Assembly (NCBI GenBank): GCA_027487515.1
Contig: JAIYDL010000015.1
Location: 62,001-126,000 of the forward strand
Direction of reading: 5' to 3'
DNA: 64,000 nt
Origin: Pseudomonadota bacterium
GTDB lineage: Bacteria > Bdellovibrionota > Bacteriovoracia > Bacteriovoracales > Bacteriovoracaceae
The translations under genes and the position numbers were made by a program. Every line of letters starts with the position of its first letter. Position 1 is the stretch's first letter. The notes below the pieces were generated by a model. It had not been told where the DNA came from. It did not search any database and saw only the letters and a program-made list of their open reading frames with translations. Positions 1-64,000 of the stretch are shown piece after piece.

Positions 1-216
1 ACAGTGCGCGTAGACGATGTCCATGCCTTCCCCGGTCACATCGCCTGTGACGCCGCGTCCCGATCGGAGTTAGTCATTCCCCTGAAGCAAGGGTCCACGG
101 TGAAGGCAATCCTTGATCTCGATTCGCCAACCCCGGGGAGATTCTCCGACCGTGACGCTGCCGAACTCACGAAGATCGTCGAACGTTTGGCTACGCGGCT
201 GTTTCCAGCGCCGTAA
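1..216 (+). CDS. msrC: Free methionine-(R)-sulfoxide reductase, GAF-domain type (C-terminal part, cut by window edge)
   Basis: This is the last 70 or so residues of a GAF-domain enzyme that reduces free L-methionine-(R)-S-oxide in the cytoplasm. The stretch VHAFPGHIACDAASRSE followed by a VLDLDSP-like segment (here ILDLDSPTPGRF) is the family signature, and the Cys in GHIACD corresponds to the catalytic cysteine of the fRMsr/YebR family. The frame is open to the left edge, so the N-terminus and the two other conserved cysteines lie outside the window. Its 3' end overlaps the convergent MFS gene by 26 bp. The family call is firm, while substrate specificity is inferred from the family. Confidence 0.85.
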   Translation, partial: TVRVDDVHAFPGHIACDAASRSELVIPLKQGSTVKAILDLDSPTPGRFSDRDAAELTKIVERLATRLFPAP

Positions 217-1450
217 CCAGCACCGGCTTCTTCTCCCGGTCTTCTTTCCGGAAAAACTTGTAGTACAGCGCGATCGCCAGGGCGTAGAAAACACCGGCGA
301 CGTAGAACGTTGGTCCGAAGGAGTAAGCTTCAATCATGTAGCCCCCGAGCCGGGTGCTCGTGGTGTAGACCAGGTGGTAGAAGAAAAGGATCGTCGCCGA
401 CGCGAAGACGCACTCTTTCTCCCGCACGTGCTCCATCTCAAACATACTCGTGATGGGGCCCGACATGTTCATCAGCATTCCTCGCATGAAGAAGCAGCTC
501 AGCACGAGGGTCACGTTCCCCGTGAGTCCCATTGCCACCATGAACGGGACAGAGAGAAGCCCGGTGGTCACGATGAACTTCAGCGGCGTGGTCTTTCGGA
601 TCAGGGCCGGTGTGATAAAAATTCCGAGGAAGATGAAGAACTGGAGGAGCGCGTAGGCGACGCCGATCATTTCTGTGGAGAGCCGGAACTTCTCCTTGAG
701 GTAGAGGTTCATGAAGGGCACGATGAGGCCTCCACCGAAGGCGAGGCAGAGCTTCGGGAGGATGAGCCGTGCCAGCGTGTTCCATTCTTTTTCTCGGAGT
801 CCTTCGAAGATCCGTTTTTTGACTCGAGGGATAGGGACTCGCTCGATCCGGAGGAAGATGAGGTTTGAGGCGATGACGGTGCCGAGTGCCAGGATGATCG
901 AGGCTCGATAGACATCGATGCGCGTGAGCGACGGCACGAGGCCGTGGATCATTTCAGGAAGATAACCCCCGGCAAGGTAGCCAACCAGGTGAGCGATGAT
1001 GTTCATGGAGGAGTTTAGAGTGAAGAGGTGGACTCGCTCCTCGGGACATGAGTTCCGGAGGTAGAACGGCGAGACGGAGATGTTGAACAGTGCCTGAAAC
1101 ATGCTGGCGAGGAGGCCAAAGGCAAAGAGGGAGCCTTCTTCGACGTTGGTAACCTGGAGCGTGTAGAACAGGGCCGAGAGGAAGAGGCCAGTGATGACCA
1201 GAGGCTTCACGTGAAACTTATCGATGATCAGTGCCGCCGGAATCGCCATGAGCGAGATCCCCAGTGAGGTCGTGGAGATGAGGCCCCCGATGACGGATTC
1301 GCCGAAGCCGAGCTCCTTTAAGTAGAGGTTGAAAAGAAGTCCATAGATGGACATGCCCATGCCTTGGATAGCGTTCCCGATGAGGAAGAGTTTTACATTG
1401 GTGGAAAACTGGCAGAAGTGGGCGTGATAGGAGCGGACCATGAATACCAT
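191..1450 (-). CDS. MFS transporter, 12-TM
   Basis: A 419-residue integral membrane protein with about twelve hydrophobic segments. A first helix near residues 20-40 and a basic intracellular loop (IDKFHVKPL) after the third helix resemble the MFS loop 2-3 region. The fold argues for an inner-membrane secondary transporter, but nothing in the sequence identifies the substrate. The start at 1450 has an AGGG about 10 nt upstream, and an in-frame ATG three codons later is an alternative. The gene is transcribed away from the kelch-protein gene (about 127 bp between starts) and overlaps the msrC 3' end. Confidence 0.8.
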   Translation of the reverse strand: MVFMVRSYHAHFCQFSTNVKLFLIGNAIQGMGMSIYGLLFNLYLKELGFGESVIGGLISTTSLGISLMAIPAALIIDKFHVKPLVITGLFLSALFYTLQVTNVEEGSLFAFGLLASMFQALFNISVSPFYLRNSCPEERVHLFTLNSSMNIIAHLVGYLAGGYLPEMIHGLVPSLTRIDVYRASIILALGTVIASNLIFLRIERVPIPRVKKRIFEGLREKEWNTLARLILPKLCLAFGGGLIVPFMNLYLKEKFRLSTEMIGVAYALLQFFIFLGIFITPALIRKTTPLKFIVTTGLLSVPFMVAMGLTGNVTLVLSCFFMRGMLMNMSGPITSMFEMEHVREKECVFASATILFFYHLVYTTSTRLGGYMIEAYSFGPTFYVAGVFYALAIALYYKFFRKEDREKKPVLVTALETAA

Positions 1451-1577
1451 CTTAGCTTTTCCCTAGATTGATTCCTACGTGGGAAAAAAATATTTTGGCA
1501 CTCTGTGTAGGGCGATTTTGTTTGATCGGTCAAACAGGGAGGCGATATCATTCTCAGGAATCATAAAAGGGGTCCTC

Positions 1578-3446
1578 ATGAAGCGTCTGGTGTTCTGCTT
1601 GTTTACTCTTTCAGTCTCAGCGGCAGCGTTCGCCGATTTTGTTTACATGAAAGAGGACGCAATCTCGAAGTCGGTGGTTTTACGAGGCGAGGACCAGTCC
1701 GTTCGTACACTCAATGACGACCGACCTGGAGTCTGGGCCATTTACCCGGACGTCTCCGCGGATGGCAACGAGGTCATCTTTAGCGAAGGCACAGGACAGG
1801 ACGATCTCCACCTCACTTACAAAGATCTCCGCAAAAGCTTGACTCAAAGATTCAACCTTCCACAGAAGGGCATGCTCCTCCATCCGAAGTTCTCCAAGAA
1901 TGGTCAGTGGATTTTCTACTCTGCTCCAGGCCCCCGGGGAAGAAACGTCATTTGGTTCTTCGACCGCGAGGCCACCGTTCGGACCCAGGGAACTCATCTT
2001 TCCGACTTCTCGCTGGAGACCGCGAGCATGCTCTCCGACGAAGAAGCGTACTTCCCTCGTCCATCGTCAGATGGGAACTTCGTGGTTTACCAGCGAAATA
2101 GTGGAGGGAAAAAAGAAATCATCCTCTTGGACCGGATCGAAGGAAAACAGAAAGTCCTTGCCGAGGGCATGTCTCCGGCACTCTCCTTTGATGAACGGCA
2201 GATCGCGTTCACCGCGAAGACCGATGGCAGCTGGAACGTGTTCGTGGTCGATCGCGTGAGCGGTGAAGTCCGGCAGGTGACGAAAGATCCGCGGGATGAA
2301 ATGGCCCCCACCTTCCGGCCCGATGGCACTCTCGTCTTCGCCTCCAATCGAGAAGGGAATTTTCAACTTTTCCGAGTAACTGAAACTGGCTGGGAGAAGC
2401 TCACGACGGAGGCGAGCGCCGATGTGTATTCGCCGCAGTTCTCGGGAGAGACCTCCTATGAGCAAAATCTTCGGGCGCCCTTCATCGGTGCCGCACGCTC
2501 ATCGTTTGGAACCGTTGCCCATGAAGGAAAGATCTACATGGCCGGGGGCCACATGGGTGCCGAGCACACGTATCCGCCGGAGTCGTTCTCGGATGCCTTC
2601 ATGGCTTACGACGTCGCTACTGATTCCTGGAAAGAGCTCGCGCCGAGGCCCCGGAAGGCGCATGGGTTTCAGATCGCGGCCTTCGGTAACTACGTCTACG
2701 CTTTCGGTGGCTTCGCCTACTCTCCGGACCACAAGCCGCGGTGGAAGTCTCTGGCCGAGATCGACCGCTACGACATCCGGACGAACTCCTGGGAAACGAT
2801 CGGTGCCCTCGCCGAGCCTCGGTCATCGAACGCGGCCGTGACCATTGACGGGAAGGTTTATCTCGTCGGTGGCTGGAACAGTACGCCGAAGTTTGAAAAC
2901 GACGCCGACGGGAAGTTTCTTGAGACCATCGAGGTCTTTGATCTCGCGACAGAGAAAGTGGGCCTTGCCGGGTTCCAGATTCCGCTTCCCCTCCGGCGCG
3001 CCTTCACGGGCATTGAACATGACGGAAAGATTCTTCTCATCGGTGGCCTCGGTGAAGGGGCGACACACTTCGAGCTCTTGAACCGAGTGACGGAGATAAA
3101 TCCGGTGACCGGAGAAGCGCGGGAACTGACACCGCTCCCGTTTGCGACCTTCGCACCGGCGGCGGAGATTCTCAAGGGAGAGCTTCTGGTGTTCGGAGGA
3201 ATGTTCAAAACAGGGACATGGGATTACGAGTACGTCTCACACGTCTACGGGATGCGCTTGGACAAGAAAACCTGGCGCCACACAGGAAGATCCCTCAAGG
3301 AGACGAAAGGGTTTTCGCAGGTGTTTCACGTGACGCCAGAGACCCTCGGGATTCTCGGCGGGCACCACTACTCTCAGGGAATGGACACTCCAGTGAAGAC
3401 GTTTGAAGTGCTGAAGATAAACGCATCAGGGATGGATCCTCGGTAA
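1578..3446 (+). CDS. Secreted TolB-like / kelch beta-propeller protein
   Basis: A 622-residue exported protein with a signal peptide (MKRLVFCLFTLSVSAAAFA, cut before DFVY). Residues about 30-300 contain WD40-like/TolB-type repeats (SADGNEVIFSEG, SSDGNFVVYQRN, RPDGTLVFASNREG). Residues about 310-610 contain kelch repeats (KIYMAGGHMG, YVYAFGGFAY, KVYLVGGWN, KILLIGGLG, ELLVFGGMF, LGILGGHH). Two propellers in tandem suggest a periplasmic or surface binding protein; no enzyme motif was seen. The start at 1578 is chosen because a signal peptide follows directly and AAAAGGGG lies just upstream; an in-frame start about 33 codons earlier lacks these. Confidence 0.75.
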   Translation: MKRLVFCLFTLSVSAAAFADFVYMKEDAISKSVVLRGEDQSVRTLNDDRPGVWAIYPDVSADGNEVIFSEGTGQDDLHLTYKDLRKSLTQRFNLPQKGMLLHPKFSKNGQWIFYSAPGPRGRNVIWFFDREATVRTQGTHLSDFSLETASMLSDEEAYFPRPSSDGNFVVYQRNSGGKKEIILLDRIEGKQKVLAEGMSPALSFDERQIAFTAKTDGSWNVFVVDRVSGEVRQVTKDPRDEMAPTFRPDGTLVFASNREGNFQLFRVTETGWEKLTTEASADVYSPQFSGETSYEQNLRAPFIGAARSSFGTVAHEGKIYMAGGHMGAEHTYPPESFSDAFMAYDVATDSWKELAPRPRKAHGFQIAAFGNYVYAFGGFAYSPDHKPRWKSLAEIDRYDIRTNSWETIGALAEPRSSNAAVTIDGKVYLVGGWNSTPKFENDADGKFLETIEVFDLATEKVGLAGFQIPLPLRRAFTGIEHDGKILLIGGLGEGATHFELLNRVTEINPVTGEARELTPLPFATFAPAAEILKGELLVFGGMFKTGTWDYEYVSHVYGMRLDKKTWRHTGRSLKETKGFSQVFHVTPETLGILGGHHYSQGMDTPVKTFEVLKINASGMDPR

Positions 3447-3480
3447 GCCGAGGAGTCCTCCGTTGAAGGGATGCGTTAAC

Positions 3481-4002
3481 ATGCGAGAGCGCATGAAGAT
3501 CATAGTCTTAAGTATGAGTTTACTCTCATGCACGCTGGCCTGGAGCGGGACGAAAGAGAGCGAGCAAGACAAACGGCACGCTGGTCCGGGTGCTCATTGC
3601 TGGGGCGGATCCCAGGCCGACAACTGGGAGTGTTTTGAGAAAGTAGAACAAGAAGTAGATAAGAAGTTTAAACTAGAAATCTCTCACTTCGACCTGGCAC
3701 TCAAACAGTGGGATGAAGACTTCCGTTTCATAAAAGAGGCCCGGAGATCTCTCCAGAGGTTCGAAAGTAGAATCATCGATTACGCCAACGCCAAGGCAGA
3801 CTTCGCTTCCGCGCTTTCTGGTGGTTCGGCCGGCAACTCAAATCGCATCGCCCAATTGCAGGCAAGGATCGCAGTAAAGATCGCAGTCACTCACGATCTA
3901 GTGGATCTACGCAAAGGCTTGAGACAGAAAGTTCTGACGACTTCACCGGCAGGTAAAAATCAGGGGGCTCTTCTGAAGAAAAAAACGCCGAACACTCACT
4001 AA
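3481..4002 (+). CDS. Small exported protein of unknown function
   Basis: About 173 residues with a hydrophobic N-terminus (MKIIVLSMSLLSCTLAWSG). Either signal peptidase I cleavage after AWS or lipoprotein processing at the LLSC cysteine is possible. The body is charged and probably mostly helical, with a Cys pair near residues 40-50 (HCWGG, WECFE). I recognise no family. Start choice is uncertain: ATG 3481 has GAAGGG about 10 nt upstream, and a TTG at 3463 preceded by AGGAG is possible but would precede the hydrophobic segment with unneeded residues. It follows the kelch gene by 34 bp on the same strand and could be co-transcribed. Confidence 0.6.
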   Translation: MRERMKIIVLSMSLLSCTLAWSGTKESEQDKRHAGPGAHCWGGSQADNWECFEKVEQEVDKKFKLEISHFDLALKQWDEDFRFIKEARRSLQRFESRIIDYANAKADFASALSGGSAGNSNRIAQLQARIAVKIAVTHDLVDLRKGLRQKVLTTSPAGKNQGALLKKKTPNTH

Positions 4003-4077
4003 GGGATCAAAATTCGAGGGTCTTCTGATGAGACCGATGTTCAACGGGCGCGGATACAAGTCCAGGGGCTAGGTCGC

Positions 4078-4106
4078 GGAGTGCTAGACGAAGCATCTAG
4101 CACTCC
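4078..4106. terminator. Perfect 11-bp hairpin between convergent genes
   Basis: GGAGTGCTAGA (4078-4088) and TCTAGCACTCC (4096-4106) are exact inverted repeats with a 7-nt loop. They sit between the plus-strand gene ending at 4002 and the minus-strand gene ending at 4129. No T-run follows on either strand, so intrinsic termination is uncertain; it may instead protect mRNA 3' ends. Confidence 0.45.
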
Positions 4107-4128
4107 AAGGATCCTGAGCTCAACGAGA

Positions 4129-4707
4129 CTACTGTCCCCCTGCGCAGGAGAAGCTAACGGCGCTCACAATGATGGGATACCGATAGAATGAAACTTCGCT
4201 CCAGTCGAAATTAACCCCATCTGAGATCACACCACTGTTCTTTCTAAATTCTTCTTTCCAGGTGTCAGAGGAACGAAGCGGGAGCTGGTAATTTAATGAC
4301 CTTGATCGGTAGCTTGGTGTCGAAAGAACGTAGTCCACGAGACCCTCTCTCCAAGCACGGGAACTGAACCTCCCCGGGGCATAAAGCCGAATCTCTAATT
4401 GCCTTTGGTTATACCCTTGGTGGTAGCTCTCTTCTATCAAATCCTTAAACAGGAAACGTGTCTCCTGAGGGAAATTACCTGTGCCGGGTTCCGGAAGAGT
4501 AAACTCCTCGATCTGCGGGATAAGGAATGATCTGGTGAACGACCTCTGTTCTGGAGTCAAGCGGACTCGCTCAGTTCTCCTAATCTCACTGTATACTCTC
4601 TGATCCCAGAGAAGAATGAACCGGGAATTCACATTGCACTCAATCGATTTCCCATAAACCATTCCAGTGCCATGGGCCAGTATCAAAAAGAAACCTATTT
4701 TTTTCAT
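4129..4707 (-). CDS. Exported protein of unknown function
   Basis: A 192-residue protein with a signal peptide (MKKIGFFLILAHGTGMVYG). Two cysteines, one just after the predicted mature start (IECN) and one at the C-terminus (FSCAGG), could form a disulfide joining the ends. No family is recognised. The start at 4707 is well supported by AAGGAG 6 nt upstream. It lies downstream of another small secreted-protein gene on the same strand, with about 46 bp between them. Confidence 0.65.
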   Translation of the reverse strand: MKKIGFFLILAHGTGMVYGKSIECNVNSRFILLWDQRVYSEIRRTERVRLTPEQRSFTRSFLIPQIEEFTLPEPGTGNFPQETRFLFKDLIEESYHQGYNQRQLEIRLYAPGRFSSRAWREGLVDYVLSTPSYRSRSLNYQLPLRSSDTWKEEFRKNSGVISDGVNFDWSEVSFYRYPIIVSAVSFSCAGGQ

Positions 4708-4753
4708 TCTGCTCTCCTTATGATTCAATACCTTTAAAATCCACTAAACGCTT

Positions 4754-5365
4754 CTACACTTCAACCGCTGTGGCCCCTGATTGGCGAGGAGATGACGAAT
4801 CCCCAGTGTCCTCTGCCTTGGGGACGAGGGAGTGGTCACTGTCATTGATCTGAGGCCCCACGATGGCCGGAAGAGCGCGCAGAGATTCTCCGATTCCATG
4901 GGAGACCCGGGTTCCGCACAACGACTCGGAGACCGGTCTTCCGAAGTTAAGAACTTGATTCGAGATCGAGGAGTGCTCGTAACACTGCAAAGGGGAGCCG
5001 TTCAGACTTTTGAATTCATAGTAGACGGGTCTTCGCCCGGGGCACAAAGAATTGGAAACCGTGGCCCCTCCCTTGAGCATCCGGTTATCGGTTGCAGAGA
5101 ACTTAAAACAGTAGACCGTATCGAGTTGGCTATTCATCCTTTGATGAGACCACTGGAAGTAATACCCCTCGCGATTCTGACAGAGATCAAAAGCTACGGA
5201 CCTTCCGTCATTCAGCATCCGGTGGGTGGACGCTGAAAACTGGAAGCAATCAATTCTGCCGGTTCCGGAGGGTCTAAACTGATAGTAGGTAGAGCGATCC
5301 TGAGCTTGCACCCCTTGGACCAGGCTCAAACTCAAAAGGCATAAGACCTGAACTGTTCTTTTCAC
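4754..5365 (-). CDS. Secreted protein with three Cys-containing tandem repeats
   Basis: A 203-residue exported protein starting at GTG 5365 (AGGGAGA 6-7 nt upstream) with a signal peptide ending near VQGVQA. The mature part has three repeats of about 40-48 residues with the pattern YY-x-F/W ... C-[FY]-x-[FH]-[SA] ... R/Q-[MV]-L-x-x-G-x-x-V ... LC: around YYQFRP to DLCQ, YYFQWS to SLCP, and YYEFKS to SLCG. Each repeat carries two Cys, consistent with one intra-repeat disulfide. A Pro/Ser/Asp-rich tail follows. I do not recognise the family; extracellular binding is a guess from architecture. Confidence 0.65.
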   Translation of the reverse strand: MKRTVQVLCLLSLSLVQGVQAQDRSTYYQFRPSGTGRIDCFQFSASTHRMLNDGRSVAFDLCQNREGYYFQWSHQRMNSQLDTVYCFKFSATDNRMLKGGATVSNSLCPGRRPVYYEFKSLNGSPLQCYEHSSISNQVLNFGRPVSESLCGTRVSHGIGESLRALPAIVGPQINDSDHSLVPKAEDTGDSSSPRQSGATAVEV

Positions 5366-5571
5366 GGTGACTCTCCCTTCGTACATGGACATTTCGAGGA
5401 CACAAAGGTTAAGCAAACCTCGTGCCAGAGAAGGTCCTAGGATTCGATGGCTTTCGTAGAAGAATTTTGCAAAATCTCCACGTACCGATCAATTTTTAGA
5501 CACAAGGGGCCACGTCGTTGGGAGGATCATCTCAGGGTAGGACCTTGTGTTTTGGCGTCCGGGAGTTCACC

Positions 5572-6402
5572 ATGAGATCCATGACAATCACGTTTCAGAC
5601 TTTGGCACGCCCGCTAACCCTTTTTCTGTGTCTCATGAGCATCCAAAATGGGGCGGAGGCAAAACCTTCCAAAACCGTAGATTCTTTTCATCGCAAGAGC
5701 GAGAAGTATACGATCACCGTCGTTAAAAGTGACATCCACACCGCCGTGGAAAAAGGGATGAAGCTCGCCTATGCCCTCCGCCGGAACGGCAAGGTTGTTC
5801 GGCCGAACGACTTACGAGCAGGGACGCTCCTCGGGTGCGGGTATCCTGAGATACTCCTCAAGCGCATAGAACTAGCCGACGGACCTTGGGGGTGGATGGT
5901 TGCGACGGGAGGAATTTGTGGCAATACGTTCTCTTATAAACTCCATCTCGTCGTTGTTCGTCCCGGCGAAGACGAATACGACCTGACCGAAATAATTGCG
6001 AAGAATCTACCTGTGCTTCGGAAGCCCGGGCAGAAACTTCAGTTTTGGTACCAGAAGCAAGTCTGGGGAACAGGTGGAACTGCGATGAGCTTCTTCGTTC
6101 CTCAGCTCCTAGAGTATGACATCACCTACAACACCTTCGATCGCCCCAAGCTTCCGAGTGATTTTTCTCTCTGGCCGAAACTTGAATTCATGAGTTTCCC
6201 TGGAATGTACGTTGCGGGGTTAGAGGACAGCAATGCCGAGGTGATGAAACTGGCGGTAGAAAAATTTTTTGATCCGGTCGAGGCAAAGAAAACTTACGGC
6301 GCTCAGGGACTTCCAACGACGAAACAAGAAGCCATGGTGCAAGTGCGGGCGATCCAGGCCCTGACGCCGCTCTTCGATTCGGTGCGGTCGGAGATTCGTT
6401 AG
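5572..6402 (+). CDS. Exported protein of unknown function
   Basis: A 276-residue protein with an N-terminal hydrophobic signal (about residues 10-30, ending near GAEA). The start at 5572 has GGGAG about 7 nt upstream. The body contains a segment with two Cys (GCGYPE and ATGGICGNTF) and a Trp/Phe-rich middle (GPWGWM, LQFWYQKQVW). No catalytic motif was identified. The gene is divergent from the three-repeat protein gene at 5365. Confidence 0.6.
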   Translation: MRSMTITFQTLARPLTLFLCLMSIQNGAEAKPSKTVDSFHRKSEKYTITVVKSDIHTAVEKGMKLAYALRRNGKVVRPNDLRAGTLLGCGYPEILLKRIELADGPWGWMVATGGICGNTFSYKLHLVVVRPGEDEYDLTEIIAKNLPVLRKPGQKLQFWYQKQVWGTGGTAMSFFVPQLLEYDITYNTFDRPKLPSDFSLWPKLEFMSFPGMYVAGLEDSNAEVMKLAVEKFFDPVEAKKTYGAQGLPTTKQEAMVQVRAIQALTPLFDSVRSEIR

Positions 6403-6816
6403 TCTACCGAGAGCATCTCAAACCGAAGACCTCACTCGAGTGATCAATCTAATTGAATCAGACGCCAAATTATCCATCGTTCGGGAGCAACCGCGCCGAT
6501 GAATCCGCCACATTACAGTTTTTCCACTCTTTATTCGGCATCCAGAAGTCCTTGATCAAATGCGCATGGCCTTTGAAATGGGTGTGGAAATTGTAATTTC
6601 GAACCCCGATGTTCAATCACTAAGTAACCAAGAATGACTTAATCTTTAGCGACTTAAAGGTCGCTAATGGAACCGGGGGTAAAGCGACCTTATTTTGCTG
6701 CTGTCAAAGAACGCTATTAAACTTTTCTCAAAGACGTCTGGGACGCGGCTCTAGACCAAGAGGGTGGGTGTCCCTCGAAAGTACCCAGATGTCGCCTTTA
6801 GGAAGTTCTGCCGGCA
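6403..6816. other. Gene-free stretch with asnB relic and hairpin
   Basis: No intact gene is seen. The stretch holds the asnB 3' relic (6470-6580) and a perfect inverted repeat TTAGCGAC / GTCGCTAA (6646-6653 and 6660-6667, 6-nt loop) without a clear T-run. The remainder is AT-rich sequence. Confidence 0.6.
6470..6580 (-). pseudogene. Relic of the 3' end of an asparagine synthetase gene
   Basis: Read on the minus strand this stretch encodes the final 36 codons of an AsnB-like protein plus its own TAA stop at 6470-6472. It begins HFKGHAHLIKDFWMPNKEW and ends ARLLPNDG. The intact asnB at 7846-9441 ends with nearly the same residues (only a few substitutions, then PNYGKSGI). Similarity stops abruptly at the first His codon (6580). 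No start, glutaminase domain or synthetase core is present, so this is a decayed fragment of a second copy. Confidence 0.8.
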
Positions 6817-7275
6817 TCAATAATAACTTCGCCTGTTTCGGGATCGCATCTCTCGCTGCTGCCGCTGCTCATCCAAGCGTATTCGGTCTTGTAATTCCTG
6901 TGCCCTCAGCCTCTCTTCACGCTGGCGGTTACGGGATGCCTCCAGCTCCCGCTGCTGATGCTCGCGTAAGCGGTTCCTCATTTCCCGATCCCTCAGACTC
7001 TGTTCACTCTGGCGATTACGGGATGCCTCCAGCTCCCGCTGCTGGTGCTCGCGTGAGCGGTTCCTCATTTCCAGATCCCTCCGCCTCTGTTCACCCATAT
7101 AATCATATGAGGATTGGGCATTATGGATTAGATTATCTACTTCTCCGTTTTCCGAGCTAGCTGGATCGTCGCAGTCATCGACGGCTAATCTTACTGCTCC
7201 GACGCCGATCGCACCTGCGGGTGTACTTAGCGCAACGAGGAGGAAAGGAAACACGGCGAACTTCAGCAAATACAT
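6817..7275 (-). CDS. Exported Arg/Glu/Gln-rich coiled-coil protein
   Basis: A 152-residue protein with a signal peptide (MYLLKFAVFPFLLVALSTPAGA). An acidic linker with two Asp-Cys-Asp residues is followed from about residue 60 by a long charged helix rich in R, E and Q. The helix contains two near-identical 29-residue units (MRNR-[SL]-REHQQRELEASRNRQ) and a third degenerate one. The start at 7275 has AAGGAG 5 nt upstream. The plus-strand reading frame over the same DNA is a low-complexity shadow. Function is unknown; a periplasmic coiled-coil tether is one possibility. Confidence 0.65.
   Translation of the reverse strand: MYLLKFAVFPFLLVALSTPAGAIGVGAVRLAVDDCDDPASSENGEVDNLIHNAQSSYDYMGEQRRRDLEMRNRSREHQQRELEASRNRQSEQSLRDREMRNRLREHQQRELEASRNRQREERLRAQELQDRIRLDEQRQQREMRSRNRRSYY
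6933..7106. repeat. 87-bp direct repeat inside the coiled-coil gene
   Basis: The segment starting GGGATGCCTCCAGCTCCC at 6933 recurs at 7020, a period of exactly 87 bp (29 codons). The two copies differ at only a few bases over most of their length. A partial, more diverged third unit lies on the 6.85-6.93 kb side. Confidence 0.8.
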
Positions 7276-7845
7276 AAAACTCCTTCATCGTAGATTTTGT
7301 TCACTTCTCTGGTAAGTCGACATGCTCTTACAATTCTTCATGCGAAGTAACCTTAAGTCCCAGTACCATTACGGAGACATTCGATGAGGTCGAGCATGGA
7401 TTATCAAGAAAAAGGAGACGTTTCATAGCTACTAGATTCAGCTAGCTGTCTATGCATTCTTTCTCCGTTTACTTCTACAAATGTCACCCTCTGCGAGACT
7501 GCTTTTATTTTTATCGGCTAAGTTGGTGCAAAAGAATAATGGATAACTTAAGTCCTTAATAATATGAATCCGAGACGAGCGCAAAGAGAGGTAAGGTTAG
7601 AAAAACTCTTGTAACTAGGAAACCCCGTTCGAATCGGGGTTTCCTGTTTTGCGTGAGACTTTTAGGCCTGGAAGCTTACCGGCAAGCGAAAGCTTTCGGT
7701 GGGTCTGATGCTGCACCAAAGAAGCAACGCACTTTGAGCAATGTAGTGTTGGTTGCAGATATCTCCGGCAGAGATGACTTTATCTTAAGCGATCCTTGAC
7801 AGGTTCTGTTATCAAAAAACTCAGTACGTTAGTTAGAGGGTCTGA
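7276..7845. other. 570-bp gene-free stretch with an orphan plus-strand terminator
   Basis: No convincing reading frame is present. The only strong signal is the intrinsic terminator at 7617-7650, which no plus-strand protein gene obviously uses, so a non-coding transcript ending there is possible. A minus-strand GCCGATAA octamer at 7511-7518 lacks a matching -35. Confidence 0.5.
7617..7650 (+). terminator. Intrinsic terminator
   Basis: AGGAAACCCCG (7617-7627) pairs perfectly with CGGGGTTTCCT (7635-7645) around a 7-nt loop, followed by GTTTT. Orientation is plus strand. The nearest upstream plus-strand gene ends 1.2 kb away. Confidence 0.75.
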
Positions 7846-9441
7846 CTAAATCCCAGACTTCCCATAGTTCGGAAGGACGCGAGCCGAAGGATCCGCCACG
7901 TTACAGTTACTCCACTCTTTGTTCGGCATCCAGAAGTCCTTGATCAAATGCGCATGGCCTTTGAAATGCTTCTCAAAAATATCTCTGTAAAGGAGAGACT
8001 CCTTCGTGAACGGTGTCCCATAAAGATAGCGTGCCTTAGCCTGCTCGACCTCGAGCTCGGTGTACTGTCCTTCCGCGAACTCCTTCAGGTAGTCCACCAT
8101 GGAATGGCCAACGGCGTCTGAGAACGCTGCCTTCTCGCGCCAGAGGATCTCGTCCGGGATGAAGTTCGTTCCTTCGAAGGCCTTCCGAAGAAGCCACTTG
8201 CCCACGCCCGTCGTATTCATTTTAAAATCGGGATGGATGTGCATCGAGGCCTGGACGAAGTCGAGATCGCCGAAGGGAACCCGGGCCTCGAGAGAATTGG
8301 CCGAAATGCATCGGTCGGCGCGGAGGACGTCGTACATGTGGAGTTCGTCGACGCGCTTCTTCGCCTCCTTCTGGAAGGCATCGGCCGAGGGCGCGAAATC
8401 CGTGTACTTGTAGCCGAAGAGTTCGTCGGAAATCTCGCCGGTGAGTACCACCTTGATCTTCGTTTTCTCTCGGACGTACTTACACACGAGGTACATGCCG
8501 ATGGAAGCACGGATGGTTGTGATGTCCCAGGTCTCAAGGTGCCAGATGAGTTTCTCTAGCACTCCGAGAGTATCTTGCTTGTTGAAGTAAACCTCATGGT
8601 GGTCAGTCTTTAGATAATCGGCGACGATCTTCGCGTAGCCAATGTCGATGGGATTGTGATCGAGGCCAACCGAGAAGGTGGTTATCTTCTTCCCGAGAAG
8701 ATTGTGTGCGATTCCGCAGACGAGGGAGGAGTCAAGACCGCCCGAGAGGAGGAAGCCAACAGGAACATCGGAGATCAACCGCTTCCGAACTCCTTCGATG
8801 AGCTTCTCCCGGATGTCTTTAAGGTGTTGGTCGAGGTTCTTGGGCGCATACTGAAGCACAGTTGTGAGGTCTTGATACTGAACGAACTTCTCGCCATCGA
8901 AATAATGGCCCGGTGGAAAGAACTCCACCCGCTGACAGAACGGTGCAAGAACTTTCACCTCCGAAGCGAACATGATCCGACCGTCGGCGGTGTGGCCATA
9001 GAAGAGGGGGCGAATCCCGATGGGATCCCGGCCAGCGACGAGTTTCTTCTTCTTCGCGTCCCAGATGACGAGAGCGAACTCCGCGTCGAGCTTTTGACAG
9101 AGTTTTTCGATCCCTAGGTCTCGGAACATCGGAACTAGGACTTCGCAGTCCGAGTGGGATTTAAACTCATAGTTGAGCTCGTAGTCTTTCTTGAGGTGCT
9201 CGTAGTTATAGATCTCACCGTTGCAAATCGCGACGTTACCGGTCTCGGCATCGACGAACGGCTGATGGCCTTTTTGCGTCGGATCCATAATGGCAAGCCG
9301 GTGGAAGCAAAGGGAGGCCGAATTTCCGTCGGTCCGAAGAATTTCCGTGTCGTCCGGGCCCCGGTGCTGGAGCTTGGCGAAGGTGGTTTCAAAGTCTGGT
9401 AACTGAAGAACGTCTCCGGAATAGGCAAGTAATCCGCACAT
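7846..9441 (-). CDS. asnB: Asparagine synthetase B, glutamine-hydrolysing
   Basis: A 531-residue cytoplasmic enzyme that makes asparagine from aspartate, ATP and glutamine. The N-terminus MCGLLAYSG exposes the catalytic Cys2 of the class-II glutaminase domain. RLAIMDP and the CNGEIYNYEHL segment complete that domain (about 1-190). The synthetase domain carries the ATP pyrophosphatase loop SGGLDSS near residue 232 and the later LTGEISDELFGYK and SLEARVPFGD motifs. Length is typical of bacterial AsnB. A relic of a second copy of its 3' end lies at 6470-6580. The gene is divergent from the M14 peptidase gene. Confidence 0.96.
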   Translation of the reverse strand: MCGLLAYSGDVLQLPDFETTFAKLQHRGPDDTEILRTDGNSASLCFHRLAIMDPTQKGHQPFVDAETGNVAICNGEIYNYEHLKKDYELNYEFKSHSDCEVLVPMFRDLGIEKLCQKLDAEFALVIWDAKKKKLVAGRDPIGIRPLFYGHTADGRIMFASEVKVLAPFCQRVEFFPPGHYFDGEKFVQYQDLTTVLQYAPKNLDQHLKDIREKLIEGVRKRLISDVPVGFLLSGGLDSSLVCGIAHNLLGKKITTFSVGLDHNPIDIGYAKIVADYLKTDHHEVYFNKQDTLGVLEKLIWHLETWDITTIRASIGMYLVCKYVREKTKIKVVLTGEISDELFGYKYTDFAPSADAFQKEAKKRVDELHMYDVLRADRCISANSLEARVPFGDLDFVQASMHIHPDFKMNTTGVGKWLLRKAFEGTNFIPDEILWREKAAFSDAVGHSMVDYLKEFAEGQYTELEVEQAKARYLYGTPFTKESLLYRDIFEKHFKGHAHLIKDFWMPNKEWSNCNVADPSARVLPNYGKSGI

Positions 9442-9578
9442 GTGGCATCCCTGAAGTAATGGTTCCCGGGCCGAAACCCGAGGTTGTCTAACAATCTTAC
9501 CCTAGGACAGATCCCATCCTTCAGGGGTCTTTTTTGCCTACTCCTCAAACCCGGATAAGAGGAGTCTTATGGAAAGAT

Positions 9579-10541
9579 ATGAAGACCAAAGAACTCCTTC
9601 CCGAACTTTTTGAAGTTGAAGAATTGGCCCAGAAATACAACGGTTTACTGAAGACGGAGAAGCTCGGAGAGGTGAGCAACGGGAAGTACGCGTTTCCGAT
9701 CTACGGCATGAGCATGGGAAGCACAGATCCGAACGCGCCAGTGTTCGGGCTCTTCGGCGGGGTCCATGGCCTCGAACGAATCGGGACTCACGTCTTACTT
9801 TCATTCATGCGAACGCTCCTCTACCGGACCCAATGGGAGAAGGACTGGGAAGATTTTTTCTCACGCTGCCGCCTCGTGGCCATTCCGATCATTAATCCTA
9901 TGGGGATGGCGCTCGTTCGACGCGGGAATGGCAACAATGTGGACCTCATGCGAAACTCTCCCCTGAGGGCCGAGGGAAAGCTGATTCCTTTGGTGAGCGG
10001 GCAGCAGATCTCGCCGTCAATCCCGTGGTATCAGGGGAACAACGGAATCGAGCTCGAGAATCAACTCGTGGATGAGTTTTGCAAACGGTACATGTTTTCC
10101 AGTCAGCGCTTGATCACTCTCGACATTCACTCTGGGTTTGGATTCAAGGACCGGCTCTGGTACCCCTGGGCCACCTCTTCGAATCCCTTTCCCCTGGAGC
10201 CGCAGGTGCTCAAGCTCAAAGAACTCCTGGATGAAACTCACCCCTTCCATGTCTACAAGATTGAACACCAATCCTTGAACTACAGTAACCACGGGGACCT
10301 GTGGGATTGGATCTACCAGTCGTACCGAACGGCGAATCCCACCGGACTCTACCTGCCCTTGACCCTCGAACTTGGGTCGTGGCTTTGGGTGAAGAAGAAC
10401 ATCTGGCAGCTGTTCACTTGGGAAGGGCTGTTCAATCCGGTGAAGAAGCATCGCTACGCACGCACCATGCGCCGGCACAACCAGCTCCTGGAGTTCCTCC
10501 TGAAAGCAAGCTGCTACCATGAAACCTGGTCTGGATCTTAG
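9579..10541 (+). CDS. M14-family-like zinc carboxypeptidase / DUF2817-type hydrolase
   Basis: A 320-residue protein with the M14 zinc signature: H63-x-x-E66 in GGVHGLERIG, H184 in LDIHSGF as third ligand, and E264 in PLTLELGSW as candidate general base. The INPMGMALVRRGNGNNVDLMRN block matches the substrate-carboxylate-binding NPDG...R...VDLNRN motif. No signal peptide is seen, so it is probably cytoplasmic. It would hydrolyse a C-terminal amide bond, but the substrate is unknown. The start at 9579 is the first in-frame ATG; its Shine-Dalgarno is weak. It overlaps the sirtuin start by 23 bp, indicating co-transcription. Confidence 0.75.
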   Translation: MKTKELLPELFEVEELAQKYNGLLKTEKLGEVSNGKYAFPIYGMSMGSTDPNAPVFGLFGGVHGLERIGTHVLLSFMRTLLYRTQWEKDWEDFFSRCRLVAIPIINPMGMALVRRGNGNNVDLMRNSPLRAEGKLIPLVSGQQISPSIPWYQGNNGIELENQLVDEFCKRYMFSSQRLITLDIHSGFGFKDRLWYPWATSSNPFPLEPQVLKLKELLDETHPFHVYKIEHQSLNYSNHGDLWDWIYQSYRTANPTGLYLPLTLELGSWLWVKKNIWQLFTWEGLFNPVKKHRYARTMRRHNQLLEFLLKASCYHETWSGS

Positions 10542-11343
10542 CTCGATCGTCGTCCTCACCGGAGCTGGGATCTCGGCCGAATCCGGGATCAGCACGTTTC
10601 GAGATGCAGGAGGTCTCTGGGAAGGTCACCGGATCGAAGAGGTTGCAACAGTTGAAGCCTTCGAGAGAGACCCCATGCTCGTTTGGAAGTTCTACTCCCG
10701 GAGACGGATAAATGCCGCGCGCGCAGCCCCCAACCTTGCTCACGAAGCGCTGGTAGAGTTCGCTGCGGAAAATCCTGGGGTGATGAGCCTCATCACTCAA
10801 AACGTGGACGGGCTTCATCAGAGGGCCGACGGTCGAGAGGTCCTCGCTCCCGTTTGCATGCACGGTTCTCTTCACCAGTCTCGATGCACTCACTGCGGCA
10901 GCACGTATTTCGATGATTTTTCTTATTTCGATGATGAAGGGAACTACGCTCCTGGGCAGACCAACCTCTGCGACCTGAGTCAGCGCTCCTCTCCGGAGTA
11001 CCTGCACCATTACAAGCTCGAGTATGCGAAGTTCCTTCCTCTCTCTCCGTGTTGCCGAAGGCCTCTGCGCCCACACATTGTGTGGTTCGGTGAAACTCCT
11101 TTGCATCTCCCTAGAATCGACACTCTTCTCAAGAAAGCAAAAATTTTCCTAAGCATCGGAACAAGTGGTGTCGTCTACCCTGCGGCGGGATTCATCCAGG
11201 TCGCAAAAGCGATGGGGGCCAGGACAGTCTGCATCAATAAAGAAGAGATCCCGCAAGCCGCAGACATCGACGAATTCATCCAAGGGTCCGCGACGCTGAA
11301 GGTGAGAGAATTTCTATCTAGCCTTGGATCCCGAAACGGTTGA
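10519..11343 (+). CDS. NAD-dependent protein deacylase, Sir2 family
   Basis: A 274-residue sirtuin. GAGISAESGI (NAD binding), ITQNVDGLH with the catalytic His region (CMHGSL), and LRPHIVWFGE are all present, followed by SIGTSGVVYPAAG. The zinc module is unusual. CTHCG gives one Cys pair, but after an insert of about 50 residues the second pair is read as SPCCRRPLRP, where the usual Cys-x-x-Cys is replaced by adjacent Cys residues. It removes acyl groups from lysine using NAD+. It is translationally overlapped with the upstream M14-type hydrolase gene and converges with a small secreted-protein gene. Confidence 0.9.
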   Translation: MKPGLDLSSIVVLTGAGISAESGISTFRDAGGLWEGHRIEEVATVEAFERDPMLVWKFYSRRRINAARAAPNLAHEALVEFAAENPGVMSLITQNVDGLHQRADGREVLAPVCMHGSLHQSRCTHCGSTYFDDFSYFDDEGNYAPGQTNLCDLSQRSSPEYLHHYKLEYAKFLPLSPCCRRPLRPHIVWFGETPLHLPRIDTLLKKAKIFLSIGTSGVVYPAAGFIQVAKAMGARTVCINKEEIPQAADIDEFIQGSATLKVREFLSSLGSRNG

Positions 11344-11632
11344 GCTCATCCTGTGCCAGGACCTTCGCTCGTTGCCGTGCCTTCTGAAGATCGATCGCAC
11401 GTAGCGCTGGGAGTTCCACGTTGATCGAGCGCCCAACGTATTGGCTAGTCCAAACATTGATCACTTTGATTCGGACAAAGTAGGCATGTCTTTGGTGCTC
11501 GTATCCGTATTCTTCGACCGCGACAAACTGCCCTTTGGCGGAGGAGCCCAGGGTGTCGATCACTTGGTGCTCTCGCGCACACGCAGCGGTGGAGATGAGC
11601 AATGCGATGAATCCGAAGATGAATGTTTTCAT
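11318..11632 (-). CDS. Small secreted protein, possibly DUF2259-like
   Basis: A 104-residue protein with a signal peptide (MKTFIFGFIALLISTAACA). The mature part KGQFVAVEEYGYEHQRHAY resembles the start of DUF2259 proteins, and the basic segment LQKARQRAKVLAQDEL may match their later part. It is much shorter than typical members of that group, so the assignment is tentative. The start has AAGGA directly upstream. Its 3' end overlaps the sirtuin gene by 26 bp. Confidence 0.55.
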   Translation of the reverse strand: MKTFIFGFIALLISTAACAREHQVIDTLGSSAKGQFVAVEEYGYEHQRHAYFVRIKVINVWTSQYVGRSINVELPALRAIDLQKARQRAKVLAQDELNRFGIQG

Positions 11633-11870
11633 AATCCTTAACTGAGCAAGACCTGGGCCAGAGGATCAAAATCTAATCAAGGACTTAGCCTATGTGAAGC
11701 TGTCGAAAGCCAGCGAATGCCTTAATTGTGAACACTTCCTCAGAGCGGAGCTTTGCCCGGAATGGATGGCCGGCCCATGGGCACTGCCTCGTAGAGTGGC
11801 CAGGGAAAAGAAAATTTCTTGAGATGCAAGCGAGATTCTTATTGGTAAATTCAGCGCCTTACACAAATTA

Positions 11871-11898
11871 TTCACCAATCTTAAGGTCCGTGTAGAAT
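11871..11898 (+). promoter_or_regulatory. Candidate sigma-70 promoter for the receiver-domain gene
   Basis: TTCACC (11871-11876) and TAGAAT (11893-11898) are separated by 16 bp and lie 28 bp before the start codon at 11927. The match is four of six and five of six to consensus. Confidence 0.4.
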
Positions 11899-11926
11899 GG
11901 CTCAATCAAAGCATTAAGGGGCACGC

Positions 11927-12292
11927 ATGCTGAAAAGAATACTTCTGATCGATGACGAATCCGAAATCATTGAAATGATCCCGATGATGGACCTAAGTAA
12001 AGAGCGTTCTTATGAACTCTGCATCCACCCTGAATCTGCTCTTGAAAGAATAGTCCACGGAGAATTCGACATCATCGTCTGCGACATCTCCATGCCCAAG
12101 CTTGATGGAATATCGCTGGCGCGAAAGGTTCGGAGTTTGAACCTGCAAGTGCCCATCGTTTTTTTCACGGGTCATCTCCTCGAAGACGTTAAGTTTAAGG
12201 TTGGAGATCTTGAGAACTGCAGCGTGTTCCTCAAAACCGACATCAAAGAAATTTCCAAGTACCTGTCAGAGCGCCTCGCGAGAGCGGGCTGA
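11927..12292 (+). CDS. Single-domain response regulator receiver protein
   Basis: A 121-residue CheY-like receiver with no output domain. It has the acidic pair after the first strand (LLIDDESE), the phospho-acceptor Asp in IIVCDISMPKLDG, Thr in VFFTGH and Lys in FLKTDI. No kinase gene is adjacent, so its partner is unknown. The start has AAGGGG about 6 nt upstream. It could act on motility or on a kinase encoded elsewhere. Confidence 0.85.
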   Translation: MLKRILLIDDESEIIEMIPMMDLSKERSYELCIHPESALERIVHGEFDIIVCDISMPKLDGISLARKVRSLNLQVPIVFFTGHLLEDVKFKVGDLENCSVFLKTDIKEISKYLSERLARAG

Positions 12293-12463
12293 GCGGCAAG
12301 AATCAAACCTCCTCTTCTCAAGCTCAGCTCATGAATGACGGTCACCATGCGCAACTCCCGAAGCTCGGGATGAAGGTCCGGGGAAGTGAGATTCCCCGAC
12401 AATTAATTGATTTTCCTGAAAGAAACTTATATGAATCAGGCTCACCTTTTTAGGAGTCCATCT

Positions 12464-12964
12464 ATGCATTCGTTTGAATCTCACATCCGGAGTGTTCCGG
12501 ACTTTCCCAAACCAGGGATCGTCTTTAAAGACATCACTCCCCTGCTTCAAGACCGATTCCCGGAAGTCATCAAGGCGATGTGCCATGGTATCGATTGGAC
12601 CAAAGTGGACTATGTGGTGGGGATCGAGTCCCGAGGGTTCATTCTTGGGGCGGCGATGGCACAGCTTCAGGGCAAAGGGTTTATCCCGATGCGCAAGAAA
12701 GGGAAGCTCCCCCCTCCCGTGATCGCAGAAACCTACGCGCTGGAATACGGCACGGATACGCTGGAGATGATTCAAGAGGAAAAAAATGGTCGGGTCGTAC
12801 TCGTCGACGATGTTCTTGCAACCGGAGGAACTCTCCGGGCCGCGGCCGCCCTGTGCGCCAAGAATAAGCTTGAGGTGACAGCGATGTCGCTGCTGATAAA
12901 CCTGACTTTTTTGAATAAGTTTAAAGAAGAAGGGTTTCCGGTAGTGTCGGTGCTGGATTATTAG
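12464..12964 (+). CDS. apt: Adenine phosphoribosyltransferase
   Basis: A 166-residue cytoplasmic purine-salvage enzyme that converts adenine and PRPP to AMP. The PRPP-binding motif VVLVDDVLATGGTL is complete, and SVPDFPKPGIVFKDITPLL and YVVGIESRGFILG are family hallmarks. The start at ATG 12464 is set by AGGAG 8 nt upstream and by alignment with the family; the longer frame is not needed. Length is typical. Confidence 0.95.
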   Translation: MHSFESHIRSVPDFPKPGIVFKDITPLLQDRFPEVIKAMCHGIDWTKVDYVVGIESRGFILGAAMAQLQGKGFIPMRKKGKLPPPVIAETYALEYGTDTLEMIQEEKNGRVVLVDDVLATGGTLRAAAALCAKNKLEVTAMSLLINLTFLNKFKEEGFPVVSVLDY

Positions 12965-13006
12965 TCCTAGCTTTTAAACCACCCAGAATGATTTACAATC
13001 TTTGGT

Positions 13007-14269
13007 ATGTGGATCATTTTGGGTTTTTTACTTTCGGCCAGCACTGCCTTCGCTCTCGAAGCCTTCGACGTCATGAAGAACGTCAAAATCATTCGCGTCC
13101 TTCCGGACAACGTCGTTGTTGTTAACCGGGGCATCGAAGACGGTCTCTCAAAAAACGACCACGCCAAATTTTCCAATGAAGTCGCGGGCTACAGCTCCCG
13201 GGCGATCTGCCTCAAAGTGACGGCGGACCTTTCCTACTGGAAGATCTATCGGGTACCCAACGCCGAAGCGTTTTCCCTGGACTACACCTATACGATCGCA
13301 GGTCTTGCGGACCGAGAGATCCCGATGCCGACGGCGAAGCTCCGGAATCGTGACTACAAGATCCGCGACCCCGAAGGCAAGCGAAAGGATCCGGGGGTGG
13401 ACCCGTTTAGTATCAAATCGGATCTTCCGGAACAGTTAACCGAGCGCGACCTGATCGAAACCGTGGGCCCTGAGCGGCGCCAGCTGTTCATCGAGCGCTC
13501 GCTCAACCAGGACCAGTTGAAGCGTGATCTCGAGGACTACCGTGTTTCGGTGTTTGCGTCTCCGTTCATGCGCCAGTCGATCAACGAGGGTGAAAGCATT
13601 CGGTACGGGATCCGCGGCGGAAACCTCGCTTCCAAGTATCGACTTCAGGCCCAGTTCGAAGAACAGCGGACACGGCTTCGGGACCCCGTCACGCGCGAAC
13701 AGGTCTCCACCCGAACGACCAACGGCCAGCTTCAGTTCGTCATCCACCACCTCTCGCCATCGGTCTCGAGCTTGAGCCTCGTGAACTACAACGCTCAAAA
13801 GTTCAGCGAACTTGGAACTCCCATTTCACACTGGCAAGTGGGGCCCATTGGGTTCACCTGGCACATCTTCGACTCGAAGAGCTGGGAGTACGTGGATCTC
13901 TCATACGTTCCGCTCTATGACACCCGTCAGACCGAAGTCTTGGTCGAGGGGGGTAGGAAAGTGGATGTGAACTCCCAGCGCGGAATCCGGCACGGGTTCC
14001 GGTTTGCGATGAAGACTCGGATCAACGAACGGGTCGCCTTTGAGAACCTCCTCTGGGTACGGCCATTTCAGGACATCACCACCTGGGAAGTAGAGGAAGA
14101 TAACCTGAACCTCGTGAACGACCTAAAGCTTGTGTTCAGTCTGACGGAGAATCTCTTCTTCGACTACAACCTCGTCTTCCAGCGAGATAAGCTGTGGCGG
14201 ACGGTGAGTAAGCTCCCAGAAACGAATACGATCAATTCACTGAACCTGCGCTATGACTTCGACCTTTAA
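13007..14269 (+). CDS. Exported protein, probably outer-membrane beta-barrel
   Basis: A 420-residue protein with a signal peptide (MWIILGFLLSASTAFA). Residues about 20-190 form a charged periplasmic-type domain. The C-terminal half (about 230-420) shows alternating hydrophobic/polar strands rich in aromatic residues (GFTWHIFDSKSWEYVDLSYVPLYD, FRFAMKTRINERVAFENLLWV) and ends LNLRYDFDL with a terminal hydrophobic residue, as barrel proteins often do. No family is recognised. It is followed 21 bp later by another barrel-like gene, suggesting a two-gene unit. Confidence 0.6.
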   Translation: MWIILGFLLSASTAFALEAFDVMKNVKIIRVLPDNVVVVNRGIEDGLSKNDHAKFSNEVAGYSSRAICLKVTADLSYWKIYRVPNAEAFSLDYTYTIAGLADREIPMPTAKLRNRDYKIRDPEGKRKDPGVDPFSIKSDLPEQLTERDLIETVGPERRQLFIERSLNQDQLKRDLEDYRVSVFASPFMRQSINEGESIRYGIRGGNLASKYRLQAQFEEQRTRLRDPVTREQVSTRTTNGQLQFVIHHLSPSVSSLSLVNYNAQKFSELGTPISHWQVGPIGFTWHIFDSKSWEYVDLSYVPLYDTRQTEVLVEGGRKVDVNSQRGIRHGFRFAMKTRINERVAFENLLWVRPFQDITTWEVEEDNLNLVNDLKLVFSLTENLFFDYNLVFQRDKLWRTVSKLPETNTINSLNLRYDFDL

Positions 14270-14290
14270 GGAAGGTAAAAGGGATTCACC

Positions 14291-14821
14291 ATGAAAAAGT
14301 TTTTTGCTGCTCTCCTTCTCTCTCTCCCGATCGTTTGCCATTCCGGAACTTCAGCGGAAGAACGGAAAGGGAAGAAAGTTGAGCTTACGGTACAGGCAGG
14401 CGGTGACTATAGAATGAACCCGACCCAGTTAAGTGCGATGTATCTCTTGGACGACGCGAACCTCCTGGGCCTGAAAGTAGGATCGGATAAGTCGAACGAA
14501 GAGCGCCAAACCAATGTGGCGGTCCAGTACAAGCATTACTTTGAAAATTCGTTCTACCTCGCAGGAGAGATGTTTTACCTGAACACGAGAGAGGATGTTA
14601 ACGGATTCTGGGGACCAATTATTTATCAGCGGGACTACGCCGATTACAGATCGCTCGGGGCCGGCATCCGGATCGGAAATCAGTGGACCTGGGAGAGAGT
14701 TACCCTCGGCTGTGACTGGATCGGTTTCGGACAAAGGTTCGGGACCTTCCAAAAAGAAACCTCGAGGCTCAAAGACAGCACCTTCACCATCCTAAACGTC
14801 ATCTTCGGAGTAAGTTTTTAG
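14291..14821 (+). CDS. Small exported protein, probable outer-membrane beta-barrel
   Basis: A 176-residue protein with a signal peptide (MKKFFAALLLSLPIVCHSG). The rest looks like an eight-strand barrel, with alternating segments such as VELTVQAGGDYRMNP, NVAVQYKHYFENSFYLAGEMFYL and ERVTLGCDWIGFGQRFG, ending in NVIFGVSF with a C-terminal Phe typical of barrel insertion signals. The substrate or role is unknown. It converges with tlyA, overlapping it by 4 bp. Confidence 0.6.
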   Translation: MKKFFAALLLSLPIVCHSGTSAEERKGKKVELTVQAGGDYRMNPTQLSAMYLLDDANLLGLKVGSDKSNEERQTNVAVQYKHYFENSFYLAGEMFYLNTREDVNGFWGPIIYQRDYADYRSLGAGIRIGNQWTWERVTLGCDWIGFGQRFGTFQKETSRLKDSTFTILNVIFGVSF

Positions 14822-15540
14822 CCAGCTCGCGTGAGCCACGAGAGAAACTCGCGGTTCCCGGCCTTGCCTTCGATCGGCGAGTCGATGGTCTGGTGAACCT
14901 TCCAACCGTGATCTGCTGCAAACGCGAGAACCTCAGAGAGAACCGCCGCCTGCACACTTGGATCTTTGATCACCCCGTCCTTGGGAAGGCGCTCTCGGCC
15001 GGCCTCGAACTGGGGCTTCACGAGGACGATGAGCGGTGCCTCGGGTCTTAGGAGGCGATGAACCTGGTCCAGCACCTTCGTCACGGAGATGAAGGAAAGG
15101 TCCATCACCGCGCCGTCGGCGAGCTCCGGGAGTGACTCCAGCTCCCGGACATTCACTCCCTCGAGGTTCACGACGCGCGGATCGAGCTTGAGCTTCTCCG
15201 CCAGCTGCCCGTGACCCACGTCGATGGCATAGACTCTCTGCGCTCCCTTGGAGAGAAGAACCTCAGTGAACCCACCGGTGCTCGCACCAACGTCCAGGAA
15301 CACGAGGCCCTGGATCGGAACAGAGAAGGCCTCGAGAGCTCGTTCAAGTTTGAGGGCCCCGCGCCCGACGAACTGCGGGGCAAGAATTTCGATTCTCGCA
15401 GAGGGTTCAATCAGGTCTCCGGCCTTCCGGAGCACGACACCATCGACGCGGACGTCACCGTGCTCGATCATGCTTTTCGCCTGAGACCGAGTCGCAACAA
15501 GCCCCAGATCGGCGAGGACCTTATCCGCGCGCTCTTTCAC
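14818..15540 (-). CDS. tlyA: TlyA-family rRNA 2'-O-ribose methyltransferase
   Basis: A 240-residue protein with an N-terminal S4 RNA-binding domain (ERADKVLADLGLVATRSQAKSMI...GDVRVDG) followed by an FtsJ-like methyltransferase domain. The SAM motif LDVGASTGGFTEVLL and the VMDLSFIS and IVLVKPQFE motifs are all present. Family members 2'-O-methylate 16S and sometimes 23S rRNA; the older name is haemolysin A. It starts at GTG 15540, which overlaps the dapF TGA (GTGA), so the two are translationally coupled. Confidence 0.93.
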   Translation of the reverse strand: MKERADKVLADLGLVATRSQAKSMIEHGDVRVDGVVLRKAGDLIEPSARIEILAPQFVGRGALKLERALEAFSVPIQGLVFLDVGASTGGFTEVLLSKGAQRVYAIDVGHGQLAEKLKLDPRVVNLEGVNVRELESLPELADGAVMDLSFISVTKVLDQVHRLLRPEAPLIVLVKPQFEAGRERLPKDGVIKDPSVQAAVLSEVLAFAADHGWKVHQTIDSPIEGKAGNREFLSWLTRAG

Positions 15541-16319
15541 AGCGTGAATTCACCGGAGAAGCAGCGGACCACTTCGCCGGAGTAGTGGACCTTGTCGCCG
15601 AGGAAGATGTGCTGGTTCCCACCAAGAGTTCTCAGGGTGATGTTACCGGTCCAGCTGTACCAGTGGTTGAGCGCCAGGCCGCAGGCGGTTAACCCCGTGC
15701 CACAGGAAAAGGTTTCATCCTCCACGCCGCGCTCATAGGTCCGGACGTAAGCACTCTGGGCTTCGGGGAGGACCTGGAGGAAGCTCACGTTGGTACCGTT
15801 GGGGAAGAGCTTATGAAACCGGTACTGTGGTGCTCGAGATTTGATGTCGATGCGCTTGGCCTCGTGGACTTCGAACACCAGATGGGGGACGCCGGTGTTG
15901 ATGTAAAAAGCGCGGTTATACTCATTGAGCCCCGAGAGATCGTAGATGTTCTTGTCCTTGATCTCGGACATTTCGACGGCAAACTTTCCGTCTCGTCGGA
16001 CAACTTCGTAGAGGCCATTCATGGTGCGGATTCGGTAGGAATCCTTCGCTCCATGGGCCTTATCGTCGAGGTAAGTGGCGACGCAACGGATGCCGTTGCC
16101 GCACATCTCGGCTTCACCGCCGTCGGAGTTAAAGATCCTCATCCGTGTGTCCGCGCCGTCGGTAGCGTCGAGGATCAAGACCCCGTCCGCACCGATGCCG
16201 AAATGCCGGTCGCACATCCTCGTCATGACCTCTGGGCCAATAATCTCACTGGGGCCTTCAAGGATGATGAAGTCGTTACCGTTACCGGAGTACTTTGCGA
16301 ACTTGAGAGTCTTTTTCAT
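15537..16319 (-). CDS. dapF: Diaminopimelate epimerase
   Basis: A 260-residue cytoplasmic enzyme interconverting LL- and meso-diaminopimelate for lysine and peptidoglycan synthesis. The two catalytic cysteines are in EMCGNGIRC and FSCGTGLTAC. The N-terminus KFAKYSGNGNDF and FGIGADGVLIL are typical. It heads a two-gene unit with tlyA and is divergent from the CAU tRNA gene. Confidence 0.95.
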   Translation of the reverse strand: MKKTLKFAKYSGNGNDFIILEGPSEIIGPEVMTRMCDRHFGIGADGVLILDATDGADTRMRIFNSDGGEAEMCGNGIRCVATYLDDKAHGAKDSYRIRTMNGLYEVVRRDGKFAVEMSEIKDKNIYDLSGLNEYNRAFYINTGVPHLVFEVHEAKRIDIKSRAPQYRFHKLFPNGTNVSFLQVLPEAQSAYVRTYERGVEDETFSCGTGLTACGLALNHWYSWTGNITLRTLGGNQHIFLGDKVHYSGEVVRCFSGEFTL

Positions 16320-16440
16320 GATAGCAAATTAGCATATTGGCAGGAGAAATGGAATAGTGCGTCTAGGGTAAGAAATACCAAAAACGCCGACCGAGTGATT
16401 GGCAAGAGTCTGTGGATAAAGTAAATTATGGCTTCTTTAG

Positions 16441-16517
16441 GGGACTATAGCTCAATTGGTTAGAGCTCCCGGCTCATAACCGGGTGGTTACAGGTTCAAG
16501 TCCTGTTAGTCCCACCA
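16441..16517 (+). tRNA. tRNA with CAU anticodon (tRNA-Ile2 or elongator tRNA-Met)
   Basis: A full 77-nt cloverleaf: acceptor GGGACTA/TAGTCCC, D-arm GCTC/GAGC, anticodon stem CCCGG/CCGGG around CTCATAA, T-arm ACAGG-TTCAAGT-CCTGT, and an encoded CCA end. The paired first base (G1-C72) argues against an initiator tRNA. CTCATAA loops with this stem context are common in lysidine-modified tRNA-Ile(CAU), so Ile2 is slightly favoured over elongator Met. The AT-rich stretch begins directly after it. Confidence 0.93.
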
Positions 16518-16552
16518 CTTTTTTGCCAGGTTACAGTAAAGTATCATTTCGT

Positions 16553-17275
16553 ATGCATAAAAAATTGAAACTTGGCCTATCCATTACTCTAGTGGTTGCA
16601 CTCCTATTATGGATCTCATTTTCATTATTGCCTTATCGATCTGAAGTATTCGAAAGATCGAAAATCGAAGTACCTCAAAGAGGTGACTTACAAGGAATAA
16701 AATCGAGGGCCGGGTCCTTTAAACATAACGTCTGTAGCGATTTCCCCTTTCTCGTACCTTCAGAAAAGCCACATGAAGAATCATGGGGAAAAGGAATCTG
16801 TTTAATTACATTTAAAAGAAAAGACCTAATCCTTTACTTAAATCGTCCAAGCATTGAGAGTGTTACTTCTATATTCAATGGTTCATTTAGGTCTAGTGGA
16901 ACATTTGAAGAGTATTTCCATATTTCCTCAAAGCTCTCTCCTGAAAATATTTTCTCATCCTATGAAGGCAAAACCTTTAGAGAACTTAAGCAAATAATTC
17001 TTAATGCTCAACAACCGAAAGAGAGATTCTTACTTTATCGCAAAGATGACTTTGAATCAGTTCTCCTCTTTTTGCTTAAAGGTTCGTCTCTAAATTGGAG
17101 GACTCAAAGAGCTGAGCGATTCAAATCAAGAAAGTTTGATATCTTGGTTCAGTACACTCCATCTAAAAGTCGCCCACTCGAGCAAGTGGTGGACCTATTT
17201 TCAAATGATATGTTACTTGCTTGTAGTGGCGATGATTGTCTCGACTATTTCCTTCAGTCGGGTATATTACGTTAA
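16553..17275 (+). CDS. AT-rich gene, membrane-anchored protein of unknown function
   Basis: A 240-residue protein with one N-terminal transmembrane segment (about residues 8-27, LSITLVVALLLWISFSLL) and a soluble, presumably periplasmic remainder. Cysteines near the middle (VCSDFPF, KGICLI) and at the end (LACSGDDCLDYF) could form disulfides. No family is recognised. Codon use is markedly AT-rich compared with tlyA/dapF, suggesting acquisition. The start at 16553 is chosen because the membrane anchor follows directly; upstream in-frame codons lie inside the tRNA. Confidence 0.6.
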   Translation: MHKKLKLGLSITLVVALLLWISFSLLPYRSEVFERSKIEVPQRGDLQGIKSRAGSFKHNVCSDFPFLVPSEKPHEESWGKGICLITFKRKDLILYLNRPSIESVTSIFNGSFRSSGTFEEYFHISSKLSPENIFSSYEGKTFRELKQIILNAQQPKERFLLYRKDDFESVLLFLLKGSSLNWRTQRAERFKSRKFDILVQYTPSKSRPLEQVVDLFSNDMLLACSGDDCLDYFLQSGILR

Positions 17276-17670
17276 TTCTTATCGATCACTACTCTAATCG
17301 TCTTGCCATACCATTTGCCCTTGCCTAATCGTGTGGCCATTTCCCATTGATTGAAAAGTTCATCGATTGACTGATCGCTTTATGCTCTCTCATGGTCTCA
17401 ACCTTCCTCTTGAGAGTCTTAAATACATCATGCCCATTTGCTTAATCTCAATTCAAGCCTCAATAAAGAAGCCAGATTTCGGCTAAACTAGATAGCGTAT
17501 GTTTCACTTGAAATCTATCTGCTCCCCTGGTTTTGAGAAAGGGCGTGACAGTACATCTTATCGATAAAACTATTTGGGTGGTAATTTGTACACGGCCTCC
17601 CAGAATCAACTGACATCGACTACCTAAAATCCTACTGGTAGCTTATAACGAATTCTCCCATGAGGCTTCC
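17276..17670. other. 395-bp gene-free AT-rich stretch
   Basis: No reading frame, RNA gene or clear terminator is recognised here. It separates two accessory genes on the same strand. Confidence 0.5.
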
Positions 17671-18795
17671 ATGAAGGTACTTTCTTGTTCATCGATTATG
17701 GCGCTTTGCTTTGTGACGATTTCTGCAGCAGTTAGTGCGTCCGTAACTTGCCCTTGGTCAAAACCTGATGATCTGCTGTTGATCGATTCGGCGAGATCTT
17801 TGCCGGAAAAGAAACTTTCCAAGAATCACGTTCTGCAAGACTTGGATTGCTTTAAGTTAATAGCAAATAATTACGTCTACAATTATCCAAATCCGCCATC
17901 TCTGCTTTTAGGGAGACTTGCTTCCTTACGAGCTGAAGAGAGAGAATTTGCGGCATCCGAGCTTGCTGATAAACTGTTTGAGCTGCACAATGGTATGCCA
18001 GATTTTCATTTCGGCTATCAAATTGGCGACCGGAGTCTGGAGCTTCAAAGTTCTGGAAAGAAAGAAGTAGCACTCACCCAGTCTCTAGAATCAAAAAAGC
18101 TTATTCCAGTTGTGACCAAGAATGCGCCTGCGACTTATTACAGGCCTGAGGATTTCTTTGGCGATTTAACCCAGGATCAGTCACAGTTCATCCGCCGAGT
18201 TTCTAATTCAGACAGTAATTTTATCGTTGATTTGCGTGGGAATGGTGGGGGCGCTGATAATTTCGCGTTCGAACTTGCGAAAGTCCTATTCACTCGACGT
18301 GAGAAGATTCCTCAGGAGAAGAGCTATCAAGTGGGGTCTCTCTTTGTGTACGCAGGCCTACTGAATACCGTTCGCGTTTTGGAGTATCGTGGAATGGAAG
18401 ATTTTGAACAGCAAGTCCTTGAAGCTTTAGGTTCTGTAAATATTTTTAGCGACCTCCTCATATCGGAATTTGAAGAAGAATCGGAGACGCTTGTTGGGAA
18501 TAGAAAGAAGCCCTTTACTGGAAGAATGATCCTTCTCATAGATGGAGGGTGTGCTTCGAGCTGCGAGACAGTCGTAGAAAAACTCATGAATCACCCACGA
18601 GTGACACTCGTGGGACAGAACACTTATGGTGCACTTCATTTCAGTAATCCTGCGATGTACCAACTTCCTAACTCTGGCATCTTCGTTCGCATCCCAACGC
18701 TTCGTCATATTTATGAAAATGAAACCCCCGAAGGGGTTGGATACGTGCCCGATGTAGTTGCTGAGATCGTTGATCTACCCAGTTTGCGTCTTTAG
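17671..18795 (+). CDS. S41-family peptidase-like secreted protein
   Basis: A 374-residue protein with a signal peptide (about residues 1-23). The C-terminal half matches S41 (C-terminal processing peptidase/TSPc) proteins. FIVDLRGNGGGADNFAFELA is the conserved strand-loop, and LLIDGGCASSCETVVEKL places the catalytic Ser in the usual position after the Gly-x-x-Ala/Ser segment. VGQNTYGALHF and a late GVGYVPDV complete the domain. No PDZ domain is evident. It probably acts in the periplasm or outside the cell. The start has GAGG 6-7 nt upstream. Base use is more AT-rich than the surrounding core genes. Confidence 0.78.
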   Translation: MKVLSCSSIMALCFVTISAAVSASVTCPWSKPDDLLLIDSARSLPEKKLSKNHVLQDLDCFKLIANNYVYNYPNPPSLLLGRLASLRAEEREFAASELADKLFELHNGMPDFHFGYQIGDRSLELQSSGKKEVALTQSLESKKLIPVVTKNAPATYYRPEDFFGDLTQDQSQFIRRVSNSDSNFIVDLRGNGGGADNFAFELAKVLFTRREKIPQEKSYQVGSLFVYAGLLNTVRVLEYRGMEDFEQQVLEALGSVNIFSDLLISEFEEESETLVGNRKKPFTGRMILLIDGGCASSCETVVEKLMNHPRVTLVGQNTYGALHFSNPAMYQLPNSGIFVRIPTLRHIYENETPEGVGYVPDVVAEIVDLPSLRL

Positions 18796-19365
18796 TAGCC
18801 TTCAATAGGGAAAGGATTTTATTGGTCTGAGTTTCTTCAATCACCCGTACTGTTGCCCGTCCGTTCATATTCACATCGCTAATCCTTGATGGTGATGACC
18901 CTGGCATGACGGCGCAGCTCTTTAATTTTCCCCTGTAGGGGGTCCTCAACCAACCTGAACACAACCGAAGTCGCTTAGCTTGAGGGCTAAAAAATAGTCA
19001 GTTGCTAATCATACGAGGACCTTTTTGATACCGTAAATTGGCGTCGGATCCATGCATCTACGTTTTGTGATTTCGAGAGTATTACATTTTTACAGGGGAT
19101 AAATGAGATGTGTTGCTGCGCAACATGGACCACTGTAACCTTATCTAAAGTTCATTAATTTTTGTGCTTAACCTGGCCGATATGGATGTCCTTGAAAGAG
19201 GTGCCCGTCTCAATAGAGATGTTGGAATTCTTCGTTTAAGTAGAAGACTGCACTCGTCGACGACCAGAACTGCCGATGAGTCTCCAACCTCCTGAGTCTG
19301 CTCAAAGTATGAAGGGTTCTGCTCATGAGATATTTCCCGATATCCTCTTCAAGAGGGGACAAAAA
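18796..19365. other. 570-bp gene-free stretch before the desaturase
   Basis: No supported gene. It contains the inverted repeat TGTTGC-TGC-GCAACA at 19111-19125 and a GCCGATAT octamer at 19176-19183 whose -35 is poor. Either might regulate the downstream desaturase, but support is weak. Confidence 0.4.
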
Positions 19366-20172
19366 ATGAAACATACTTGGAAAGACTTTATCATGGTCTC
19401 GATCGTGCTGATCCAGTGGATCTCCTACGTGGCATGGGTAACACATTTTGAAGACCTGGGCTCAATTGCCAACGCCGCTATTTTCATTTTTATGCTTTTC
19501 CTTGCCTATTATAATCCAATCGTAGTCACTCACAATTTCCTCCATACTCCATTTTTCAAAAGCAACGGTTTGAATCGGACCTTTTCTTTGTTTAATTCTA
19601 TGAACATGGGACTGCCGCAAATAATTTATAAGTATCATCACCTGAACCATCACCGTCACAATAACTCGCTTGAAGATCCTTCTTCCACGTTCTTATTTGG
19701 GAAAGATGGAAAACAAGAACATTGGATTAAGTATTGTGCGTTGTCTTTTTTTCGAGACGGGAACTTGAAATCTTGGAAAATGGCAGTCGACAAAGGGGAT
19801 TCCTTTAACCTCTGTTGTGAGCTTGGCATGGTGCTCGCCTTCTGGACCTTTCTTCTGACTGTGAGTTGGAAGTTCTTCGCATTCATTTATGTTCCACTCT
19901 ACTTTTGCCAATGGTTCCTGGCGCATTTAGAAAATTACTTTGAGCACTACATGGCCTCAGATCCTGACAATAAGTATGGAAACTCAGTGAGCGTCTACCA
20001 CCCTTGGTACAACGTTTTTATGTTCAACGAGGGCTACCATCAAGAGCATCACATCTCCCCGCAAGTGCACTGGTCTAAGAGGCCTGAAGTTTCTAGAAAG
20101 TTTCAAGAACAGATGAAGGCGGCTAAGGCGTACAGAGCAAAAATGCCACCGGTGCTAGGGATGCTGGAATAG
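19366..20172 (+). CDS. Membrane fatty-acid desaturase-family protein
   Basis: A 268-residue integral membrane di-iron enzyme of the FA_desaturase superfamily. Three His boxes are visible: THNFLHTPF (HxxxH), YHHLNHHRHNN (HHxxHH) and YHQEHHIS (HxxHH). About four to five hydrophobic helices surround them. Such proteins introduce double bonds or hydroxyl groups into acyl chains or carotenoids; the substrate cannot be told. The start at 19366 is set by GAGGGG 7 nt upstream and by the first helix. Confidence 0.85.
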   Translation: MKHTWKDFIMVSIVLIQWISYVAWVTHFEDLGSIANAAIFIFMLFLAYYNPIVVTHNFLHTPFFKSNGLNRTFSLFNSMNMGLPQIIYKYHHLNHHRHNNSLEDPSSTFLFGKDGKQEHWIKYCALSFFRDGNLKSWKMAVDKGDSFNLCCELGMVLAFWTFLLTVSWKFFAFIYVPLYFCQWFLAHLENYFEHYMASDPDNKYGNSVSVYHPWYNVFMFNEGYHQEHHISPQVHWSKRPEVSRKFQEQMKAAKAYRAKMPPVLGMLE

Positions 20173-20200
20173 AGATCGCAGGGGGCACGCCCCTGGATCT
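20173..20200. terminator. Hairpin between convergent genes
   Basis: AGATC(G)CAGGGG pairs with CCCCTGGATCT around a 5-nt loop. It lies between the desaturase stop (20172) and the convergent gene ending at 20215. There is no T-run, so termination efficiency is uncertain. Confidence 0.4.
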
Positions 20201-20214
20201 AGATTCATGAGACA

Positions 20215-21393
20215 TTAGAGTGTGCTCTCAATTTCTTTTATCACGACATCGAAATTTTCATTGAAATCAAGATAAAACTTTTTGGTAAACGTCTGTTCCA
20301 TTGGGCCAGGCGCAGCAGTGATCGTAAAATACTTTTCTCCGGAACTAGGGCCTTGGAATGTGAATCCCCAATTCTTAAAGGGTCCCCAGCTTCCATTTGG
20401 ATTGAGATTCACCCTCATGAGGTTTTCCCCGAAACCGATACCTATGCGCCAATTGTTATCCTTGCTGAAAGGAACCTCCGCGTGTGTCACAAAAAGGGTT
20501 CCGGAATTATCACGGCCCCAAGTATTGTGAGCTTTCACTGTGATACTTCCGAATTTTTTAGTAAGTTTCAGATCAATATTTCCGTCTCGATTGAGAACTA
20601 TCTTTACGTCTGTGCCCAGAATCATGATTTCAATCCTACCATCATCCTGAGGCCAGGAGTAATTCATCCTGATATCGAGATAGAATTTCCCCTTCTTAAC
20701 ATAGGCAACTTTCGACATTTGCCGATGATGAAGTCCGCGCAGAAACTGAAAGTAGTCACTGAAGGTAAATTCTTTTAGTTCCCGAGACATCAGCTTTTCA
20801 TGAAGGTAACGGGGCGAAAAAGAATCTTTTAAAAAATCTCCGCGAATACGGTTATAGATTGTCTTGTAAATCATTTCATGGAGCACGACTCCACGTAGGT
20901 CACGCTCACTAAGACTCTTTAAGAGGTCGGCTTGTAGGATGAAACGAGGATCCTCAGGAAAACTAGGGTACTGCCAGATCGCAATCTGCTCAACGTAACA
21001 TCCCCGTGGGATGAACAATTCCTCAGAATCAGGGATATCGGCTAAGACTTCGTTCGTGAAGAGGATACCTTTACTCTTTGACTGCCCGGTCTTGATGAAA
21101 TGTCTTACTGCATTCATAAGTTCGAGAGCTTCATTCGTATCGAAAGGTCTCTCGAGATCTTCTAGAGAATTGATCTTCTCTGCGATGGCCGTTATGAACT
21201 CTTCATCTGTTAATCCGGGGTATTCCATAACCTTAAACTTTCGCATCACTCTAGCTTCATAGTAATCGAGGAGTTCAATGGACTTGATCTGAGCGTTAGC
21301 ATCGCGACAAACAATCACATCCCCACCGTTTCCGCCTTCCTTAGAAAATCCACTCACCGGCAGCAACATCAACAGCGCCAAAAAGAATTTCAT
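20215..21393 (-). CDS. Secreted protein of Bdellovibrio type, partner of the TIGR02147 protein
   Basis: A 392-residue exported protein with a signal peptide (MKFFLALLMLLPVSGFS) followed by EGGNGGDVIVCRD, a Gly-rich start seen in secreted proteins of Bdellovibrio-like bacteria. A mid segment GVVLHEMIYKTIYNRIRGD has an HExxx-Y arrangement, not a full HExxH, so zinc protease activity is not supported. The C-terminal 150 residues look beta-rich. The start at 21393 has AAGGAG 7 nt upstream and overlaps the stop of the TIGR02147 gene by 4 bp (ATGA), so expression is coupled. Confidence 0.65.
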   Translation of the reverse strand: MKFFLALLMLLPVSGFSKEGGNGGDVIVCRDANAQIKSIELLDYYEARVMRKFKVMEYPGLTDEEFITAIAEKINSLEDLERPFDTNEALELMNAVRHFIKTGQSKSKGILFTNEVLADIPDSEELFIPRGCYVEQIAIWQYPSFPEDPRFILQADLLKSLSERDLRGVVLHEMIYKTIYNRIRGDFLKDSFSPRYLHEKLMSRELKEFTFSDYFQFLRGLHHRQMSKVAYVKKGKFYLDIRMNYSWPQDDGRIEIMILGTDVKIVLNRDGNIDLKLTKKFGSITVKAHNTWGRDNSGTLFVTHAEVPFSKDNNWRIGIGFGENLMRVNLNPNGSWGPFKNWGFTFQGPSSGEKYFTITAAPGPMEQTFTKKFYLDFNENFDVVIKEIESTL

Positions 21394-22193
21394 TCCACAC
21401 TCCTTGTTAATTCGTAAAACTGCATACTCAGGCAGTAAACGGCATCCTTGCCTTTCGATTGGCATGCCTCATTTTCTAGGTCCCGCCGAAAGACGCGAAG
21501 CTTTTCCTTGAACTCCGGGACCCTGTCTTTCCGAACGGAGAATATGTTGCTTGCGATTTCTCGGTTAAGCACATCCTGATCATACAAAGCTTCCATCGCC
21601 TTTTTCATCAACTGGTGATTGAACATCTTCAAAGATTCCGAAGGCACATCATTGGGCGTCGCAAGGAACTTAAAGACGTCTTTAAGTTTCCCTTCTTCTT
21701 CAGAGAGAAAATCGAGGTTTTTCAAACGGGCAACGGCCTCAGTAACCTCATCGATGGTGATACCTAACTTGGCTGCCATCCAAGCAGCGTCGTTTTGAAA
21801 GTCTTCCACATGGGTGAGCTCAAGAATCGCAAAATGGTACCAGTCTGCAATCACCTTGAAGTATTCGAGCTGAATTTCTGTAAACTTTTTCGCCGTGCGC
21901 TTGTACTCCTGAATCCTTCGGGAAAATTCGGTTTTCAACGTTTTTTTCCGAGAATGAAGTGCTCCCACAGACTCGACAAACCATTTCGTTTCGTCCGGAG
22001 TAAGCTTCAGTCGTTGCGCAAGCTCCTTGGCGGCTTCGATCGATAGGCCATGTTTCTTGCTTAGCACTTGCGTGAGCCTCGCACTAGAAATGCCAATATC
22101 CCGAGCAAAAGCACGCTTTGAGTATGATGAATTCAGGATCTTCCGCTTCTCAAAGTAGTCAGTCAGAAGATCGCGGTAACTGGAGTACTGCAT
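21390..22193 (-). CDS. TIGR02147 family protein (HTH-containing)
   Basis: A 267-residue protein beginning MQYSSYRDLLTDYFEKRK, the usual opening of the TIGR02147 family. Residues about 28-60 form an XRE-like helix-turn-helix (SKRAFARDIGISSARLTQVLSKKHGLS). The rest is helical, with the family DWYHFAILELTH-type segment (here ADWYHFAILELTHVEDF). The family is characteristic of Bdellovibrionota and Fibrobacter; its members are thought to be regulators. The start at 22193 matches family length, though the Shine-Dalgarno is poor. It is overlapped with the secreted-protein gene downstream, and an inverted repeat lies just upstream. Confidence 0.85.
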   Translation of the reverse strand: MQYSSYRDLLTDYFEKRKILNSSYSKRAFARDIGISSARLTQVLSKKHGLSIEAAKELAQRLKLTPDETKWFVESVGALHSRKKTLKTEFSRRIQEYKRTAKKFTEIQLEYFKVIADWYHFAILELTHVEDFQNDAAWMAAKLGITIDEVTEAVARLKNLDFLSEEEGKLKDVFKFLATPNDVPSESLKMFNHQLMKKAMEALYDQDVLNREIASNIFSVRKDRVPEFKEKLRVFRRDLENEACQSKGKDAVYCLSMQFYELTRSVE

Positions 22194-22534
22194 CCTAAAA
22201 CAGTAACAGTCAGAAGGGGGAAAGGGCAATCGCTCACTTAACAAAGCGCTAAGTGAGCTGGCTTAGCACTCAAATATTTTTCACGAGAAGGAGCCACTTT
22301 TTTGTCATCGCATCCGTTGTCTCTCGTAGAACTGTAGCCGCCTAGATTCATAGTTCTGCGCAGTGCCATTCTCCTTCAAAGCTATGACCCATCAGAAAGA
22401 GATGAAAGGTCAGTTAGATTGCCAGAGGCCTCTACTTTTTACCGACCTTTGCCCAAGATATAACCTTTTCCCTTTCGGCCTTATCTTCTGATAAAAGAAG
22501 AATACAATTTCAAAAAACTAATAAGGAAATTTCT
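22194..22534. other. Intergenic region between divergent genes
   Basis: This 341-bp AT-rich region should carry the promoters of the TIGR02147 gene (minus strand) and the small secreted-protein gene (plus strand). Besides the inverted repeat at 22232-22258, a short TTATC/GATAA inverted repeat precedes the plus-strand gene. Confidence 0.45.
22232..22258 (-). promoter_or_regulatory. Inverted repeat, possible operator upstream of the TIGR02147 gene
   Basis: GCTCACTTA (22232-22240) and TAAGTGAGC (22250-22258) form a perfect 9-bp inverted repeat with a 9-nt centre, about 39 bp before the start codon at 22193. Its symmetry and position suit autoregulation by the HTH protein encoded next to it. That link is inference. 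Confidence 0.4.
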
Positions 22535-22807
22535 ATGAAAAAATTGGCACTACTTGGATTCGCACTCCTCTCGTCTCAATCTTTCGCCGTTGATAACCAC
22601 TGCGGCAGAATCACTAACATTCATGGCATTGATCAGACGATCTATCTAACCCTCGCTTACAAGGGCGGTATTACTAAAGTCTCTTTAGGAAATAAGGATT
22701 TTCTTCCTCTCGCTGCTGCCGCGTTATCAAATAAATCAAAAGTCTGTTTCAATGAAGATTATTTGGATGTCCGGAGCATCACAGAGTTAAATGTTACGAA
22801 CCACTGA
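22535..22807 (+). CDS. Small secreted protein of unknown function
   Basis: A 90-residue protein with a signal peptide (MKKLALLGFALLSSQSFA). The mature protein is about 72 residues with two cysteines (NHCGRI and KVCFNE) that could form one disulfide. The start has AAGGAA upstream with good spacing. No family is recognised. Confidence 0.6.
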   Translation: MKKLALLGFALLSSQSFAVDNHCGRITNIHGIDQTIYLTLAYKGGITKVSLGNKDFLPLAAAALSNKSKVCFNEDYLDVRSITELNVTNH

Positions 22808-22878
22808 TCGCAGCGAGGATCCAGCTGCTGAGCACTACACTTCAAGGGTCGGGCTATCCTCTCCTCCCCCACTGTGAG

Positions 22879-25800
22879 CTAAGGCGCATAGCCTGAGACA
22901 TAGCTAGGAATGTTAACCATCGGATAGTAGCGGTACGGGTTCCCCCAGCACCAGAGCGTGTTGTCAGACTTCACGGCACACGAGTGCTGGGAAGCGGCCT
23001 CCCCTTCCCAGAGGGATTGGACGGTACCCAGGTTGAGCACAGGAACTGGTGTCGACGAGTTCTGCGTGCTTCCGGTACCGAGTTCCCCCATTCCAGTGCT
23101 TCCGCCCCAGCACCAGACCGTGCCCGACTTCAGAGCGCAGACGTGCCTCTGGCCTGCGGCCAGGCGACTGACTCCGTTGAGCGAAGAGACGCGAACGGGG
23201 GCATTCTGCTGACCTCCGGTTGGGATTCCGAGCGGCCCTTCTCCCCAGCATGAAACCTTTCCTGAGGTGTGGACCGCGCACGCGGCGGTGTAAACGCCAA
23301 TGGCCTGAGTCGCGTTGGTGATCCCGAGAACGACCGTCGGGCTGGTGGTGTTGGTGGTGGTATTGTCCCCGAGTCCCCCGTCAACTCCGTAGCCGACCGA
23401 GAAGAGGATTCCGGCGGCATTGATCGCGTAGGTGTTTCCGAAGCCACCACCGACCGACATGATCGACTCGGAAGTCAGCGCGCTCGCGACCACCGGGGTC
23501 GTAGAGTTCGTGATGCTCGCATTCCCGAGCTGGCCGTAGTTGTTCCCACCTGTGCACTTCATCGATCCGTCGACGAAGACGGCGCAGCGATGGTAGGGGC
23601 CTCCCCCGAGTGACAAGGCTCCGGAGAAAGGAGTCACTGTCACGGGAGTGTTCTGCGGCGTCGTATTTCCGTTCCCGAGTTGGCCACCCCCATTGCTTCC
23701 CCAGCACTTGATCCCTCCGCCGGACACCGCACACAGAGAGAATCCATTGAAGTCCCCATTTCCTTGGAGGGAAGTGACAGTTGAAACTGCAACGGTGACG
23801 GCCTCCGTTCGAGGAAAGTTATCCCCTGTTCCGAGCTGGCCATCGAAGTTTTCTCCCCAGCATTGCACTTCTTGGGAGACCGTCCGAACACACGTAGCGG
23901 CGTCACCGAGAACTACCTGAGCGACTGTGGCCGAGACGCTTGGATGAGTCACCTGCCGCGGAAGCATATCCAGGTTAAGGCCGTACCCAAGCTGACCGTC
24001 TTTGTTGTTACCCCAGCACAGGGTTGTCCCGTCGGATTTTCGAGCACAGGTATGGTTCTGGCCTCGTGCCATGGAGGTCACGCCGGTCAAACCTGTGACG
24101 GTGACGGGGCTAACGACCGAAGCCGATGGGGTTCCGGTTCCCACCTGGTTGAGGTAATTCATTCCCCAGCATTTCACGATCGACCCGGAAAACGCGCACA
24201 TGTGGTTTGTCTTGCCGGCGCCGCCGCCGGCAAGTCCGATGATGCCAGTAAGGCCAGATACGACCTGAGGGGTTAGGGCGTTCGTCGTCGAGCCGTTTCC
24301 AAGCTGCCCAAAGGCACCAGCACCCCAGCACTGAACCGTGGCATCGGAAAGGCGAGCACAGTGAAAGCCATCGCCACTGGCGAGCTCGACGGCCGTAGTG
24401 ATGCCGCTCACGTTCACGGGAATAGTCGAGTTGGTTGTCGTATTATTCCCGAGCTGACCCGTGCTGTTGTTGCCCCAGCACTGGACCGAATAATCGGATC
24501 GGAGTCCACAGGCGGAATTGCCGTTCGCGGTGATCTGAGTAAAGGTGCCCGCCGGGCCCGGGATTGGGACGTTACTGTTCGTCGTCGTTCCATTCCCGAA
24601 AACACCCGCCGAGTTTAGACCCCAGCATCGAACGGTAGAATCCGTAAGAAGGGCGCACGAGAACTTACCACCGAGCGCCAGTTGGGTGACGCCCGAGAGG
24701 GATCCGAGGACAGTCTGGGGTGTGATTTGCTGGCTGACGACGTCTGTGCCAGTCCCTATTTCTCCGTTCTGGCCAGACCCCCAGCACTTCACGGTGGAAT
24801 CGGAGAGGATCGCGCAGATGTGCTGCGGACCGACCGCTAGACCGGCGATGCTCGTGAGATTGATTTCAGAGGGCGCGTACAGCGAAGGGCGGCCTGCGTT
24901 CGTGAGCTGACCGTGGTTCCCGAAGCCCCAGCAGTGGGCCTTTCCATCGGTATGTTTCATGCAAGTGATATCGCCACCCGCGATGAGCGCATCCGAGGGC
25001 GAGGCCGTCGCTATCATGGATACGGTGATGGATGCGGTCTGGCCGCTGCAGGTCCGGGAGATGGTCGTCGAGCGAGTCCCTGGAGTTGTTGGGGTTCCCT
25101 TGACGGTCATTGTGCAAGCGCCACGGCCCGGGATGGTGGCGGAAGAGCAACCGGAAGTGTCGATTGAAAATTCAGCTGAATTCGTTTGGGAGACAGGGCC
25201 GCAGCCGGTGATCCCCACTGGGCTCATGGACCGGAAGTGCACCGGAACGCTCGTCGTTGAAAACCCGATAGTGACCTTTCCGAGGTTCGGAGAGGGAGAG
25301 GCGGCGTCGAGGCCCATCGTACCGGTGACGGTGATTCCATTGAAGGTCGAGGTCACAAGAGCTTCGGAACAGTCGTAGGTGAGTGCCGTTGCCCAAGCTC
25401 CGACGGCGGCTGGCTTGGCCCGGACGACAGCATCACAGGATGTGCCGCTTGAAAGCTCAGTTCCGCAGTCGCTTTCGTAAACGTCGAAGTTCACGGTATC
25501 AGAGACTGACGGCATGGAGCAACCGGTCATCGCCGATCCGGTAGAATTCGTGATCGTTAACTTGAGTCCGTGAGAGGTGAGCTGCGCGGGGATGCTCCCG
25601 AAACTGAGAGTCGCCGGTGACGTCGCGAGCGAAGCCTTGAACGTGACCGAGTTATCGGTCGAGGAAGACGCGGTATTAGGAAATCCATAGAAATCAAGAA
25701 CGGCACTCGCCGGAATCTGAGGCAAAACGGTGCCTGGAGTGGTGACGGTCGCTGCAATCGTGTACGTTGAGGCGGTAAGCTGCGTGATCGTCCAGGACGA

Positions 25801-27393
25801 CACCGTCGCTGTCCCGGTGTGAACGATGTCGGAACTCACGAAGCTCGCACCGGAGATCCCAGCGGTAAAAATAACATCGAAGGTCACCGGTGAGATCGTC
25901 GTTGGATCGGACTGGCCCGAGGCCTGGTTAACGGAGACCTCGAGCGGTGCCACGTAGGTGACTGAGTTGTCGGAAGAAACGGAGGCACTACTTGAGACGC
26001 CCGTGGGGTCGACTGCGGCGAAGGCCGGCAGCGATGGGACGATCGTGCCGGGATTCGCTGCGCTTAGGGCGGTGACGTAAAAAGTGGTCTGATCAGAGGT
26101 GGAAACGTTCCAAGTTACACCGGACGCAGTACCGTTGTTCTGGATATCGGCGGCGGTGAAAGTCCCCGGCTGAATTGGGCGATTAAAGACGACGTCGAAG
26201 CCAACGCCGAACGTATTCGTCGGGTCCGGCTGTCCGGCTGCCTGGTTGACGGTCACTGTCAAAGGAACTTGATAGGTCACTGAGGAATCAGTGGCCGTCG
26301 ACGCCGCGTTCGAAAGACCATAAGAATCTACCGCCGCGTTGACCGGAACCGTCGGTATCAGGGTTCCGGAAGTTCCTACGCTCGTGGCCAGGATATAAAA
26401 CTTCTGCCCATCCCCAGAATCGGTGACCGTCCAACTCACACCCGAGGCCGTCCCTGATTGAACGACGTCGGCAGCCGTGAAGGATGCCGGAGAGATGCGC
26501 CGGCTAAAGATCGCCTCGAACGTGGCCGGAAGCGCCGACACCGGATCGGCCTGCGCCGTGGCTTGGTTTACGGAAACAGTGAGAGGAAAAATGGCGGCGT
26601 ATTGGAATCTCAGGAAGAGCGCGTTGAACCCTGACTCATTCGTGTTTAAGACGACGTCCGAGGACAGGCCCTCGGTGATCCCAGTCAGAAATTCATAGCG
26701 ACGACCCACGATCGAACAGTCTGCGACATCGAAGAGTTCGAGAGTGACCGGAACGTTGGCGAGCGGGAGTCTCCCAAGGGCGAGTGGATCCGAAGCCGTC
26801 GGAAGACAACCGCTATCAAGGGCGCCGCTTACTCCAGGAACTCGGATCCGAACGCCTCTTGCCGTTTGCTTCTGACCTACGGGAAGGGCCGCGTTGTCGT
26901 CGCACCATCCACTGGTATACACCGACGCTGGTGAGGCAGCGGAGATCGCGGAGAGATCGGTGCCCGTGAATCCGTTACAGGTGTAAACCTTAAGGGGTTT
27001 CAGGTCTGCGCCTCCGCCCGGAAGGAACTCCGCGCCGGCGCAGTTTGCACTCGTCACCTCGATCGTGACTGAAAGCGATGCTTCATCGGCGATGGTCCGA
27101 GTCGCGGTTCCGCAGTACGCAGTTCCCGAAAATGCGGTGGCCCCGTCCCAACCGACGACGAGGAACTTCCAGTCGCCGGATCCGAGCGAGAGCCGGAGAC
27201 TCAAACCGCCGGTCACCGTGTGGGTCGTTGTCTTAGAACCATTCGCCGCGACGACGACGAGGCCCCCGGTGAAACCGGCGGCGCTGATGGCGAAGCTCGA
27301 CGTGACATCGAGGCTAGTCGTGGTGCTTTGGTGGCTGCAAGAGCCAGAGATGAGAGCGCAGAGAAAGAGGATGAGGACCGCGAAGGGTTTCAT
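22879..27393 (-). CDS. Giant RCC1-repeat surface lipoprotein
   Basis: A 1504-residue lipoprotein with lipobox ISGSC near residue 19. Residues about 20-265 form a beta-rich N-terminal domain with scattered Cys. About 265-600 hold three Ig-like repeats of roughly 105 residues, each starting PLTV-x-VNQA and ending near D-[SN]-SVTY. About 600-795 hold two Cys-containing ASH-like domains (ATLSFGSIP, PNLGKVTIG). From about 800 to the end there are about 13-14 RCC1 repeats of about 50 residues with the motif C-x-L-x-x-x-x-V-x-CWG-x-N-x-x-GQLG, enough for two seven-bladed propellers. It is probably outer-membrane anchored and surface exposed, with a binding role inferred. The translation start has no strong Shine-Dalgarno. 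Confidence 0.85.
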   Translation of the reverse strand: MKPFAVLILFLCALISGSCSHQSTTTSLDVTSSFAISAAGFTGGLVVVAANGSKTTTHTVTGGLSLRLSLGSGDWKFLVVGWDGATAFSGTAYCGTATRTIADEASLSVTIEVTSANCAGAEFLPGGGADLKPLKVYTCNGFTGTDLSAISAASPASVYTSGWCDDNAALPVGQKQTARGVRIRVPGVSGALDSGCLPTASDPLALGRLPLANVPVTLELFDVADCSIVGRRYEFLTGITEGLSSDVVLNTNESGFNALFLRFQYAAIFPLTVSVNQATAQADPVSALPATFEAIFSRRISPASFTAADVVQSGTASGVSWTVTDSGDGQKFYILATSVGTSGTLIPTVPVNAAVDSYGLSNAASTATDSSVTYQVPLTVTVNQAAGQPDPTNTFGVGFDVVFNRPIQPGTFTAADIQNNGTASGVTWNVSTSDQTTFYVTALSAANPGTIVPSLPAFAAVDPTGVSSSASVSSDNSVTYVAPLEVSVNQASGQSDPTTISPVTFDVIFTAGISGASFVSSDIVHTGTATVSSWTITQLTASTYTIAATVTTPGTVLPQIPASAVLDFYGFPNTASSSTDNSVTFKASLATSPATLSFGSIPAQLTSHGLKLTITNSTGSAMTGCSMPSVSDTVNFDVYESDCGTELSSGTSCDAVVRAKPAAVGAWATALTYDCSEALVTSTFNGITVTGTMGLDAASPSPNLGKVTIGFSTTSVPVHFRSMSPVGITGCGPVSQTNSAEFSIDTSGCSSATIPGRGACTMTVKGTPTTPGTRSTTISRTCSGQTASITVSMIATASPSDALIAGGDITCMKHTDGKAHCWGFGNHGQLTNAGRPSLYAPSEINLTSIAGLAVGPQHICAILSDSTVKCWGSGQNGEIGTGTDVVSQQITPQTVLGSLSGVTQLALGGKFSCALLTDSTVRCWGLNSAGVFGNGTTTNSNVPIPGPAGTFTQITANGNSACGLRSDYSVQCWGNNSTGQLGNNTTTNSTIPVNVSGITTAVELASGDGFHCARLSDATVQCWGAGAFGQLGNGSTTNALTPQVVSGLTGIIGLAGGGAGKTNHMCAFSGSIVKCWGMNYLNQVGTGTPSASVVSPVTVTGLTGVTSMARGQNHTCARKSDGTTLCWGNNKDGQLGYGLNLDMLPRQVTHPSVSATVAQVVLGDAATCVRTVSQEVQCWGENFDGQLGTGDNFPRTEAVTVAVSTVTSLQGNGDFNGFSLCAVSGGGIKCWGSNGGGQLGNGNTTPQNTPVTVTPFSGALSLGGGPYHRCAVFVDGSMKCTGGNNYGQLGNASITNSTTPVVASALTSESIMSVGGGFGNTYAINAAGILFSVGYGVDGGLGDNTTTNTTSPTVVLGITNATQAIGVYTAACAVHTSGKVSCWGEGPLGIPTGGQQNAPVRVSSLNGVSRLAAGQRHVCALKSGTVWCWGGSTGMGELGTGSTQNSSTPVPVLNLGTVQSLWEGEAASQHSCAVKSDNTLWCWGNPYRYYPMVNIPSYVSGYAP

Positions 27394-27538
27394 GTATAGG
27401 CTTCATCGACCAGAGTGGAGTTAACTTAACGTGGGTTAAGAAATCTTGTGCCAGGAAGAGAGTAACCGATTAAAAGAGTCACGCGCATTAAAGAAAGCTT
27501 CATAGAAACTGGTCAAAAACCTTTGAGAGAATCCGTAG

Positions 27539-28456
27539 TCAGGAACTTCTAGGTTGCCCTTTCCCCTCTGCCAGAGTGCCAAGAATCAAAGAAAGGAGCA
27601 TCAGTGCCCCTCCAAAAACCATCAGACCTCGGATCGGTTCCAAAAAGAAGACGTACCCAAAAACGACGGCCGACAGGGTATGCAAGCCGTCGAAGAGGGC
27701 GAGCTTGTGACCATCGACATGATTGAGAAGCCAGTAAAGGACTGCGTAGCAAAGAACGCACGCCACGAGAGACACGAAAACGATTCCGGCCATCCCTTTT
27801 GGAGACAAGTTTAAGATCTCGGAAGTCTGGTGAAATGCTGTCCCTTGGAGTCCCCACATGAAGACGGCCGTCGAGATCTGCGCGATCGCAAGATACTGTG
27901 CCCCGTCCACTTTCTGCTTAAACTTCTTCGAATACACAAAAACAACGGCCTCACAGCCGTACGCAAGAACGATCAAAAGAGCGCTAGCCCCGGCGATGGA
28001 AAAGGTCGACCCCTGGTACTTTCCTGCGAGCACGAAACCTAATCCCAAGATGCTGAGGCCCAGGGAAAGAGCGAAAGATTTCTTTGGACGCTCCTTCAGG
28101 ATACACACAGAAGCGAGAGTAGTGATGATGGGGCCGAGCGTGGCCATGAAGGCGAAATTGGCAACACCCCCGAGCTTTAGGCCATACAACGTTCCGAACG
28201 AGGCCACCCCGTAGCCCAACAGCCCAAGACAGGAAATGGCCACGAAGTCTAAAAAGCCGATGGGCTTCCAGTTCCGGGTTAAGAGGAGATACGCTGCGAA
28301 GATAAGGCCAGAGATGGTCCAGCGGATCGTGATGTAGAGTTCAACGGGAATCTCCTCGATGACAAATCTCGAAGCACTCGGTGTGATACCCCAGACAATC
28401 TGGAGAACGGCGGCGATCAGAAAGTATCGGTTAAGCTGAGGGTGGGTGGGATTCAA
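27539..28456 (-). CDS. EamA/DMT-family exporter
   Basis: A 305-residue inner-membrane protein with about ten transmembrane helices in two EamA halves (first about 10-145, second about 160-295; G-x-x-Y-x-x-x-F loops and the LEPI segment near the end are typical). It starts at TTG 28456, which overlaps the TGA of the upstream FosA-like gene (TTGA), so the pair is co-translated. Substrates of this family are diverse (amino acids, metabolites, drugs) and cannot be read from the sequence. Confidence 0.85.
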   Translation of the reverse strand: MNPTHPQLNRYFLIAAVLQIVWGITPSASRFVIEEIPVELYITIRWTISGLIFAAYLLLTRNWKPIGFLDFVAISCLGLLGYGVASFGTLYGLKLGGVANFAFMATLGPIITTLASVCILKERPKKSFALSLGLSILGLGFVLAGKYQGSTFSIAGASALLIVLAYGCEAVVFVYSKKFKQKVDGAQYLAIAQISTAVFMWGLQGTAFHQTSEILNLSPKGMAGIVFVSLVACVLCYAVLYWLLNHVDGHKLALFDGLHTLSAVVFGYVFFLEPIRGLMVFGGALMLLSLILGTLAEGKGQPRSS

Positions 28457-28866
28457 TCGTAGATCTCAACATCCGAAGACGGATGGTCTCGGAGCCACTG
28501 CAGCCTTGACTCCCAGCTCCCGGCATGGATTTCTAGTTTATTCCCGCTCGGGTCGAGGAAGTAGAGGGAGTCGCCGGGCGTCGAATTCTCCTGCCAAAGT
28601 TTGACCCCGGAACTTCGGAGTCGCTCTGCTGCTCCTTCGAAGTGAGCGGCGTCGACTGTCAGGGCGAGGTGGGAGTAAAGCGGACTCTCCGCAACGTGCC
28701 CCTTCGCTTGAACAAGTGCGATCCAGTCCTTCCCGGCGAGGAAGTACGCCGACCGCTTGGTCCTTTTGGCGATGGGTCTCAATCCCAATACATCGCGGTA
28801 GAACTTGAAACTCTGATCGAGATCACTCACGCTTAACGTGACATGGTTGATACCCGTAATGGCCAT
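28453..28866 (-). CDS. FosA-like fosfomycin thiol transferase (VOC superfamily)
   Basis: A 137-residue VOC protein closely patterned on FosA. The metal ligands H8 (GINHVTL), H66 (YSHLAL) and E112 (KLEIHAG) match the FosA ligands His7, His64 and Glu110 in spacing. The WQENSTPGDSLYFLDPSGNKLE block matches the conserved FosA segment including the Lys/Ser substrate-pocket region. FosA-type enzymes open the epoxide of fosfomycin with glutathione (FosB with bacillithiol). The real substrate here might be another epoxide or thiol acceptor. The start at 28866 fits family length. It overlaps a DMT exporter gene by 4 bp. Confidence 0.8.
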   Translation of the reverse strand: MAITGINHVTLSVSDLDQSFKFYRDVLGLRPIAKRTKRSAYFLAGKDWIALVQAKGHVAESPLYSHLALTVDAAHFEGAAERLRSSGVKLWQENSTPGDSLYFLDPSGNKLEIHAGSWESRLQWLRDHPSSDVEIYD

Positions 28867-29169
28867 AAGCTGCACTTCTAGTGTTGTGTTTCGTCTCAAG
28901 CTTAGCTCGATTCTTTTTTCGAGGCTACCACTGCCAAAGGGGCTACGGTTAGTTTCTCACATTGTCCGACCAAACGACTTCCTGCTGTTCTTTTGATCTG
29001 AAGAAGCGGTGAAACTGAATTTTGTGAATACTGCGCCTAGGATAAACCCCCGTTCTCCCGAGGATAAAGTGATCGCCTTTCCTCGTGGGAAAAAACTCTC
29101 CGATTGCTGCCCTAAAAAACTCCCGTAAGCTTCCGGCATAGATCATTTACAGACCTTAGGAGGTTGAAC
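28867..29169. other. 302-bp intergenic region
   Basis: Contains the divergent promoter space between the FosA-like gene and the glycosidase-like gene. No strong promoter hexamers or hairpins stood out, apart from the ribosome binding site AGGAGG at 29158-29163. Confidence 0.4.
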
Positions 29170-30543
29170 TTGCGAAGACTACTCATTTTGGTAGCGCTCG
29201 GTTTATTTGCGCTACCCACATTCGCCCAGGAACAGGGCACGAGCGCCTTGAATGGCTTTCGGAACAATGACGGCTTCAATGAGCTCTTCATTACGTCTCT
29301 GATTGTAAACCAAAAATCAGACGTGTTGAATTTGCTATTCCCTGTGCGCATGGGGGTTGCTCCGGGCGAAACAGTACCCAGAGACCTCAACGAACACTTG
29401 CGAAGCCCTGCCGCCGCAAACATTCCATGGGGGACCATCAATGACTATATCTATCGGTTGTCGACCCATCCGAACTTGCCGGCCGGAGTCACACCAGGGG
29501 GAAAAGTTATCCGCGACATCATACCCATCGCCTACCTAGAACCCACGTCGGAGGAACAGGCATCGTCTCCGTTTGAAAGTCAAATCGTCAGCATGCTCAC
29601 GATGTACAGAGATTGGAACATGAAACTGATCCTCGCGTTTGGGTTAGCGTATCAGCACTACGATGAACCACAATGGCTAACCGCGAAGGTCAACGCCGCC
29701 TACCCAGAAACTCACCCGGAGTACGGCGTCCATCGCATGTACTACCGCTCCGAACTCCTGGGTCAAATCATCGGTCGAGCCGTCAAGCGCCTCTACCACA
29801 ACTACGGTGATGAATCTTGGAGAGCTTGGTTCCGCTCGAACGTAAGCATCGAGGCGATCAATGAAGTGAACGCCAACCTCTCCGGAGATCCCACTTACGC
29901 CGTGACGGTCGATAATAGAGTCGTCGCCGAAGTCGGGACTCGGGCCCGGGTTATCCAGAGCTCAATCACCTCCGGGAGCCCTGATGACTACGCCGATTGG
30001 TACTTCAATCCTTCCTACGGCTACTACAACCGCTCCGGGAACCCTAGTCTTGCGCCGAACGTGCACTTCTACCACGTCAACAAGCCACCCGTTTTAAGCG
30101 ACCAGGGAAGCTTTCTCAATTCTCTCTTCAGGTTCCGAGATGTCTTGTTCCGACTGGACGCAGACTACATCAATAAATTCGGCTACCGCCGCCCGATGAT
30201 TGTCGGAGAAATTGGCCAACCGTTTAGAGGTGACTGTGCCCCGTACACTGGTCCGTGCAATTACCTCGACACGAACTTCCACCTTTATCTGGCAGCGAAC
30301 ATCAACAACCCCACATTCTTCCCCGCAGAACTTGTAGACTCCATCGCCATCTGGCGGTTGCTGGGCAACATGAATTTCCCGTTCAGTGCCTACGACCATC
30401 CGGAGCACTACGATGTTGAACAACGGGTTCAGGGAACCTTTGGTTTAGTCCGACGCCCGACTTGTGGGACGTGTAACGGTTGGCCCTGGGCCGAAACTTT
30501 TGAAGAAGTCGAACCCCAAGCTGTGCAGTATTACGGGCTCTAA
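29170..30543 (+). CDS. Secreted protein resembling a clan-A (TIM-barrel) glycoside hydrolase
   Basis: A 457-residue exported protein starting at TTG 29170, placed exactly 6 nt after a perfect AGGAGG; no ATG is usable. The signal peptide ends near ALPTFA. Two glutamates fit a retaining clan-A hydrolase: E232 in EAINEVN (Asn-Glu acid/base motif) and E347 in MIVGEIGQP (nucleophile at a strand end), about 115 residues apart. Aromatic-rich segments (DYADWYFNPSYGYY, WPWAETF) could line a sugar cleft. The GH family cannot be named, and the fold assignment rests on these motifs only. A strong terminator follows. Confidence 0.55.
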   Translation: MRRLLILVALGLFALPTFAQEQGTSALNGFRNNDGFNELFITSLIVNQKSDVLNLLFPVRMGVAPGETVPRDLNEHLRSPAAANIPWGTINDYIYRLSTHPNLPAGVTPGGKVIRDIIPIAYLEPTSEEQASSPFESQIVSMLTMYRDWNMKLILAFGLAYQHYDEPQWLTAKVNAAYPETHPEYGVHRMYYRSELLGQIIGRAVKRLYHNYGDESWRAWFRSNVSIEAINEVNANLSGDPTYAVTVDNRVVAEVGTRARVIQSSITSGSPDDYADWYFNPSYGYYNRSGNPSLAPNVHFYHVNKPPVLSDQGSFLNSLFRFRDVLFRLDADYINKFGYRRPMIVGEIGQPFRGDCAPYTGPCNYLDTNFHLYLAANINNPTFFPAELVDSIAIWRLLGNMNFPFSAYDHPEHYDVEQRVQGTFGLVRRPTCGTCNGWPWAETFEEVEPQAVQYYGL

Positions 30544-30577
30544 AACGACCCGAAGATAAACTTACCATCCTCTCTGA

Positions 30578-30615
30578 CCCCGGCGATCCGCTTCTCTCGG
30601 ATCGCCGGGGTTTTC
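30578..30615 (+). terminator. Intrinsic terminator after the glycosidase-like gene
   Basis: CCCCGGCGATCCG (30578-30590) pairs exactly with CGGATCGCCGGGG (30598-30610), a 13-bp stem with a 7-nt loop followed by TTTTC. Confidence 0.9.
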
Positions 30616-30629
30616 TAAGTGTGCTGGAG

Positions 30630-30683
30630 CTCTTTCAAAGAGAGTACAAGGCTATAATAAATACATACTTAACTCTTTCAAAG
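30630..30683 (+). promoter_or_regulatory. Promoter region of the endonuclease gene with a repeated palindromic element
   Basis: TATAAT at 30653-30658 is a consensus -10; the -35 is poor. CTCTTTCAAAG occurs at 30630-30640, where it extends to the perfect palindrome CTCTTT-C-AAAGAG, and again at 30673-30683. The copies are 43 bp apart, about four helical turns, and flank the -10. This looks like a paired operator, with the regulator unknown. The start codon is at 30736. Confidence 0.5.
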
Positions 30684-30735
30684 TCCGTTTCATGTCACAC
30701 TCCAATTGTTAAATAGCCTTAAGATTGGAGCTCAC

Positions 30736-31473
30736 GTGAAATTCATCACAACCCTTTTCTTCCTCTCTCTTTCTGGTCTGGCCTGCGCCCAGATTGAAAA
30801 TTTATCCAACGCCGAGTTGAAAGAGGAACTCCATAAGGTCACCGGACAAGACTACGTGAGCCTCGATTACAAAGAGGCCCGGATTAAGATGTTCAATGTT
30901 ATCTACTTGGAAAAGGACGACACCGGTTACTTCAATCGAGACGTCTACTGCCAGACAAAATTCTACCGGGTGTTCAAAGGCGATCTTCCAAATGATGAGA
31001 TCCCGGATCATACCGTGATGAACACTGAGCACACCTGGCCTCAGAGTCGGTTTAACAAAGAGTTGAACGAAGAGGTTCAGAAGACCGACCTCCATCACTT
31101 GTACACCACCTTCAACAAGATCAACGCCGAACGGGGCAACTACCCCTTCGCCAACGTGGGTGTGACCACGAACCGAAAGCCTCTTTTTTGTCCAGGCCCC
31201 AAACTCGGGAACCCGATCAGCTACGGGACTGGGATCTTCTTCGAGCCGGCCAACGAGCACAAGGGCAACGTTGCCCGGGCCCTCTTCTATTTCTCTGTGC
31301 GGTACAAGGTCGCGATCAGTACCACGGAGGAAATTTTCTTGAAATTCTGGCACATGCTGGACCCCGTCGATGAGATCGAAAAACAACGAAACGAGATCAT
31401 CTTTTCCATTCAAAAGAATCGGAATCCGTTCGTTGATCAACCCGAGCTCGTTCTCCGGATTTCGGATTTCTAG
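30736..31473 (+). CDS. Endonuclease I family secreted nuclease
   Basis: A 245-residue exported nuclease starting at GTG 30736 with GGAG just upstream and a signal peptide ending near GLACA. The beta-beta-alpha-metal core EHTWPQSRF (general-base His) and LHHLYTTFNKINAERGNYPF (Asn-containing second part) define the EndA/NucM family, which cuts DNA and often RNA non-specifically in the periplasm or outside. In a predator it would fit digestion of foreign nucleic acid. It converges with the histidine kinase gene. Confidence 0.9.
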   Translation: MKFITTLFFLSLSGLACAQIENLSNAELKEELHKVTGQDYVSLDYKEARIKMFNVIYLEKDDTGYFNRDVYCQTKFYRVFKGDLPNDEIPDHTVMNTEHTWPQSRFNKELNEEVQKTDLHHLYTTFNKINAERGNYPFANVGVTTNRKPLFCPGPKLGNPISYGTGIFFEPANEHKGNVARALFYFSVRYKVAISTTEEIFLKFWHMLDPVDEIEKQRNEIIFSIQKNRNPFVDQPELVLRISDF

Positions 31474-31514
31474 TCCCCTCCCGGACCCTCGTGCAGCGGG
31501 GATCGCAGGAAGCC

Positions 31515-32333
31515 TTAAGAGGTCCGCGGTAGTTCTAAGAGGAACGTCGTGTGCGGGGCTTTCTCGATGTACGAAAAACTTCCCCCGTGCCGTTCGGCGA
31601 TGCTCTTTACTGCGGGGAGCCCCAGGCCCGAACTACCCGTGGTTTTGGAAGTGAAGAATGGCTCCATCATGTGCTGCCGAATGTCCACCGGGATGCCCAC
31701 TCCAGAGTCCTTGAAGTAGACGTCGATGACCGATGGCCCGACGACCGCTGCGATCTCGATCCATTTCACCGGAAGCCGGTCAACCGCGTCGAATGAGTTG
31801 TTGATTAGGTTAAGGATCGCTTGCTCGAGCTGCCCCTTGTGTCCTTTGATGAACACCGACTCCGTGTCTCGAGTCCGGAACTCGATGCCGTGATTCTTCA
31901 GGCGTTCGCCGCAGAAGAGGAGCACCTCAGCGATTAACTCAGAGAGGAGGATCTCGTCTTCGATGGCGTCGTCGTTTCGGTAGATGAATCTCCGGACCCC
32001 GGACACAGTGGTGTCAATTTTTTTCACCGCTGCGAGGATTCGGTGAAGATTCTCCGCGACGCTTTTCTGCTGATCGGCGTCCCGGAACGTCCGTTCCACT
32101 CGCGTGACGAGGTTCGAGATGACCATGAGGGGAGTACTGATCTCATGAGTGATCCCGGCCGACATGAGTCCGAGCTCAGAGAATTTCCCTCGGCGGATTG
32201 TGTCACTCGCCCCGAATCCTTGGATCTTTAGGAGTTCCCGCTCAATGAACTTCCTGCGCCGCACTTCCCTCCGAAGAAAGAAAATGCACACTGCTGAAGA
32301 AAGAACATAAAACCACAGGGCCAGAACTTCCAT
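31515..32333 (-). CDS. Sensor histidine kinase with one TM and no sensor domain
   Basis: A 272-residue kinase with a single N-terminal transmembrane helix (about residues 4-20), then directly the dimerisation/phosphoacceptor helix (GITHEISTPLM with the His). The ATP-binding domain has an N box (LNLINNSFDAV), G1 (DSGVGIP) and G2 (GSSGLGLPAV). No PAS, HAMP or periplasmic loop is evident. It begins 60 bp after kdpE on the same strand, so it is probably the last gene of the kdp operon and may act on KdpE or on an unlinked regulator. Confidence 0.88.
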   Translation of the reverse strand: MEVLALWFYVLSSAVCIFFLRREVRRRKFIERELLKIQGFGASDTIRRGKFSELGLMSAGITHEISTPLMVISNLVTRVERTFRDADQQKSVAENLHRILAAVKKIDTTVSGVRRFIYRNDDAIEDEILLSELIAEVLLFCGERLKNHGIEFRTRDTESVFIKGHKGQLEQAILNLINNSFDAVDRLPVKWIEIAAVVGPSVIDVYFKDSGVGIPVDIRQHMMEPFFTSKTTGSSGLGLPAVKSIAERHGGSFSYIEKAPHTTFLLELPRTS

Positions 32334-32393
32334 GGCTCCATCCTACCACTGCTCGTGAGGGAAGTACCTAAAGCCTGCCGGGAGAAAAGATCA

Positions 32394-33089
32394 CTAATCT
32401 TTTGTGGTCAAGCGGTAGCCAACGCCGGGCACGGTCCGGATGAGCTTGGGCTCGTCCGGATTACTCTCGAGCTTCTGGCGAAGGTGCCGGATGTAGACTC
32501 TTGGGTATTGCACGTTCTCAAGAGAGAGCGGACCCCAGACTTCCTTTAAGATCTGACGGTTCGTCAGGACCTTGTTCGAGTTCGTCATGAGAAACTTCAG
32601 TAAATCGTACTCCGTTGAGGTGAGCTTGATCTCGCTCTCGTCTTTCCACACCATCCGAAGGGTCAGGTCCAGCCGAATCCCTCTCGCTTCCACCACGTTA
32701 GACTCGTGCTCTTTTTTGATCGCGCGGCGAAGACAGACCTTAATCCTTGCCTTAAGTTCTCTCGCCTCAAACGGCTTGGTCATGTAGTCGTCGGCGCCGT
32801 GGTCCAAAGCTTCGGAGATCGTCTCCGGGTCATCTAGGGCAGAAAGAACGATGATCGGAATATCTGACCAGTCGCGGATTCTTTTGAGGACTTCTAGGCC
32901 ACCGATGTCCGGGAGTCCCAGATCAAGAATCACGAGGTCCGGACGATCAGTGGCGGCATGGGTGGACCCCTCATTCCCGTTCACTGCTTCGAGAACCTTA
33001 AAATCAGGGCCTAGCGTCAGGCTCAGGAGCTTCCGCATCTGGGCCTCGTCATCGATGATGAGGATCCGGGGCTTAAGGTCATTTGTCAT
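32394..33089 (-). CDS. kdpE: KdpE response regulator, OmpR family
   Basis: A 231-residue regulator. The receiver domain (about 8-120) has the acidic pair IIDDEAQM, phospho-acceptor Asp in LVILDLGLPDIGG, and Lys in MTKPFEA. The winged-helix output domain (about 130-230) has TSTEYDLLKFL and YIRHLRQKLE. With KdpD it activates kdp transcription under potassium limitation or salt stress. Its start overlaps the kdpD stop by 11 bp. Confidence 0.93.
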   Translation of the reverse strand: MTNDLKPRILIIDDEAQMRKLLSLTLGPDFKVLEAVNGNEGSTHAATDRPDLVILDLGLPDIGGLEVLKRIRDWSDIPIIVLSALDDPETISEALDHGADDYMTKPFEARELKARIKVCLRRAIKKEHESNVVEARGIRLDLTLRMVWKDESEIKLTSTEYDLLKFLMTNSNKVLTNRQILKEVWGPLSLENVQYPRVYIRHLRQKLESNPDEPKLIRTVPGVGYRLTTKD

Positions 33090-35751
33090 AGGCGATCACT
33101 CGGTCTAGCTCGCGGGGAAGTTCGATGGTAAACCGCGCTCCCTTTTGAGGAACGTTCTCCACATCTATTTTCCCATGGTGGAGTTCGACGATGGCCTTAC
33201 AGATGGAGAGCCCAAGTCCGAGACCGCCGGTTTCTTGCGGACTCCCGCGGTAGAACTTCTTAAAGACGATCTCCGGGTCTGCCCCAACGATCCCGGACCC
33301 GTTGTCCGTGATGATCACTTTGGCGCACTCGTCTTCGTAGGAGACGGAGATCTCAATCAGCTTATCCTTCGGGGTATAGAGGTAGGCGTTCCGGATGATG
33401 TTTTCAACCGTTTGCTCGATGAGAAAATAATCGATGAAAATCAACGGAGCCTCTCCCTCGAGCTCTAGGTTTAGAGGTCTCTCACCGTGCGTCCGTCGGA
33501 CCTTCCGGACGGCCTCCTGAACCACTTCTCCAAGGTCATGGTAATCCAGGGAGAGCCGCAGGTTTCCACTTTCGAGCCGGCTCATGTCCAGGAGATTCTG
33601 GACAACGTAATCGAGCCTCGATACGCCGTGCTCAATCTCCGTGGCGAGCTCTCGCACCTCCGGCGTTGCATCCTGCCGGTCTAGGAGGACGGCGGAAAAA
33701 CCCTTGATCGCAGCGAGGGGTGTGCGCATTTCGTGAGACACGGAATTCAGAAGTGTCTTATAGATCCGTTCGGACTCAACGGTCACGAACTTCCCACGGA
33801 GCTCTTCCTGCAAGTTTTCTCGTTCGATCCCGGTGGACAACTGGCGGGAGATGGCGTCGATGAGAATTTTCTGATCGTAGTTCAGAAGACTCAGCTGGCC
33901 CACGTCGATCGCGATGACGCCGATAACCTTCTTATCCGAAATGATGGGAACGTAGTACCCCTGCGACGACGGCAGCGTATCAGTGAACTTTCCGGCCGCG
34001 ACCTTATTCTTAATAACCCACTGAAGAGCGTACTCTTCCTTGCTTGGGATCACGAACTGCCCTTTTCCTTCTTCGGGGGAAGGATCGAACTCTTTATCGC
34101 CCCAGGATTTGACGAACACGGAGGAGGCGCAGCCGAGGAGCTGATCGATCATCGATCGAGCGACGGTGTTCAATGACTCGAGGTCTTCCGCGTTCGAGAG
34201 TTCTTTGGTGATGGTGTAGAGCTGCGTCGCTCGCGCACCTTCCTTCTTCAGGATCTCCTCCTTATCCTGAAGGCGACGGGTGAACACACCGATCACGATC
34301 CCGGCGACGATGTAGAGGAGCAGAAGCATGATGTCTTCTTGGTGCTCGATGTGCAGGGTAAATCGCGGAGGAATGAAGAAGACGTTCCAGCACAGGCCGC
34401 CGAGGACGGCGGCGACGTAGATGTTGTACTTCTTAATGAAGAGCGACCCCACGGTGATCCCCATGAGGTAGATGATTCCGATCGCCCGGTACTGCACGAG
34501 CGGCAGGATCACCGCATTGGCGAACGTCAGGTTCGCAAGGTACCCGATGGTCGCGACGATCCCGCGCCAGTCGATTTCGAAGTCTCTGCGTTCTTTCTTC
34601 CGCGTCTCGGAGGAGATCTTGATCCGTTCGACGGGAGAGATGACCGTGATGTCGATGCCTTTCGCCGCCTTGATGAGTTTCTCCGGGAGACCACCGCCGC
34701 GGAAGATCCGATGGAGCCACGGGATCTGGGAATTTCCCACGATGACCTGAGAGGCACCGTACTGTTGGGCCAGATGCAGAAGGCCCTCGGTGATGGACTC
34801 GCTCTGCGTGAAGACGACCTCGCCACCGAGCTGCTTCACGAGCTCGATGTTCCGATCCAGGAGCTGCGACTCGGAGTCGGAACTCACGCGGGTGTTGACG
34901 TAGGCAGCGTACCAGTTGCAGTTGAGGCCGTAGGACAGTTTCCGCGTGTACCGGATGAGGGACTCCGAATACGGAGAGCCGAAGATCGCCACCATGATCC
35001 GGTGGTGGGTTTTAATATTCGTGATGCCTTGGATCGCCGAAAGGTCTTTGAGCTCGTGATCCACTCTCTCGGCCATGAGCCGGAGGGAAATTTCTCGAAG
35101 CGCCGTGAGGTTACTGACTTTAAAAAAGTTCTGCGTCGCGGAGTCGACTTTCTCCTTCGCGTAGATCTTCCCGCTCCGCAGTCGCGTTAAAATCTCATCG
35201 GGCACGAGGTCGATGAGGATGATCTCGTCCGCCCGGTCGATCACCGAATCGGGCACGAGTTCGTGGACCCGAGCGCCGGTGATCGCGGCGATCGTCTCGG
35301 CTCGAGATTCGACGTGCTGGACGTTGAGGGTGGTCCAGACGTCAATGCCATTGTTGAGGATCTCGAGGACATCCTGCCAGCGCTTGTGATGCCGAGACCC
35401 AGGAACATTCGTGTGGGCGAGCTCGTCGACGAGCACGAGCTTCGGCCTCGGCTTCGCCTCGAGCGTCGCATCGATGTCAAACTCCTCGAGGAGAACGTCC
35501 TTATAGGGGATCTTTTTCCGAGGAAGAATGCGCAGCCCGTCCTGCAAGTCCTCCGTTTCTTTTCGGCCATGGCCCTCGATGTAACCAATGACGGGTTCAC
35601 CGCCGGCCTCTTTCAAGGCACGGGCCGACTTGAGCATGGAGTATGTTTTCCCGACGCCGGCAACCATCCCCATGTAAATCTTGAGTTTTCCCTGTCCTTC
35701 TCGCGCCTCTGTTTTCTTTATCGTTTTTAAAAGATCATCCGCTTGCGACAG
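33079..35751 (-). CDS. kdpD: KdpD potassium-responsive sensor kinase, apparent CTG start
   Basis: The kinase for KdpE. Domains in order: KdpD N-terminal ATPase-like domain (Walker A GMVAGVGKT, Walker B LVLVDELAH), a USP domain (RIMVAIFGSPYSE), four TM helices (about 425-530, DUF4118), a GAF-like region, a HisKA His in SVSHEMRTPLAAIKG, and an ATPase domain (DNGSGI, GGLGLGLSI). The first ATG in frame (35673) would remove the strand before Walker A. The frame stays open upstream with typical KdpD residues (QADDLLKTIKK...GKLKIY) back to the kdpC stop, without ATG, GTG or TTG. A CTG at 35749-35751, 6 nt after AGAGG, is the best start. Confidence 0.92.
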   Translation of the reverse strand: MSQADDLLKTIKKTEAREGQGKLKIYMGMVAGVGKTYSMLKSARALKEAGGEPVIGYIEGHGRKETEDLQDGLRILPRKKIPYKDVLLEEFDIDATLEAKPRPKLVLVDELAHTNVPGSRHHKRWQDVLEILNNGIDVWTTLNVQHVESRAETIAAITGARVHELVPDSVIDRADEIILIDLVPDEILTRLRSGKIYAKEKVDSATQNFFKVSNLTALREISLRLMAERVDHELKDLSAIQGITNIKTHHRIMVAIFGSPYSESLIRYTRKLSYGLNCNWYAAYVNTRVSSDSESQLLDRNIELVKQLGGEVVFTQSESITEGLLHLAQQYGASQVIVGNSQIPWLHRIFRGGGLPEKLIKAAKGIDITVISPVERIKISSETRKKERRDFEIDWRGIVATIGYLANLTFANAVILPLVQYRAIGIIYLMGITVGSLFIKKYNIYVAAVLGGLCWNVFFIPPRFTLHIEHQEDIMLLLLYIVAGIVIGVFTRRLQDKEEILKKEGARATQLYTITKELSNAEDLESLNTVARSMIDQLLGCASSVFVKSWGDKEFDPSPEEGKGQFVIPSKEEYALQWVIKNKVAAGKFTDTLPSSQGYYVPIISDKKVIGVIAIDVGQLSLLNYDQKILIDAISRQLSTGIERENLQEELRGKFVTVESERIYKTLLNSVSHEMRTPLAAIKGFSAVLLDRQDATPEVRELATEIEHGVSRLDYVVQNLLDMSRLESGNLRLSLDYHDLGEVVQEAVRKVRRTHGERPLNLELEGEAPLIFIDYFLIEQTVENIIRNAYLYTPKDKLIEISVSYEDECAKVIITDNGSGIVGADPEIVFKKFYRGSPQETGGLGLGLSICKAIVELHHGKIDVENVPQKGARFTIELPRELDRVIAYDK

Positions 35752-35754
35752 AAG

Positions 35755-36300
35755 CTACCTCTGGTGTGATTTGTTCAAAAGTTGATTCAATCGTAAGACA
35801 TTCACGCGAGGTTGTCCCATAAATCCAAGGAAGCGCTCTTCGGCCACAAACTTGACGAGCTTCGTCACTTCCTCAAGCCGAAGGTTTCGGGAGTTCGCTA
35901 CTTTCTGCGCCTGAAACAACGCCGACTCCACACTGATGTGGGGATCGAGGCCCGAGCCGGAGGCCCAGAGAAGATCGGAGGGTGCTTGTTCACCCAGTGC
36001 CTTGGCCCGCTCCTCGTAGCTTTCTTTGAGGTCTGAACTCGTTGCAGACTTCTGTGTCGCCCCGGAGCTCTCGGGTTTGAAATCGATGGCCGAGGACCTT
36101 GGTGCGAAGTACTTCGGGTCTTCGAACTTCTGGGCAATGAGCTCGGAGCCAATGATCTGATCACCGGATCTCAAGAGACTGCCCCCACTTTTAAACGGGA
36201 AGATAGCTCCGCCGATGACCGTCACGGCCAGAGGATAGAGAACGCCGAACAAGAGCGTCATGATAAAGAGGTTTCGAAGGGAAGTTATGACAACGTTCAT
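35755..36300 (-). CDS. kdpC: Potassium-transporting ATPase subunit C
   Basis: A 181-residue single-span inner-membrane subunit of the KdpFABC pump. It has an N-terminal TM segment (FIMTLLFGVLYPLAVTVIGGAIFPF), the periplasmic part with GSELIAQ-x-F and YFAPRSSA, and the ending ASGSGLDPHIS...VNVLRLNQLL, all family hallmarks. The stop TAG is in the same frame as kdpD, which follows immediately. Confidence 0.95.
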   Translation of the reverse strand: MNVVITSLRNLFIMTLLFGVLYPLAVTVIGGAIFPFKSGGSLLRSGDQIIGSELIAQKFEDPKYFAPRSSAIDFKPESSGATQKSATSSDLKESYEERAKALGEQAPSDLLWASGSGLDPHISVESALFQAQKVANSRNLRLEEVTKLVKFVAEERFLGFMGQPRVNVLRLNQLLNKSHQR

Positions 36301-36308
36301 AGAGTCTC

Positions 36309-38390
36309 CTACACGAGCCCAATGCCACTAATAATGAGGTCAATGATTTTGATTCCAACGAACGGCACGATCACTCCACCGACGCCGTAGATCAGTAGGT
36401 TCTTCCGAAGGATATCTTTCGCCGGAAGTGCCTGGTAAGCAACGCCTCTCAACGCCAGCGGGATAAGGAACGCGATGATTAGGGCATTGAAGATCACCGC
36501 TGAAAGGATCGCACTCTGGGGCGAATCGAGACCCATGATGTCCAGGGACCCAAGGATGGGCGTTCCGTTGAGAACGTAAAGACCGGTGAAGAGCGCGGGG
36601 AGAATCGCGAAGTATTTGGCCACGTCGTTAGCGATGGAGAAGGTCGTGAGGGCCCCTCTGGTCATCAGGAGCTGCTTCCCCGTCTCGACGACTTCGATCA
36701 ACTTCGTCGGGTTCGAATCCAGGTCCACCATGTTGGCCGCTTCTCGAGCCGCCTGGGTTCCCGTGTTCATGGCGACCCCGACGTCCGCCTGGGCGAGTGC
36801 CGGGGCATCGTTCGTGCCGTCGCCGACCATCGCCACCATCCGGCCGGCCTTCTGCTCCTCACGGATCTTACTCATCTTCGACTCTGGAGTCGCTTCCGCC
36901 AGGAAGTCGTCAACCCCGGCCTCCGCCGCGATGGCGGCCGCCGTCAGCGGATTATCACCGGTGATCATGACCGTCTTGATTCCCATGCGCCGGAGCTCCT
37001 GGAAGCGCTCCTTGATCCCGGACTTTACGATATCTTTTAAATGGATGACTCCGAGGATTCGCGTGTTGTGAGCGACGAGCAAAGGAGTGCCACCGGATTT
37101 TGCAATTTTCTCGACGGAGTTCTTCGTCGTGGGATGGACTTCTCCCCCATTCGATAAGACCCATTTGATTACGGAATCGGGTGCCCCTTTCCGGTAGGAG
37201 CTATTCGCTCCATTTTCTTCAAGATCAAGCCCTGACATCCTGGTCTCTGCGCTAAACGCAATGAAGCGGCTCGAGTGATCTTTGAATTCGATGTTTCGGA
37301 GTTTGAATGACGAATCCGCAAGTTTCACGATCGATCTACCCTCCGGCGTTTCGTCTCGAACGCTCGCAAGGAACGCGGCCCGCGCCACTTCTTCGGCGTT
37401 CGCGTAGGGGGCCGGGATGAACTCCGAGGCCTGCCGGTTCCCGAGGGTTATCGTCCCCGTCTTATCGAGCAGGAGGACGTCGACGTCGCCCGCGGCTTCG
37501 ACCGCCCGGCCCGACTTCGCGATGACATTTTTCTGCAGCAGTCTTTCCATCCCAGAAATCCCGATCGCTGACAAGAGGCCGCCGATGGTGGTTGGGATCA
37601 AGCACACGAGGAGTGCGATGAGAACAGGGATCGTGGCAAGGGAGGTTTCGGCCCCGGACTGAACTTCGGAGTACTGCATGAATCCCTTGAGGGATCCGAC
37701 AGCGAGCACGAACACGGCCGTGAGTGCGACGAGAAGAATGGAGAGCGCGATTTCGTTGGGCGTCGGTTGCCGAGAAGCGCCCTCCACCATGGAGATGAGC
37801 TTATCGATGTAGCTCTCCCCCTGCGCGGCCGTGATGCGGATGATGATCCGATCGGAGATCACTTTTGTTCCTGCGGTGACCGCGGAGCGATCGCCACCGG
37901 ATTCCCGGATGACCGGGGCAGACTCACCGGTGATGGCCGATTCGTCGACGCTCGCGATCCCCTCGACGACCTCTCCGTCTCCGGGAATGACGTCGCCAGC
38001 TTCGCAGACAACGAGTTCACCTTTTTTGAGGTACGCCGCAGGCACGGGCGAGTGAGTTTTTCCCGTCCAGAGCTTCGCCGTCGTTTCCTTTTTCACGTTC
38101 TTCAGTGACTCGGCCTGGGCCTTTCCTTTCCCTTCTGCGATCGCCTCCGCGAAGTTCGCCAGGAGAAGAGTGATCCAGAGCCAGATGCAGATCTGGAAGT
38201 TGAAGCTCGAAAACTTCGAACTTAAGACTTCCGTCGTGACGATCCCGGTCGTGATGATCGCCCCAAGGAAGACGATGAACATGACGGGGTTCCGGATCTG
38301 ATCGCGGGGTGAGAGCTTCCGGAACGAATTCAAGATCCCGGTCAGGACATCTTTATTCGTGAATAACTTTTTCTTTGAAGTTTGAGTCAT
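36309..38390 (-). CDS. kdpB: Potassium-transporting P-type ATPase subunit B
   Basis: The 693-residue catalytic P-type ATPase subunit. The phosphorylated Asp is in [13 protein letters not shown], the A-domain loop is TGESAPVI, the nucleotide-binding motif [10 protein letters not shown] is present, and the hinge motif is [18 protein letters not shown]. Length is typical. The gene lies 9 bp after kdpA and 9 bp before kdpC on the same strand. Confidence 0.97.
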
Positions 38391-38399
38391 AGTGTCACC

Positions 38400-40091
38400 T
38401 TAAAAAGTATGTCCCTTAAGCAGAAGAAAATGCTCCGCGATCGGCCCGAGGGTCAAAGCGGGGAAGAAGGTCAATGCCCCGACGATCAACACCACGCCGA
38501 TCAGGAGGACGGAGAAAATGTACGTGTTCGTGGGAAACGTCCCGGCCGTGATCGGGGTGTACTTCTTCTGCGCCAGCGAGCCCGAGATCATCACCACGGC
38601 GTAGATCACCACGAAGCGGCCGATCAGCATCGTCACTCCCAGGAGCACATTCAGGAGCGGGGTGTTCGCGTTGAAACCACCGAAGGCCGAGCCGTTGTTC
38701 CCGGCCGTTGAGGCAAACGTGTAGAGGATTTCCGAAAGCCCGTGGGGACCCTTGTGTGACGTCGAGGTGAGCGCCCACGAGGACACCGCACCGAGGCCCG
38801 CGCCGAGAAGGACCAGCGCAGACGGGACCAGGATCCCGATGATCGCGAGCTTGATTTCATACGCCTCGATTTTTTTCCCGAGGTACTCCGGTGAGCGCCC
38901 GACCATGAGGCCGGCGATGAAAACGGTCAGGATCACATACAAGAACATCCCGTAGAATCCTGCGCCAGCGCCGCCGAAGATAACCTCCCCGGTCATCATA
39001 TTGAAGAGGGCGACGAGACCGGCCAGCGGTGATAGAGATGAGTGCATCGAGTTCACGGAGCCGTTCGACGCCGCCGTGGTCGCGACCGACCAAAGCACAC
39101 TTTCGTTGACTCCGATGCGTTGTTCCTTCCCTTCCATCGGGACCCCGTTGGCCCAAGTAGGTATCGTAGAAACTTCACTCCAGTGAGAGACCACCAGCAG
39201 GGCTGTGAACAAGACGGCCATGGCAGCGACGATGGAAAAGCCTTGCTTCTCATCTTTCATGAGTTTACCGAAGGCAAAAACTTGAGCGACGGGGATAAGG
39301 AGGATCGAGAGCAACTGGAGGAAGTTGGAAAACGGGGTTGGGTTTTCAAAGGGATGCGCAGAGTTCACACCGAAGAAACCACCGCCGTTGGTGCCGAGCT
39401 GCTTGATCGCCACCTGCGAAGCGGCGGGGCCCATGGGAAGGAGCTGGTCAACGCCCTCGAGTGTAACCGCCTTCACGTACGGCGCGAGATTCTGGATGAC
39501 TCCCTGACCGACGAGGATGAGCGCCAGGATGAAAGACAGCGGCAGCAGGACGTAGAGATTCATCCGTACCATGTCGACCCAGAAGTTTCCGATGGTCTTA
39601 TCGAGCTTGTTCCGGAGGCCGTTCACGATGACCATGATGATGGCCAGCCCCGTCGACGCCGACAAGAAATTCTGCGTCGTCAGTCCGACCATCTGAGAGA
39701 AGTAAGAGAGGCTCACCTCTCCCGAGTAGGCCTGCCAATTCGTGTTGGTCGTAAAACTGATCGCCGTGTTAAAGGCGAGGGGAAGGTCAAGCCCTGCGAA
39801 GCCCTGTGGGTTGAGAGGGAGATGGCCCTGGAACAAAAGGATGAGGAAGAGGAGGAGGAATCCGAAAGCATTGTAGATCAAGAGGTGGAGGAGGTACGTC
39901 GATGCGGAGTACTTCGCCTCGGCGTTGATGCCGGAGAACCCGTAGATGATCTTCTCAAGCGGCTTGATCCAGGAGACGCGCTTCGGGATGTCTCCTTCGA
40001 AGACCCGGGCCATGAAGAGACCGAACGGATATCCGAGTGAGAAGAGCACGATGAAAAAGAAAATGTTATAGAAAATGGTCTCGGTCTGCAT
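38400..40091 (-). CDS. kdpA: Potassium-transporting ATPase subunit A
   Basis: The 563-residue channel-like subunit that binds and translocates K+. It is hydrophobic throughout, with SKT-type selectivity loops (SFTTNTNWQAYSGE, GTNGGGFFGVNSAHPFENP, ASNGSVNS, STAGNNGSAFGG). It heads the operon with AGGAG 5 nt before the start. No kdpF reading frame is seen in the upstream region. It is divergent from a porin-like gene. Confidence 0.97.
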   Translation of the reverse strand: MQTETIFYNIFFFIVLFSLGYPFGLFMARVFEGDIPKRVSWIKPLEKIIYGFSGINAEAKYSASTYLLHLLIYNAFGFLLLFLILLFQGHLPLNPQGFAGLDLPLAFNTAISFTTNTNWQAYSGEVSLSYFSQMVGLTTQNFLSASTGLAIIMVIVNGLRNKLDKTIGNFWVDMVRMNLYVLLPLSFILALILVGQGVIQNLAPYVKAVTLEGVDQLLPMGPAASQVAIKQLGTNGGGFFGVNSAHPFENPTPFSNFLQLLSILLIPVAQVFAFGKLMKDEKQGFSIVAAMAVLFTALLVVSHWSEVSTIPTWANGVPMEGKEQRIGVNESVLWSVATTAASNGSVNSMHSSLSPLAGLVALFNMMTGEVIFGGAGAGFYGMFLYVILTVFIAGLMVGRSPEYLGKKIEAYEIKLAIIGILVPSALVLLGAGLGAVSSWALTSTSHKGPHGLSEILYTFASTAGNNGSAFGGFNANTPLLNVLLGVTMLIGRFVVIYAVVMISGSLAQKKYTPITAGTFPTNTYIFSVLLIGVVLIVGALTFFPALTLGPIAEHFLLLKGHTF

Positions 40092-40161
40092 AGGAACTCC
40101 TGTGCAGTTAGTTTTATCGAAAGCCCATTAAAATGGTACCGAATTAATCGCCCGCGAATCA

Positions 40162-40180
40162 TTTTTAATACCTTTTTAAT
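40162..40180 (-). promoter_or_regulatory. 11-bp-period direct repeat, candidate KdpE site
   Basis: TTTTTAAT occurs at 40162-40169 and at 40173-40180 (plus-strand reading), one helical turn apart. OmpR-family regulators such as KdpE bind tandem half-sites with this spacing. The site is 71-89 bp before kdpA and 44-62 bp before the divergent porin gene, so one site could serve both. Confidence 0.5.
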
Positions 40181-40223
40181 GCGGACCTCTTTAAAGTCAC
40201 GGCATCACCAAAAAGGAGATCCC

Positions 40224-41522
40224 ATGAAAAAGACTCTCGCCACACTGCTCGGACTGAGTTCTGCGGTGTTTGCCCAGACTGACATAACCCCGCGTGTCGC
40301 TTTCACGACCTACGACTATTCTTGGCTCAACGGTAATTCGCGCCAAACCTCACCGTCGCCGCTCGCTGGTAAAGTCTTCACGCCGCAGTTTAACCTCGAC
40401 GCGAACTACGTCCACAGCTTCGCCCGCCCGAAGGATCACACCCTCGTTGGCTCAACGAACTCGGGGAGGACTGGTGAATTTCAACTCCAGCAGATCGGAA
40501 TCGGTGGGGACTTCTATCACCAGCGGGTGCGCGGAAGACTGATGACGCAGTTTGGGATGTATTCGACCATGACTCCTCGGAATGACGCTTCCCCGGGCCG
40601 TGGACAGTGGAACCTCTCGGATGCGTACCGGTACTTTTCTGAAGCCTATGGAGGGTATCAACTCACGGAGAACCTCTCCGTCGAAGTAGGTATCTTCATG
40701 TCCTACATCGGACTGTGTTCGTACTACAACTACGAGAACTGGGTCTATCAGATGTCCTACGTTTCAGCGAACACGCCGTGGTTTTTCCAAGGCGCGAGAC
40801 TCAACCATGTGGTGAGCGACACCACGGCCATCGAATACTGGCTCATCAACGGGTGGCAGTCCTACGGAATGTTCAACGAACAGCCCGGGGTCGGATTTAA
40901 GTTTCAGCACCGTCCGACTGGAAACCTCTCTATGATCTCGAACAACTACACAGGGGCAGACACGCTGAACAGGCCAGGCCGCCAGCGAGTTCACACGGAT
41001 AACTCGATCCAGTATAAGTACCTTGATACTCCCGACGCGGCGGTGAGCAAGGCCGCTTTTTCTTTGACCGTTGATGCGGGCTGTGAAAACGGAGGAGGTG
41101 TCAGCTGCGGAGATCAGAACTTCCTCGGGTTCATGTTCTACAACCGCCTTTGGTTCGGAAAGAACTACGCCATGACCTTGGGAGGAGGTGCGATCCAGAA
41201 TCCTGGGCGCTACCTCGTCCTTGTGCCGGCCATCAATAACGCGACCGCATTCTCCGGATCATCAGATTTTAGTGCCGCCCCTGGAGATCGCTTTTCTGCT
41301 TGGGATTCGTCAGCGACGTTCGACTACATGCCGACCGAGAACATTACGTTCCGCGCCGAGGTGAACCATCGCGAGGCGAGTGTACCCTATTTCGCCGGCC
41401 GCGGAGGCATCACTCCTCCCGGCGGTAACCAAGGTGCCGATGGATCCGCAGTGACGGGCTTTTCTCCGGATCTTCAGAGGACAGAAGATCGCGTGACGCT
41501 CGCCATGATGATTCGCTTATAG
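40224..41522 (+). CDS. Outer-membrane beta-barrel porin (BBP2/OmpL-like)
   Basis: A 432-residue protein with a signal peptide (MKKTLATLLGLSSAVFA) and alternating strand patterns throughout (QLQQIGIGGDFYHQRVRGRLMTQF, SVEVGIFMSYIGL, FMFYNRLWFGKNYAMTLGGG), ending VTLAMMIRL. It resembles the putative beta-barrel porin-2 family. Proteins of this kind are found next to kdp genes in several phyla, so a role in ion passage across the outer membrane is plausible. The start has AAGGAG 6-7 nt upstream. It shares its intergenic region with the kdp operon. Confidence 0.75.
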   Translation: MKKTLATLLGLSSAVFAQTDITPRVAFTTYDYSWLNGNSRQTSPSPLAGKVFTPQFNLDANYVHSFARPKDHTLVGSTNSGRTGEFQLQQIGIGGDFYHQRVRGRLMTQFGMYSTMTPRNDASPGRGQWNLSDAYRYFSEAYGGYQLTENLSVEVGIFMSYIGLCSYYNYENWVYQMSYVSANTPWFFQGARLNHVVSDTTAIEYWLINGWQSYGMFNEQPGVGFKFQHRPTGNLSMISNNYTGADTLNRPGRQRVHTDNSIQYKYLDTPDAAVSKAAFSLTVDAGCENGGGVSCGDQNFLGFMFYNRLWFGKNYAMTLGGGAIQNPGRYLVLVPAINNATAFSGSSDFSAAPGDRFSAWDSSATFDYMPTENITFRAEVNHREASVPYFAGRGGITPPGGNQGADGSAVTGFSPDLQRTEDRVTLAMMIRL

Positions 41523-41551
41523 AGTTCTCAGACGCCCCACGATCATCCAGC

Positions 41552-41592
41552 ATCAGCTAGTCGGGACAAGTTCCGATTAGCTGATCATTTTT
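41552..41592. terminator. Terminator hairpin between porin and corA
   Basis: ATCAGCTAGTCGG (41552-41564) pairs with CCGATTAGCTGAT (41573-41585) with one G-T pair, followed by CATTTTTAC on the plus strand. It serves the porin gene and may also act for the convergent corA, whose stop is at 41591. Confidence 0.75.
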
Positions 41593-42499
41593 ACTTGATC
41601 CATCGGTTCGATTTAAACCACAAGAAAATAGCCGTTGTCGTTGACACCATGAGCATCCAAACTCCGGCGTACCCGTAGGGATGATGAAGCTCCGGCATGA
41701 AATCGAAGTTCATTCCGTAGATCCCGACGATGAAGGTAAGGGGCATGAAGATCGCAGAGAAAAGCGTGAGGATGCGAATGACTCGGTTCGTTTCATAGGC
41801 CGAGAGCGAGAGTCGAATGTTGAGCGCATTGTTGATGCTGTCAACGAGGCCGTCGGCGAACGCCATTTGGTTGGTGATCCGCTCTGTCAGGTCGAGGGAA
41901 AGAGGACGATTGATGTCGGAGGACGGGACGTACTTCTGCGTGGCATTGAGGGTATGCCAGAGCATCCGCTTCAGGACGAGGAGTCGAGACTTTGTCACGA
42001 GCAATCGCTTCAGGTCGACTGAGAGATCATCCTCCGTGAGCCGCTCCTCGAACTGATGGATGACGGCCTCCGAGTCTTCGATCGGGGCGTGGAACGTCTC
42101 CACCGCAGCGAGGAGAAGCTCCAGAAGAATCTTTTGCAAGTAGACGGGTCCCTTGGACTCCGTAGCTTGGGAAAAAAAGTTTGTGAGGAAGATCTGTTGA
42201 TGGCGATGAAACGTAATGAGAAAGCGATCCCCGAGGATGAGGCCGAGCTTTCGCGTGACTTCGCGGACTGACGTCTCCGTCGGTTGGGCCGCTTCGTCGA
42301 AAGAGCGAACGATGATGAGTGTAGTTGTCCCCAGGCGCTCGAACTTTGGGAGCTGCCCCGTTCCGTGGCAGTCGGCGATGAAGGACAGCGGCAGGCCATA
42401 CTCGACAGCGATCTTGTCGATCTCCTCATTGGTAGGTTCGCAAAGATCAATCCAAAGTGGTTGTTTCGTTACGGAATCGGATAGGATGACTGTGATCAT
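41591..42499 (-). CDS. corA: CorA-family magnesium/metal-ion transporter
   Basis: A 302-residue protein. A cytoplasmic, mostly helical N-terminal domain is followed by two C-terminal TM helices, the first ending in the selectivity motif YGMNFDFMPE. It imports Mg2+ (sometimes Co2+ or Ni2+) as a pentamer. The start at ATG 42499 (MITVILSD) fits family length; an in-frame ATG 11 codons earlier is less likely. It stands alone on its strand. Confidence 0.93.
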   Translation of the reverse strand: MITVILSDSVTKQPLWIDLCEPTNEEIDKIAVEYGLPLSFIADCHGTGQLPKFERLGTTTLIIVRSFDEAAQPTETSVREVTRKLGLILGDRFLITFHRHQQIFLTNFFSQATESKGPVYLQKILLELLLAAVETFHAPIEDSEAVIHQFEERLTEDDLSVDLKRLLVTKSRLLVLKRMLWHTLNATQKYVPSSDINRPLSLDLTERITNQMAFADGLVDSINNALNIRLSLSAYETNRVIRILTLFSAIFMPLTFIVGIYGMNFDFMPELHHPYGYAGVWMLMVSTTTAIFLWFKSNRWIK

Positions 42500-42718
42500 G
42501 CCCCATTTTACGTTGCTCGTAGTGAAGATCATAATTAAAAAAATATTTCTCTCTACGACCGATTTCTTCGGACCTCTTTAGGATAGCCGAAGAAAGGTTG
42601 ATTTTATGGTCCATAGATACTGGGTCCAGGGCCTCAGATCACCATTGTAGAGCTCGTGCCTTTCGTTTAAAATCGATCAATATGAGAAGCCAAGTCGACG
42701 TGTGGAGTTCGTCTGAAA

Positions 42719-43219
42719 ATGAAAAGTCTTAAGCCGCGCTACTCTCGTCCTGTGCCCACGAAGGCTTCTCGCGCGTTTCACAAGGAACGGAACCGTCGTT
42801 ACACTCCGGAGCAGTTTAACACTTACAATGATTGGTTCTACTTCATTCACATCGACCCCTACACCCGAGCGCTCCACGCCCTTGGCATGGTCATCGGGGT
42901 TTCGTCCTACGCGTTGTCTCTTTACCTTTTCGTGAGCACTGGGCTCCAGCTCGAGGCCTTCGTCGCCCTCTTCTCGGGGGCCTTCTTCTTTTACGTCTTT
43001 CCGCTTCTGAGCCACTACCTCTACGACGGCGGAGGAGCGAAGTCGACCCCGGACAAGTTCCTTCCGACTCTCCTGCCCGTCATCCACATTAATCTCATGA
43101 CTCTGACGGGGCGCTTCGACCCATGGCTGCGAGAGTTCGTGAAGAAGTATCCTTTCACGCGCGAGGCTTGGGCGCTCGAAGAAGTCCCCGAAGGCCCCAA
43201 AGGTCTCCGAGAAGGTTAA
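42719..43219 (+). CDS. DUF962/Mpo1-like membrane protein
   Basis: A 166-residue protein with a basic N-terminus and about three hydrophobic segments (residues 55-75, 80-100 and 115-130). The HIDPYTRALHALG segment corresponds to the HxxPxNRxxHxxG motif of the Mpo1/DUF962 family, and SHYLYDGGGAKS to its second His motif (HfxfExNxPa-like). Yeast Mpo1 is an iron-dependent 2-hydroxy-fatty-acid dioxygenase; activity here is unproven. The 3' end overlaps the convergent MMPL gene by 65 bp. Confidence 0.65.
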   Translation: MKSLKPRYSRPVPTKASRAFHKERNRRYTPEQFNTYNDWFYFIHIDPYTRALHALGMVIGVSSYALSLYLFVSTGLQLEAFVALFSGAFFFYVFPLLSHYLYDGGGAKSTPDKFLPTLLPVIHINLMTLTGRFDPWLREFVKKYPFTREAWALEEVPEGPKGLREG

Positions 43220-45305
43220 CGAGAAAGCCGATCATGAAGAGGACGCCGAGGATCCGCATCGGACTGAGCGTCTGCAAGAGGAAGACGGCACTCCCGGCCA
43301 TCATGGCAAGGGTCACCAAGACACTCGCCATGGACCGTCGGTCGAGCCCCGCCTCGAGGTCGGTGTCGTCAGCGAAGAGGTATTGAATGGCGTTGTCACC
43401 GGCGAGGCCAACCATGACCGCAAGGAAGATGGAGGTGACGAGAGTGACCGGAACCTGAAACAGGGCCATGAGGGTGAGAGTGATGCCCGGACCTAAGAGC
43501 GATGAGACGGCGATGGGGCTAAAGTCGGCGAGGCGGCCCCGGCGCTTCAGGAGCCACCCCAGCGTTGCGATCACGAGGATGAGGCTCACGGCAAAGCTTT
43601 CAATCATGGTCTTTGAGACGGTTTCTCCGTACTCCAAGTAGACGACCCGCTGGCCCGCAAGACGGCACTCACCGCGGCAGATCTCAGACACTGAGTTTCG
43701 CACGCTCTTAAGTGCGGTGAGGTTCTGTGCGCTGAGGTAGAGGGGAAGCCGGAGTTCCCCTGAGGACGAGTGAAAGCGCAGCCACAGTGGCGACTGAGCA
43801 AGTTCCCGGCGCAGAAGGTCGGCCCGCATCGGGGACTGCCCCTGGGTCCAATCAGCGGCGATCGTCTCCGGGTCCTCGACGTTCAAAACTAGCGGAAGCT
43901 TCCGGAGTGCCCCGAGGAGTTCAAGGTAGCGCTGGCTTGAGGGCTGGGCTGGGAAATATACGTACACCTGACCGTCCCAGCCAAACTGCGTCCGGAAGTA
44001 CTCCGTGGAGAGCCGGAATTCGTGATCGCGAGGAAGGTTCTCGATGGGCGAGTCTTCGTCGTTCAGAAAGAAGAAGGACGGAATCGCTAGGAGCATGAGA
44101 AGCACGCCGATTCGCATGACGGGAGCCGGGGGCCTCAGGCCAACGAAACCTCGGAGCCAGGTAAACTTCCACGCGCGTTCCGGATTGATCCACACCCGAT
44201 CCTGCCCTCCCACTCGGAGGACGGCAGGAAGAAACACGAAGATCATTAACCATTCCGCGATCGCACCGAGCGCGGCACCGTTTCCAAAATCTTTAATGAG
44301 GTCGATGCTTGAGGTATTGAGGGAGACGAACCCGAGGACCGTGGTCCAGGTGGTGAAAAAGCACGGCACACTGAGGGTCGAGAAACTGTCCTGATACTCG
44401 TCGGAGGATTGGGCCTGGGTCACGAAGAGAAAGTCTGCGGTTCCGGCAACGGCGGTCATGAGAAAAAGATTGTTCGTCAGGATGTTCACAGGAATCCCAA
44501 AGAGACCCAAGCCTCCGTAGAGGATAATCCCGGTGAGGATGAGTGTTCCTGTGAGGATCACTCCGCTGCGCCAGGTTCCGGCGATGGCGCGAAGTGCGAG
44601 GACGAGGATGAGGACCACGAGTGTGCTCAGGAGCGCATCCCGGTACATGATTTTAAAAAAGTGGTACCGAGACGCCGCGGCACCAAGGAAGTGCACTCGG
44701 GCCTTGAGACCCTGGGCCGAGAGAAACTTTTGGGCCATGCCCATGGTCTCTCCTACCTCTTTTGAATCGAACCGACGGTTGCGGTAGGTCACATCAAAAA
44801 GGACGTCGCGGGTCCCGCGGCGAGAAACGAACTGGGAGTAGGCCGAGTCCTTGAAAGTGCTCTTAAGATCCGGAACTACGGTCGGAGAAAGTGAACAGGG
44901 GTCTGGGAGCGTCGTTGGGTACCAAAGTTTTTCAGCTTCCATCACCGGCCGGCGCTGGGACCAAAGGGAAGTGACGGACTTCACCTCTCTCGAGGAAAGG
45001 ACCTCTCGCTCCCAGCGCCGGAGCCGGCAGAGGTCCCGGGCGGTGGCAGCTTCAGGAAACTCGAAGACAACCAACAGCTGGGAATTTTCCTTATAGGAGC
45101 GTCGCAGTTGGTGGAGGTCTCGGCTACTTTGAAAATCAGCATCAAAGGATTCGTAAATATCAAGGTCGACCTTCAAGCGAAGAAGACCCATGACCCCGAT
45201 CAGGAGTGCGGCAGCGAGGAATCCGAGTGCTACGCCCCAGGATTCATGGGCCAGCATCGGAAGCCGTCGCAGAAATTGGTTAAGAGATCTTGGCCCAGAG
45301 TTCAC
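43155..45305 (-). CDS. RND/MMPL-family exporter
   Basis: A 716-residue inner-membrane protein with two repeats of six TM helices. TM1 is near residues 25-45, a periplasmic loop covers about 50-210, helices run about 215-370 and then from about 395. A second loop and helices occupy about 570-710. Paired segments such as GTADFLFVTQAQSSD and GLAGDNAIQYLFADD occupy the conserved TM4/TM10 regions. Members export lipids, hopanoids or drugs using the proton gradient. The gene starts at GTG 45305. The C-terminal coding region overlaps the convergent DUF962-like gene. Confidence 0.85.
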   Translation of the reverse strand: MNSGPRSLNQFLRRLPMLAHESWGVALGFLAAALLIGVMGLLRLKVDLDIYESFDADFQSSRDLHQLRRSYKENSQLLVVFEFPEAATARDLCRLRRWEREVLSSREVKSVTSLWSQRRPVMEAEKLWYPTTLPDPCSLSPTVVPDLKSTFKDSAYSQFVSRRGTRDVLFDVTYRNRRFDSKEVGETMGMAQKFLSAQGLKARVHFLGAAASRYHFFKIMYRDALLSTLVVLILVLALRAIAGTWRSGVILTGTLILTGIILYGGLGLFGIPVNILTNNLFLMTAVAGTADFLFVTQAQSSDEYQDSFSTLSVPCFFTTWTTVLGFVSLNTSSIDLIKDFGNGAALGAIAEWLMIFVFLPAVLRVGGQDRVWINPERAWKFTWLRGFVGLRPPAPVMRIGVLLMLLAIPSFFFLNDEDSPIENLPRDHEFRLSTEYFRTQFGWDGQVYVYFPAQPSSQRYLELLGALRKLPLVLNVEDPETIAADWTQGQSPMRADLLRRELAQSPLWLRFHSSSGELRLPLYLSAQNLTALKSVRNSVSEICRGECRLAGQRVVYLEYGETVSKTMIESFAVSLILVIATLGWLLKRRGRLADFSPIAVSSLLGPGITLTLMALFQVPVTLVTSIFLAVMVGLAGDNAIQYLFADDTDLEAGLDRRSMASVLVTLAMMAGSAVFLLQTLSPMRILGVLFMIGFLVNLLGDLWGLRGLLRAPKPRA

Positions 45306-45376
45306 GCCTACCAGTTTACATCAGGAAGCCTGGGACCGGCGGAAAATTTCAGGAACGGCCTTTTGCAAACGATGAA

Positions 45377-45404
45377 ATCCCCCCCTGCGAACCGAGGGGG
45401 GGAT
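45377..45404 (-). terminator. GC-rich hairpin downstream of the secreted zincin gene
   Basis: ATCCCCCCC and GGGGGGGAT are exact inverted repeats with a 10-nt loop. On the minus strand the stem is followed by TTTCATCG, a short T-run. It lies 33 bp past the stop of the 45438-46274 gene. Confidence 0.5.
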
Positions 45405-45437
45405 GCGAAGTTATCTTTCTTTAACAGGTCTCAGACT

Positions 45438-46274
45438 CTATGGAACGATCCGAACCCAGTCTTCAGATCGGCAGTAGTCCGGGACCCGAGTTGCACAGTC
45501 GAACCAAGGGATGACCGAATTCCGATTCGCGGCGCTGGTTCTGTAGGAATACTTAATGCAGGACAAGTAGCGCTGATTGTTTTGACGACAGCCGGGATAA
45601 ATGATCATGTTCGCGTGGCCCGAATAGAGCCCCTGACCGTTTCTAGTGAGGCCCGTCCACTGGTCGCGCATGACAGAGTCTCTTGGGCCTATTGGACGGC
45701 AGTCGTAAGCTGCAGCACCACCCTCTCGAGTATCTCCGCCCCAGTAGGTCACGGCTGTTTCTTGGTATTCGTCACTGAGTCCTGTGATGTGAAGCACTTC
45801 ATGGACCACCGTCAAACAATCGATCGTTTGAGGATATGCTGCGGCGTTAGCGCGGGCACCATGTCCTACCACACTAATCCTGACAACTGGTGGTGCTTCG
45901 GTGAATCCCGACGACGGACCGTCGTAAACTTTAAGCTTTATTTTTCTTTGGAACTCGTCCACGAGTTCATCCTCGGTGCTCTGAAAGCATTCACGCATGA
46001 AGTTCTTGTAGTGTCGGTTCAGCTGTTCTTTTGTACTGTGAGGTCCGGTGTAGCTCGAAGTCGCAGAAAAATCGACGTTGACGTAGACTTCATATTCTCG
46101 TTCTCCGGTTCTCCGGAGTCCGTACTTCTGAGTTAGAGGATTACTAGGACTCGCGAAAGCGTCCACTCGAACGGAGCCGTTGATCGGAAGATCCTCGCAA
46201 AGACGACGGACCATCGTCTGGGCGGTCGCAAGGGTTGTTGCAGACAGAAGGATTGTGGTAATCAACTTTTTCAT
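45438..46274 (-). CDS. Secreted zinc metalloprotease-like protein (HExxHxxGxxDEY)
   Basis: A 278-residue exported protein with a signal peptide (about 1-19). H158-E159-V-L-H162 in TVVHEVLHITGLSDEYQE is a zinc-binding HExxH followed by G-x-x-DEY, as in several families of secreted metzincin-like proteases that use a downstream Asp or His as third ligand. Several cysteines in the second half (YDCRPI, YPGCRQ, LSCIKY, FDCATR, YCRSED) suggest disulfides. The start has AGGAG 4 nt upstream. Target unknown; extracellular or periplasmic proteolysis is likely. Confidence 0.72.
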   Translation of the reverse strand: MKKLITTILLSATTLATAQTMVRRLCEDLPINGSVRVDAFASPSNPLTQKYGLRRTGEREYEVYVNVDFSATSSYTGPHSTKEQLNRHYKNFMRECFQSTEDELVDEFQRKIKLKVYDGPSSGFTEAPPVVRISVVGHGARANAAAYPQTIDCLTVVHEVLHITGLSDEYQETAVTYWGGDTREGGAAAYDCRPIGPRDSVMRDQWTGLTRNGQGLYSGHANMIIYPGCRQNNQRYLSCIKYSYRTSAANRNSVIPWFDCATRVPDYCRSEDWVRIVP

Positions 46275-46403
46275 ACATCTCCTCGATAACTCAGGTTGGG
46301 AGATGACATTGCAAGCAGAGGACCAAGGTACCGCTAGAGTCCTGGCATGAGAATTAGAGACTTAGCTCCCGAAGAGTGCCAAATAAATGGACGGCCGTAG
46401 TGA

Positions 46404-47126
46404 CTAGCGCGCCTTCCGTTGACGCTCTCTGCGGTCTTGCCGCCGGTCGGTGCGCTTCTCTCGCCGTGCCTGACGCTTCATTTTCCAGGCCTTGAGAATT
46501 TCCTCCCGGCCACGGAAGCCGGGATGGTTCGTAAACTTCGTCTGGAACTTCCTGCGCTCGAAGGCTTTCTTCCGCCGGTTAAAGCGAAGGCCCTCCTTGG
46601 TCTTTACGATCTCTGGCACGAAGCTTTGAATGTAGGGTGAAGACGCCGTGACTTCCCCTTCGATGACATCGAGCTCCACATCACCACTTTCGTCGGAAAC
46701 TTCAAACTCAGTGCCCCGGACACCGAAAGAGACTCCCTCAGCGCGCACCTGCTGCTCAACTTCCTGGTCGGTGTCCCGGTCGACTTGGACCCGGAGGAGC
46801 CCTTTGACGTAGTCGATGACAGAGAAGCTCCGTTCAATCTTTTCCTTTTCCTCAAGGATCTGATGCTCCGAGAGCTTGATCTCGGTATTTTTTGAGAGGC
46901 TGACTTGAGTCCCAGGGTAGATGTGAACGACCACGAGGGCACCCTCCGAAGAAACGACGTCACCGAGGGCGAGCGACAGGTCTGGGGCCAGAGGAATTTT
47001 CTTTCCCGCTCGCCGGATGTGACCGGTCCCCTCACCCAGGACCCGGGTCACCTGGCCCACGTCATCGCCGACGGCGGCGTAGGTGGTGGAAAGAGTCAAA
47101 AGGAAGAGGAGCAGAAGCGGTCGCAT
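46404..47126 (-). CDS. FecR-domain secreted protein with basic C-terminal tail
   Basis: A 240-residue exported protein with a signal peptide (MRPLLLLFLLTLSTTYA). Residues about 20-165 match a FecR domain (VGQVTRVLGEGTGHIRRAGKKIPL, LALGDVVSSEGALVVVHI, GVSFGVRGTEFEVSDESG with the GVRGTEF core). The last 50 residues are extremely rich in Arg/Lys (RRKFQTKF...QARREKRTDRRQDRRERQ), perhaps for binding polyanions or peptidoglycan. There is no sigma factor or TonB receptor nearby, so classical FecR signalling is unlikely. It follows dacB by 61 bp. Confidence 0.75.
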   Translation of the reverse strand: MRPLLLLFLLTLSTTYAAVGDDVGQVTRVLGEGTGHIRRAGKKIPLAPDLSLALGDVVSSEGALVVVHIYPGTQVSLSKNTEIKLSEHQILEEKEKIERSFSVIDYVKGLLRVQVDRDTDQEVEQQVRAEGVSFGVRGTEFEVSDESGDVELDVIEGEVTASSPYIQSFVPEIVKTKEGLRFNRRKKAFERRKFQTKFTNHPGFRGREEILKAWKMKRQARREKRTDRRQDRRERQRKAR

Positions 47127-47187
47127 AGAATCTCCGGAGATGTTTCACTCATTGTCTCCGGGCCGGACCAACAAAGGCAACTTTAAG

Positions 47188-48435
47188 TTAGCGGCGCTCA
47201 AGAAAGAAGGGTGATTCGTCCCACGGGAAGATGGAAATTTTCTCATACGCCTCGGGTGTTGGGGCCCCGAGATGGTGGAACATCCGCGCGACGAATTGAT
47301 CCTGGAGGTTTCGGGCGGCGGGCATATTCGTGGTGTGGTTGAGGATGGCGAAAGGGATCTTGTCACCGATCAGAAGTACACCCGCCAGAGTCGAGGAGTT
47401 CTTCAGGGTCCCTGTCTTGGAAATCACAGCTCCATGAGTTTCAGGTTGGTTCCGGAAGCGGGTGCGGAAAGAGCCGAGATCGGACCCACCGTTCACCGCA
47501 ACCAATTGGTTAAGCGCTAACCGCTGGCGCCGGGTGCTGCTCTCTAAGAGAGAAATGACCCCGAGAACGGTTCGACAAGAGGCCAAGTTATCCTGGCGAT
47601 TGCTGCCGGAAATGATCGGAAGACCGGACCCATTATAGATCTGAAAGGAACTCGGAGGGATCCCTTTCTCTCTTAGGATCTGGCCCAGGGGCTTCACTCG
47701 CGATGCCTCTCGGTAGATAAGTTCAGCGACGAGATTCTTCGACTGCACGTTCATGGCCTTCAAGAGCGAGTGAAGGGGTTTAGACCGATGGACATACACA
47801 ACTGCGGCCTGGGTGCCGAGAGGGTTTCGGTCGCTGATCGCAACCGAGTCTACGACGAGCTTCGGGACTGGTCCCAAAAGGGCAACCCCTTCTTCTTCGG
47901 AGAAGCGCCGGACCCGGCGCCAAGCGGCATCGACGGACCCGGAGTTGCGAGGATTTAAAAACTGCGCAAGCCGGGACCGGACCTGCTCAGGGCCGATGTC
48001 GGCGTACTCGTTGAGGGTAAGATCGTAGAAGAAGAAGCTCCGATCAAAGGTCACCCGCTTAAAGCGCTGATGACCACGGTCGTTCAGGGCCCGCATCAGG
48101 AGAAGGAGCTTCTCTTCCTCAAAAAATGGGTCGCCACCACCGGAGATGTGAAGATCATCGTTGGTCACAAAGATCCGCGTCTCGTAGCGACGCTGCAGAT
48201 CCAGCGTCTCCGCAGCGTGAAGGGTCGTGAAGAGTTTGGTCACAGACGCGATCCGCTGAAGCCGTTCCACTTGATGGCCCTGGACCTGTCCTTCCCCGAA
48301 GTAACAGAAGGCCTGGTCGCTGAGAGGCCCTATCTTTTGAGCGCCGGTGAGGCGACCGAAGTCGGCCCTCAGAGCTTGAGGATCTGCGTACGCCACGGAG
48401 GTTAAAAACAAGGTCGTAAAGATGATGTTCTTCAA
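47188..48435 (-). CDS. dacB: D-alanyl-D-alanine carboxypeptidase/endopeptidase, PBP4 (S13) type
   Basis: A 415-residue periplasmic enzyme with a signal peptide ending near SVAYA. The three penicillin-binding motifs are S64-V-T-K67 (ASVTKLF), S-K-N (MNVQSKNLVAEL) and K-T-G (ISKTGTL). It removes terminal D-Ala or cuts D,D-crosslinks. It starts at TTG 48435 with AGAG upstream. In Bdellovibrio, PBP4-like enzymes act on prey wall to round the cell; whether this copy does so is inference. Neighbours are an L,D-transpeptidase upstream and a FecR protein downstream. Confidence 0.92.
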   Translation of the reverse strand: MKNIIFTTLFLTSVAYADPQALRADFGRLTGAQKIGPLSDQAFCYFGEGQVQGHQVERLQRIASVTKLFTTLHAAETLDLQRRYETRIFVTNDDLHISGGGDPFFEEEKLLLLMRALNDRGHQRFKRVTFDRSFFFYDLTLNEYADIGPEQVRSRLAQFLNPRNSGSVDAAWRRVRRFSEEEGVALLGPVPKLVVDSVAISDRNPLGTQAAVVYVHRSKPLHSLLKAMNVQSKNLVAELIYREASRVKPLGQILREKGIPPSSFQIYNGSGLPIISGSNRQDNLASCRTVLGVISLLESSTRRQRLALNQLVAVNGGSDLGSFRTRFRNQPETHGAVISKTGTLKNSSTLAGVLLIGDKIPFAILNHTTNMPAARNLQDQFVARMFHHLGAPTPEAYEKISIFPWDESPFFLERR

Positions 48436-48582
48436 GGTGACTCTTTGAGCGAAGCTCGGTGGAAACGGTCCCGGTTGCTGCCTTCCAGACCGTACCTTTA
48501 GGCTGGACGAATTCTACAGATCCCCGAGGGAATAGATAGGCACCTTGTAATAAAGATCTACGGAGTCCGGGCCCCCTCCGAC

Positions 48583-49332
48583 TCACTCTTCGTAGACGAC
48601 GATCACCGTATCCCAGGAGTCGACGGAAGTTCTCAGAAGGGCCCCGGAGTTCCGGTTGAGCTGAGCGACGCTTACTGAGTTGTTCGTCACCCGCACGCGC
48701 CCGCTGCCCTCTCGGACGAGGCGGAACTGGCCCGGCTGGTCCCCGCGACCCGTTTCCATGATCTTCGTTCGGATGAGGGACGACGCTTCTTTCACGGTTC
48801 GGATGCAGCCTCCGGAGGCCCGGGTTCCGAGCTTCGCGTAGGCGTCCTCCGTGGTTGCGTGGATGGCGATGCCCCCGATGAAGAAGACGGCGTTCGGCAT
48901 GGGAGCGTTCCAAGTATACGAGAGGTAATCCGTGTACATCTTCGTGGGCCTAAAAAAGCCCTTCGGTGTGGTTGAAAAGTAGACTCGTCCGGACTTCGCC
49001 TTTTCTTCTTTTTCTCGGCCGGTGGAGATCTTTTCGCGGAGGATCTCCACACCGTTCTCGTACATGGTCAGAGTCTGCGCCGCGGGACCTTCTTTGGCCT
49101 TATTGATTCCGATGACCAATCGGTGAGTCTGGGCCGCCTGGAGCACACCCGCGCTGCTAAGGCCTGGAGTTAAAACCGCTCGCATTTCGGAGAAGAGGAA
49201 AGTCTCGACCGGGGTCATGCCCTCGGCAAGGGCCTCTTCGTCAGTGAGCTCCTGTGCGCTGGCACTGAGGCCAACTGCGACGAGAAAAAAGACGAAGAAG
49301 GCACTCAAACATGTACGATTGTAAAAGTTCAT
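48583..49332 (-). CDS. L,D-transpeptidase, YkuD domain
   Basis: A 249-residue exported protein with a signal peptide ending near LSASA. The YkuD motif is complete: H158 in AIHATTEDAYAKLGT and S-G-G-C176-I-R with the catalytic Cys. It forms 3-3 crosslinks or attaches proteins to peptidoglycan in the periplasm. The start has GGAG about 7 nt upstream. It lies 147 bp upstream of dacB on the same strand and may share regulation with it. Confidence 0.92.
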   Translation of the reverse strand: MNFYNRTCLSAFFVFFLVAVGLSASAQELTDEEALAEGMTPVETFLFSEMRAVLTPGLSSAGVLQAAQTHRLVIGINKAKEGPAAQTLTMYENGVEILREKISTGREKEEKAKSGRVYFSTTPKGFFRPTKMYTDYLSYTWNAPMPNAVFFIGGIAIHATTEDAYAKLGTRASGGCIRTVKEASSLIRTKIMETGRGDQPGQFRLVREGSGRVRVTNNSVSVAQLNRNSGALLRTSVDSWDTVIVVYEE

Positions 49333-49426
49333 TTTACTTCTCCGGTTTCTGAGAAGATTCTAAGCAGAACCGTACCCGGGAAAAGGGCCCCTGTAAGAAT
49401 GACAGATCGACGGAGGCGGAGTTCAC

Positions 49427-50617
49427 TTACTCGGCGAAGATCCCGAAGAAGTCTGGGTAGGACTTCAGAACGGCGCTGGCCGGGGTGAGCGTCCCGCCGC
49501 CGTGGTGCCGGAGGAAGAGCGCACCGGCCATGACCATGCGATGATCGTCGGGGAAGTTAAGGTCCACCGGGCCCGGCAGCCGACCAGCGGAGCCGCGGAT
49601 GGAGAGCGTGCGACCGTCGGTTGAAGCGCTCTTCCCGAACTTCGCGAGAAGAGAAATCATTTCCGAGAGTCGGTCACTCTCTTTATGGATAAGATTCGAA
49701 ACTCCAGAAAGAGTGTGCTCGCCTTCAACGTGGGCGAGGAAAAAGCCCAGGGCGGGAACGAGGTCGAGGCAGTCCGAGACATCGAGCTGAAGGCTCCCTT
49801 GGTACTCAAGGCGAGAAATGGAAGTGGCGTCATCGGTCTCCTGGACGCACCCTAGAGATCTCAACAGGATCAGAAATTTAGCATCGGCCTGGAGGGGATC
49901 AAAGCGCAGCCCCGGCAGCTCAAGAGATTGGTTGAGCGCTGCAAACGCTAACGGGTAACTCGCACTGCTCCAGTCTCTGGGAACTGCGTACGATGAAACA
50001 CCCCGAGAAAAAGCGCTCACGAGGTCCTCCGTCATCTTCCAATAGCTCTGGGAGGCATCGAGGTTCTTCGGGACTACCTCAGTCCCCGTGCGAAGGCCCA
50101 AGAGCTTGAGCGCGGTAGCGAACTGAGTGGTCTTCGCGCAGTCGACGGAGACAGTCTTCGGGACCAGGGCCGGACCCTGGACCCGCAGCATTCGGCCTGA
50201 GAGCATCGCTCGAGCGCCGAGATCGTGCGCGAGGCGGAGGAACTCGTCCCAGGGCCTCTGCTGGAGTCTCTCTCCTAAGATGAGGGTATAGGGTCGGGAC
50301 CCCAGCAGCAGCAGCACGGCCAGGAATCGGGCGGTGGTGCCGCCCTCTCCGACGTCGACCGTGAGTTCCCCCTCCCCTTCACACTCCGGGAACGAGTGGA
50401 GAAACCGGAGGCCCAAGCGTGTTCGCACAGGCCCAAGTCCCACGGCACTTAAGCCTGCGATGAGGTTCGTCACGTCGCTCGCGTCAGGGAGGTTTGTGAT
50501 CTCGACACCGCTGCCAGTGAGGGCCGCGAGGATGAGGGCACGGTTCGCGTAGGATTTGGAGGGGGGAACCAGAATCGGATTGACCAGCTTCCCTTTAGGA
50601 ACTTTTAAAATCTGCAT
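49427..50617 (-). CDS. aroA: 3-phosphoshikimate 1-carboxyvinyltransferase (EPSP synthase)
   Basis: A 396-residue shikimate-pathway enzyme joining shikimate-3-phosphate and PEP. PSKSYANRALILAAL is the N-terminal substrate loop, VDVGEGGTTARFL matches the GNSGTA-type loop in a variant form (EGGTTA), and NFPDDHRMVMAGALF is the C-terminal active-site motif. It is somewhat shorter than the usual 420-430 residues. It overlaps aroB by 23 bp, making an aroB-aroA unit. Confidence 0.9.
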   Translation of the reverse strand: MQILKVPKGKLVNPILVPPSKSYANRALILAALTGSGVEITNLPDASDVTNLIAGLSAVGLGPVRTRLGLRFLHSFPECEGEGELTVDVGEGGTTARFLAVLLLLGSRPYTLILGERLQQRPWDEFLRLAHDLGARAMLSGRMLRVQGPALVPKTVSVDCAKTTQFATALKLLGLRTGTEVVPKNLDASQSYWKMTEDLVSAFSRGVSSYAVPRDWSSASYPLAFAALNQSLELPGLRFDPLQADAKFLILLRSLGCVQETDDATSISRLEYQGSLQLDVSDCLDLVPALGFFLAHVEGEHTLSGVSNLIHKESDRLSEMISLLAKFGKSASTDGRTLSIRGSAGRLPGPVDLNFPDDHRMVMAGALFLRHHGGGTLTPASAVLKSYPDFFGIFAE

Positions 50618-51593
50618 GGGCGCATATCTTGGCCTTGAAGTCCTTCAGAACGACTTCTTCAGTGTAGCAGTTCCCGATGCCTTTTACGATCACAAGCCGA
50701 AGAGTGGTGCCAGATTTCTTCTTGTCATGGTCTAGGTAGTCTAAGAAACTCTTGAGGTCGAAGTGAAAGAAGGCGCCCAGCTCGAGCTTCTCGACAGGAA
50801 GGGTGAGCGCTTTGGCGAGCTGCTCCCACTCCGCCAGGGCCTCATCGTTACCCGTCACCTTAAAGAGGTACCGAAGCCCCATGGCGACGGCGTGACCGTG
50901 AGGGATTTTAAGGGTCGACTCAAAGGCGTGGCCAAGGGTATGACCCAGGTTAAGGTTGATCCGTTCGCCCGTCTCCTTGAAGTCTCTCTCAACGACCTGG
51001 GATTTGTGTTTGGCACAGGCCAGAGCAATCTCTTCGATCGGGGCCTTGCTCAGAATAAGGTCGTGGACCTCGCGCGAAAGGAACCCGTACTTCAAGACCT
51101 CGCCTTTCCCGGACATCCACTCTTTCTCAGAGAGCGTAGAGAGGAAATCCCCACAGATCAGGACTCGCTCCGGCAAGTGAAACGCCCCCACCAGATTCTT
51201 CCCCTGAGGCATGTTCACCGCCACCTTTCCTCCGATCGATCCGTCGATCATGGCCAACAGAGTCGTAGGAATGGCAACCCAGGGGACTCCCCTCTGGATG
51301 GTCGCGGCGACGAAGCCCGCGAGGTCCGTGGTGGCCCCCCCACCGATGGCATAGATCGTCGACGAACGACAGATCCCCTGCTTCAGGAAAAACTCGACGG
51401 CGTTCCCGAAGACCTCGAGGTTCTTCTCTTCCTCTGGCTGCTTGAGCCAAAAAATATTCGGGGAGAAGGAGATCCACTGCGGGAGATGGTTTTTCACCCG
51501 CTGGTCGGCGACGGCGAAGAACTGGTCGTCTTTGTAGTCGTCCAGTTCCTTGAAGAGTTCGAGCTTTTTGAGGTAACTTAGATTGGATTTCAT
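50595..51593 (-). CDS. aroB: 3-dehydroquinate synthase
   Basis: A 332-residue enzyme that cyclises DAHP to 3-dehydroquinate using NAD+ and a metal ion. GGGATTDLAGFVAATIQRGVPW is the nucleotide-binding loop, IPTTLLAMIDGSIGGKVAVNMPQGKN the substrate region, and NLGHTLGHAFES carries metal-binding histidines. The start at 51593 is preceded by a 38-bp gap to the divergent zinc-ribbon gene. It is first in the aroB-aroA operon. Confidence 0.95.
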   Translation of the reverse strand: MKSNLSYLKKLELFKELDDYKDDQFFAVADQRVKNHLPQWISFSPNIFWLKQPEEEKNLEVFGNAVEFFLKQGICRSSTIYAIGGGATTDLAGFVAATIQRGVPWVAIPTTLLAMIDGSIGGKVAVNMPQGKNLVGAFHLPERVLICGDFLSTLSEKEWMSGKGEVLKYGFLSREVHDLILSKAPIEEIALACAKHKSQVVERDFKETGERINLNLGHTLGHAFESTLKIPHGHAVAMGLRYLFKVTGNDEALAEWEQLAKALTLPVEKLELGAFFHFDLKSFLDYLDHDKKKSGTTLRLVIVKGIGNCYTEEVVLKDFKAKICAHADFKSS

Positions 51594-51631
51594 GGTGGTG
51601 ATTATTATCGTCGAAATCGAAGGAAAATGAA

Positions 51632-52315
51632 GTGAGTGTTGACCTGTTTATGAAATTAAAAGAGATCGAGTCTTTGTCGAAGATGCGGGCGAGTTTTGTG
51701 CTCCAGAATCAAGAGCACAAGGCCCGGCTAAGTAAGCTGAATGACAAACGACGAGAGGCGCAGGAGCAAACGGTTAAACTCAGGCAAGACATCGGCGCTG
51801 CGACGAGTAGGCTCGCAGCTGTCGAAGCTCGGATCAGAACTGCCTCTGAACAAAAACAAAGACTGTTTGACCTCGGGAGCGACGAGAAGAAAATTGCCTC
51901 CTTTACGACCGATCTGGACAACCTTGAAGAACAGGGCCTTGAGTGCCTCGCGGAGATGGAACTCTTGGAACGCGAGCTCAGTGCCGCGAACGAATTCCTG
52001 CGGGGCCTCGAGAAGACCATCACGGAGATTTCCCTAGAGGTCGACGGTGACATTGCGAAGGTGACGAGCGAGCTCCAGCACCTTGACCTGCGCCACGCAC
52101 TCCTCCTCGACGAGCTTCCGACCGAGTTCAGAGCACTGCTGATGAAAACATCCGCGAAGAATCTCGCCCATGGGCCCTTCACGAGAGTCGATGCGGGCAG
52201 CTGCTTCTTTTGCCGCTACAAAATCTCGCGAACCGACGAATCTGAGATCGACATGCAAAAGAATCTCAAGACTTGTCCCCAGTGTTCACGGATCTTCTTG
52301 CCTTATGGGTCTTAG
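51632..52315 (+). CDS. Coiled-coil C4 zinc-ribbon protein (DUF164/CdsZ-like)
   Basis: A 227-residue cytoplasmic protein. Residues about 20-170 form a long helical coiled coil rich in E, K, R and L. The C-terminus carries four zinc-ligand cysteines in CFFC...CPQC within SCFFCRYKIS and LKTCPQCSRIF. This matches the DUF164 family, whose genes often sit directly upstream of rnpB, as here (20 bp). The start is GTG 51632 with AGGA upstream, and ATG 51650 is an alternative. The exact role is unsettled in the family. Confidence 0.88.
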   Translation: MSVDLFMKLKEIESLSKMRASFVLQNQEHKARLSKLNDKRREAQEQTVKLRQDIGAATSRLAAVEARIRTASEQKQRLFDLGSDEKKIASFTTDLDNLEEQGLECLAEMELLERELSAANEFLRGLEKTITEISLEVDGDIAKVTSELQHLDLRHALLLDELPTEFRALLMKTSAKNLAHGPFTRVDAGSCFFCRYKISRTDESEIDMQKNLKTCPQCSRIFLPYGS

Positions 52316-52334
52316 ATTAGCTATACACACTTCA

Positions 52335-52647
52335 CCGAGATCAGGGGACTATCGCCGCCGGCAACGGGGGAGGAAAGTCCGGACACCATAGAGCATCGTA
52401 GCGGGTAACGCCCGTCCGCCGTGAGGCGAGGACAAGTGCAACAGAAAGGATGTATGGCCCGTTGAACCACTCCGGTGATGAGACGGGTGCGTAGTGAAAT
52501 CAGGTAAACTCTACGAGGTGCAAGCCCATGTAGGTGAGCGGTGAGTCTGCTCGAGGAGCTCACGGGTAGGGTGCTGGAGCCCCCAGGTAACTCGGGGCCT
52601 AGAGGAATGATAGTTTAATACAGAATCCGGCTTATTCCTGATCTCGG
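52335..52647 (+). ncRNA. rnpB: RNase P RNA, bacterial type
   Basis: The catalytic RNA that matures tRNA 5' ends. The conserved CR-I segment GAGGAAAGTCCGGAC is at about 52369-52383, an ACAGAAA core element follows near 52441, and the 3' CR-V element ACAGAATCCGGCTTA ends near 52634. The P1 helix is perfect: CCGAGATCAGG (52335-52345) pairs with CCTGATCTCGG (52637-52647). P1 is followed at once by TTTTTTC, so it can serve as the terminator stem. Length about 313 nt, a compact type-A RNA. Confidence 0.96.
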
Positions 52648-52688
52648 TTTTTTCATAAGCTCCTGGAATTTCGTTTTCATTTTTCCAT

Positions 52689-52715
52689 TTAAGAAATCCA
52701 GTGATTCGCCGATAA
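52689..52715 (+). promoter_or_regulatory. Sigma-28 (FliA)-like promoter of the first zincin paralogue
   Basis: TTAA (52689-52692), 15-bp spacer, then GCCGATAA (52708-52715), an exact FliA -10 octamer. The -35 fits TAAA only partly. The start codon is 12 nt past the -10, so the leader would be only about 5 nt, and no Shine-Dalgarno is present. The downstream paralogue has the same arrangement. Confidence 0.6.
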
Positions 52716-52727
52716 GTCCGTTCAAGT

Positions 52728-54017
52728 ATGAAAAACACCACCATCAACACTCTAGTCTTAACTATTACTCTAACCACCGCGGCCCAGGCCCTTCCTCCCC
52801 AAGACGGAGAACAGGCATTCCCGGTTCCCCCGTCATCGAGTTCCGTGATAACGCGTGAACCACTCCCCCCCGCTCTGCCCTATCAAGAACCGCGACAACC
52901 AGAGGCCCCGCGACGTGGACTCTTAGAGATGCTTTCCTCTTTCTTCGGGTCAGGGAGCTCGTCTAGTCCGGCGCCCATAGCGACTCCGGCCGTCGATGAA
53001 GAGTGCGCCCCGGATGCTCCGCTGCAATGTCGGGAGCCGGTGACGGCGGTTTGCAACATTCGAAAACCTGAAGATCGAATTCCGCGAATGGAGACCGCCA
53101 TCAACCGGAGATTCTTTCCTCGCCAGCACCGCAACCAACGAGATCGCTTGAACGCCTTCATCGGCGCCTCTCGAGAAGCCGAAAGACAAGTGTTCGCACA
53201 GAGTCCCGTGACGACTTCAGACATCGAAGGTCTCTTCAATAACGTCAGAGATAGCCTCCGCGGTCTCATCGCGGAGAATCCAAACATTCCTGCGAACCAA
53301 AGACAGGCCATGTACCAGCACCTCGGCGCCGTCCGGTTCTACACCTCGGGCTCCGAATACCTTGCTGCCGAGATCGCTGAGCGAAGGAACACCAACGCCA
53401 GTGCCACTGAGGAGCAGCACCTTCAGACTACGGTGAACGGCTACGAAGCTGCGTGCGGCAAAGGCCTCGGCACGCAGGCACTGAACCGCGGTAACAAAAT
53501 CCACCTCTGTCCTGGAATGATTCAGTCTCTCCTGGATCGGCGGGCGTCTCGCGAAGAGGTCATGAACGCGTTAGCGTTCACCCTCGGTAACGAGCTCTCC
53601 CAGAGCATCGGACCTGGAACCTTCCCGCAGCTCTACCAGCAGATGGGTGAGTGTTACAACCAACTCAATAATGACCCGAGGTACTGGGCCGGAACTCCGC
53701 AAGTCCAAACTGAGGACGCCCAAGGTGGCCATCGCTACATCGACTCGGGTCGCGGGGCAGAGACTGCTGCTGATTACTGGGGTACGCAGATCCTTGCCAA
53801 GCGCATCGCTGACCAAGGGGTCACTGGAGAGATGGCCGTCCGAGCGATTGCTCATGCGACGGACGGGTTCTGTAACAATTCCCAAAACCCGCAGAACGCA
53901 CCAGGGAATGATCGGATCCGGTTGACTGTTGTGAGACACCCGACCATCCGTGAAGCGATTGGCTGTGGGAACCAGCCCGCGAGGACCTCGTGTTCTATGG
54001 CCGGAGCTCACCGCTAG
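52728..54017 (+). CDS. Secreted zincin-like protein with lost zinc-binding histidines (pseudoenzyme)
   Basis: A 429-residue exported protein (signal peptide about 1-20, ending AAQA) homologous over most of its length to the next gene. A Pro-rich linker precedes a Cys-containing domain (CAPDAPLQCREPVTAVC). Where the paralogue has HELSH, this protein has N288-E-L-S-Q292, so both zinc-binding His are lost. The downstream E345-x3-D349 (ETAAD), equivalent to a gluzincin third ligand, is kept, as are flanking residues and the C-terminal QPARTSCSMAGAHR. It is expected to be proteolytically inactive, perhaps a decoy, chaperone or inhibitor of its twin. Confidence 0.75.
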   Translation: MKNTTINTLVLTITLTTAAQALPPQDGEQAFPVPPSSSSVITREPLPPALPYQEPRQPEAPRRGLLEMLSSFFGSGSSSSPAPIATPAVDEECAPDAPLQCREPVTAVCNIRKPEDRIPRMETAINRRFFPRQHRNQRDRLNAFIGASREAERQVFAQSPVTTSDIEGLFNNVRDSLRGLIAENPNIPANQRQAMYQHLGAVRFYTSGSEYLAAEIAERRNTNASATEEQHLQTTVNGYEAACGKGLGTQALNRGNKIHLCPGMIQSLLDRRASREEVMNALAFTLGNELSQSIGPGTFPQLYQQMGECYNQLNNDPRYWAGTPQVQTEDAQGGHRYIDSGRGAETAADYWGTQILAKRIADQGVTGEMAVRAIAHATDGFCNNSQNPQNAPGNDRIRLTVVRHPTIREAIGCGNQPARTSCSMAGAHR

Positions 54018-54039
54018 AAATATTTACGATGTTCAATCT

Positions 54040-54076
54040 GCCGCTAGACCCTGGGTCAACCGGGACTAGCGGCTTT
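54040..54076 (+). terminator. Terminator-like hairpin between the zincin paralogues
   Basis: GCCGCTAG (54040-54047) pairs with CTAGCGGC (54066-54073), with an inner CCC/GGG extension, followed by TTT. It separates the two paralogous units, supporting independent transcription. Confidence 0.6.
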
Positions 54077-54129
54077 AGTCATTGAATCTAAAAATCATGG
54101 TTACTCTTGAAACCAATTCGTTCGTCCTC

Positions 54130-54156
54130 TCAAGAGAATCAGTGATCCGCCGATGA
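54130..54156 (+). promoter_or_regulatory. Sigma-28-like promoter of the second zincin paralogue
   Basis: TCAA (54130-54133), 15-bp spacer, GCCGATGA (54149-54156). The -10 has one mismatch to the FliA octamer, and the spacing and position (12 nt to ATG 54169) are identical to the upstream copy. The 38 bp before each start are clearly homologous. Confidence 0.5.
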
Positions 54157-54168
54157 GTCTGTTCAAGT

Positions 54169-55392
54169 ATGCATATCACGACAACTAGGGCCCTCATTCT
54201 AGCCACTGTACTAACCTCGGGTGCCCTCGCCATCCCGCCATCTGTAGAAGCCCAACCTACTGAACAGACACAGAGTCGGTCTCCATTTGCTTTCATAAGA
54301 GAAGGCTTATCTTCAATCTTCGGCTCAGGCAGCTCGGCGAGTCCGAGTCCGTTGACGACCCCGATCGTTGATGAGGAGTGCAGCGCGGACGCTCCTTTAC
54401 AATGCCGAGAGCCGGTGACAGCGGTTTGCAACATCCAAAAACCTGAGAACCGAATTCCTCAGATAGATGCAGCGATCAAGCGCAGATTTTTCCCCAGAGA
54501 ACATCGAACACCACAGGCCAGACTCAACGCTTACATTGGCGCCGCCAGAGAAGCCGAAAATCAGGTTTATTCCCAAAGTCCAGTGACTCGCGACGACGTG
54601 CAGGGCCTCTTCGATAATCTCAGAACGAACCTCCGGGGACTCATCGCACAAAACCCGAACATTCCGCAGAACCAGCGTCAGAGGATGTACGACCAGTTAG
54701 GAGCAGTCCAATTCTACGTTTCCGGCCCAGAATACATGGCCTCTGAGTTGGCCCGACGCAGGACCGAAAACCCAACAAGTCCGGACAACGAGCAAATTGA
54801 GAACACGACGAACGGTTACTCCGGATTCTGTGAGCAAGGCATGGGGATCAATGCACTCAATCGGGGGAATAAGATTCACCTCTGCCCAGGGATGATTCAG
54901 TCCCTCATTGACCGACGCTCCACCAGAGAAGAGATGATGAACGCTTTGGCGTTCACCATTGGTCATGAGCTGTCTCACAGCATTGGACCGAACAATTTTC
55001 CGGACCTCTATAAGACGATGGGTGAATGCTACGGCCGTCTTAACAATGACCCACACTACTGGAATGGACGGCCCCGCATTGATACGCCAGATGCCCAGAG
55101 CGGTCATAACCACAACCACCATAGTAGGGCCGAAGAAATTGTGGCCGATTACTGGGGGACTCAGTTACTGGCCCAGCGCATGGCCAGTCAAGGTGTCACT
55201 GGGGAAAGCGCCCTCCGAACGATCGCGCACGCGACAGATGACTTTTGCAACAACGATCATGGTCCCGGGTATGCCACTGGAAACGATCGGATCGGCCAGA
55301 CAGTGGTCCGGAACCCAACAATCCGTGAGGCCCTCGGGTGTGGTTCTCAACCGGCACGAACCTCGTGTTCCATGGCCGGTGCGCACAGGTAG
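54169..55392 (+). CDS. Secreted gluzincin-like metalloprotease
   Basis: A 407-residue exported protein (signal peptide about 1-20, ending GALA). The zinc site is H266-E-L-S-H270 in IGHELSHSIGP, with E323-x3-D327 (EIVAD) 53 residues later, the ExxxD layout of gluzincins such as M48. A Cys cluster (CSADAPLQCREPVTAVC) and further Cys toward the C-terminus (GFCEQG, DDFCNN, GCGSQPARTSCS) suggest disulfides. It is the active-site-intact twin of the upstream gene. Secretion plus a sigma-28-like promoter suggest use by motile cells. No named peptidase family could be assigned with certainty. Confidence 0.78.
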   Translation: MHITTTRALILATVLTSGALAIPPSVEAQPTEQTQSRSPFAFIREGLSSIFGSGSSASPSPLTTPIVDEECSADAPLQCREPVTAVCNIQKPENRIPQIDAAIKRRFFPREHRTPQARLNAYIGAAREAENQVYSQSPVTRDDVQGLFDNLRTNLRGLIAQNPNIPQNQRQRMYDQLGAVQFYVSGPEYMASELARRRTENPTSPDNEQIENTTNGYSGFCEQGMGINALNRGNKIHLCPGMIQSLIDRRSTREEMMNALAFTIGHELSHSIGPNNFPDLYKTMGECYGRLNNDPHYWNGRPRIDTPDAQSGHNHNHHSRAEEIVADYWGTQLLAQRMASQGVTGESALRTIAHATDDFCNNDHGPGYATGNDRIGQTVVRNPTIREALGCGSQPARTSCSMAGAHR

Positions 55393-55408
55393 GCCCAGGG
55401 TCAGCACC

Positions 55409-56059
55409 TTAGTTTTGCTGAAACTCCATCAACCCCTCATCGCTTAAGACGAGGGCCCTTTGCTCTTTTTCTAATTTCACGTCCTGCCCTCCGGTCAATG
55501 CACTGAAGGCCGGGAGGTGGCAGAAAGAGTTCCCGATGATGAAAGCGGGTAACCGGAGGGTATCGAAACCGGACTTCAGCCGGAGCATCGGATGGAGGTG
55601 CCCCGCGAAGGTGAACGCGTGCTGCCCATCGAGTGGGTCGTGGGTAAAGTAGAACCCGTCGAGTGTAAACTCTGGCTCCTCCACCACACCCCAGCTAGGT
55701 GGAAAGCGGGTGTAGCGGTCATGGTTCCCGGTGACGAGGAGAAGTTCGCAAGGAAGAGCGTCACGGAACGCGGCCACTCGCTCAACCACGCCTCGGCTGA
55801 GGGCGGTTTCATGGTGGACGAGGTCTCCGAGGACTAGGAGTGTCTGGACCTCGTAATCCGTGAGGAGTTCCCCCATGCGCCGCAGATCGGCCGCGAAGAT
55901 GTTATCCGACACGGCAATGCCGTGGTTCCGAAGGAATTGGGTCTTTCCCCAGTGGAGGTCTGCTGTGAGAAGTATCTTCCGCCGGGGCCAGTAGACGGCA
56001 CGCCGGGAGTCGAAGATGAAGGCTTCGCCGTTCAAACCGATGCTCAGACTTTTATCCAT
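55409..56059 (-). CDS. pdeM: Ligase-associated DNA-repair phosphoesterase PdeM
   Basis: A 216-residue metallophosphoesterase with the five motifs LLTADLHWGK, LVLGDLVHHE, LLVTGNHDR, FTHDPL and FAGHLHPML. This pattern and length match PdeM, which clusters with a DEXH helicase, an ATP-dependent ligase and an exonuclease-like protein in the ligase-associated DNA damage response set. Its start overlaps the helicase stop by 16 bp. The ligase and the exonuclease gene are not in this window. Confidence 0.88.
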   Translation of the reverse strand: MDKSLSIGLNGEAFIFDSRRAVYWPRRKILLTADLHWGKTQFLRNHGIAVSDNIFAADLRRMGELLTDYEVQTLLVLGDLVHHETALSRGVVERVAAFRDALPCELLLVTGNHDRYTRFPPSWGVVEEPEFTLDGFYFTHDPLDGQHAFTFAGHLHPMLRLKSGFDTLRLPAFIIGNSFCHLPAFSALTGGQDVKLEKEQRALVLSDEGLMEFQQN

Positions 56060-58509
56060 GCGTCCTTCATGCGCCGGAGGCGCTCCTGCAGTGTCTCTGA
56101 AGAGACGAGGGACCCGATGCGCTCTACGATGAGCGGAAACGCAAGGGGGGACGGCCGGGGCGTTTGACCGTGGACAAACGGAATCTCTGACAACTTCCGA
56201 AGCACCGCCAACAGCCGAGTCTCCTGGAACTGGAAAAAGCGGACCTCGTCGAAGGACTGGTTGTAGAGGGGCTGCCCCGGCTCATGCGTGCGAAAGACGT
56301 CGAAGAGGAGACTCGCGCTCATTTGAAGGTTCTTCATCGTCCGGCGCTCCCCGGGCCTTCTCTGGTGAATAAGACCAGCAACCTGAGCGATGTCCCGGAA
56401 CTGCTTCTTCGCGAGTTGGGTCAGGTTGAGACTCCGCTGGATATCATCCGTGAGGTTCTCCACCGAAAGGAAGCTTTTTAGGTCAGCGGCCGCGAACTCG
56501 TAGTCCTTCGGTGCAAGAATCTCGAGGCCATACTCCGAAACGGAGAACGAAAAGGTCACGGGACTTCGGAGCGACATCCGGACGGCAAGGAGGGCCGCGA
56601 GCGCTTCGTGGACGAGACGGCCCTCGAACGGAAAGATGAACAGGTGCCGCCCTTCCCGCGTGAGCGTCTCCTCGATCAAGAGGAAGTCACGGCCCGGGAG
56701 GCAAGAGATGCTCCGCTGAACCTCGATGATCGGGGCGAGGAACTCAATCAGGGGATGCTTGAGATCGCTCGTGGCGATGAGCTCGAAGACTTCCTTCAAG
56801 TGCGACGACAGGAGGGACGAGAGCGGAAGACGGCTCCCCCACCAGATGGGCACGGGTGCCGCTCCCAGAGGGGCCGACCGGACGAGGAGGGTCAGGTCTT
56901 TCACCATGACGTACTCGAGGACTTTTCCTCCGAAGACAAAGACGTCGCCCTTTTTGAGCTTACTCACGAACGACTCTTCGACCGTGCCGAGGCTCCCTCC
57001 GCGAAGATACCGGATACGCATCGACGGATCAGAGGTGATGGTTCCGACGTTCATGAGGTGCTGGTGGATCATCTTCTTATCGTGAACGAGGTAGCGGCCC
57101 GCGTACTCTTTGAGCCGGTGGTAGGCGGGGTAAGCCGCAAGGCTCTGTCCTCCGTGAGTCAAGAAGAGGAGGATTTCGTCGAACTTCTCTCGCGGGAGGT
57201 GCCGGAAGGCGAAGGTGCGCCGAACTTCTGAGAAGGCTTCTTCCGGGACGAACCCTCCCCCCGCCGCGAGGGTCATGAGGTGTTGCGTGAGGACGTCGAG
57301 AGAGAGCTCCGGTGGAACGATCTCTTCTTTGAGACCCCGGTCGATCGCGAGCTCCGTCGCGAGGTACTCGAAGAGCTCGAGGGCATGGGTCGGGACGAAG
57401 AAAATCCGCGGAACTCCCGTGGGGGTGTGCCCGGATCGGCCCGCGCGCTGAACGAATCGGGAGATGCTCTTCGGAGAGCCGACCTGGTACACCCGTTCGA
57501 CCATCGGAAAGTCGACGCCGAGGTCTAGGCTTGAGGTGCAGAAAACGAGCTTCAGATCCCCGGCCTTGATCCCGGCCTCGACGGTCTCCCGGCGATCGCG
57601 GTCGATGGACGAGTGATGGATCGCCAGGAGGGGCGCCCACTCGGGTCTTCGCAGGAGGATCTCGTTATACCACCGCTCGCACTGGGAGCGGACGTTGGTG
57701 AAGAGTAAACAAGAGTGCTGAAGATCGACGTGGGCGATGACCTTGTCGATCATCGAAAGACCGAGGTGGCCCGACCAGGGGAATGAATCGACGGCGTCTG
57801 GCAAGAGGCACTGAATCTCGATCTCTTTTCCGACGGGTTCTGTGATGAGATCGAACTCCCCGAGGCTCCCCACGAGAGCGGCACCGGCCAGGTCGGGATT
57901 TCCGATCGTGGCCGAGAGGCCCCAGATGCGAAGCTCCGGGGCCAGCGTTTTCAAATGCTCGAGGCAGAGCTGAACCTGAACCCCACGCTTATTTCCGAGG
58001 AGTTCGTGCCATTCATCAACGACCACCAACCGGCACTTGACCAGCGCTCGACGGTATTCCTCCGTCGCCAGAAGAAGATTGAACGACTCCGGAGTCGTCA
58101 CGAGCACCGACGGTGGGTGCTTCTTCTGCCGGCCTCGCTGGGTCGATCCGGTGTCACCCGTGCGACCTTCGACGGTGTAGGGAAGCCCGAGCTCGAGGAG
58201 TGGGGCACTGATGGATCTTATGATATCCGCGCTCAGCGCTCGAAGAGGAGAGATGTAAAGAACATGGATCCCATCCGGAGAGGCTTCCTCTACGGCGAGC
58301 TCCGCCAGGGCGGCCAGGACTCCGGCGTAGGTCTTGCCGAAGCCCGTGGCCACGTGCACGAGCCCATTCCTGCCGGCGAGGTAGGACACCCACGCCTCTC
58401 GCTGAAATGGCTTCGGCTCCCACCCCTTGGTGGCGAACCAGTGCTCGACGAGGGCGAGGGCCGCGATCTGGTGCTCATGAATTAAGTCGCTCTTTTTCTC
58501 AATATCCAT
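56044..58509 (-). CDS. Ligase-associated DEXH-box helicase (Lhr-like)
   Basis: An 821-residue superfamily-2 helicase. Motif I is ATGFGKT, motif II VVDEWHE, motif III GLSATIGN, and motif VI is in RFVQRAGRSGH. The C-terminal 400 residues resemble the Lhr winged-helix and accessory domains. It pairs with PdeM in a two-gene overlapped unit, as in the ligase-associated repair cluster. The start at 58509 is divergent from a secreted zincin-like gene. Confidence 0.92.
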   Translation of the reverse strand: MDIEKKSDLIHEHQIAALALVEHWFATKGWEPKPFQREAWVSYLAGRNGLVHVATGFGKTYAGVLAALAELAVEEASPDGIHVLYISPLRALSADIIRSISAPLLELGLPYTVEGRTGDTGSTQRGRQKKHPPSVLVTTPESFNLLLATEEYRRALVKCRLVVVDEWHELLGNKRGVQVQLCLEHLKTLAPELRIWGLSATIGNPDLAGAALVGSLGEFDLITEPVGKEIEIQCLLPDAVDSFPWSGHLGLSMIDKVIAHVDLQHSCLLFTNVRSQCERWYNEILLRRPEWAPLLAIHHSSIDRDRRETVEAGIKAGDLKLVFCTSSLDLGVDFPMVERVYQVGSPKSISRFVQRAGRSGHTPTGVPRIFFVPTHALELFEYLATELAIDRGLKEEIVPPELSLDVLTQHLMTLAAGGGFVPEEAFSEVRRTFAFRHLPREKFDEILLFLTHGGQSLAAYPAYHRLKEYAGRYLVHDKKMIHQHLMNVGTITSDPSMRIRYLRGGSLGTVEESFVSKLKKGDVFVFGGKVLEYVMVKDLTLLVRSAPLGAAPVPIWWGSRLPLSSLLSSHLKEVFELIATSDLKHPLIEFLAPIIEVQRSISCLPGRDFLLIEETLTREGRHLFIFPFEGRLVHEALAALLAVRMSLRSPVTFSFSVSEYGLEILAPKDYEFAAADLKSFLSVENLTDDIQRSLNLTQLAKKQFRDIAQVAGLIHQRRPGERRTMKNLQMSASLLFDVFRTHEPGQPLYNQSFDEVRFFQFQETRLLAVLRKLSEIPFVHGQTPRPSPLAFPLIVERIGSLVSSETLQERLRRMKDAWIKV

Positions 58510-58553
58510 ATACTAAAACCTAGCACTCAAATTTAAAATCAGAAGACTGATTC

Positions 58554-59219
58554 ATGAACCTCTTCATCGCCCTACTTCTCATCTGCATGACCGCGAAGGC
58601 CCAGACAGGCCAACAGTATCCTCGGTTGTTTTTCAAGTACAGCTGGCTCTTCGAAAACATCTGCTCGCCCTTGAGTCCCCCGCCCCGCATCTGGCGGCAG
58701 GAGGCGATCGCCAAGGAGCAGAAGTTTCAGGACCTCTGGGAGGCCGCGGCTCCGAAGCTTTTTAAAGGTCTCTTCGAGCGCTACCCGAACAGACCCTTCG
58801 AGCGCAAAGAGCTCACCGCCACACTCTCTGTCTGCCCCCGGCTCATCCCTGTCGGGGAGCCCTTAATCTTGAACGTGGTTCACTTCCTTGATTCCTATAC
58901 CACCGATGAGGGCGGTCGCAAACGGCCTCCGGAAGCGTTCACCTGGATGGTCTTCCATGAACTCATGCATACCTGGCTCCGGCGCTACCTTAAATCCTCA
59001 GAACTCGTCAACGGCAAGTACGCCGCCGAATCCGATGTGGTGAAAGACCACCTCCACCTCATGGCCCTAGAGATCGTGCTCTTCGAGGAGGCGGGCCTTA
59101 AAGATCAACAGAAGTGGATCGAAGCTTTCTATCCGATCGCTGGAGGCGGCAACTACCACCGCGCCTGGGACCTCGTCCGGAAGATCGGACCCAAAAAAAT
59201 TCTTCGAGAGCTCGATTAA
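58554..59219 (+). CDS. Secreted HExxH zincin-like protein
   Basis: A 221-residue exported protein with a signal peptide (MNLFIALLLICMTAKA). H135-E-L-M-H139 in WMVFHELMHTWLRRY is a zincin motif in a helix. A third ligand candidate is E173 or E178 in LALEIVLFEEAG. No family is recognised. The gene converges with mutY, overlapping by 4 bp. A protease role is probable but unproven. Confidence 0.65.
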   Translation: MNLFIALLLICMTAKAQTGQQYPRLFFKYSWLFENICSPLSPPPRIWRQEAIAKEQKFQDLWEAAAPKLFKGLFERYPNRPFERKELTATLSVCPRLIPVGEPLILNVVHFLDSYTTDEGGRKRPPEAFTWMVFHELMHTWLRRYLKSSELVNGKYAAESDVVKDHLHLMALEIVLFEEAGLKDQQKWIEAFYPIAGGGNYHRAWDLVRKIGPKKILRELD

Positions 59220-60277
59220 TCCATCGGAAGCAGGGGTTCGCTTTTCGCGAGTTTACCCAGGGCCTTCAGCGTCGCCGTGGAGAAGTTTGAATCCTCCGCT
59301 TGAACCGATCGCCACTCGGAGGCGGCCGGGAAAGGAAGCTTCTTGAACTCCCCTTCATCTAGCACGAGGACACTATTTTTTATCTTGTACTTCGTGATGC
59401 CGGTGTTGAATGAGAATCCTGGGCTTAGGTCCGTCGTAAGTCGGGGGTACTGACTCAGCTGCGGATCCGTCGAAGAGAGGATAAACGTGGGAACTTCGTA
59501 CTGCCCGGCCAGCCACTCGTCGCTGCCTTTCCGGTAAACGAGTATAGAATCGTTCTTCTGCACGATGACTCGCAAGAGGTGGAGCTCGTGGGCGACCGGA
59601 GCCGCGGACCCCGCCGGCTTGGACTTAGGCCAGTTGAGTGGGTCCCCGCTCTCGAAGGCTTGGCACTCAACCTTAAGCGGGCACAACTCACAGCTGGCCT
59701 TCCGAGCTTGGCAGAAGGTGCGGCCCAGGTCCATCAGGGCTTCATTCAGCGCCCGGTAAGACAGATCGGTGACAAAGATCTGCCCGGCCTCGAAGCGACG
59801 CTGGATTTCGGTTTGAAGCTTAGGCCCCTTCTCAAAGGGGAGCCGGTAGAGACGCGCGATCACCCGCTCGAGGTTCGCATCCACCGCCAGTGCCGGAAGA
59901 TCCATCCCAATTCCAATGAGGGCGCTGGCGGTATAGGGACCGATCCCGGGAATCTCCATCAGGGCAGCGCGGTTGTCCGGAAAGACCCCACCGTGGTCCC
60001 GGTAGATGGCCTCAGCAATCTTCTTTAAGCTTCGAGCACGCCGGTAATAGCCGAGCCCCTTCCAGGCGACGGTGAGTTCTTCCTCCGACGCCTGCGCGAG
60101 ACTTGGGAGATCAGGGAAGCGGGCCAGGAAGCGCTCGAAGTGATTCCTGACCGTAGTCACGGTCGTCTGCTGGAGCATGATCTCTGAAACCAGAGTCCGA
60201 TAAAGAGACCGGTTGCGGCGCCAAGGAAGGTCGGAGTACTGATTCTCTGACCAGGTTAAGAGGGCTGTGAGCTTCAT
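59216..60277 (-). CDS. mutY: A/G-specific adenine glycosylase
   Basis: A 353-residue base-excision enzyme that removes adenine mispaired with 8-oxoG or G. The catalytic Glu is in SEIMLQQTTV, and the HhH-GPD motif is EIPGIGPYTASAL with the catalytic Asp in AVDANLERV. The iron-sulfur loop is C-x6-C-x2-C-x5-C (CQARKASCELCPLKVEC). A C-terminal NUDIX-like 8-oxoG recognition domain follows. The start MKLTALLTWSENQYSDLPWR fits the family. Confidence 0.95.
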   Translation of the reverse strand: MKLTALLTWSENQYSDLPWRRNRSLYRTLVSEIMLQQTTVTTVRNHFERFLARFPDLPSLAQASEEELTVAWKGLGYYRRARSLKKIAEAIYRDHGGVFPDNRAALMEIPGIGPYTASALIGIGMDLPALAVDANLERVIARLYRLPFEKGPKLQTEIQRRFEAGQIFVTDLSYRALNEALMDLGRTFCQARKASCELCPLKVECQAFESGDPLNWPKSKPAGSAAPVAHELHLLRVIVQKNDSILVYRKGSDEWLAGQYEVPTFILSSTDPQLSQYPRLTTDLSPGFSFNTGITKYKIKNSVLVLDEGEFKKLPFPAASEWRSVQAEDSNFSTATLKALGKLAKSEPLLPMD

Positions 60278-60352
60278 GGCGGGATCATCTTGAGAAATCT
60301 ACTCTTTGGCAAGGTCCGTCAAGAAGTTGTCCGAGAGTCCGAACAGGGAGCG

Positions 60353-61003
60353 ATGCGAATCGAATCGAACACGCGCAAGAACATCTTCCTGGGGATCGGA
60401 GTTTTCCTCTTTGGCGCACTCATGCTGTCGCTTACCCGCGGGAGGACTGACCATTCTCGGGATCACCAGTTGCTGCACATCATCGGTCTGTTGTTTCTGT
60501 TTGTGGGAACGGCGGTCATCGTCCTTCACGAGCGAGTGTTGATCCTCGTCTCCCCTCATCGGAAGACCCTTACGATGCGGAAAAGCTCCCTCCGAGGACG
60601 GGAGCTGCGGATCATACCGTTCGCTTCGATTCAATCCGTGGACGTTATCACCCTCGGTCAAACACACAAGGGGACTCGCTCCTATCACTTGAATCTTACT
60701 CTCAAGACCGGAGAGAAGATTCGCACGGGCCGCAGTTCCCGTGTCGGAGACGAAATCCACGGCATCGCGCGGGAGCTTTCCGACCTCGTGGGCCTCGAAC
60801 CGAACGACACCCTCCGGGCGCCGTCAACCGAGCTCGCACCATTCCTGTTCGCTCTTCTCGGAGCTGTGCTGGTCTACGGAATCTGGTACCGGCTCAGTGT
60901 GGGTCCCTGGTGCCGGGCCATGTGGTTCGGCACTGCACCACCGGTCATCATGCTGCTCGCGTTCATGGCGATCATTCTCGGTTTTCCGAAGCGAAGGACC
61001 TAG
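60353..61003 (+). CDS. Membrane protein with PH-like domain
   Basis: A 216-residue protein with two N-terminal TM helices (about 10-30 and 42-60), a soluble segment (about 65-145) of beta-strands resembling bacterial PH domains (LTMRKSSLRGRELRIIPFASIQSVDVI, YHLNLTLKTGEKIRTG), and two C-terminal TM helices. The function of such proteins is unknown. The start at ATG 60353 (MRIESNTRKN) is tentative; the frame is open upstream to a TTG at 60290. It converges with the vWA gene with a 4-bp overlap. Confidence 0.6.
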   Translation: MRIESNTRKNIFLGIGVFLFGALMLSLTRGRTDHSRDHQLLHIIGLLFLFVGTAVIVLHERVLILVSPHRKTLTMRKSSLRGRELRIIPFASIQSVDVITLGQTHKGTRSYHLNLTLKTGEKIRTGRSSRVGDEIHGIARELSDLVGLEPNDTLRAPSTELAPFLFALLGAVLVYGIWYRLSVGPWCRAMWFGTAPPVIMLLAFMAIILGFPKRRT

Positions 61004-61776
61004 CGACAACTCTTCGAGAGTTCGTCGGCGAGGTCCGCGAGTTGTTTCCCGGAAAGTGCTTCCTTGTCACCGCGGAACTTCCCGTGCTTACTCTCGATGA
61101 AGTCAGAAAACTCTTTATGGAACTCGTAGATGTCAGTGATGATCACGAGCTTGTTCGCGTCCGAGCGCTCGATCCAGTCCATGAGTCTTTTGTAATCGTT
61201 CAGACCTTGGTTGGTGCACAGCTGATCCATCGTCCCGGCCTGCTTGATCGACGTATCAAACATCATCACATTCACCCGTTGATTAAATCCGCACACGTTG
61301 TCGAGGGCCTTCACGAGGGCTCGGCGGTGGCAACTTCCGTCTTTCTGCTGGTAATCGAATTCTTTCATCGACGACGAGGTATCGATCCAGAGGTCAAGCT
61401 TAGGCGCCGCTCCTGCCGCGCTCCGGGCCTTGCCACAGAAGATGTCGAAGCGATTCGTTCCGTCACACGTTACGAGCTCCCGGTCCACGGAAGCTGCGGC
61501 CGGGATCACCGGGCCCTGGTTCAGGATCTTGTCCGTTGGGACGTCGACAGGGCCCGAGTCGTTTTTCTTATACAGGCCATACTGGGGATCGAAGCAGTAG
61601 TCGCCCATTTCCTGGCACTCAAGCTGCGCCGTTCGAGCACGGTAGACGTACGCGGGCCGATCGAGGAGCTCGAGTAAGAGTGCCGTTTTTGCATTCGAGA
61701 GGAACCACACCTCGACCTCTTTCGGGGCAGCGGTCGCGGTCACAGATATCAGACACAGGATCAAGAGTCGGATCAA
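61000..61776 (-). CDS. Exported vWA-domain protein
   Basis: A 258-residue protein with a signal peptide (ILCLISVTATA). The C-terminal half is a von Willebrand A domain. The MIDAS motif DxSxS is in LWIDTSSSM, and a later Asp is in VIITDIYEF. Cysteines in the first half (QLECQEMGDYC, VTCDGTNRFDIFCG) suggest disulfides. It starts at TTG 61776, which overlaps the XRE gene stop (TTGA), so it is translationally coupled to a regulator. It probably binds a protein partner in the periplasm via a metal ion. Confidence 0.75.
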   Translation of the reverse strand: MIRLLILCLISVTATAAPKEVEVWFLSNAKTALLLELLDRPAYVYRARTAQLECQEMGDYCFDPQYGLYKKNDSGPVDVPTDKILNQGPVIPAAASVDRELVTCDGTNRFDIFCGKARSAAGAAPKLDLWIDTSSSMKEFDYQQKDGSCHRRALVKALDNVCGFNQRVNVMMFDTSIKQAGTMDQLCTNQGLNDYKRLMDWIERSDANKLVIITDIYEFHKEFSDFIESKHGKFRGDKEALSGKQLADLADELSKSCR

Positions 61777-62342
61777 AATTGGATGTTCCTTTGTCGGAAG
61801 TAACGGAAGATCGAATCCCCCAGGTCCACGATCAAGTCCCGGTCGTTTACGTCGAGGTTCAAGAAGTCATTCAAGTAGGCCTTCTGCCGGGGCGAGAGCG
61901 TCTCGAGTTTTTCCCGCATCGAGAGCTCAGTGCGCGTGATCCCGGCGGAAGCTTCACCGAACGGCATCTGCTGCTTTCGGCCTCCAACGTTGATCGTGGC
62001 GTTGGTTTTCTTGGGTCCATCCCCCGGCCGAGGCGCCTCTGGCTCCTCATCGGTCGGTCGCTGCTCTTTGTAAAACTGAACGAGCCGTTTCAGGGTTTCG
62101 GTCGACTCTTCCTCGACGCCGTCGATGATCTCGTGGAGTGGAATTTCTAAAGTTGCGATGAGATTTGCAACGAGTTGTTCATCGACGTTTGAGGTTTTCA
62201 AATTGAGAAAGCGACTCATGGTCGAGATTCCCACATTCATTTTTTCAGATAGGTCTTTCTGCGTGAGACCTCCCCGCAGTTGCATATACTTACGAACAAC
62301 AGCGAGGAAATTTTCTAGAAAGTCTGGACTAAAGCGGATCAT
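61773..62342 (-). CDS. XRE-family transcriptional regulator
   Basis: A 189-residue protein with an HTH of the Cro/C1 type at about residues 20-55 (GLTQKDLSEKMNVGISTMSRFLN). The remainder is charged and probably helical, with a Gln/Arg-rich middle and the segment LSPRQKAYLNDFLNLDVND. It likely acts on the divergent pentapeptide-protein promoter, which holds a perfect palindrome. It is the first gene of a two-gene unit with the vWA protein. The start has GGGGG about 6-10 nt upstream. Confidence 0.82.
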   Translation of the reverse strand: MIRFSPDFLENFLAVVRKYMQLRGGLTQKDLSEKMNVGISTMSRFLNLKTSNVDEQLVANLIATLEIPLHEIIDGVEEESTETLKRLVQFYKEQRPTDEEPEAPRPGDGPKKTNATINVGGRKQQMPFGEASAGITRTELSMREKLETLSPRQKAYLNDFLNLDVNDRDLIVDLGDSIFRYFRQRNIQF

Positions 62343-62403
62343 GGTCCACCCCCTTGAAATCCTTGTCGGTATGCAAAAAAGTTCCTTGATGCAATTTTCT
62401 TAC

Positions 62404-62432
62404 TTGACGCAATTGGTCAAATTGCGTATTAT
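62404..62432 (+). promoter_or_regulatory. Sigma-70 promoter with embedded palindromic operator
   Basis: TTGACG (62404-62409) and TATTAT (62427-62432) are spaced by 17 bp, close to consensus. The spacer is almost entirely the palindrome ACGCAATT-GGTCA-AATTGCGT (62407-62427). A regulator bound there would block RNA polymerase directly. The XRE protein encoded divergently is the natural candidate. On the minus strand a TTGACC lies inside the same palindrome, so autoregulation is possible. Confidence 0.75.
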
Positions 62433-62467
62433 TGCAGTCAGGAATAGCGCCGCAATCGGAGGGGCCA

Positions 62468-62902
62468 ATGTTCACACAAGCAATTGAAAAGAATCAATTT
62501 GTATCTTCGGAGCTCTACCAAATGATTAAGGATGAATCGCTGGACTCCGTCGTCATCTCCTCCCAATCTCTGGCCGGCTCACGTATCCTTTTGAGCACCT
62601 ACCGGCAAGTTGTCTTCTCTGATTGCGTGTTCTATGCCTGTGATTTCAATGATGTACGCTTTGAGAATTGCATCTTCGAGAATTGCAGGTTCGAATTTAC
62701 ACACTTTAAAAGGTGTCAGTTTACAAACTGTAGCTTCTCAGACTGCAATTGGTCGGCTTCAACTTCAACACTTTCTGTTTACACCAATTGTGACCTTAAC
62801 CCTGGCCAGGATCAGCTCCTACTTCGGGGTCAAAATGAAATCCTTTTCTCAGAAACCCAAGACTATACAACGGATATTTATATCAATCTGGCAGCAGCTT
62901 AA
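62468..62902 (+). CDS. Pentapeptide-repeat-like protein
   Basis: A 144-residue protein, probably cytoplasmic because no signal peptide is seen. Residues about 45-95 contain a run of five-residue units with F or C at the centre (CVFYACDFNDVRFENCIFENC and onward to CQFTNCSFSDCNW), a variant of the pentapeptide beta-helix enriched in Cys and Phe. It starts at ATG 62468 with GGAGGGG upstream. It is driven by the palindrome-containing promoter and is followed 15 nt later by a micropeptide gene. Function unknown; some pentapeptide proteins mimic DNA and bind gyrase. Confidence 0.7.
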   Translation: MFTQAIEKNQFVSSELYQMIKDESLDSVVISSQSLAGSRILLSTYRQVVFSDCVFYACDFNDVRFENCIFENCRFEFTHFKRCQFTNCSFSDCNWSASTSTLSVYTNCDLNPGQDQLLLRGQNEILFSETQDYTTDIYINLAAA

Positions 62903-62917
62903 ACCAAGGAGTCCCCT

Positions 62918-62998
62918 TTGAACCTAAGCTTTTACGGCCTTACCATAATGCTCAATTTATTCGGCTTGGCGGTCCTGATTTCGGCCTACGGGATTTAG
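62918..62998 (+). CDS. 26-residue hydrophobic micropeptide
   Basis: Starts at TTG 62918 with AAGGAG (62906-62911) and 6-nt spacing, and ends at TAG. The peptide is essentially one transmembrane helix with a short polar start (MNLSFYGL, then IMLNLFGLAVLISAYGI). It lies 15 nt after the pentapeptide-protein stop and 19 nt before a terminator hairpin, so it is the last cistron of that transcript. The good ribosome binding site and clean boundaries support translation. Function unknown. Confidence 0.6.
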   Translation: MNLSFYGLTIMLNLFGLAVLISAYGI

Positions 62999-63016
62999 CC
63001 AGGATTCCTACCCGAA

Positions 63017-63044
63017 GGGGCCCGAGGCAACTCGGGCCTTTTAT
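63017..63044 (+). terminator. Intrinsic terminator after the micropeptide
   Basis: GGCCCGAG (63019-63026) pairs with CTCGGGCC (63031-63038) around a GCAA tetraloop, followed by TTTTAT. It ends the pentapeptide/micropeptide transcript before the cytochrome gene. Confidence 0.88.
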
Positions 63045-63103
63045 AACTTAGGTTTATTGCGTCGCTCGGTCCTCTGGTCAATAATAGGTGGAAAGGACTG
63101 ACT

Positions 63104-63961
63104 ATGATCAAGCGAGCAACCCTGCTGATAGCGTGCCTGGTACTCCCCGCCTCCACTCTTGCGACGGAGATGAACGGGATTCGGTATGCGGACTACGTGG
63201 GATTCGAAACCAAATGGAAGCTCGTCACGACTCGGTACCGAACTGATAACCGCGAACTCCGGTTCGTTTACGCCAACCCCATTGCGGCCAAGGCGATCGA
63301 GGCGGGGGCGAAGGTCTACCCGAAGGGCGCGGTCTTCGCGAAGATCGCCTACCTTGCGCAACCGGATCCGGCGTTTGAGAGCTCCCTCGGGCCCTCGCAG
63401 ACGCGGCGGATCCAGCTGATGGTCAAAGATCCCCAAAAATATAAAGAGCACCGAGGCTGGGGGTACGCGCTCTTCACGCACGATGGAAAGGTCAACCCGG
63501 AGCCGGAGAAGGATCAGGTGAACGCGTGCTCCGCCTGCCACGACCTGGTTCCAGAGCGGGATTACGTCTTCTCCCAGTCCTTCAATCGTCACACCGCTCC
63601 CGCACAGCTCTTTCAGTTCGACCACGTGGAGGTAGAGCGCTCGATCCTTCCCGCAGAGCTTCGAGGACAGGTCCCGGAGACGTTCAGCAAACTGCTCATG
63701 ATTAAGAGTCAGCTGACGAAGAGCGTTTTCCAAGGGACTCTCGACGAGCTCAAGCCGGGCCTCGCGCGCCTGGCCGCGACGGAAAAGAAAGCCGTGGTCT
63801 TCTTGAGCGATGACAAGAAAAAATTCTCTTTGGTCTTCCCGGAAGACCTTACTACGGACTGCGACGACGAGGGGGCCAAAGGAATTTCTCTCGTGAGTGT
63901 GACCTCGCTCCTCGATGGCCGTGTCAACAAAGCGCAGTTTTGCCAGGCCCTCGCGCGGTGA
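63104..63961 (+). CDS. Periplasmic cytochrome P460-family protein
   Basis: A 285-residue exported protein with a signal peptide ending near ASTLA. One c-type haem site CSACH lies at about residue 143. The N-terminal half (YADYVGFETKWKLVTTRYRTDNRELRFVYANPIAAKAI and YPKGAVFAKIAY) matches cytochrome P460 domains. The C-terminal 120 residues after the haem site are extra relative to the short family members. P460 proteins oxidise hydroxylamine in some bacteria, but many homologues have unknown redox roles. The gene starts after its own terminator-separated intergenic region. Confidence 0.82.
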   Translation: MIKRATLLIACLVLPASTLATEMNGIRYADYVGFETKWKLVTTRYRTDNRELRFVYANPIAAKAIEAGAKVYPKGAVFAKIAYLAQPDPAFESSLGPSQTRRIQLMVKDPQKYKEHRGWGYALFTHDGKVNPEPEKDQVNACSACHDLVPERDYVFSQSFNRHTAPAQLFQFDHVEVERSILPAELRGQVPETFSKLLMIKSQLTKSVFQGTLDELKPGLARLAATEKKAVVFLSDDKKKFSLVFPEDLTTDCDDEGAKGISLVSVTSLLDGRVNKAQFCQALAR

Positions 63962-64000
63962 GCCTGAAGGCGACACCGACAAATTCTGTTGACGTGGCCA

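Follow-up and report, generated by a model that had tools for sequence, protein, structure and literature searches.

Two tandem genes for related, secreted-looking zincin homologues lie on the forward strand of the window (the whole stretch of 64,000 nucleotides that was analysed), downstream of the RNase P RNA gene. The features of the locus are as follows:

52336..52650, + strand: rnpB, a class A RNase P RNA gene (Rfam RF00010, 217.5 bits) and the conserved neighbour of the pair on its left
52689..52715, + strand: promoter-like site TTAAG-N15-CCGATAA, ending 12 nt 5' of the upstream start codon
52728..54017, + strand: upstream copy, a secreted-looking M13-like zincin homologue of 429 aa with NELSQ at 288-292 and E345 of ETAAD; predicted pseudopeptidase
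54040..54073, + strand: intergenic hairpin GCCGCTAG...CTAGCGGC with no strong T-run, from folding of the intergenic sequence
54130..54156, + strand: promoter-like site TCAAG-N15-CCGATGA (one mismatch), paralogous to the first and ending 12 nt 5' of the downstream start codon
54169..55392, + strand: downstream copy, a paralogue of 407 aa with HELSH at 266-270 and E323 of EIVAD; predicted active zinc peptidase

The initial annotation had placed two tandem ORFs at 52728-55392, with NELSQ and ETAAD in the first and HELSH and EIVAD in the second at the same 53-residue distance, and both the coordinates and the spacing (N288-Q292 to E345; H266-H270 to E323) were borne out by the ORFs. The 340-residue domains of the two copies in the window are 67% identical and have all nine cysteines in common, and both proteins appear to be secreted. 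The identical C-terminal segment noted earlier was also found, the final 14 residues (QPARTSCSMAGAHR) being the same in the two proteins. Since 8/14 of the corresponding codons differ synonymously, this identity is not a recent conversion tract; gene conversion was thus ruled out as its origin, and sliding windows across the paralogues displayed no tract of low pS.

A second species (genome G012, contig JAIYDC010000083.1) has this tandem too, with identical residues at the zinc positions and likewise downstream of rnpB; the pair was not found in the other 24/26 genomes of the genus, several of which are incomplete. The Asn/Gln copy adjoins the His/His copy in the same order in 2/2 genomes carrying the pair, and the right-hand neighbour in G012 differs from that in the window. 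Domain identity between the species is 82% for the upstream copies and 90% for the downstream copies, compared with 65-69% across types, and 54 of the 340 domain columns are fixed differences between the two types. The two genes are best explained by a duplication predating the split of the two species.

Family and fold of the two products

Neither scans of Pfam and NCBIfam nor sequence searches of the PDB placed the proteins in a curated family, and neither copy matched the M13 entries PF01431 and PF05649. PF01431 was touched by 1/14 members of relative set A2 (E 0.0011) and 1/29 members of set A4 (E 0.0012). A single fold search relied on the domain-only model of the downstream copy (pLDDT 64.9); the full-length model (pLDDT 49.6) was set aside and the other four models reached 39-48. 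In Foldseek, ranks 1-12 for the domain model were all M13 chains (E 5.2e-4 to 0.025, three at E <=0.001), but TM-scores were 0.42-0.49 and the rmsd 7.7-10.3 Å. In an hhalign profile comparison (probability 92), the alignment to the M13 protein encoded in this genome was colinear over HExxH, E...D, H-x5-R and one Cys. The fold of the downstream domain, as far as a mediocre model conveys it, looks M13 (neprilysin/PepO)-like.

The HExxH motif of M13 is present in the downstream copy (HELSH) and absent from the upstream copy (NELSQ); the second M13 motif, of the ENIAD type, carries the third ligand (PMC8223033). The substrate-binding motif NA[FY] is absent from the pair, NAL being found in 3/4 copies and QAL in the upstream copy of the window, and NAF occupies this position in 6/10 other members of set A2. 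The C-terminal CxxW of M13 is likewise absent, the proteins ending in CSMAGAHR or similar with no Trp. The M48 family has the gluzincin HExxH/ExxAD pattern in common with the present family, and its profile weakly touched 5/14 members of set A2 (best E 3.4e-4); with the downstream copy its score was 13.7 bits, below the cut-off of 20.3 and confined to 15 residues, and both fold and profile comparison favour M13 instead. With a threshold of E <=1e-4, the family profile found matches in 133/368 genomes from the phylum, the weakest of which may be other zincins, and 0/28 candidate stretches of viral contigs encode a relative.

Conserved positions and selection on the upstream copy

In the phylum survey HExxH was present in 126/127 family ORFs (121 loci), the sole exception being the upstream copy of G012, and His occupies both zinc positions in 81/81 closer relatives, defined as those with E below 1e-20. 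Judged from these sequences, the NELSQ/HELSH pair is more than chance, since a second species has the same residues and all closer relatives have both His. Nine columns (C79, C87, H266, E267, H270, E323, D327, C360 and R374) are invariant in those relatives that have a residue at the position, and the upstream copies depart from these solely at H266 and H270. The catalytic Glu (E289), third-ligand Glu (E345) and supporting Asp (D349) are retained in the upstream copy of both species; E323 and D327 are present in 80/80 relatives with a residue there, and ExxAD is found in both copies. Across the 20 columns that are at least 80% conserved, the upstream copies alone depart at H266, H270 and L389 (to Ile), and departures at K170, D273 and P369 are common to both types, as is that at H368 except in the upstream copy of G012. 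The downstream copy is predicted to be active, short of certainty because it has Tyr at 368, where a conserved His is found in 73/79 relatives. At the 54 fixed differences the relatives agree with the downstream copy in 18, with the upstream copy in 27 and tie in nine. General degeneration of the upstream copy was ruled out, the relatives favouring neither type clearly, and because of this split nothing beyond the two lost His sets the upstream copy apart as specialised. The upstream copies would thus be homologues, with catalytic residues lost, of a family that is taken to be active on the strength of its motifs.

Asn and Gln are poor zinc ligands. Because they replace both zinc His, the upstream product should neither hold a catalytic zinc nor cleave peptides. 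That it is still an enzyme, with another metal bound through Asn/Gln and E345 or with the retained Glu catalysing without any metal, is improbable: E289, E345 and D349 as well as the Asn and Gln themselves are the same in both species, as such an enzyme would have them, but no other surveyed family member has a site of this kind, and D349 and E289 may merely keep hydrogen bonds of the core.

Selection was estimated from one pairwise comparison per copy, because the pair occurs in two species only. For the domain of the upstream copy, the window and G012 differ with a pS of 0.83, which amounts to synonymous saturation, and a pN of 0.11, indicating a conserved protein. The maximum-likelihood omega of about 0.012 is poorly bounded because synonymous sites are saturated, and only 'far below 1' is a safe reading of it; omega = 1 was rejected with a 2dlnL of 404 (domain) and 400 (full length). 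The codons for the substituted residues (AAC/AAT for Asn, CAG/CAA for Gln) carry silent changes between the two species, and the open frame is intact in both. Simple decay, in which the upstream duplicate would be turning into a pseudogene and the loss of both His would be the first damage to show, is extremely unlikely: loss of catalytic ligands is a classic early sign of it, and presence in just 2/26 genus genomes indicates that the pair is not generally needed, but decay is opposed by the open frame, the rejection of omega = 1 (2dlnL about 400), the same Asn and Gln with silent codon changes, and the retention of nine Cys and of the promoter-like site. The pS and pN values, the omega test and the silent changes refute decay for practical purposes. 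Maintenance of the upstream copy by selection, in place of pseudogene status, is well supported by the sequences of two species. The initial annotation had regarded this copy as kept, and this reading held in both species, with the copy intact, bearing the same Asn/Gln and beside a His/His copy in 2/2. Random substitutions at the His sites or frameshifts in homologues, which it had named as signs of decay, were not seen; the only other genome with Asn/Gln matches the window.

Promoter-like sites and expression of the pair

The sequence around the two start codons matches at 80% over 51 bases, and TYAAK-N15-CCGAYRA is found just 5' of the start in all four genes of the two species. The sites of both window genes (TYAAG-N15-CCGATRA) are close to the attack-phase FliA consensus, which is that of Bdellovibrio, given as TTAAG-N16-CCGATA (PMC3627812). 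The pattern TYAAG-N{15,16}-CCGATAA, picked after the window site was seen, occurs six times in the genome (window site included) compared with none for the reversed control, and 5/6 of these sites are followed within 45 nt by an ORF start (>=130 aa, in-frame stop close upstream), as are 5.1% of 2000 random window positions. A looser pattern, TAA-N14-16-GCCGATAA, gave six matches versus three for controls. A sigma-28 calibration on flagellins had a mixed outcome: of six flagellins found, five upstream regions were scored, with partial sites in three and none in two.

As each gene keeps its own similar promoter-like element, both are probably expressed at the same time, which may be the motile phase. 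The first 75 intergenic nt fold at -26.7 kcal/mol (a value without shuffle control), and G012 has another, different hairpin between its two genes. The hairpin in the window may separate two transcripts; together with the two promoter-like sites it suggests two transcripts, and a fixed stoichiometry is therefore not implied.

Possible roles and comparison with known systems

On balance, we favour the reading that selection maintains the upstream protein as a pseudopeptidase, which would act by binding and would probably be expressed together with the active paralogue; for the mechanism, we infer secretion, loss of zinc and activity, co-expression and a binding role. The downstream gene would encode a secreted M13-like zinc peptidase rich in cysteines. 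In the upstream product the cysteines, both Glu and the supporting Asp are retained, as presumably is the fold; owing to its Asn and Gln it would lack catalytic zinc and peptide cleavage. It would most likely work by binding outside the cytoplasm: it may partner or regulate the active paralogue without catalysis of its own, or it may capture the peptides that this paralogue cleaves and leave them uncut. The inhibitor, scaffold or target-binding decoy suggested in the initial annotation would likewise be putative roles.

Less likely, in our view, the upstream protein binds on its own account (adhesin-like, or to prey or peptides) and has turned the old fold to a task that does not involve its neighbour, with adjacency as a relic of duplication. 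The 54 fixed differences between types and the separate promoter-like sites are in keeping with it, as is the proposal that secreted Nepl proteins of Drosophila sequester peptides (PMC8223033), but adjacency, order and promoter likeness are kept in 2/2 genomes even though the right neighbour in G012 differs. More specific, and rather unlikely, is a secreted enzyme/pseudoenzyme system deployed in the motile phase, possibly that of predatory attack. In it the zinc-less twin would complex with its active M13-like paralogue and control or direct it, for instance by holding the peptidase inactive until release or by shielding the producer's own envelope; if true, the twin would be a neprilysin-like pseudopeptidase of bacteria that serves as a partner. 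Through the FliA-like sites the pair is linked to an expression programme that can be tested.

The initial annotation recognised no described pair of this kind, which was too strong, as precedents exist in the M16B pairs, TldD/TldE, the mitochondrial processing peptidase and Drosophila Nepl. Active/inactive pairs are thus known in general; a description of the present family and arrangement, that is, of a bacterial M13-like active/inactive tandem, was not found among the literature matches listed (titles and abstracts). Sequence surveys often turn up substituted zincins, but the roles of such inactive zincins have been described as unknown (PMC3650047). The present pair offers a clean natural case, with one duplication, two His changed, other invariant positions kept, two species and strong selection, and the His/His twin next door is a built-in control.

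Among M13 proteins (neprilysin, ECE-1 and PepO; predicted-inactive Nepl and Gone early), the likeness lies in the top-ranked matches of a mediocre fold model, colinear motifs and predicted-inactive paralogues: 21 Drosophila Nepl proteins are predicted to be inactive (PMC8223033) and the predicted-inactive paralogues are mostly secreted (PMC8223033, PMC11266112). M13 structures comprise about 630-700 aa, in contrast to the 340-residue domain here, and the present pair consists of adjacent bacterial genes without a Pfam M13 match, CxxW or NA[FY]. TldD/TldE is a heterodimeric metalloprotease with a metal site in TldD only, in which both proteins are needed (PMC5810440); it differs in fold, in its HExxxH plus Cys ligand and in serving microcin B17 leader removal instead of being a secreted tandem. 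TTHA1264/TTHA1265 is a heterodimeric M16B enzyme whose partner is encoded by the neighbouring gene (PMC12731061), and an abstract places the active-site residues of bacterial M16B heterodimers typically in one half only. The M16B systems (TTHA1264/TTHA1265, SPH2681/SPH2682 and AlbF/AlbE) resemble the present pair as paired related metallopeptidase subunits; theirs work as heterodimers, have another fold and use HxxEH, whereas the pair here is known from genes alone, with seemingly separate promoters. SPH2681/SPH2682 and AlbF/AlbE are also adjacent genes, and one half of each is without zinc. The M16 and Tld motifs (HxxEH and HExxxH) are absent from the pair, whose motifs are HExxH with ExxAD and whose fold-search matches are M13 chains. 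Adjacency and co-inheritance, in the same order in 2/2 genomes with the pair, are as in active/inactive heterodimeric metalloproteases, and should the two proteins act in a complex, such pairing would extend to a secreted M13-like family.

The tandem genes and the loss of the two zinc histidines

The coordinates that the initial annotation gave for the two genes agreed exactly with an ORF check:

52728-54017 (+): upstream copy (P0001), 429 residues, with NELSQ (N288-Q292) and ETAAD (E345)
54169-55392 (+): downstream copy (P0002), 407 residues, with HELSH (H266-H270) and EIVAD (E323)

The motifs read earlier in each product were likewise recovered, and the motif-to-Glu distance is 53 in both. 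The two proteins share a layout of a short hydrophobic N-terminus ending in A-x-A (putative signal peptide, assigned by eye), a Pro/Ser-rich linker and a 340-residue domain, in which nine cysteines are common to both and the sequence identity is 67%.

When the phylum's 368 genomes were searched with a family profile of 14 members, 133 had matches at E 1e-4 or below; at most five candidates were scored per genome, and the weakest hits could be other kinds of zincin. From these, 120 regions were taken in printed list order, leaving out the tail of the list, the rows of the window's own genome (G000) and of G012 (the second genome of the genus with the pair), second pieces of covered ORFs and one fragment; with the G012 region added, 121 loci were analysed. 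HExxH was present in 126 of the 127 ORFs found in them (at least 120 codons, E 1e-3), a count from which degenerate lower-scoring members could be missing, and the sole exception was the upstream copy of G012. In the alignment of relatives with E below 1e-20, His occupied positions 266 and 270 (P0002 numbering) in 81 of 81 sequences. Nine columns were invariant, gaps aside, across the relatives (C79, C87, H266, E267, H270, E323, D327, C360 and R374), and the two histidines are the only ones that the upstream copies have lost; across the 20 columns conserved to at least 80%, the upstream copies alone also differ at L389, which is Ile. Elsewhere, loci L181, L193, L194 and L225 hold two or three family ORFs, all with HExxH, and both copies keep this motif in the tandem pairs of other genera at L193, L194 and L181.

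The replacement of His by Asn and by Gln keeps polar side chains that, on structural grounds, could hold core hydrogen bonds, the one to the retained Asp327 included. A protein that keeps the cysteines and Arg374 but lacks the zinc site is most naturally read as having a binding role. We lean slightly towards an upstream protein that acts as a partner or regulator, or as a substrate-holder; a stand-alone binding protein is a possible but distinctly less probable reading. An altered enzyme is considered improbable.

Family assignment and predicted activity of the downstream copy

Curated libraries claimed neither copy nor the family members tested: no strong peptidase match was obtained with Pfam among the members scanned (14 of set A2 and 29 of set A4) or with NCBIfam among the 14 of A2. 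The domain of the downstream copy was modelled with AlphaFold2 from four input sequences (best of five models, pLDDT 64.9), and its top twelve PDB matches were all M13 proteins (neprilysin, ECE-1, mycobacterial Zmp1 and bacterial PepO), at a best E of 5.2e-4, with three reaching E 0.001 and TM-scores of just 0.42-0.49. A bona fide M13 protein is encoded in the same genome (Pfam 9e-47); profile comparison with it gave a probability of 92, with HExxH, E...D, H-x5-R and the C-terminal Cys colinear. The family is named M13-like, not M13, because the pair lacks the hallmarks NA[FY] and CxxW and falls below the Pfam cut-off. Compact, cysteine-rich, secreted-looking M13-like gluzincins with HExxH, ExxAD, HPxGxxR and CPG thus defined by the profile matches are spread across the phylum (e.g. 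L107-L226).

We take the H-x5-R motif to correspond to neprilysin His711/Arg717. Its His, six residues ahead of the invariant Arg, is present in 73 of 79 relatives. This position (368) is Tyr in the downstream copies of both genomes, and in the upstream copies it is Asn in the window and His in G012. The downstream copy is likely to be an active peptidase, though the Tyr makes this prediction less than certain.

Occurrence, synteny and selection

The tandem pair was found in two of 26 genus genomes, G000 and G012 (contig JAIYDC010000083.1, 'Proteobacteria bacterium isolate H1_MAG_00023'); many of the 26 are incomplete, so absence from an individual genome is not proven. A third, G020, has only a distant family member with HELTH. 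Gene order in G012 is as in the window, upstream NELSQ/ETAAD followed by downstream HELSH/EIAAD, and locus comparison with blastn placed the pair immediately downstream of rnpB (the RNase P RNA gene) in both. To the left, both genomes carry genes of the aroB type (DHQ synthase by Pfam) and the aroA type (EPSP synthase by Pfam) and a 227-aa gene whose product, without a match in the Pfam scan, we take by eye to be a putative C4 zinc-ribbon protein. The right side differs: in the window it holds a calcineurin-like phosphoesterase (presumably pdeM) and an Lhr-type helicase, and in G012 an HhH-GPD glycosylase (presumably mutY). The 227-aa gene is present in 22 further genomes of the genus; in 17 loci taken from these, three of them short, neither copy was matched beside rnpB, and in G015 only a 206-aa unmatched ORF lies between rnpB and the phosphoesterase. 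Judged by this 227-aa neighbour, G012 is closer to the window's genome than any other of the 23 genus members that share the gene (73% versus at most 59% for the rest). The slot just 3' of rnpB (window about 52650; L087-L106), where gene content varies between genus members, is a small gene-content hot spot.

Between the two species, 63 of 340 domain residues differ in the upstream copies and 33 of 340 in the downstream copies, with domain pS and pN of 0.83 and 0.11 for the former and pS and pN of 0.49 and 0.05 for the latter. For the upstream pair the maximum-likelihood omega was about 0.012, an imprecise value as synonymous sites are saturated; the downstream pair gave 0.08-0.12. A value of 1 was rejected in each case (2dlnL 400-404 upstream, about 183 downstream), and when it was imposed on the upstream tips, the four-gene tree fitted about 206 log units worse than under the two-ratio model. 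The upstream motif codons differ silently between the species (Asn AAC/AAT, Gln CAG/CAA, intervening Glu GAG/GAA), and the identities of Asn and Gln have therefore been kept, though His is one base from each. A decaying upstream gene, to which the lost histidines might otherwise be attributed, is hardly credible beside these values. Full-length pS of the upstream copy (52728-54017 versus L014:4314-5564 of G012) is 0.80, and its pS (domain 0.83) is far above the 0.54-0.68 of three genes on the left flank and the 0.49 of its downstream neighbour.

Promoter-like sites and known parallels

A similar 39-nt stretch containing T(T/C)AA(G/T)-N15-CCGA(T/C)(A/G)A precedes the start of all four genes. 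The exact pattern TYAAG-N{15,16}-CCGATAA, picked after the window's site was seen, has six sites in the 3.4-Mb genome (reversed control 0), all 12-44 nt ahead of a possible start; under a stricter test, which asked for an ORF of at least 130 aa starting no more than 45 nt away and for an in-frame stop in the 90 nt upstream, five of the six passed, versus 5.1% of 2000 random window positions. The looser pattern TAA-N{14,16}-GCCGATAA gave 6 matches versus 3 in controls. The genome encodes a sigma factor of FliA type, which scores above the curated cut-off, and has six flagellin matches; upstream regions of five of the six were scored, giving three partial matches, with N15 only (equalled by 3, 36 and 43 of 500 mononucleotide shuffles), and two without any. 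The phylum of the host is presumed to be Bdellovibrionota. In Bdellovibrio, TTAAG-N16-CCGATA is common to 92 of 140 promoters of the attack phase, and the genes apparently under FliA control include proteases (PMC3627812). The six exact sites may form a putative FliA-type regulon. The products of genes at these sites (L243-L248) include, by eye, a ClpP-like protein and others that look secreted. At L228 (C9 of the same genome, about 100.2 kb), another putative secreted zincin, a 497-aa HExxH protein, secreted lipoprotein-like by eye, begins 7 nt after TAA-N15-GCCGATAA, the same kind of site as in the pair. The intergenic region of each species contains a hairpin that lacks a clear T-run, and the two genes are therefore likely to be transcribed separately.

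The general idea of active and inactive metallopeptidase relatives is already known. Precedents include M16B heterodimers, among them one whose partner is encoded by the neighbouring gene (PMC12731061), TldD/TldE, of the same general kind (PMC5810440), and mitochondrial processing peptidase and Gone early (PMC11266112); for Drosophila M13 homologues, 21 predicted-inactive genes are set against 7 active ones, and peptide sequestration is proposed for the inactive homologues (PMC8223033). The present tandem is compact, bacterial, M13-like and predicted to be secreted, and the two zinc histidines are the sole fully conserved positions replaced, which within the literature searched appears to be a new setting.
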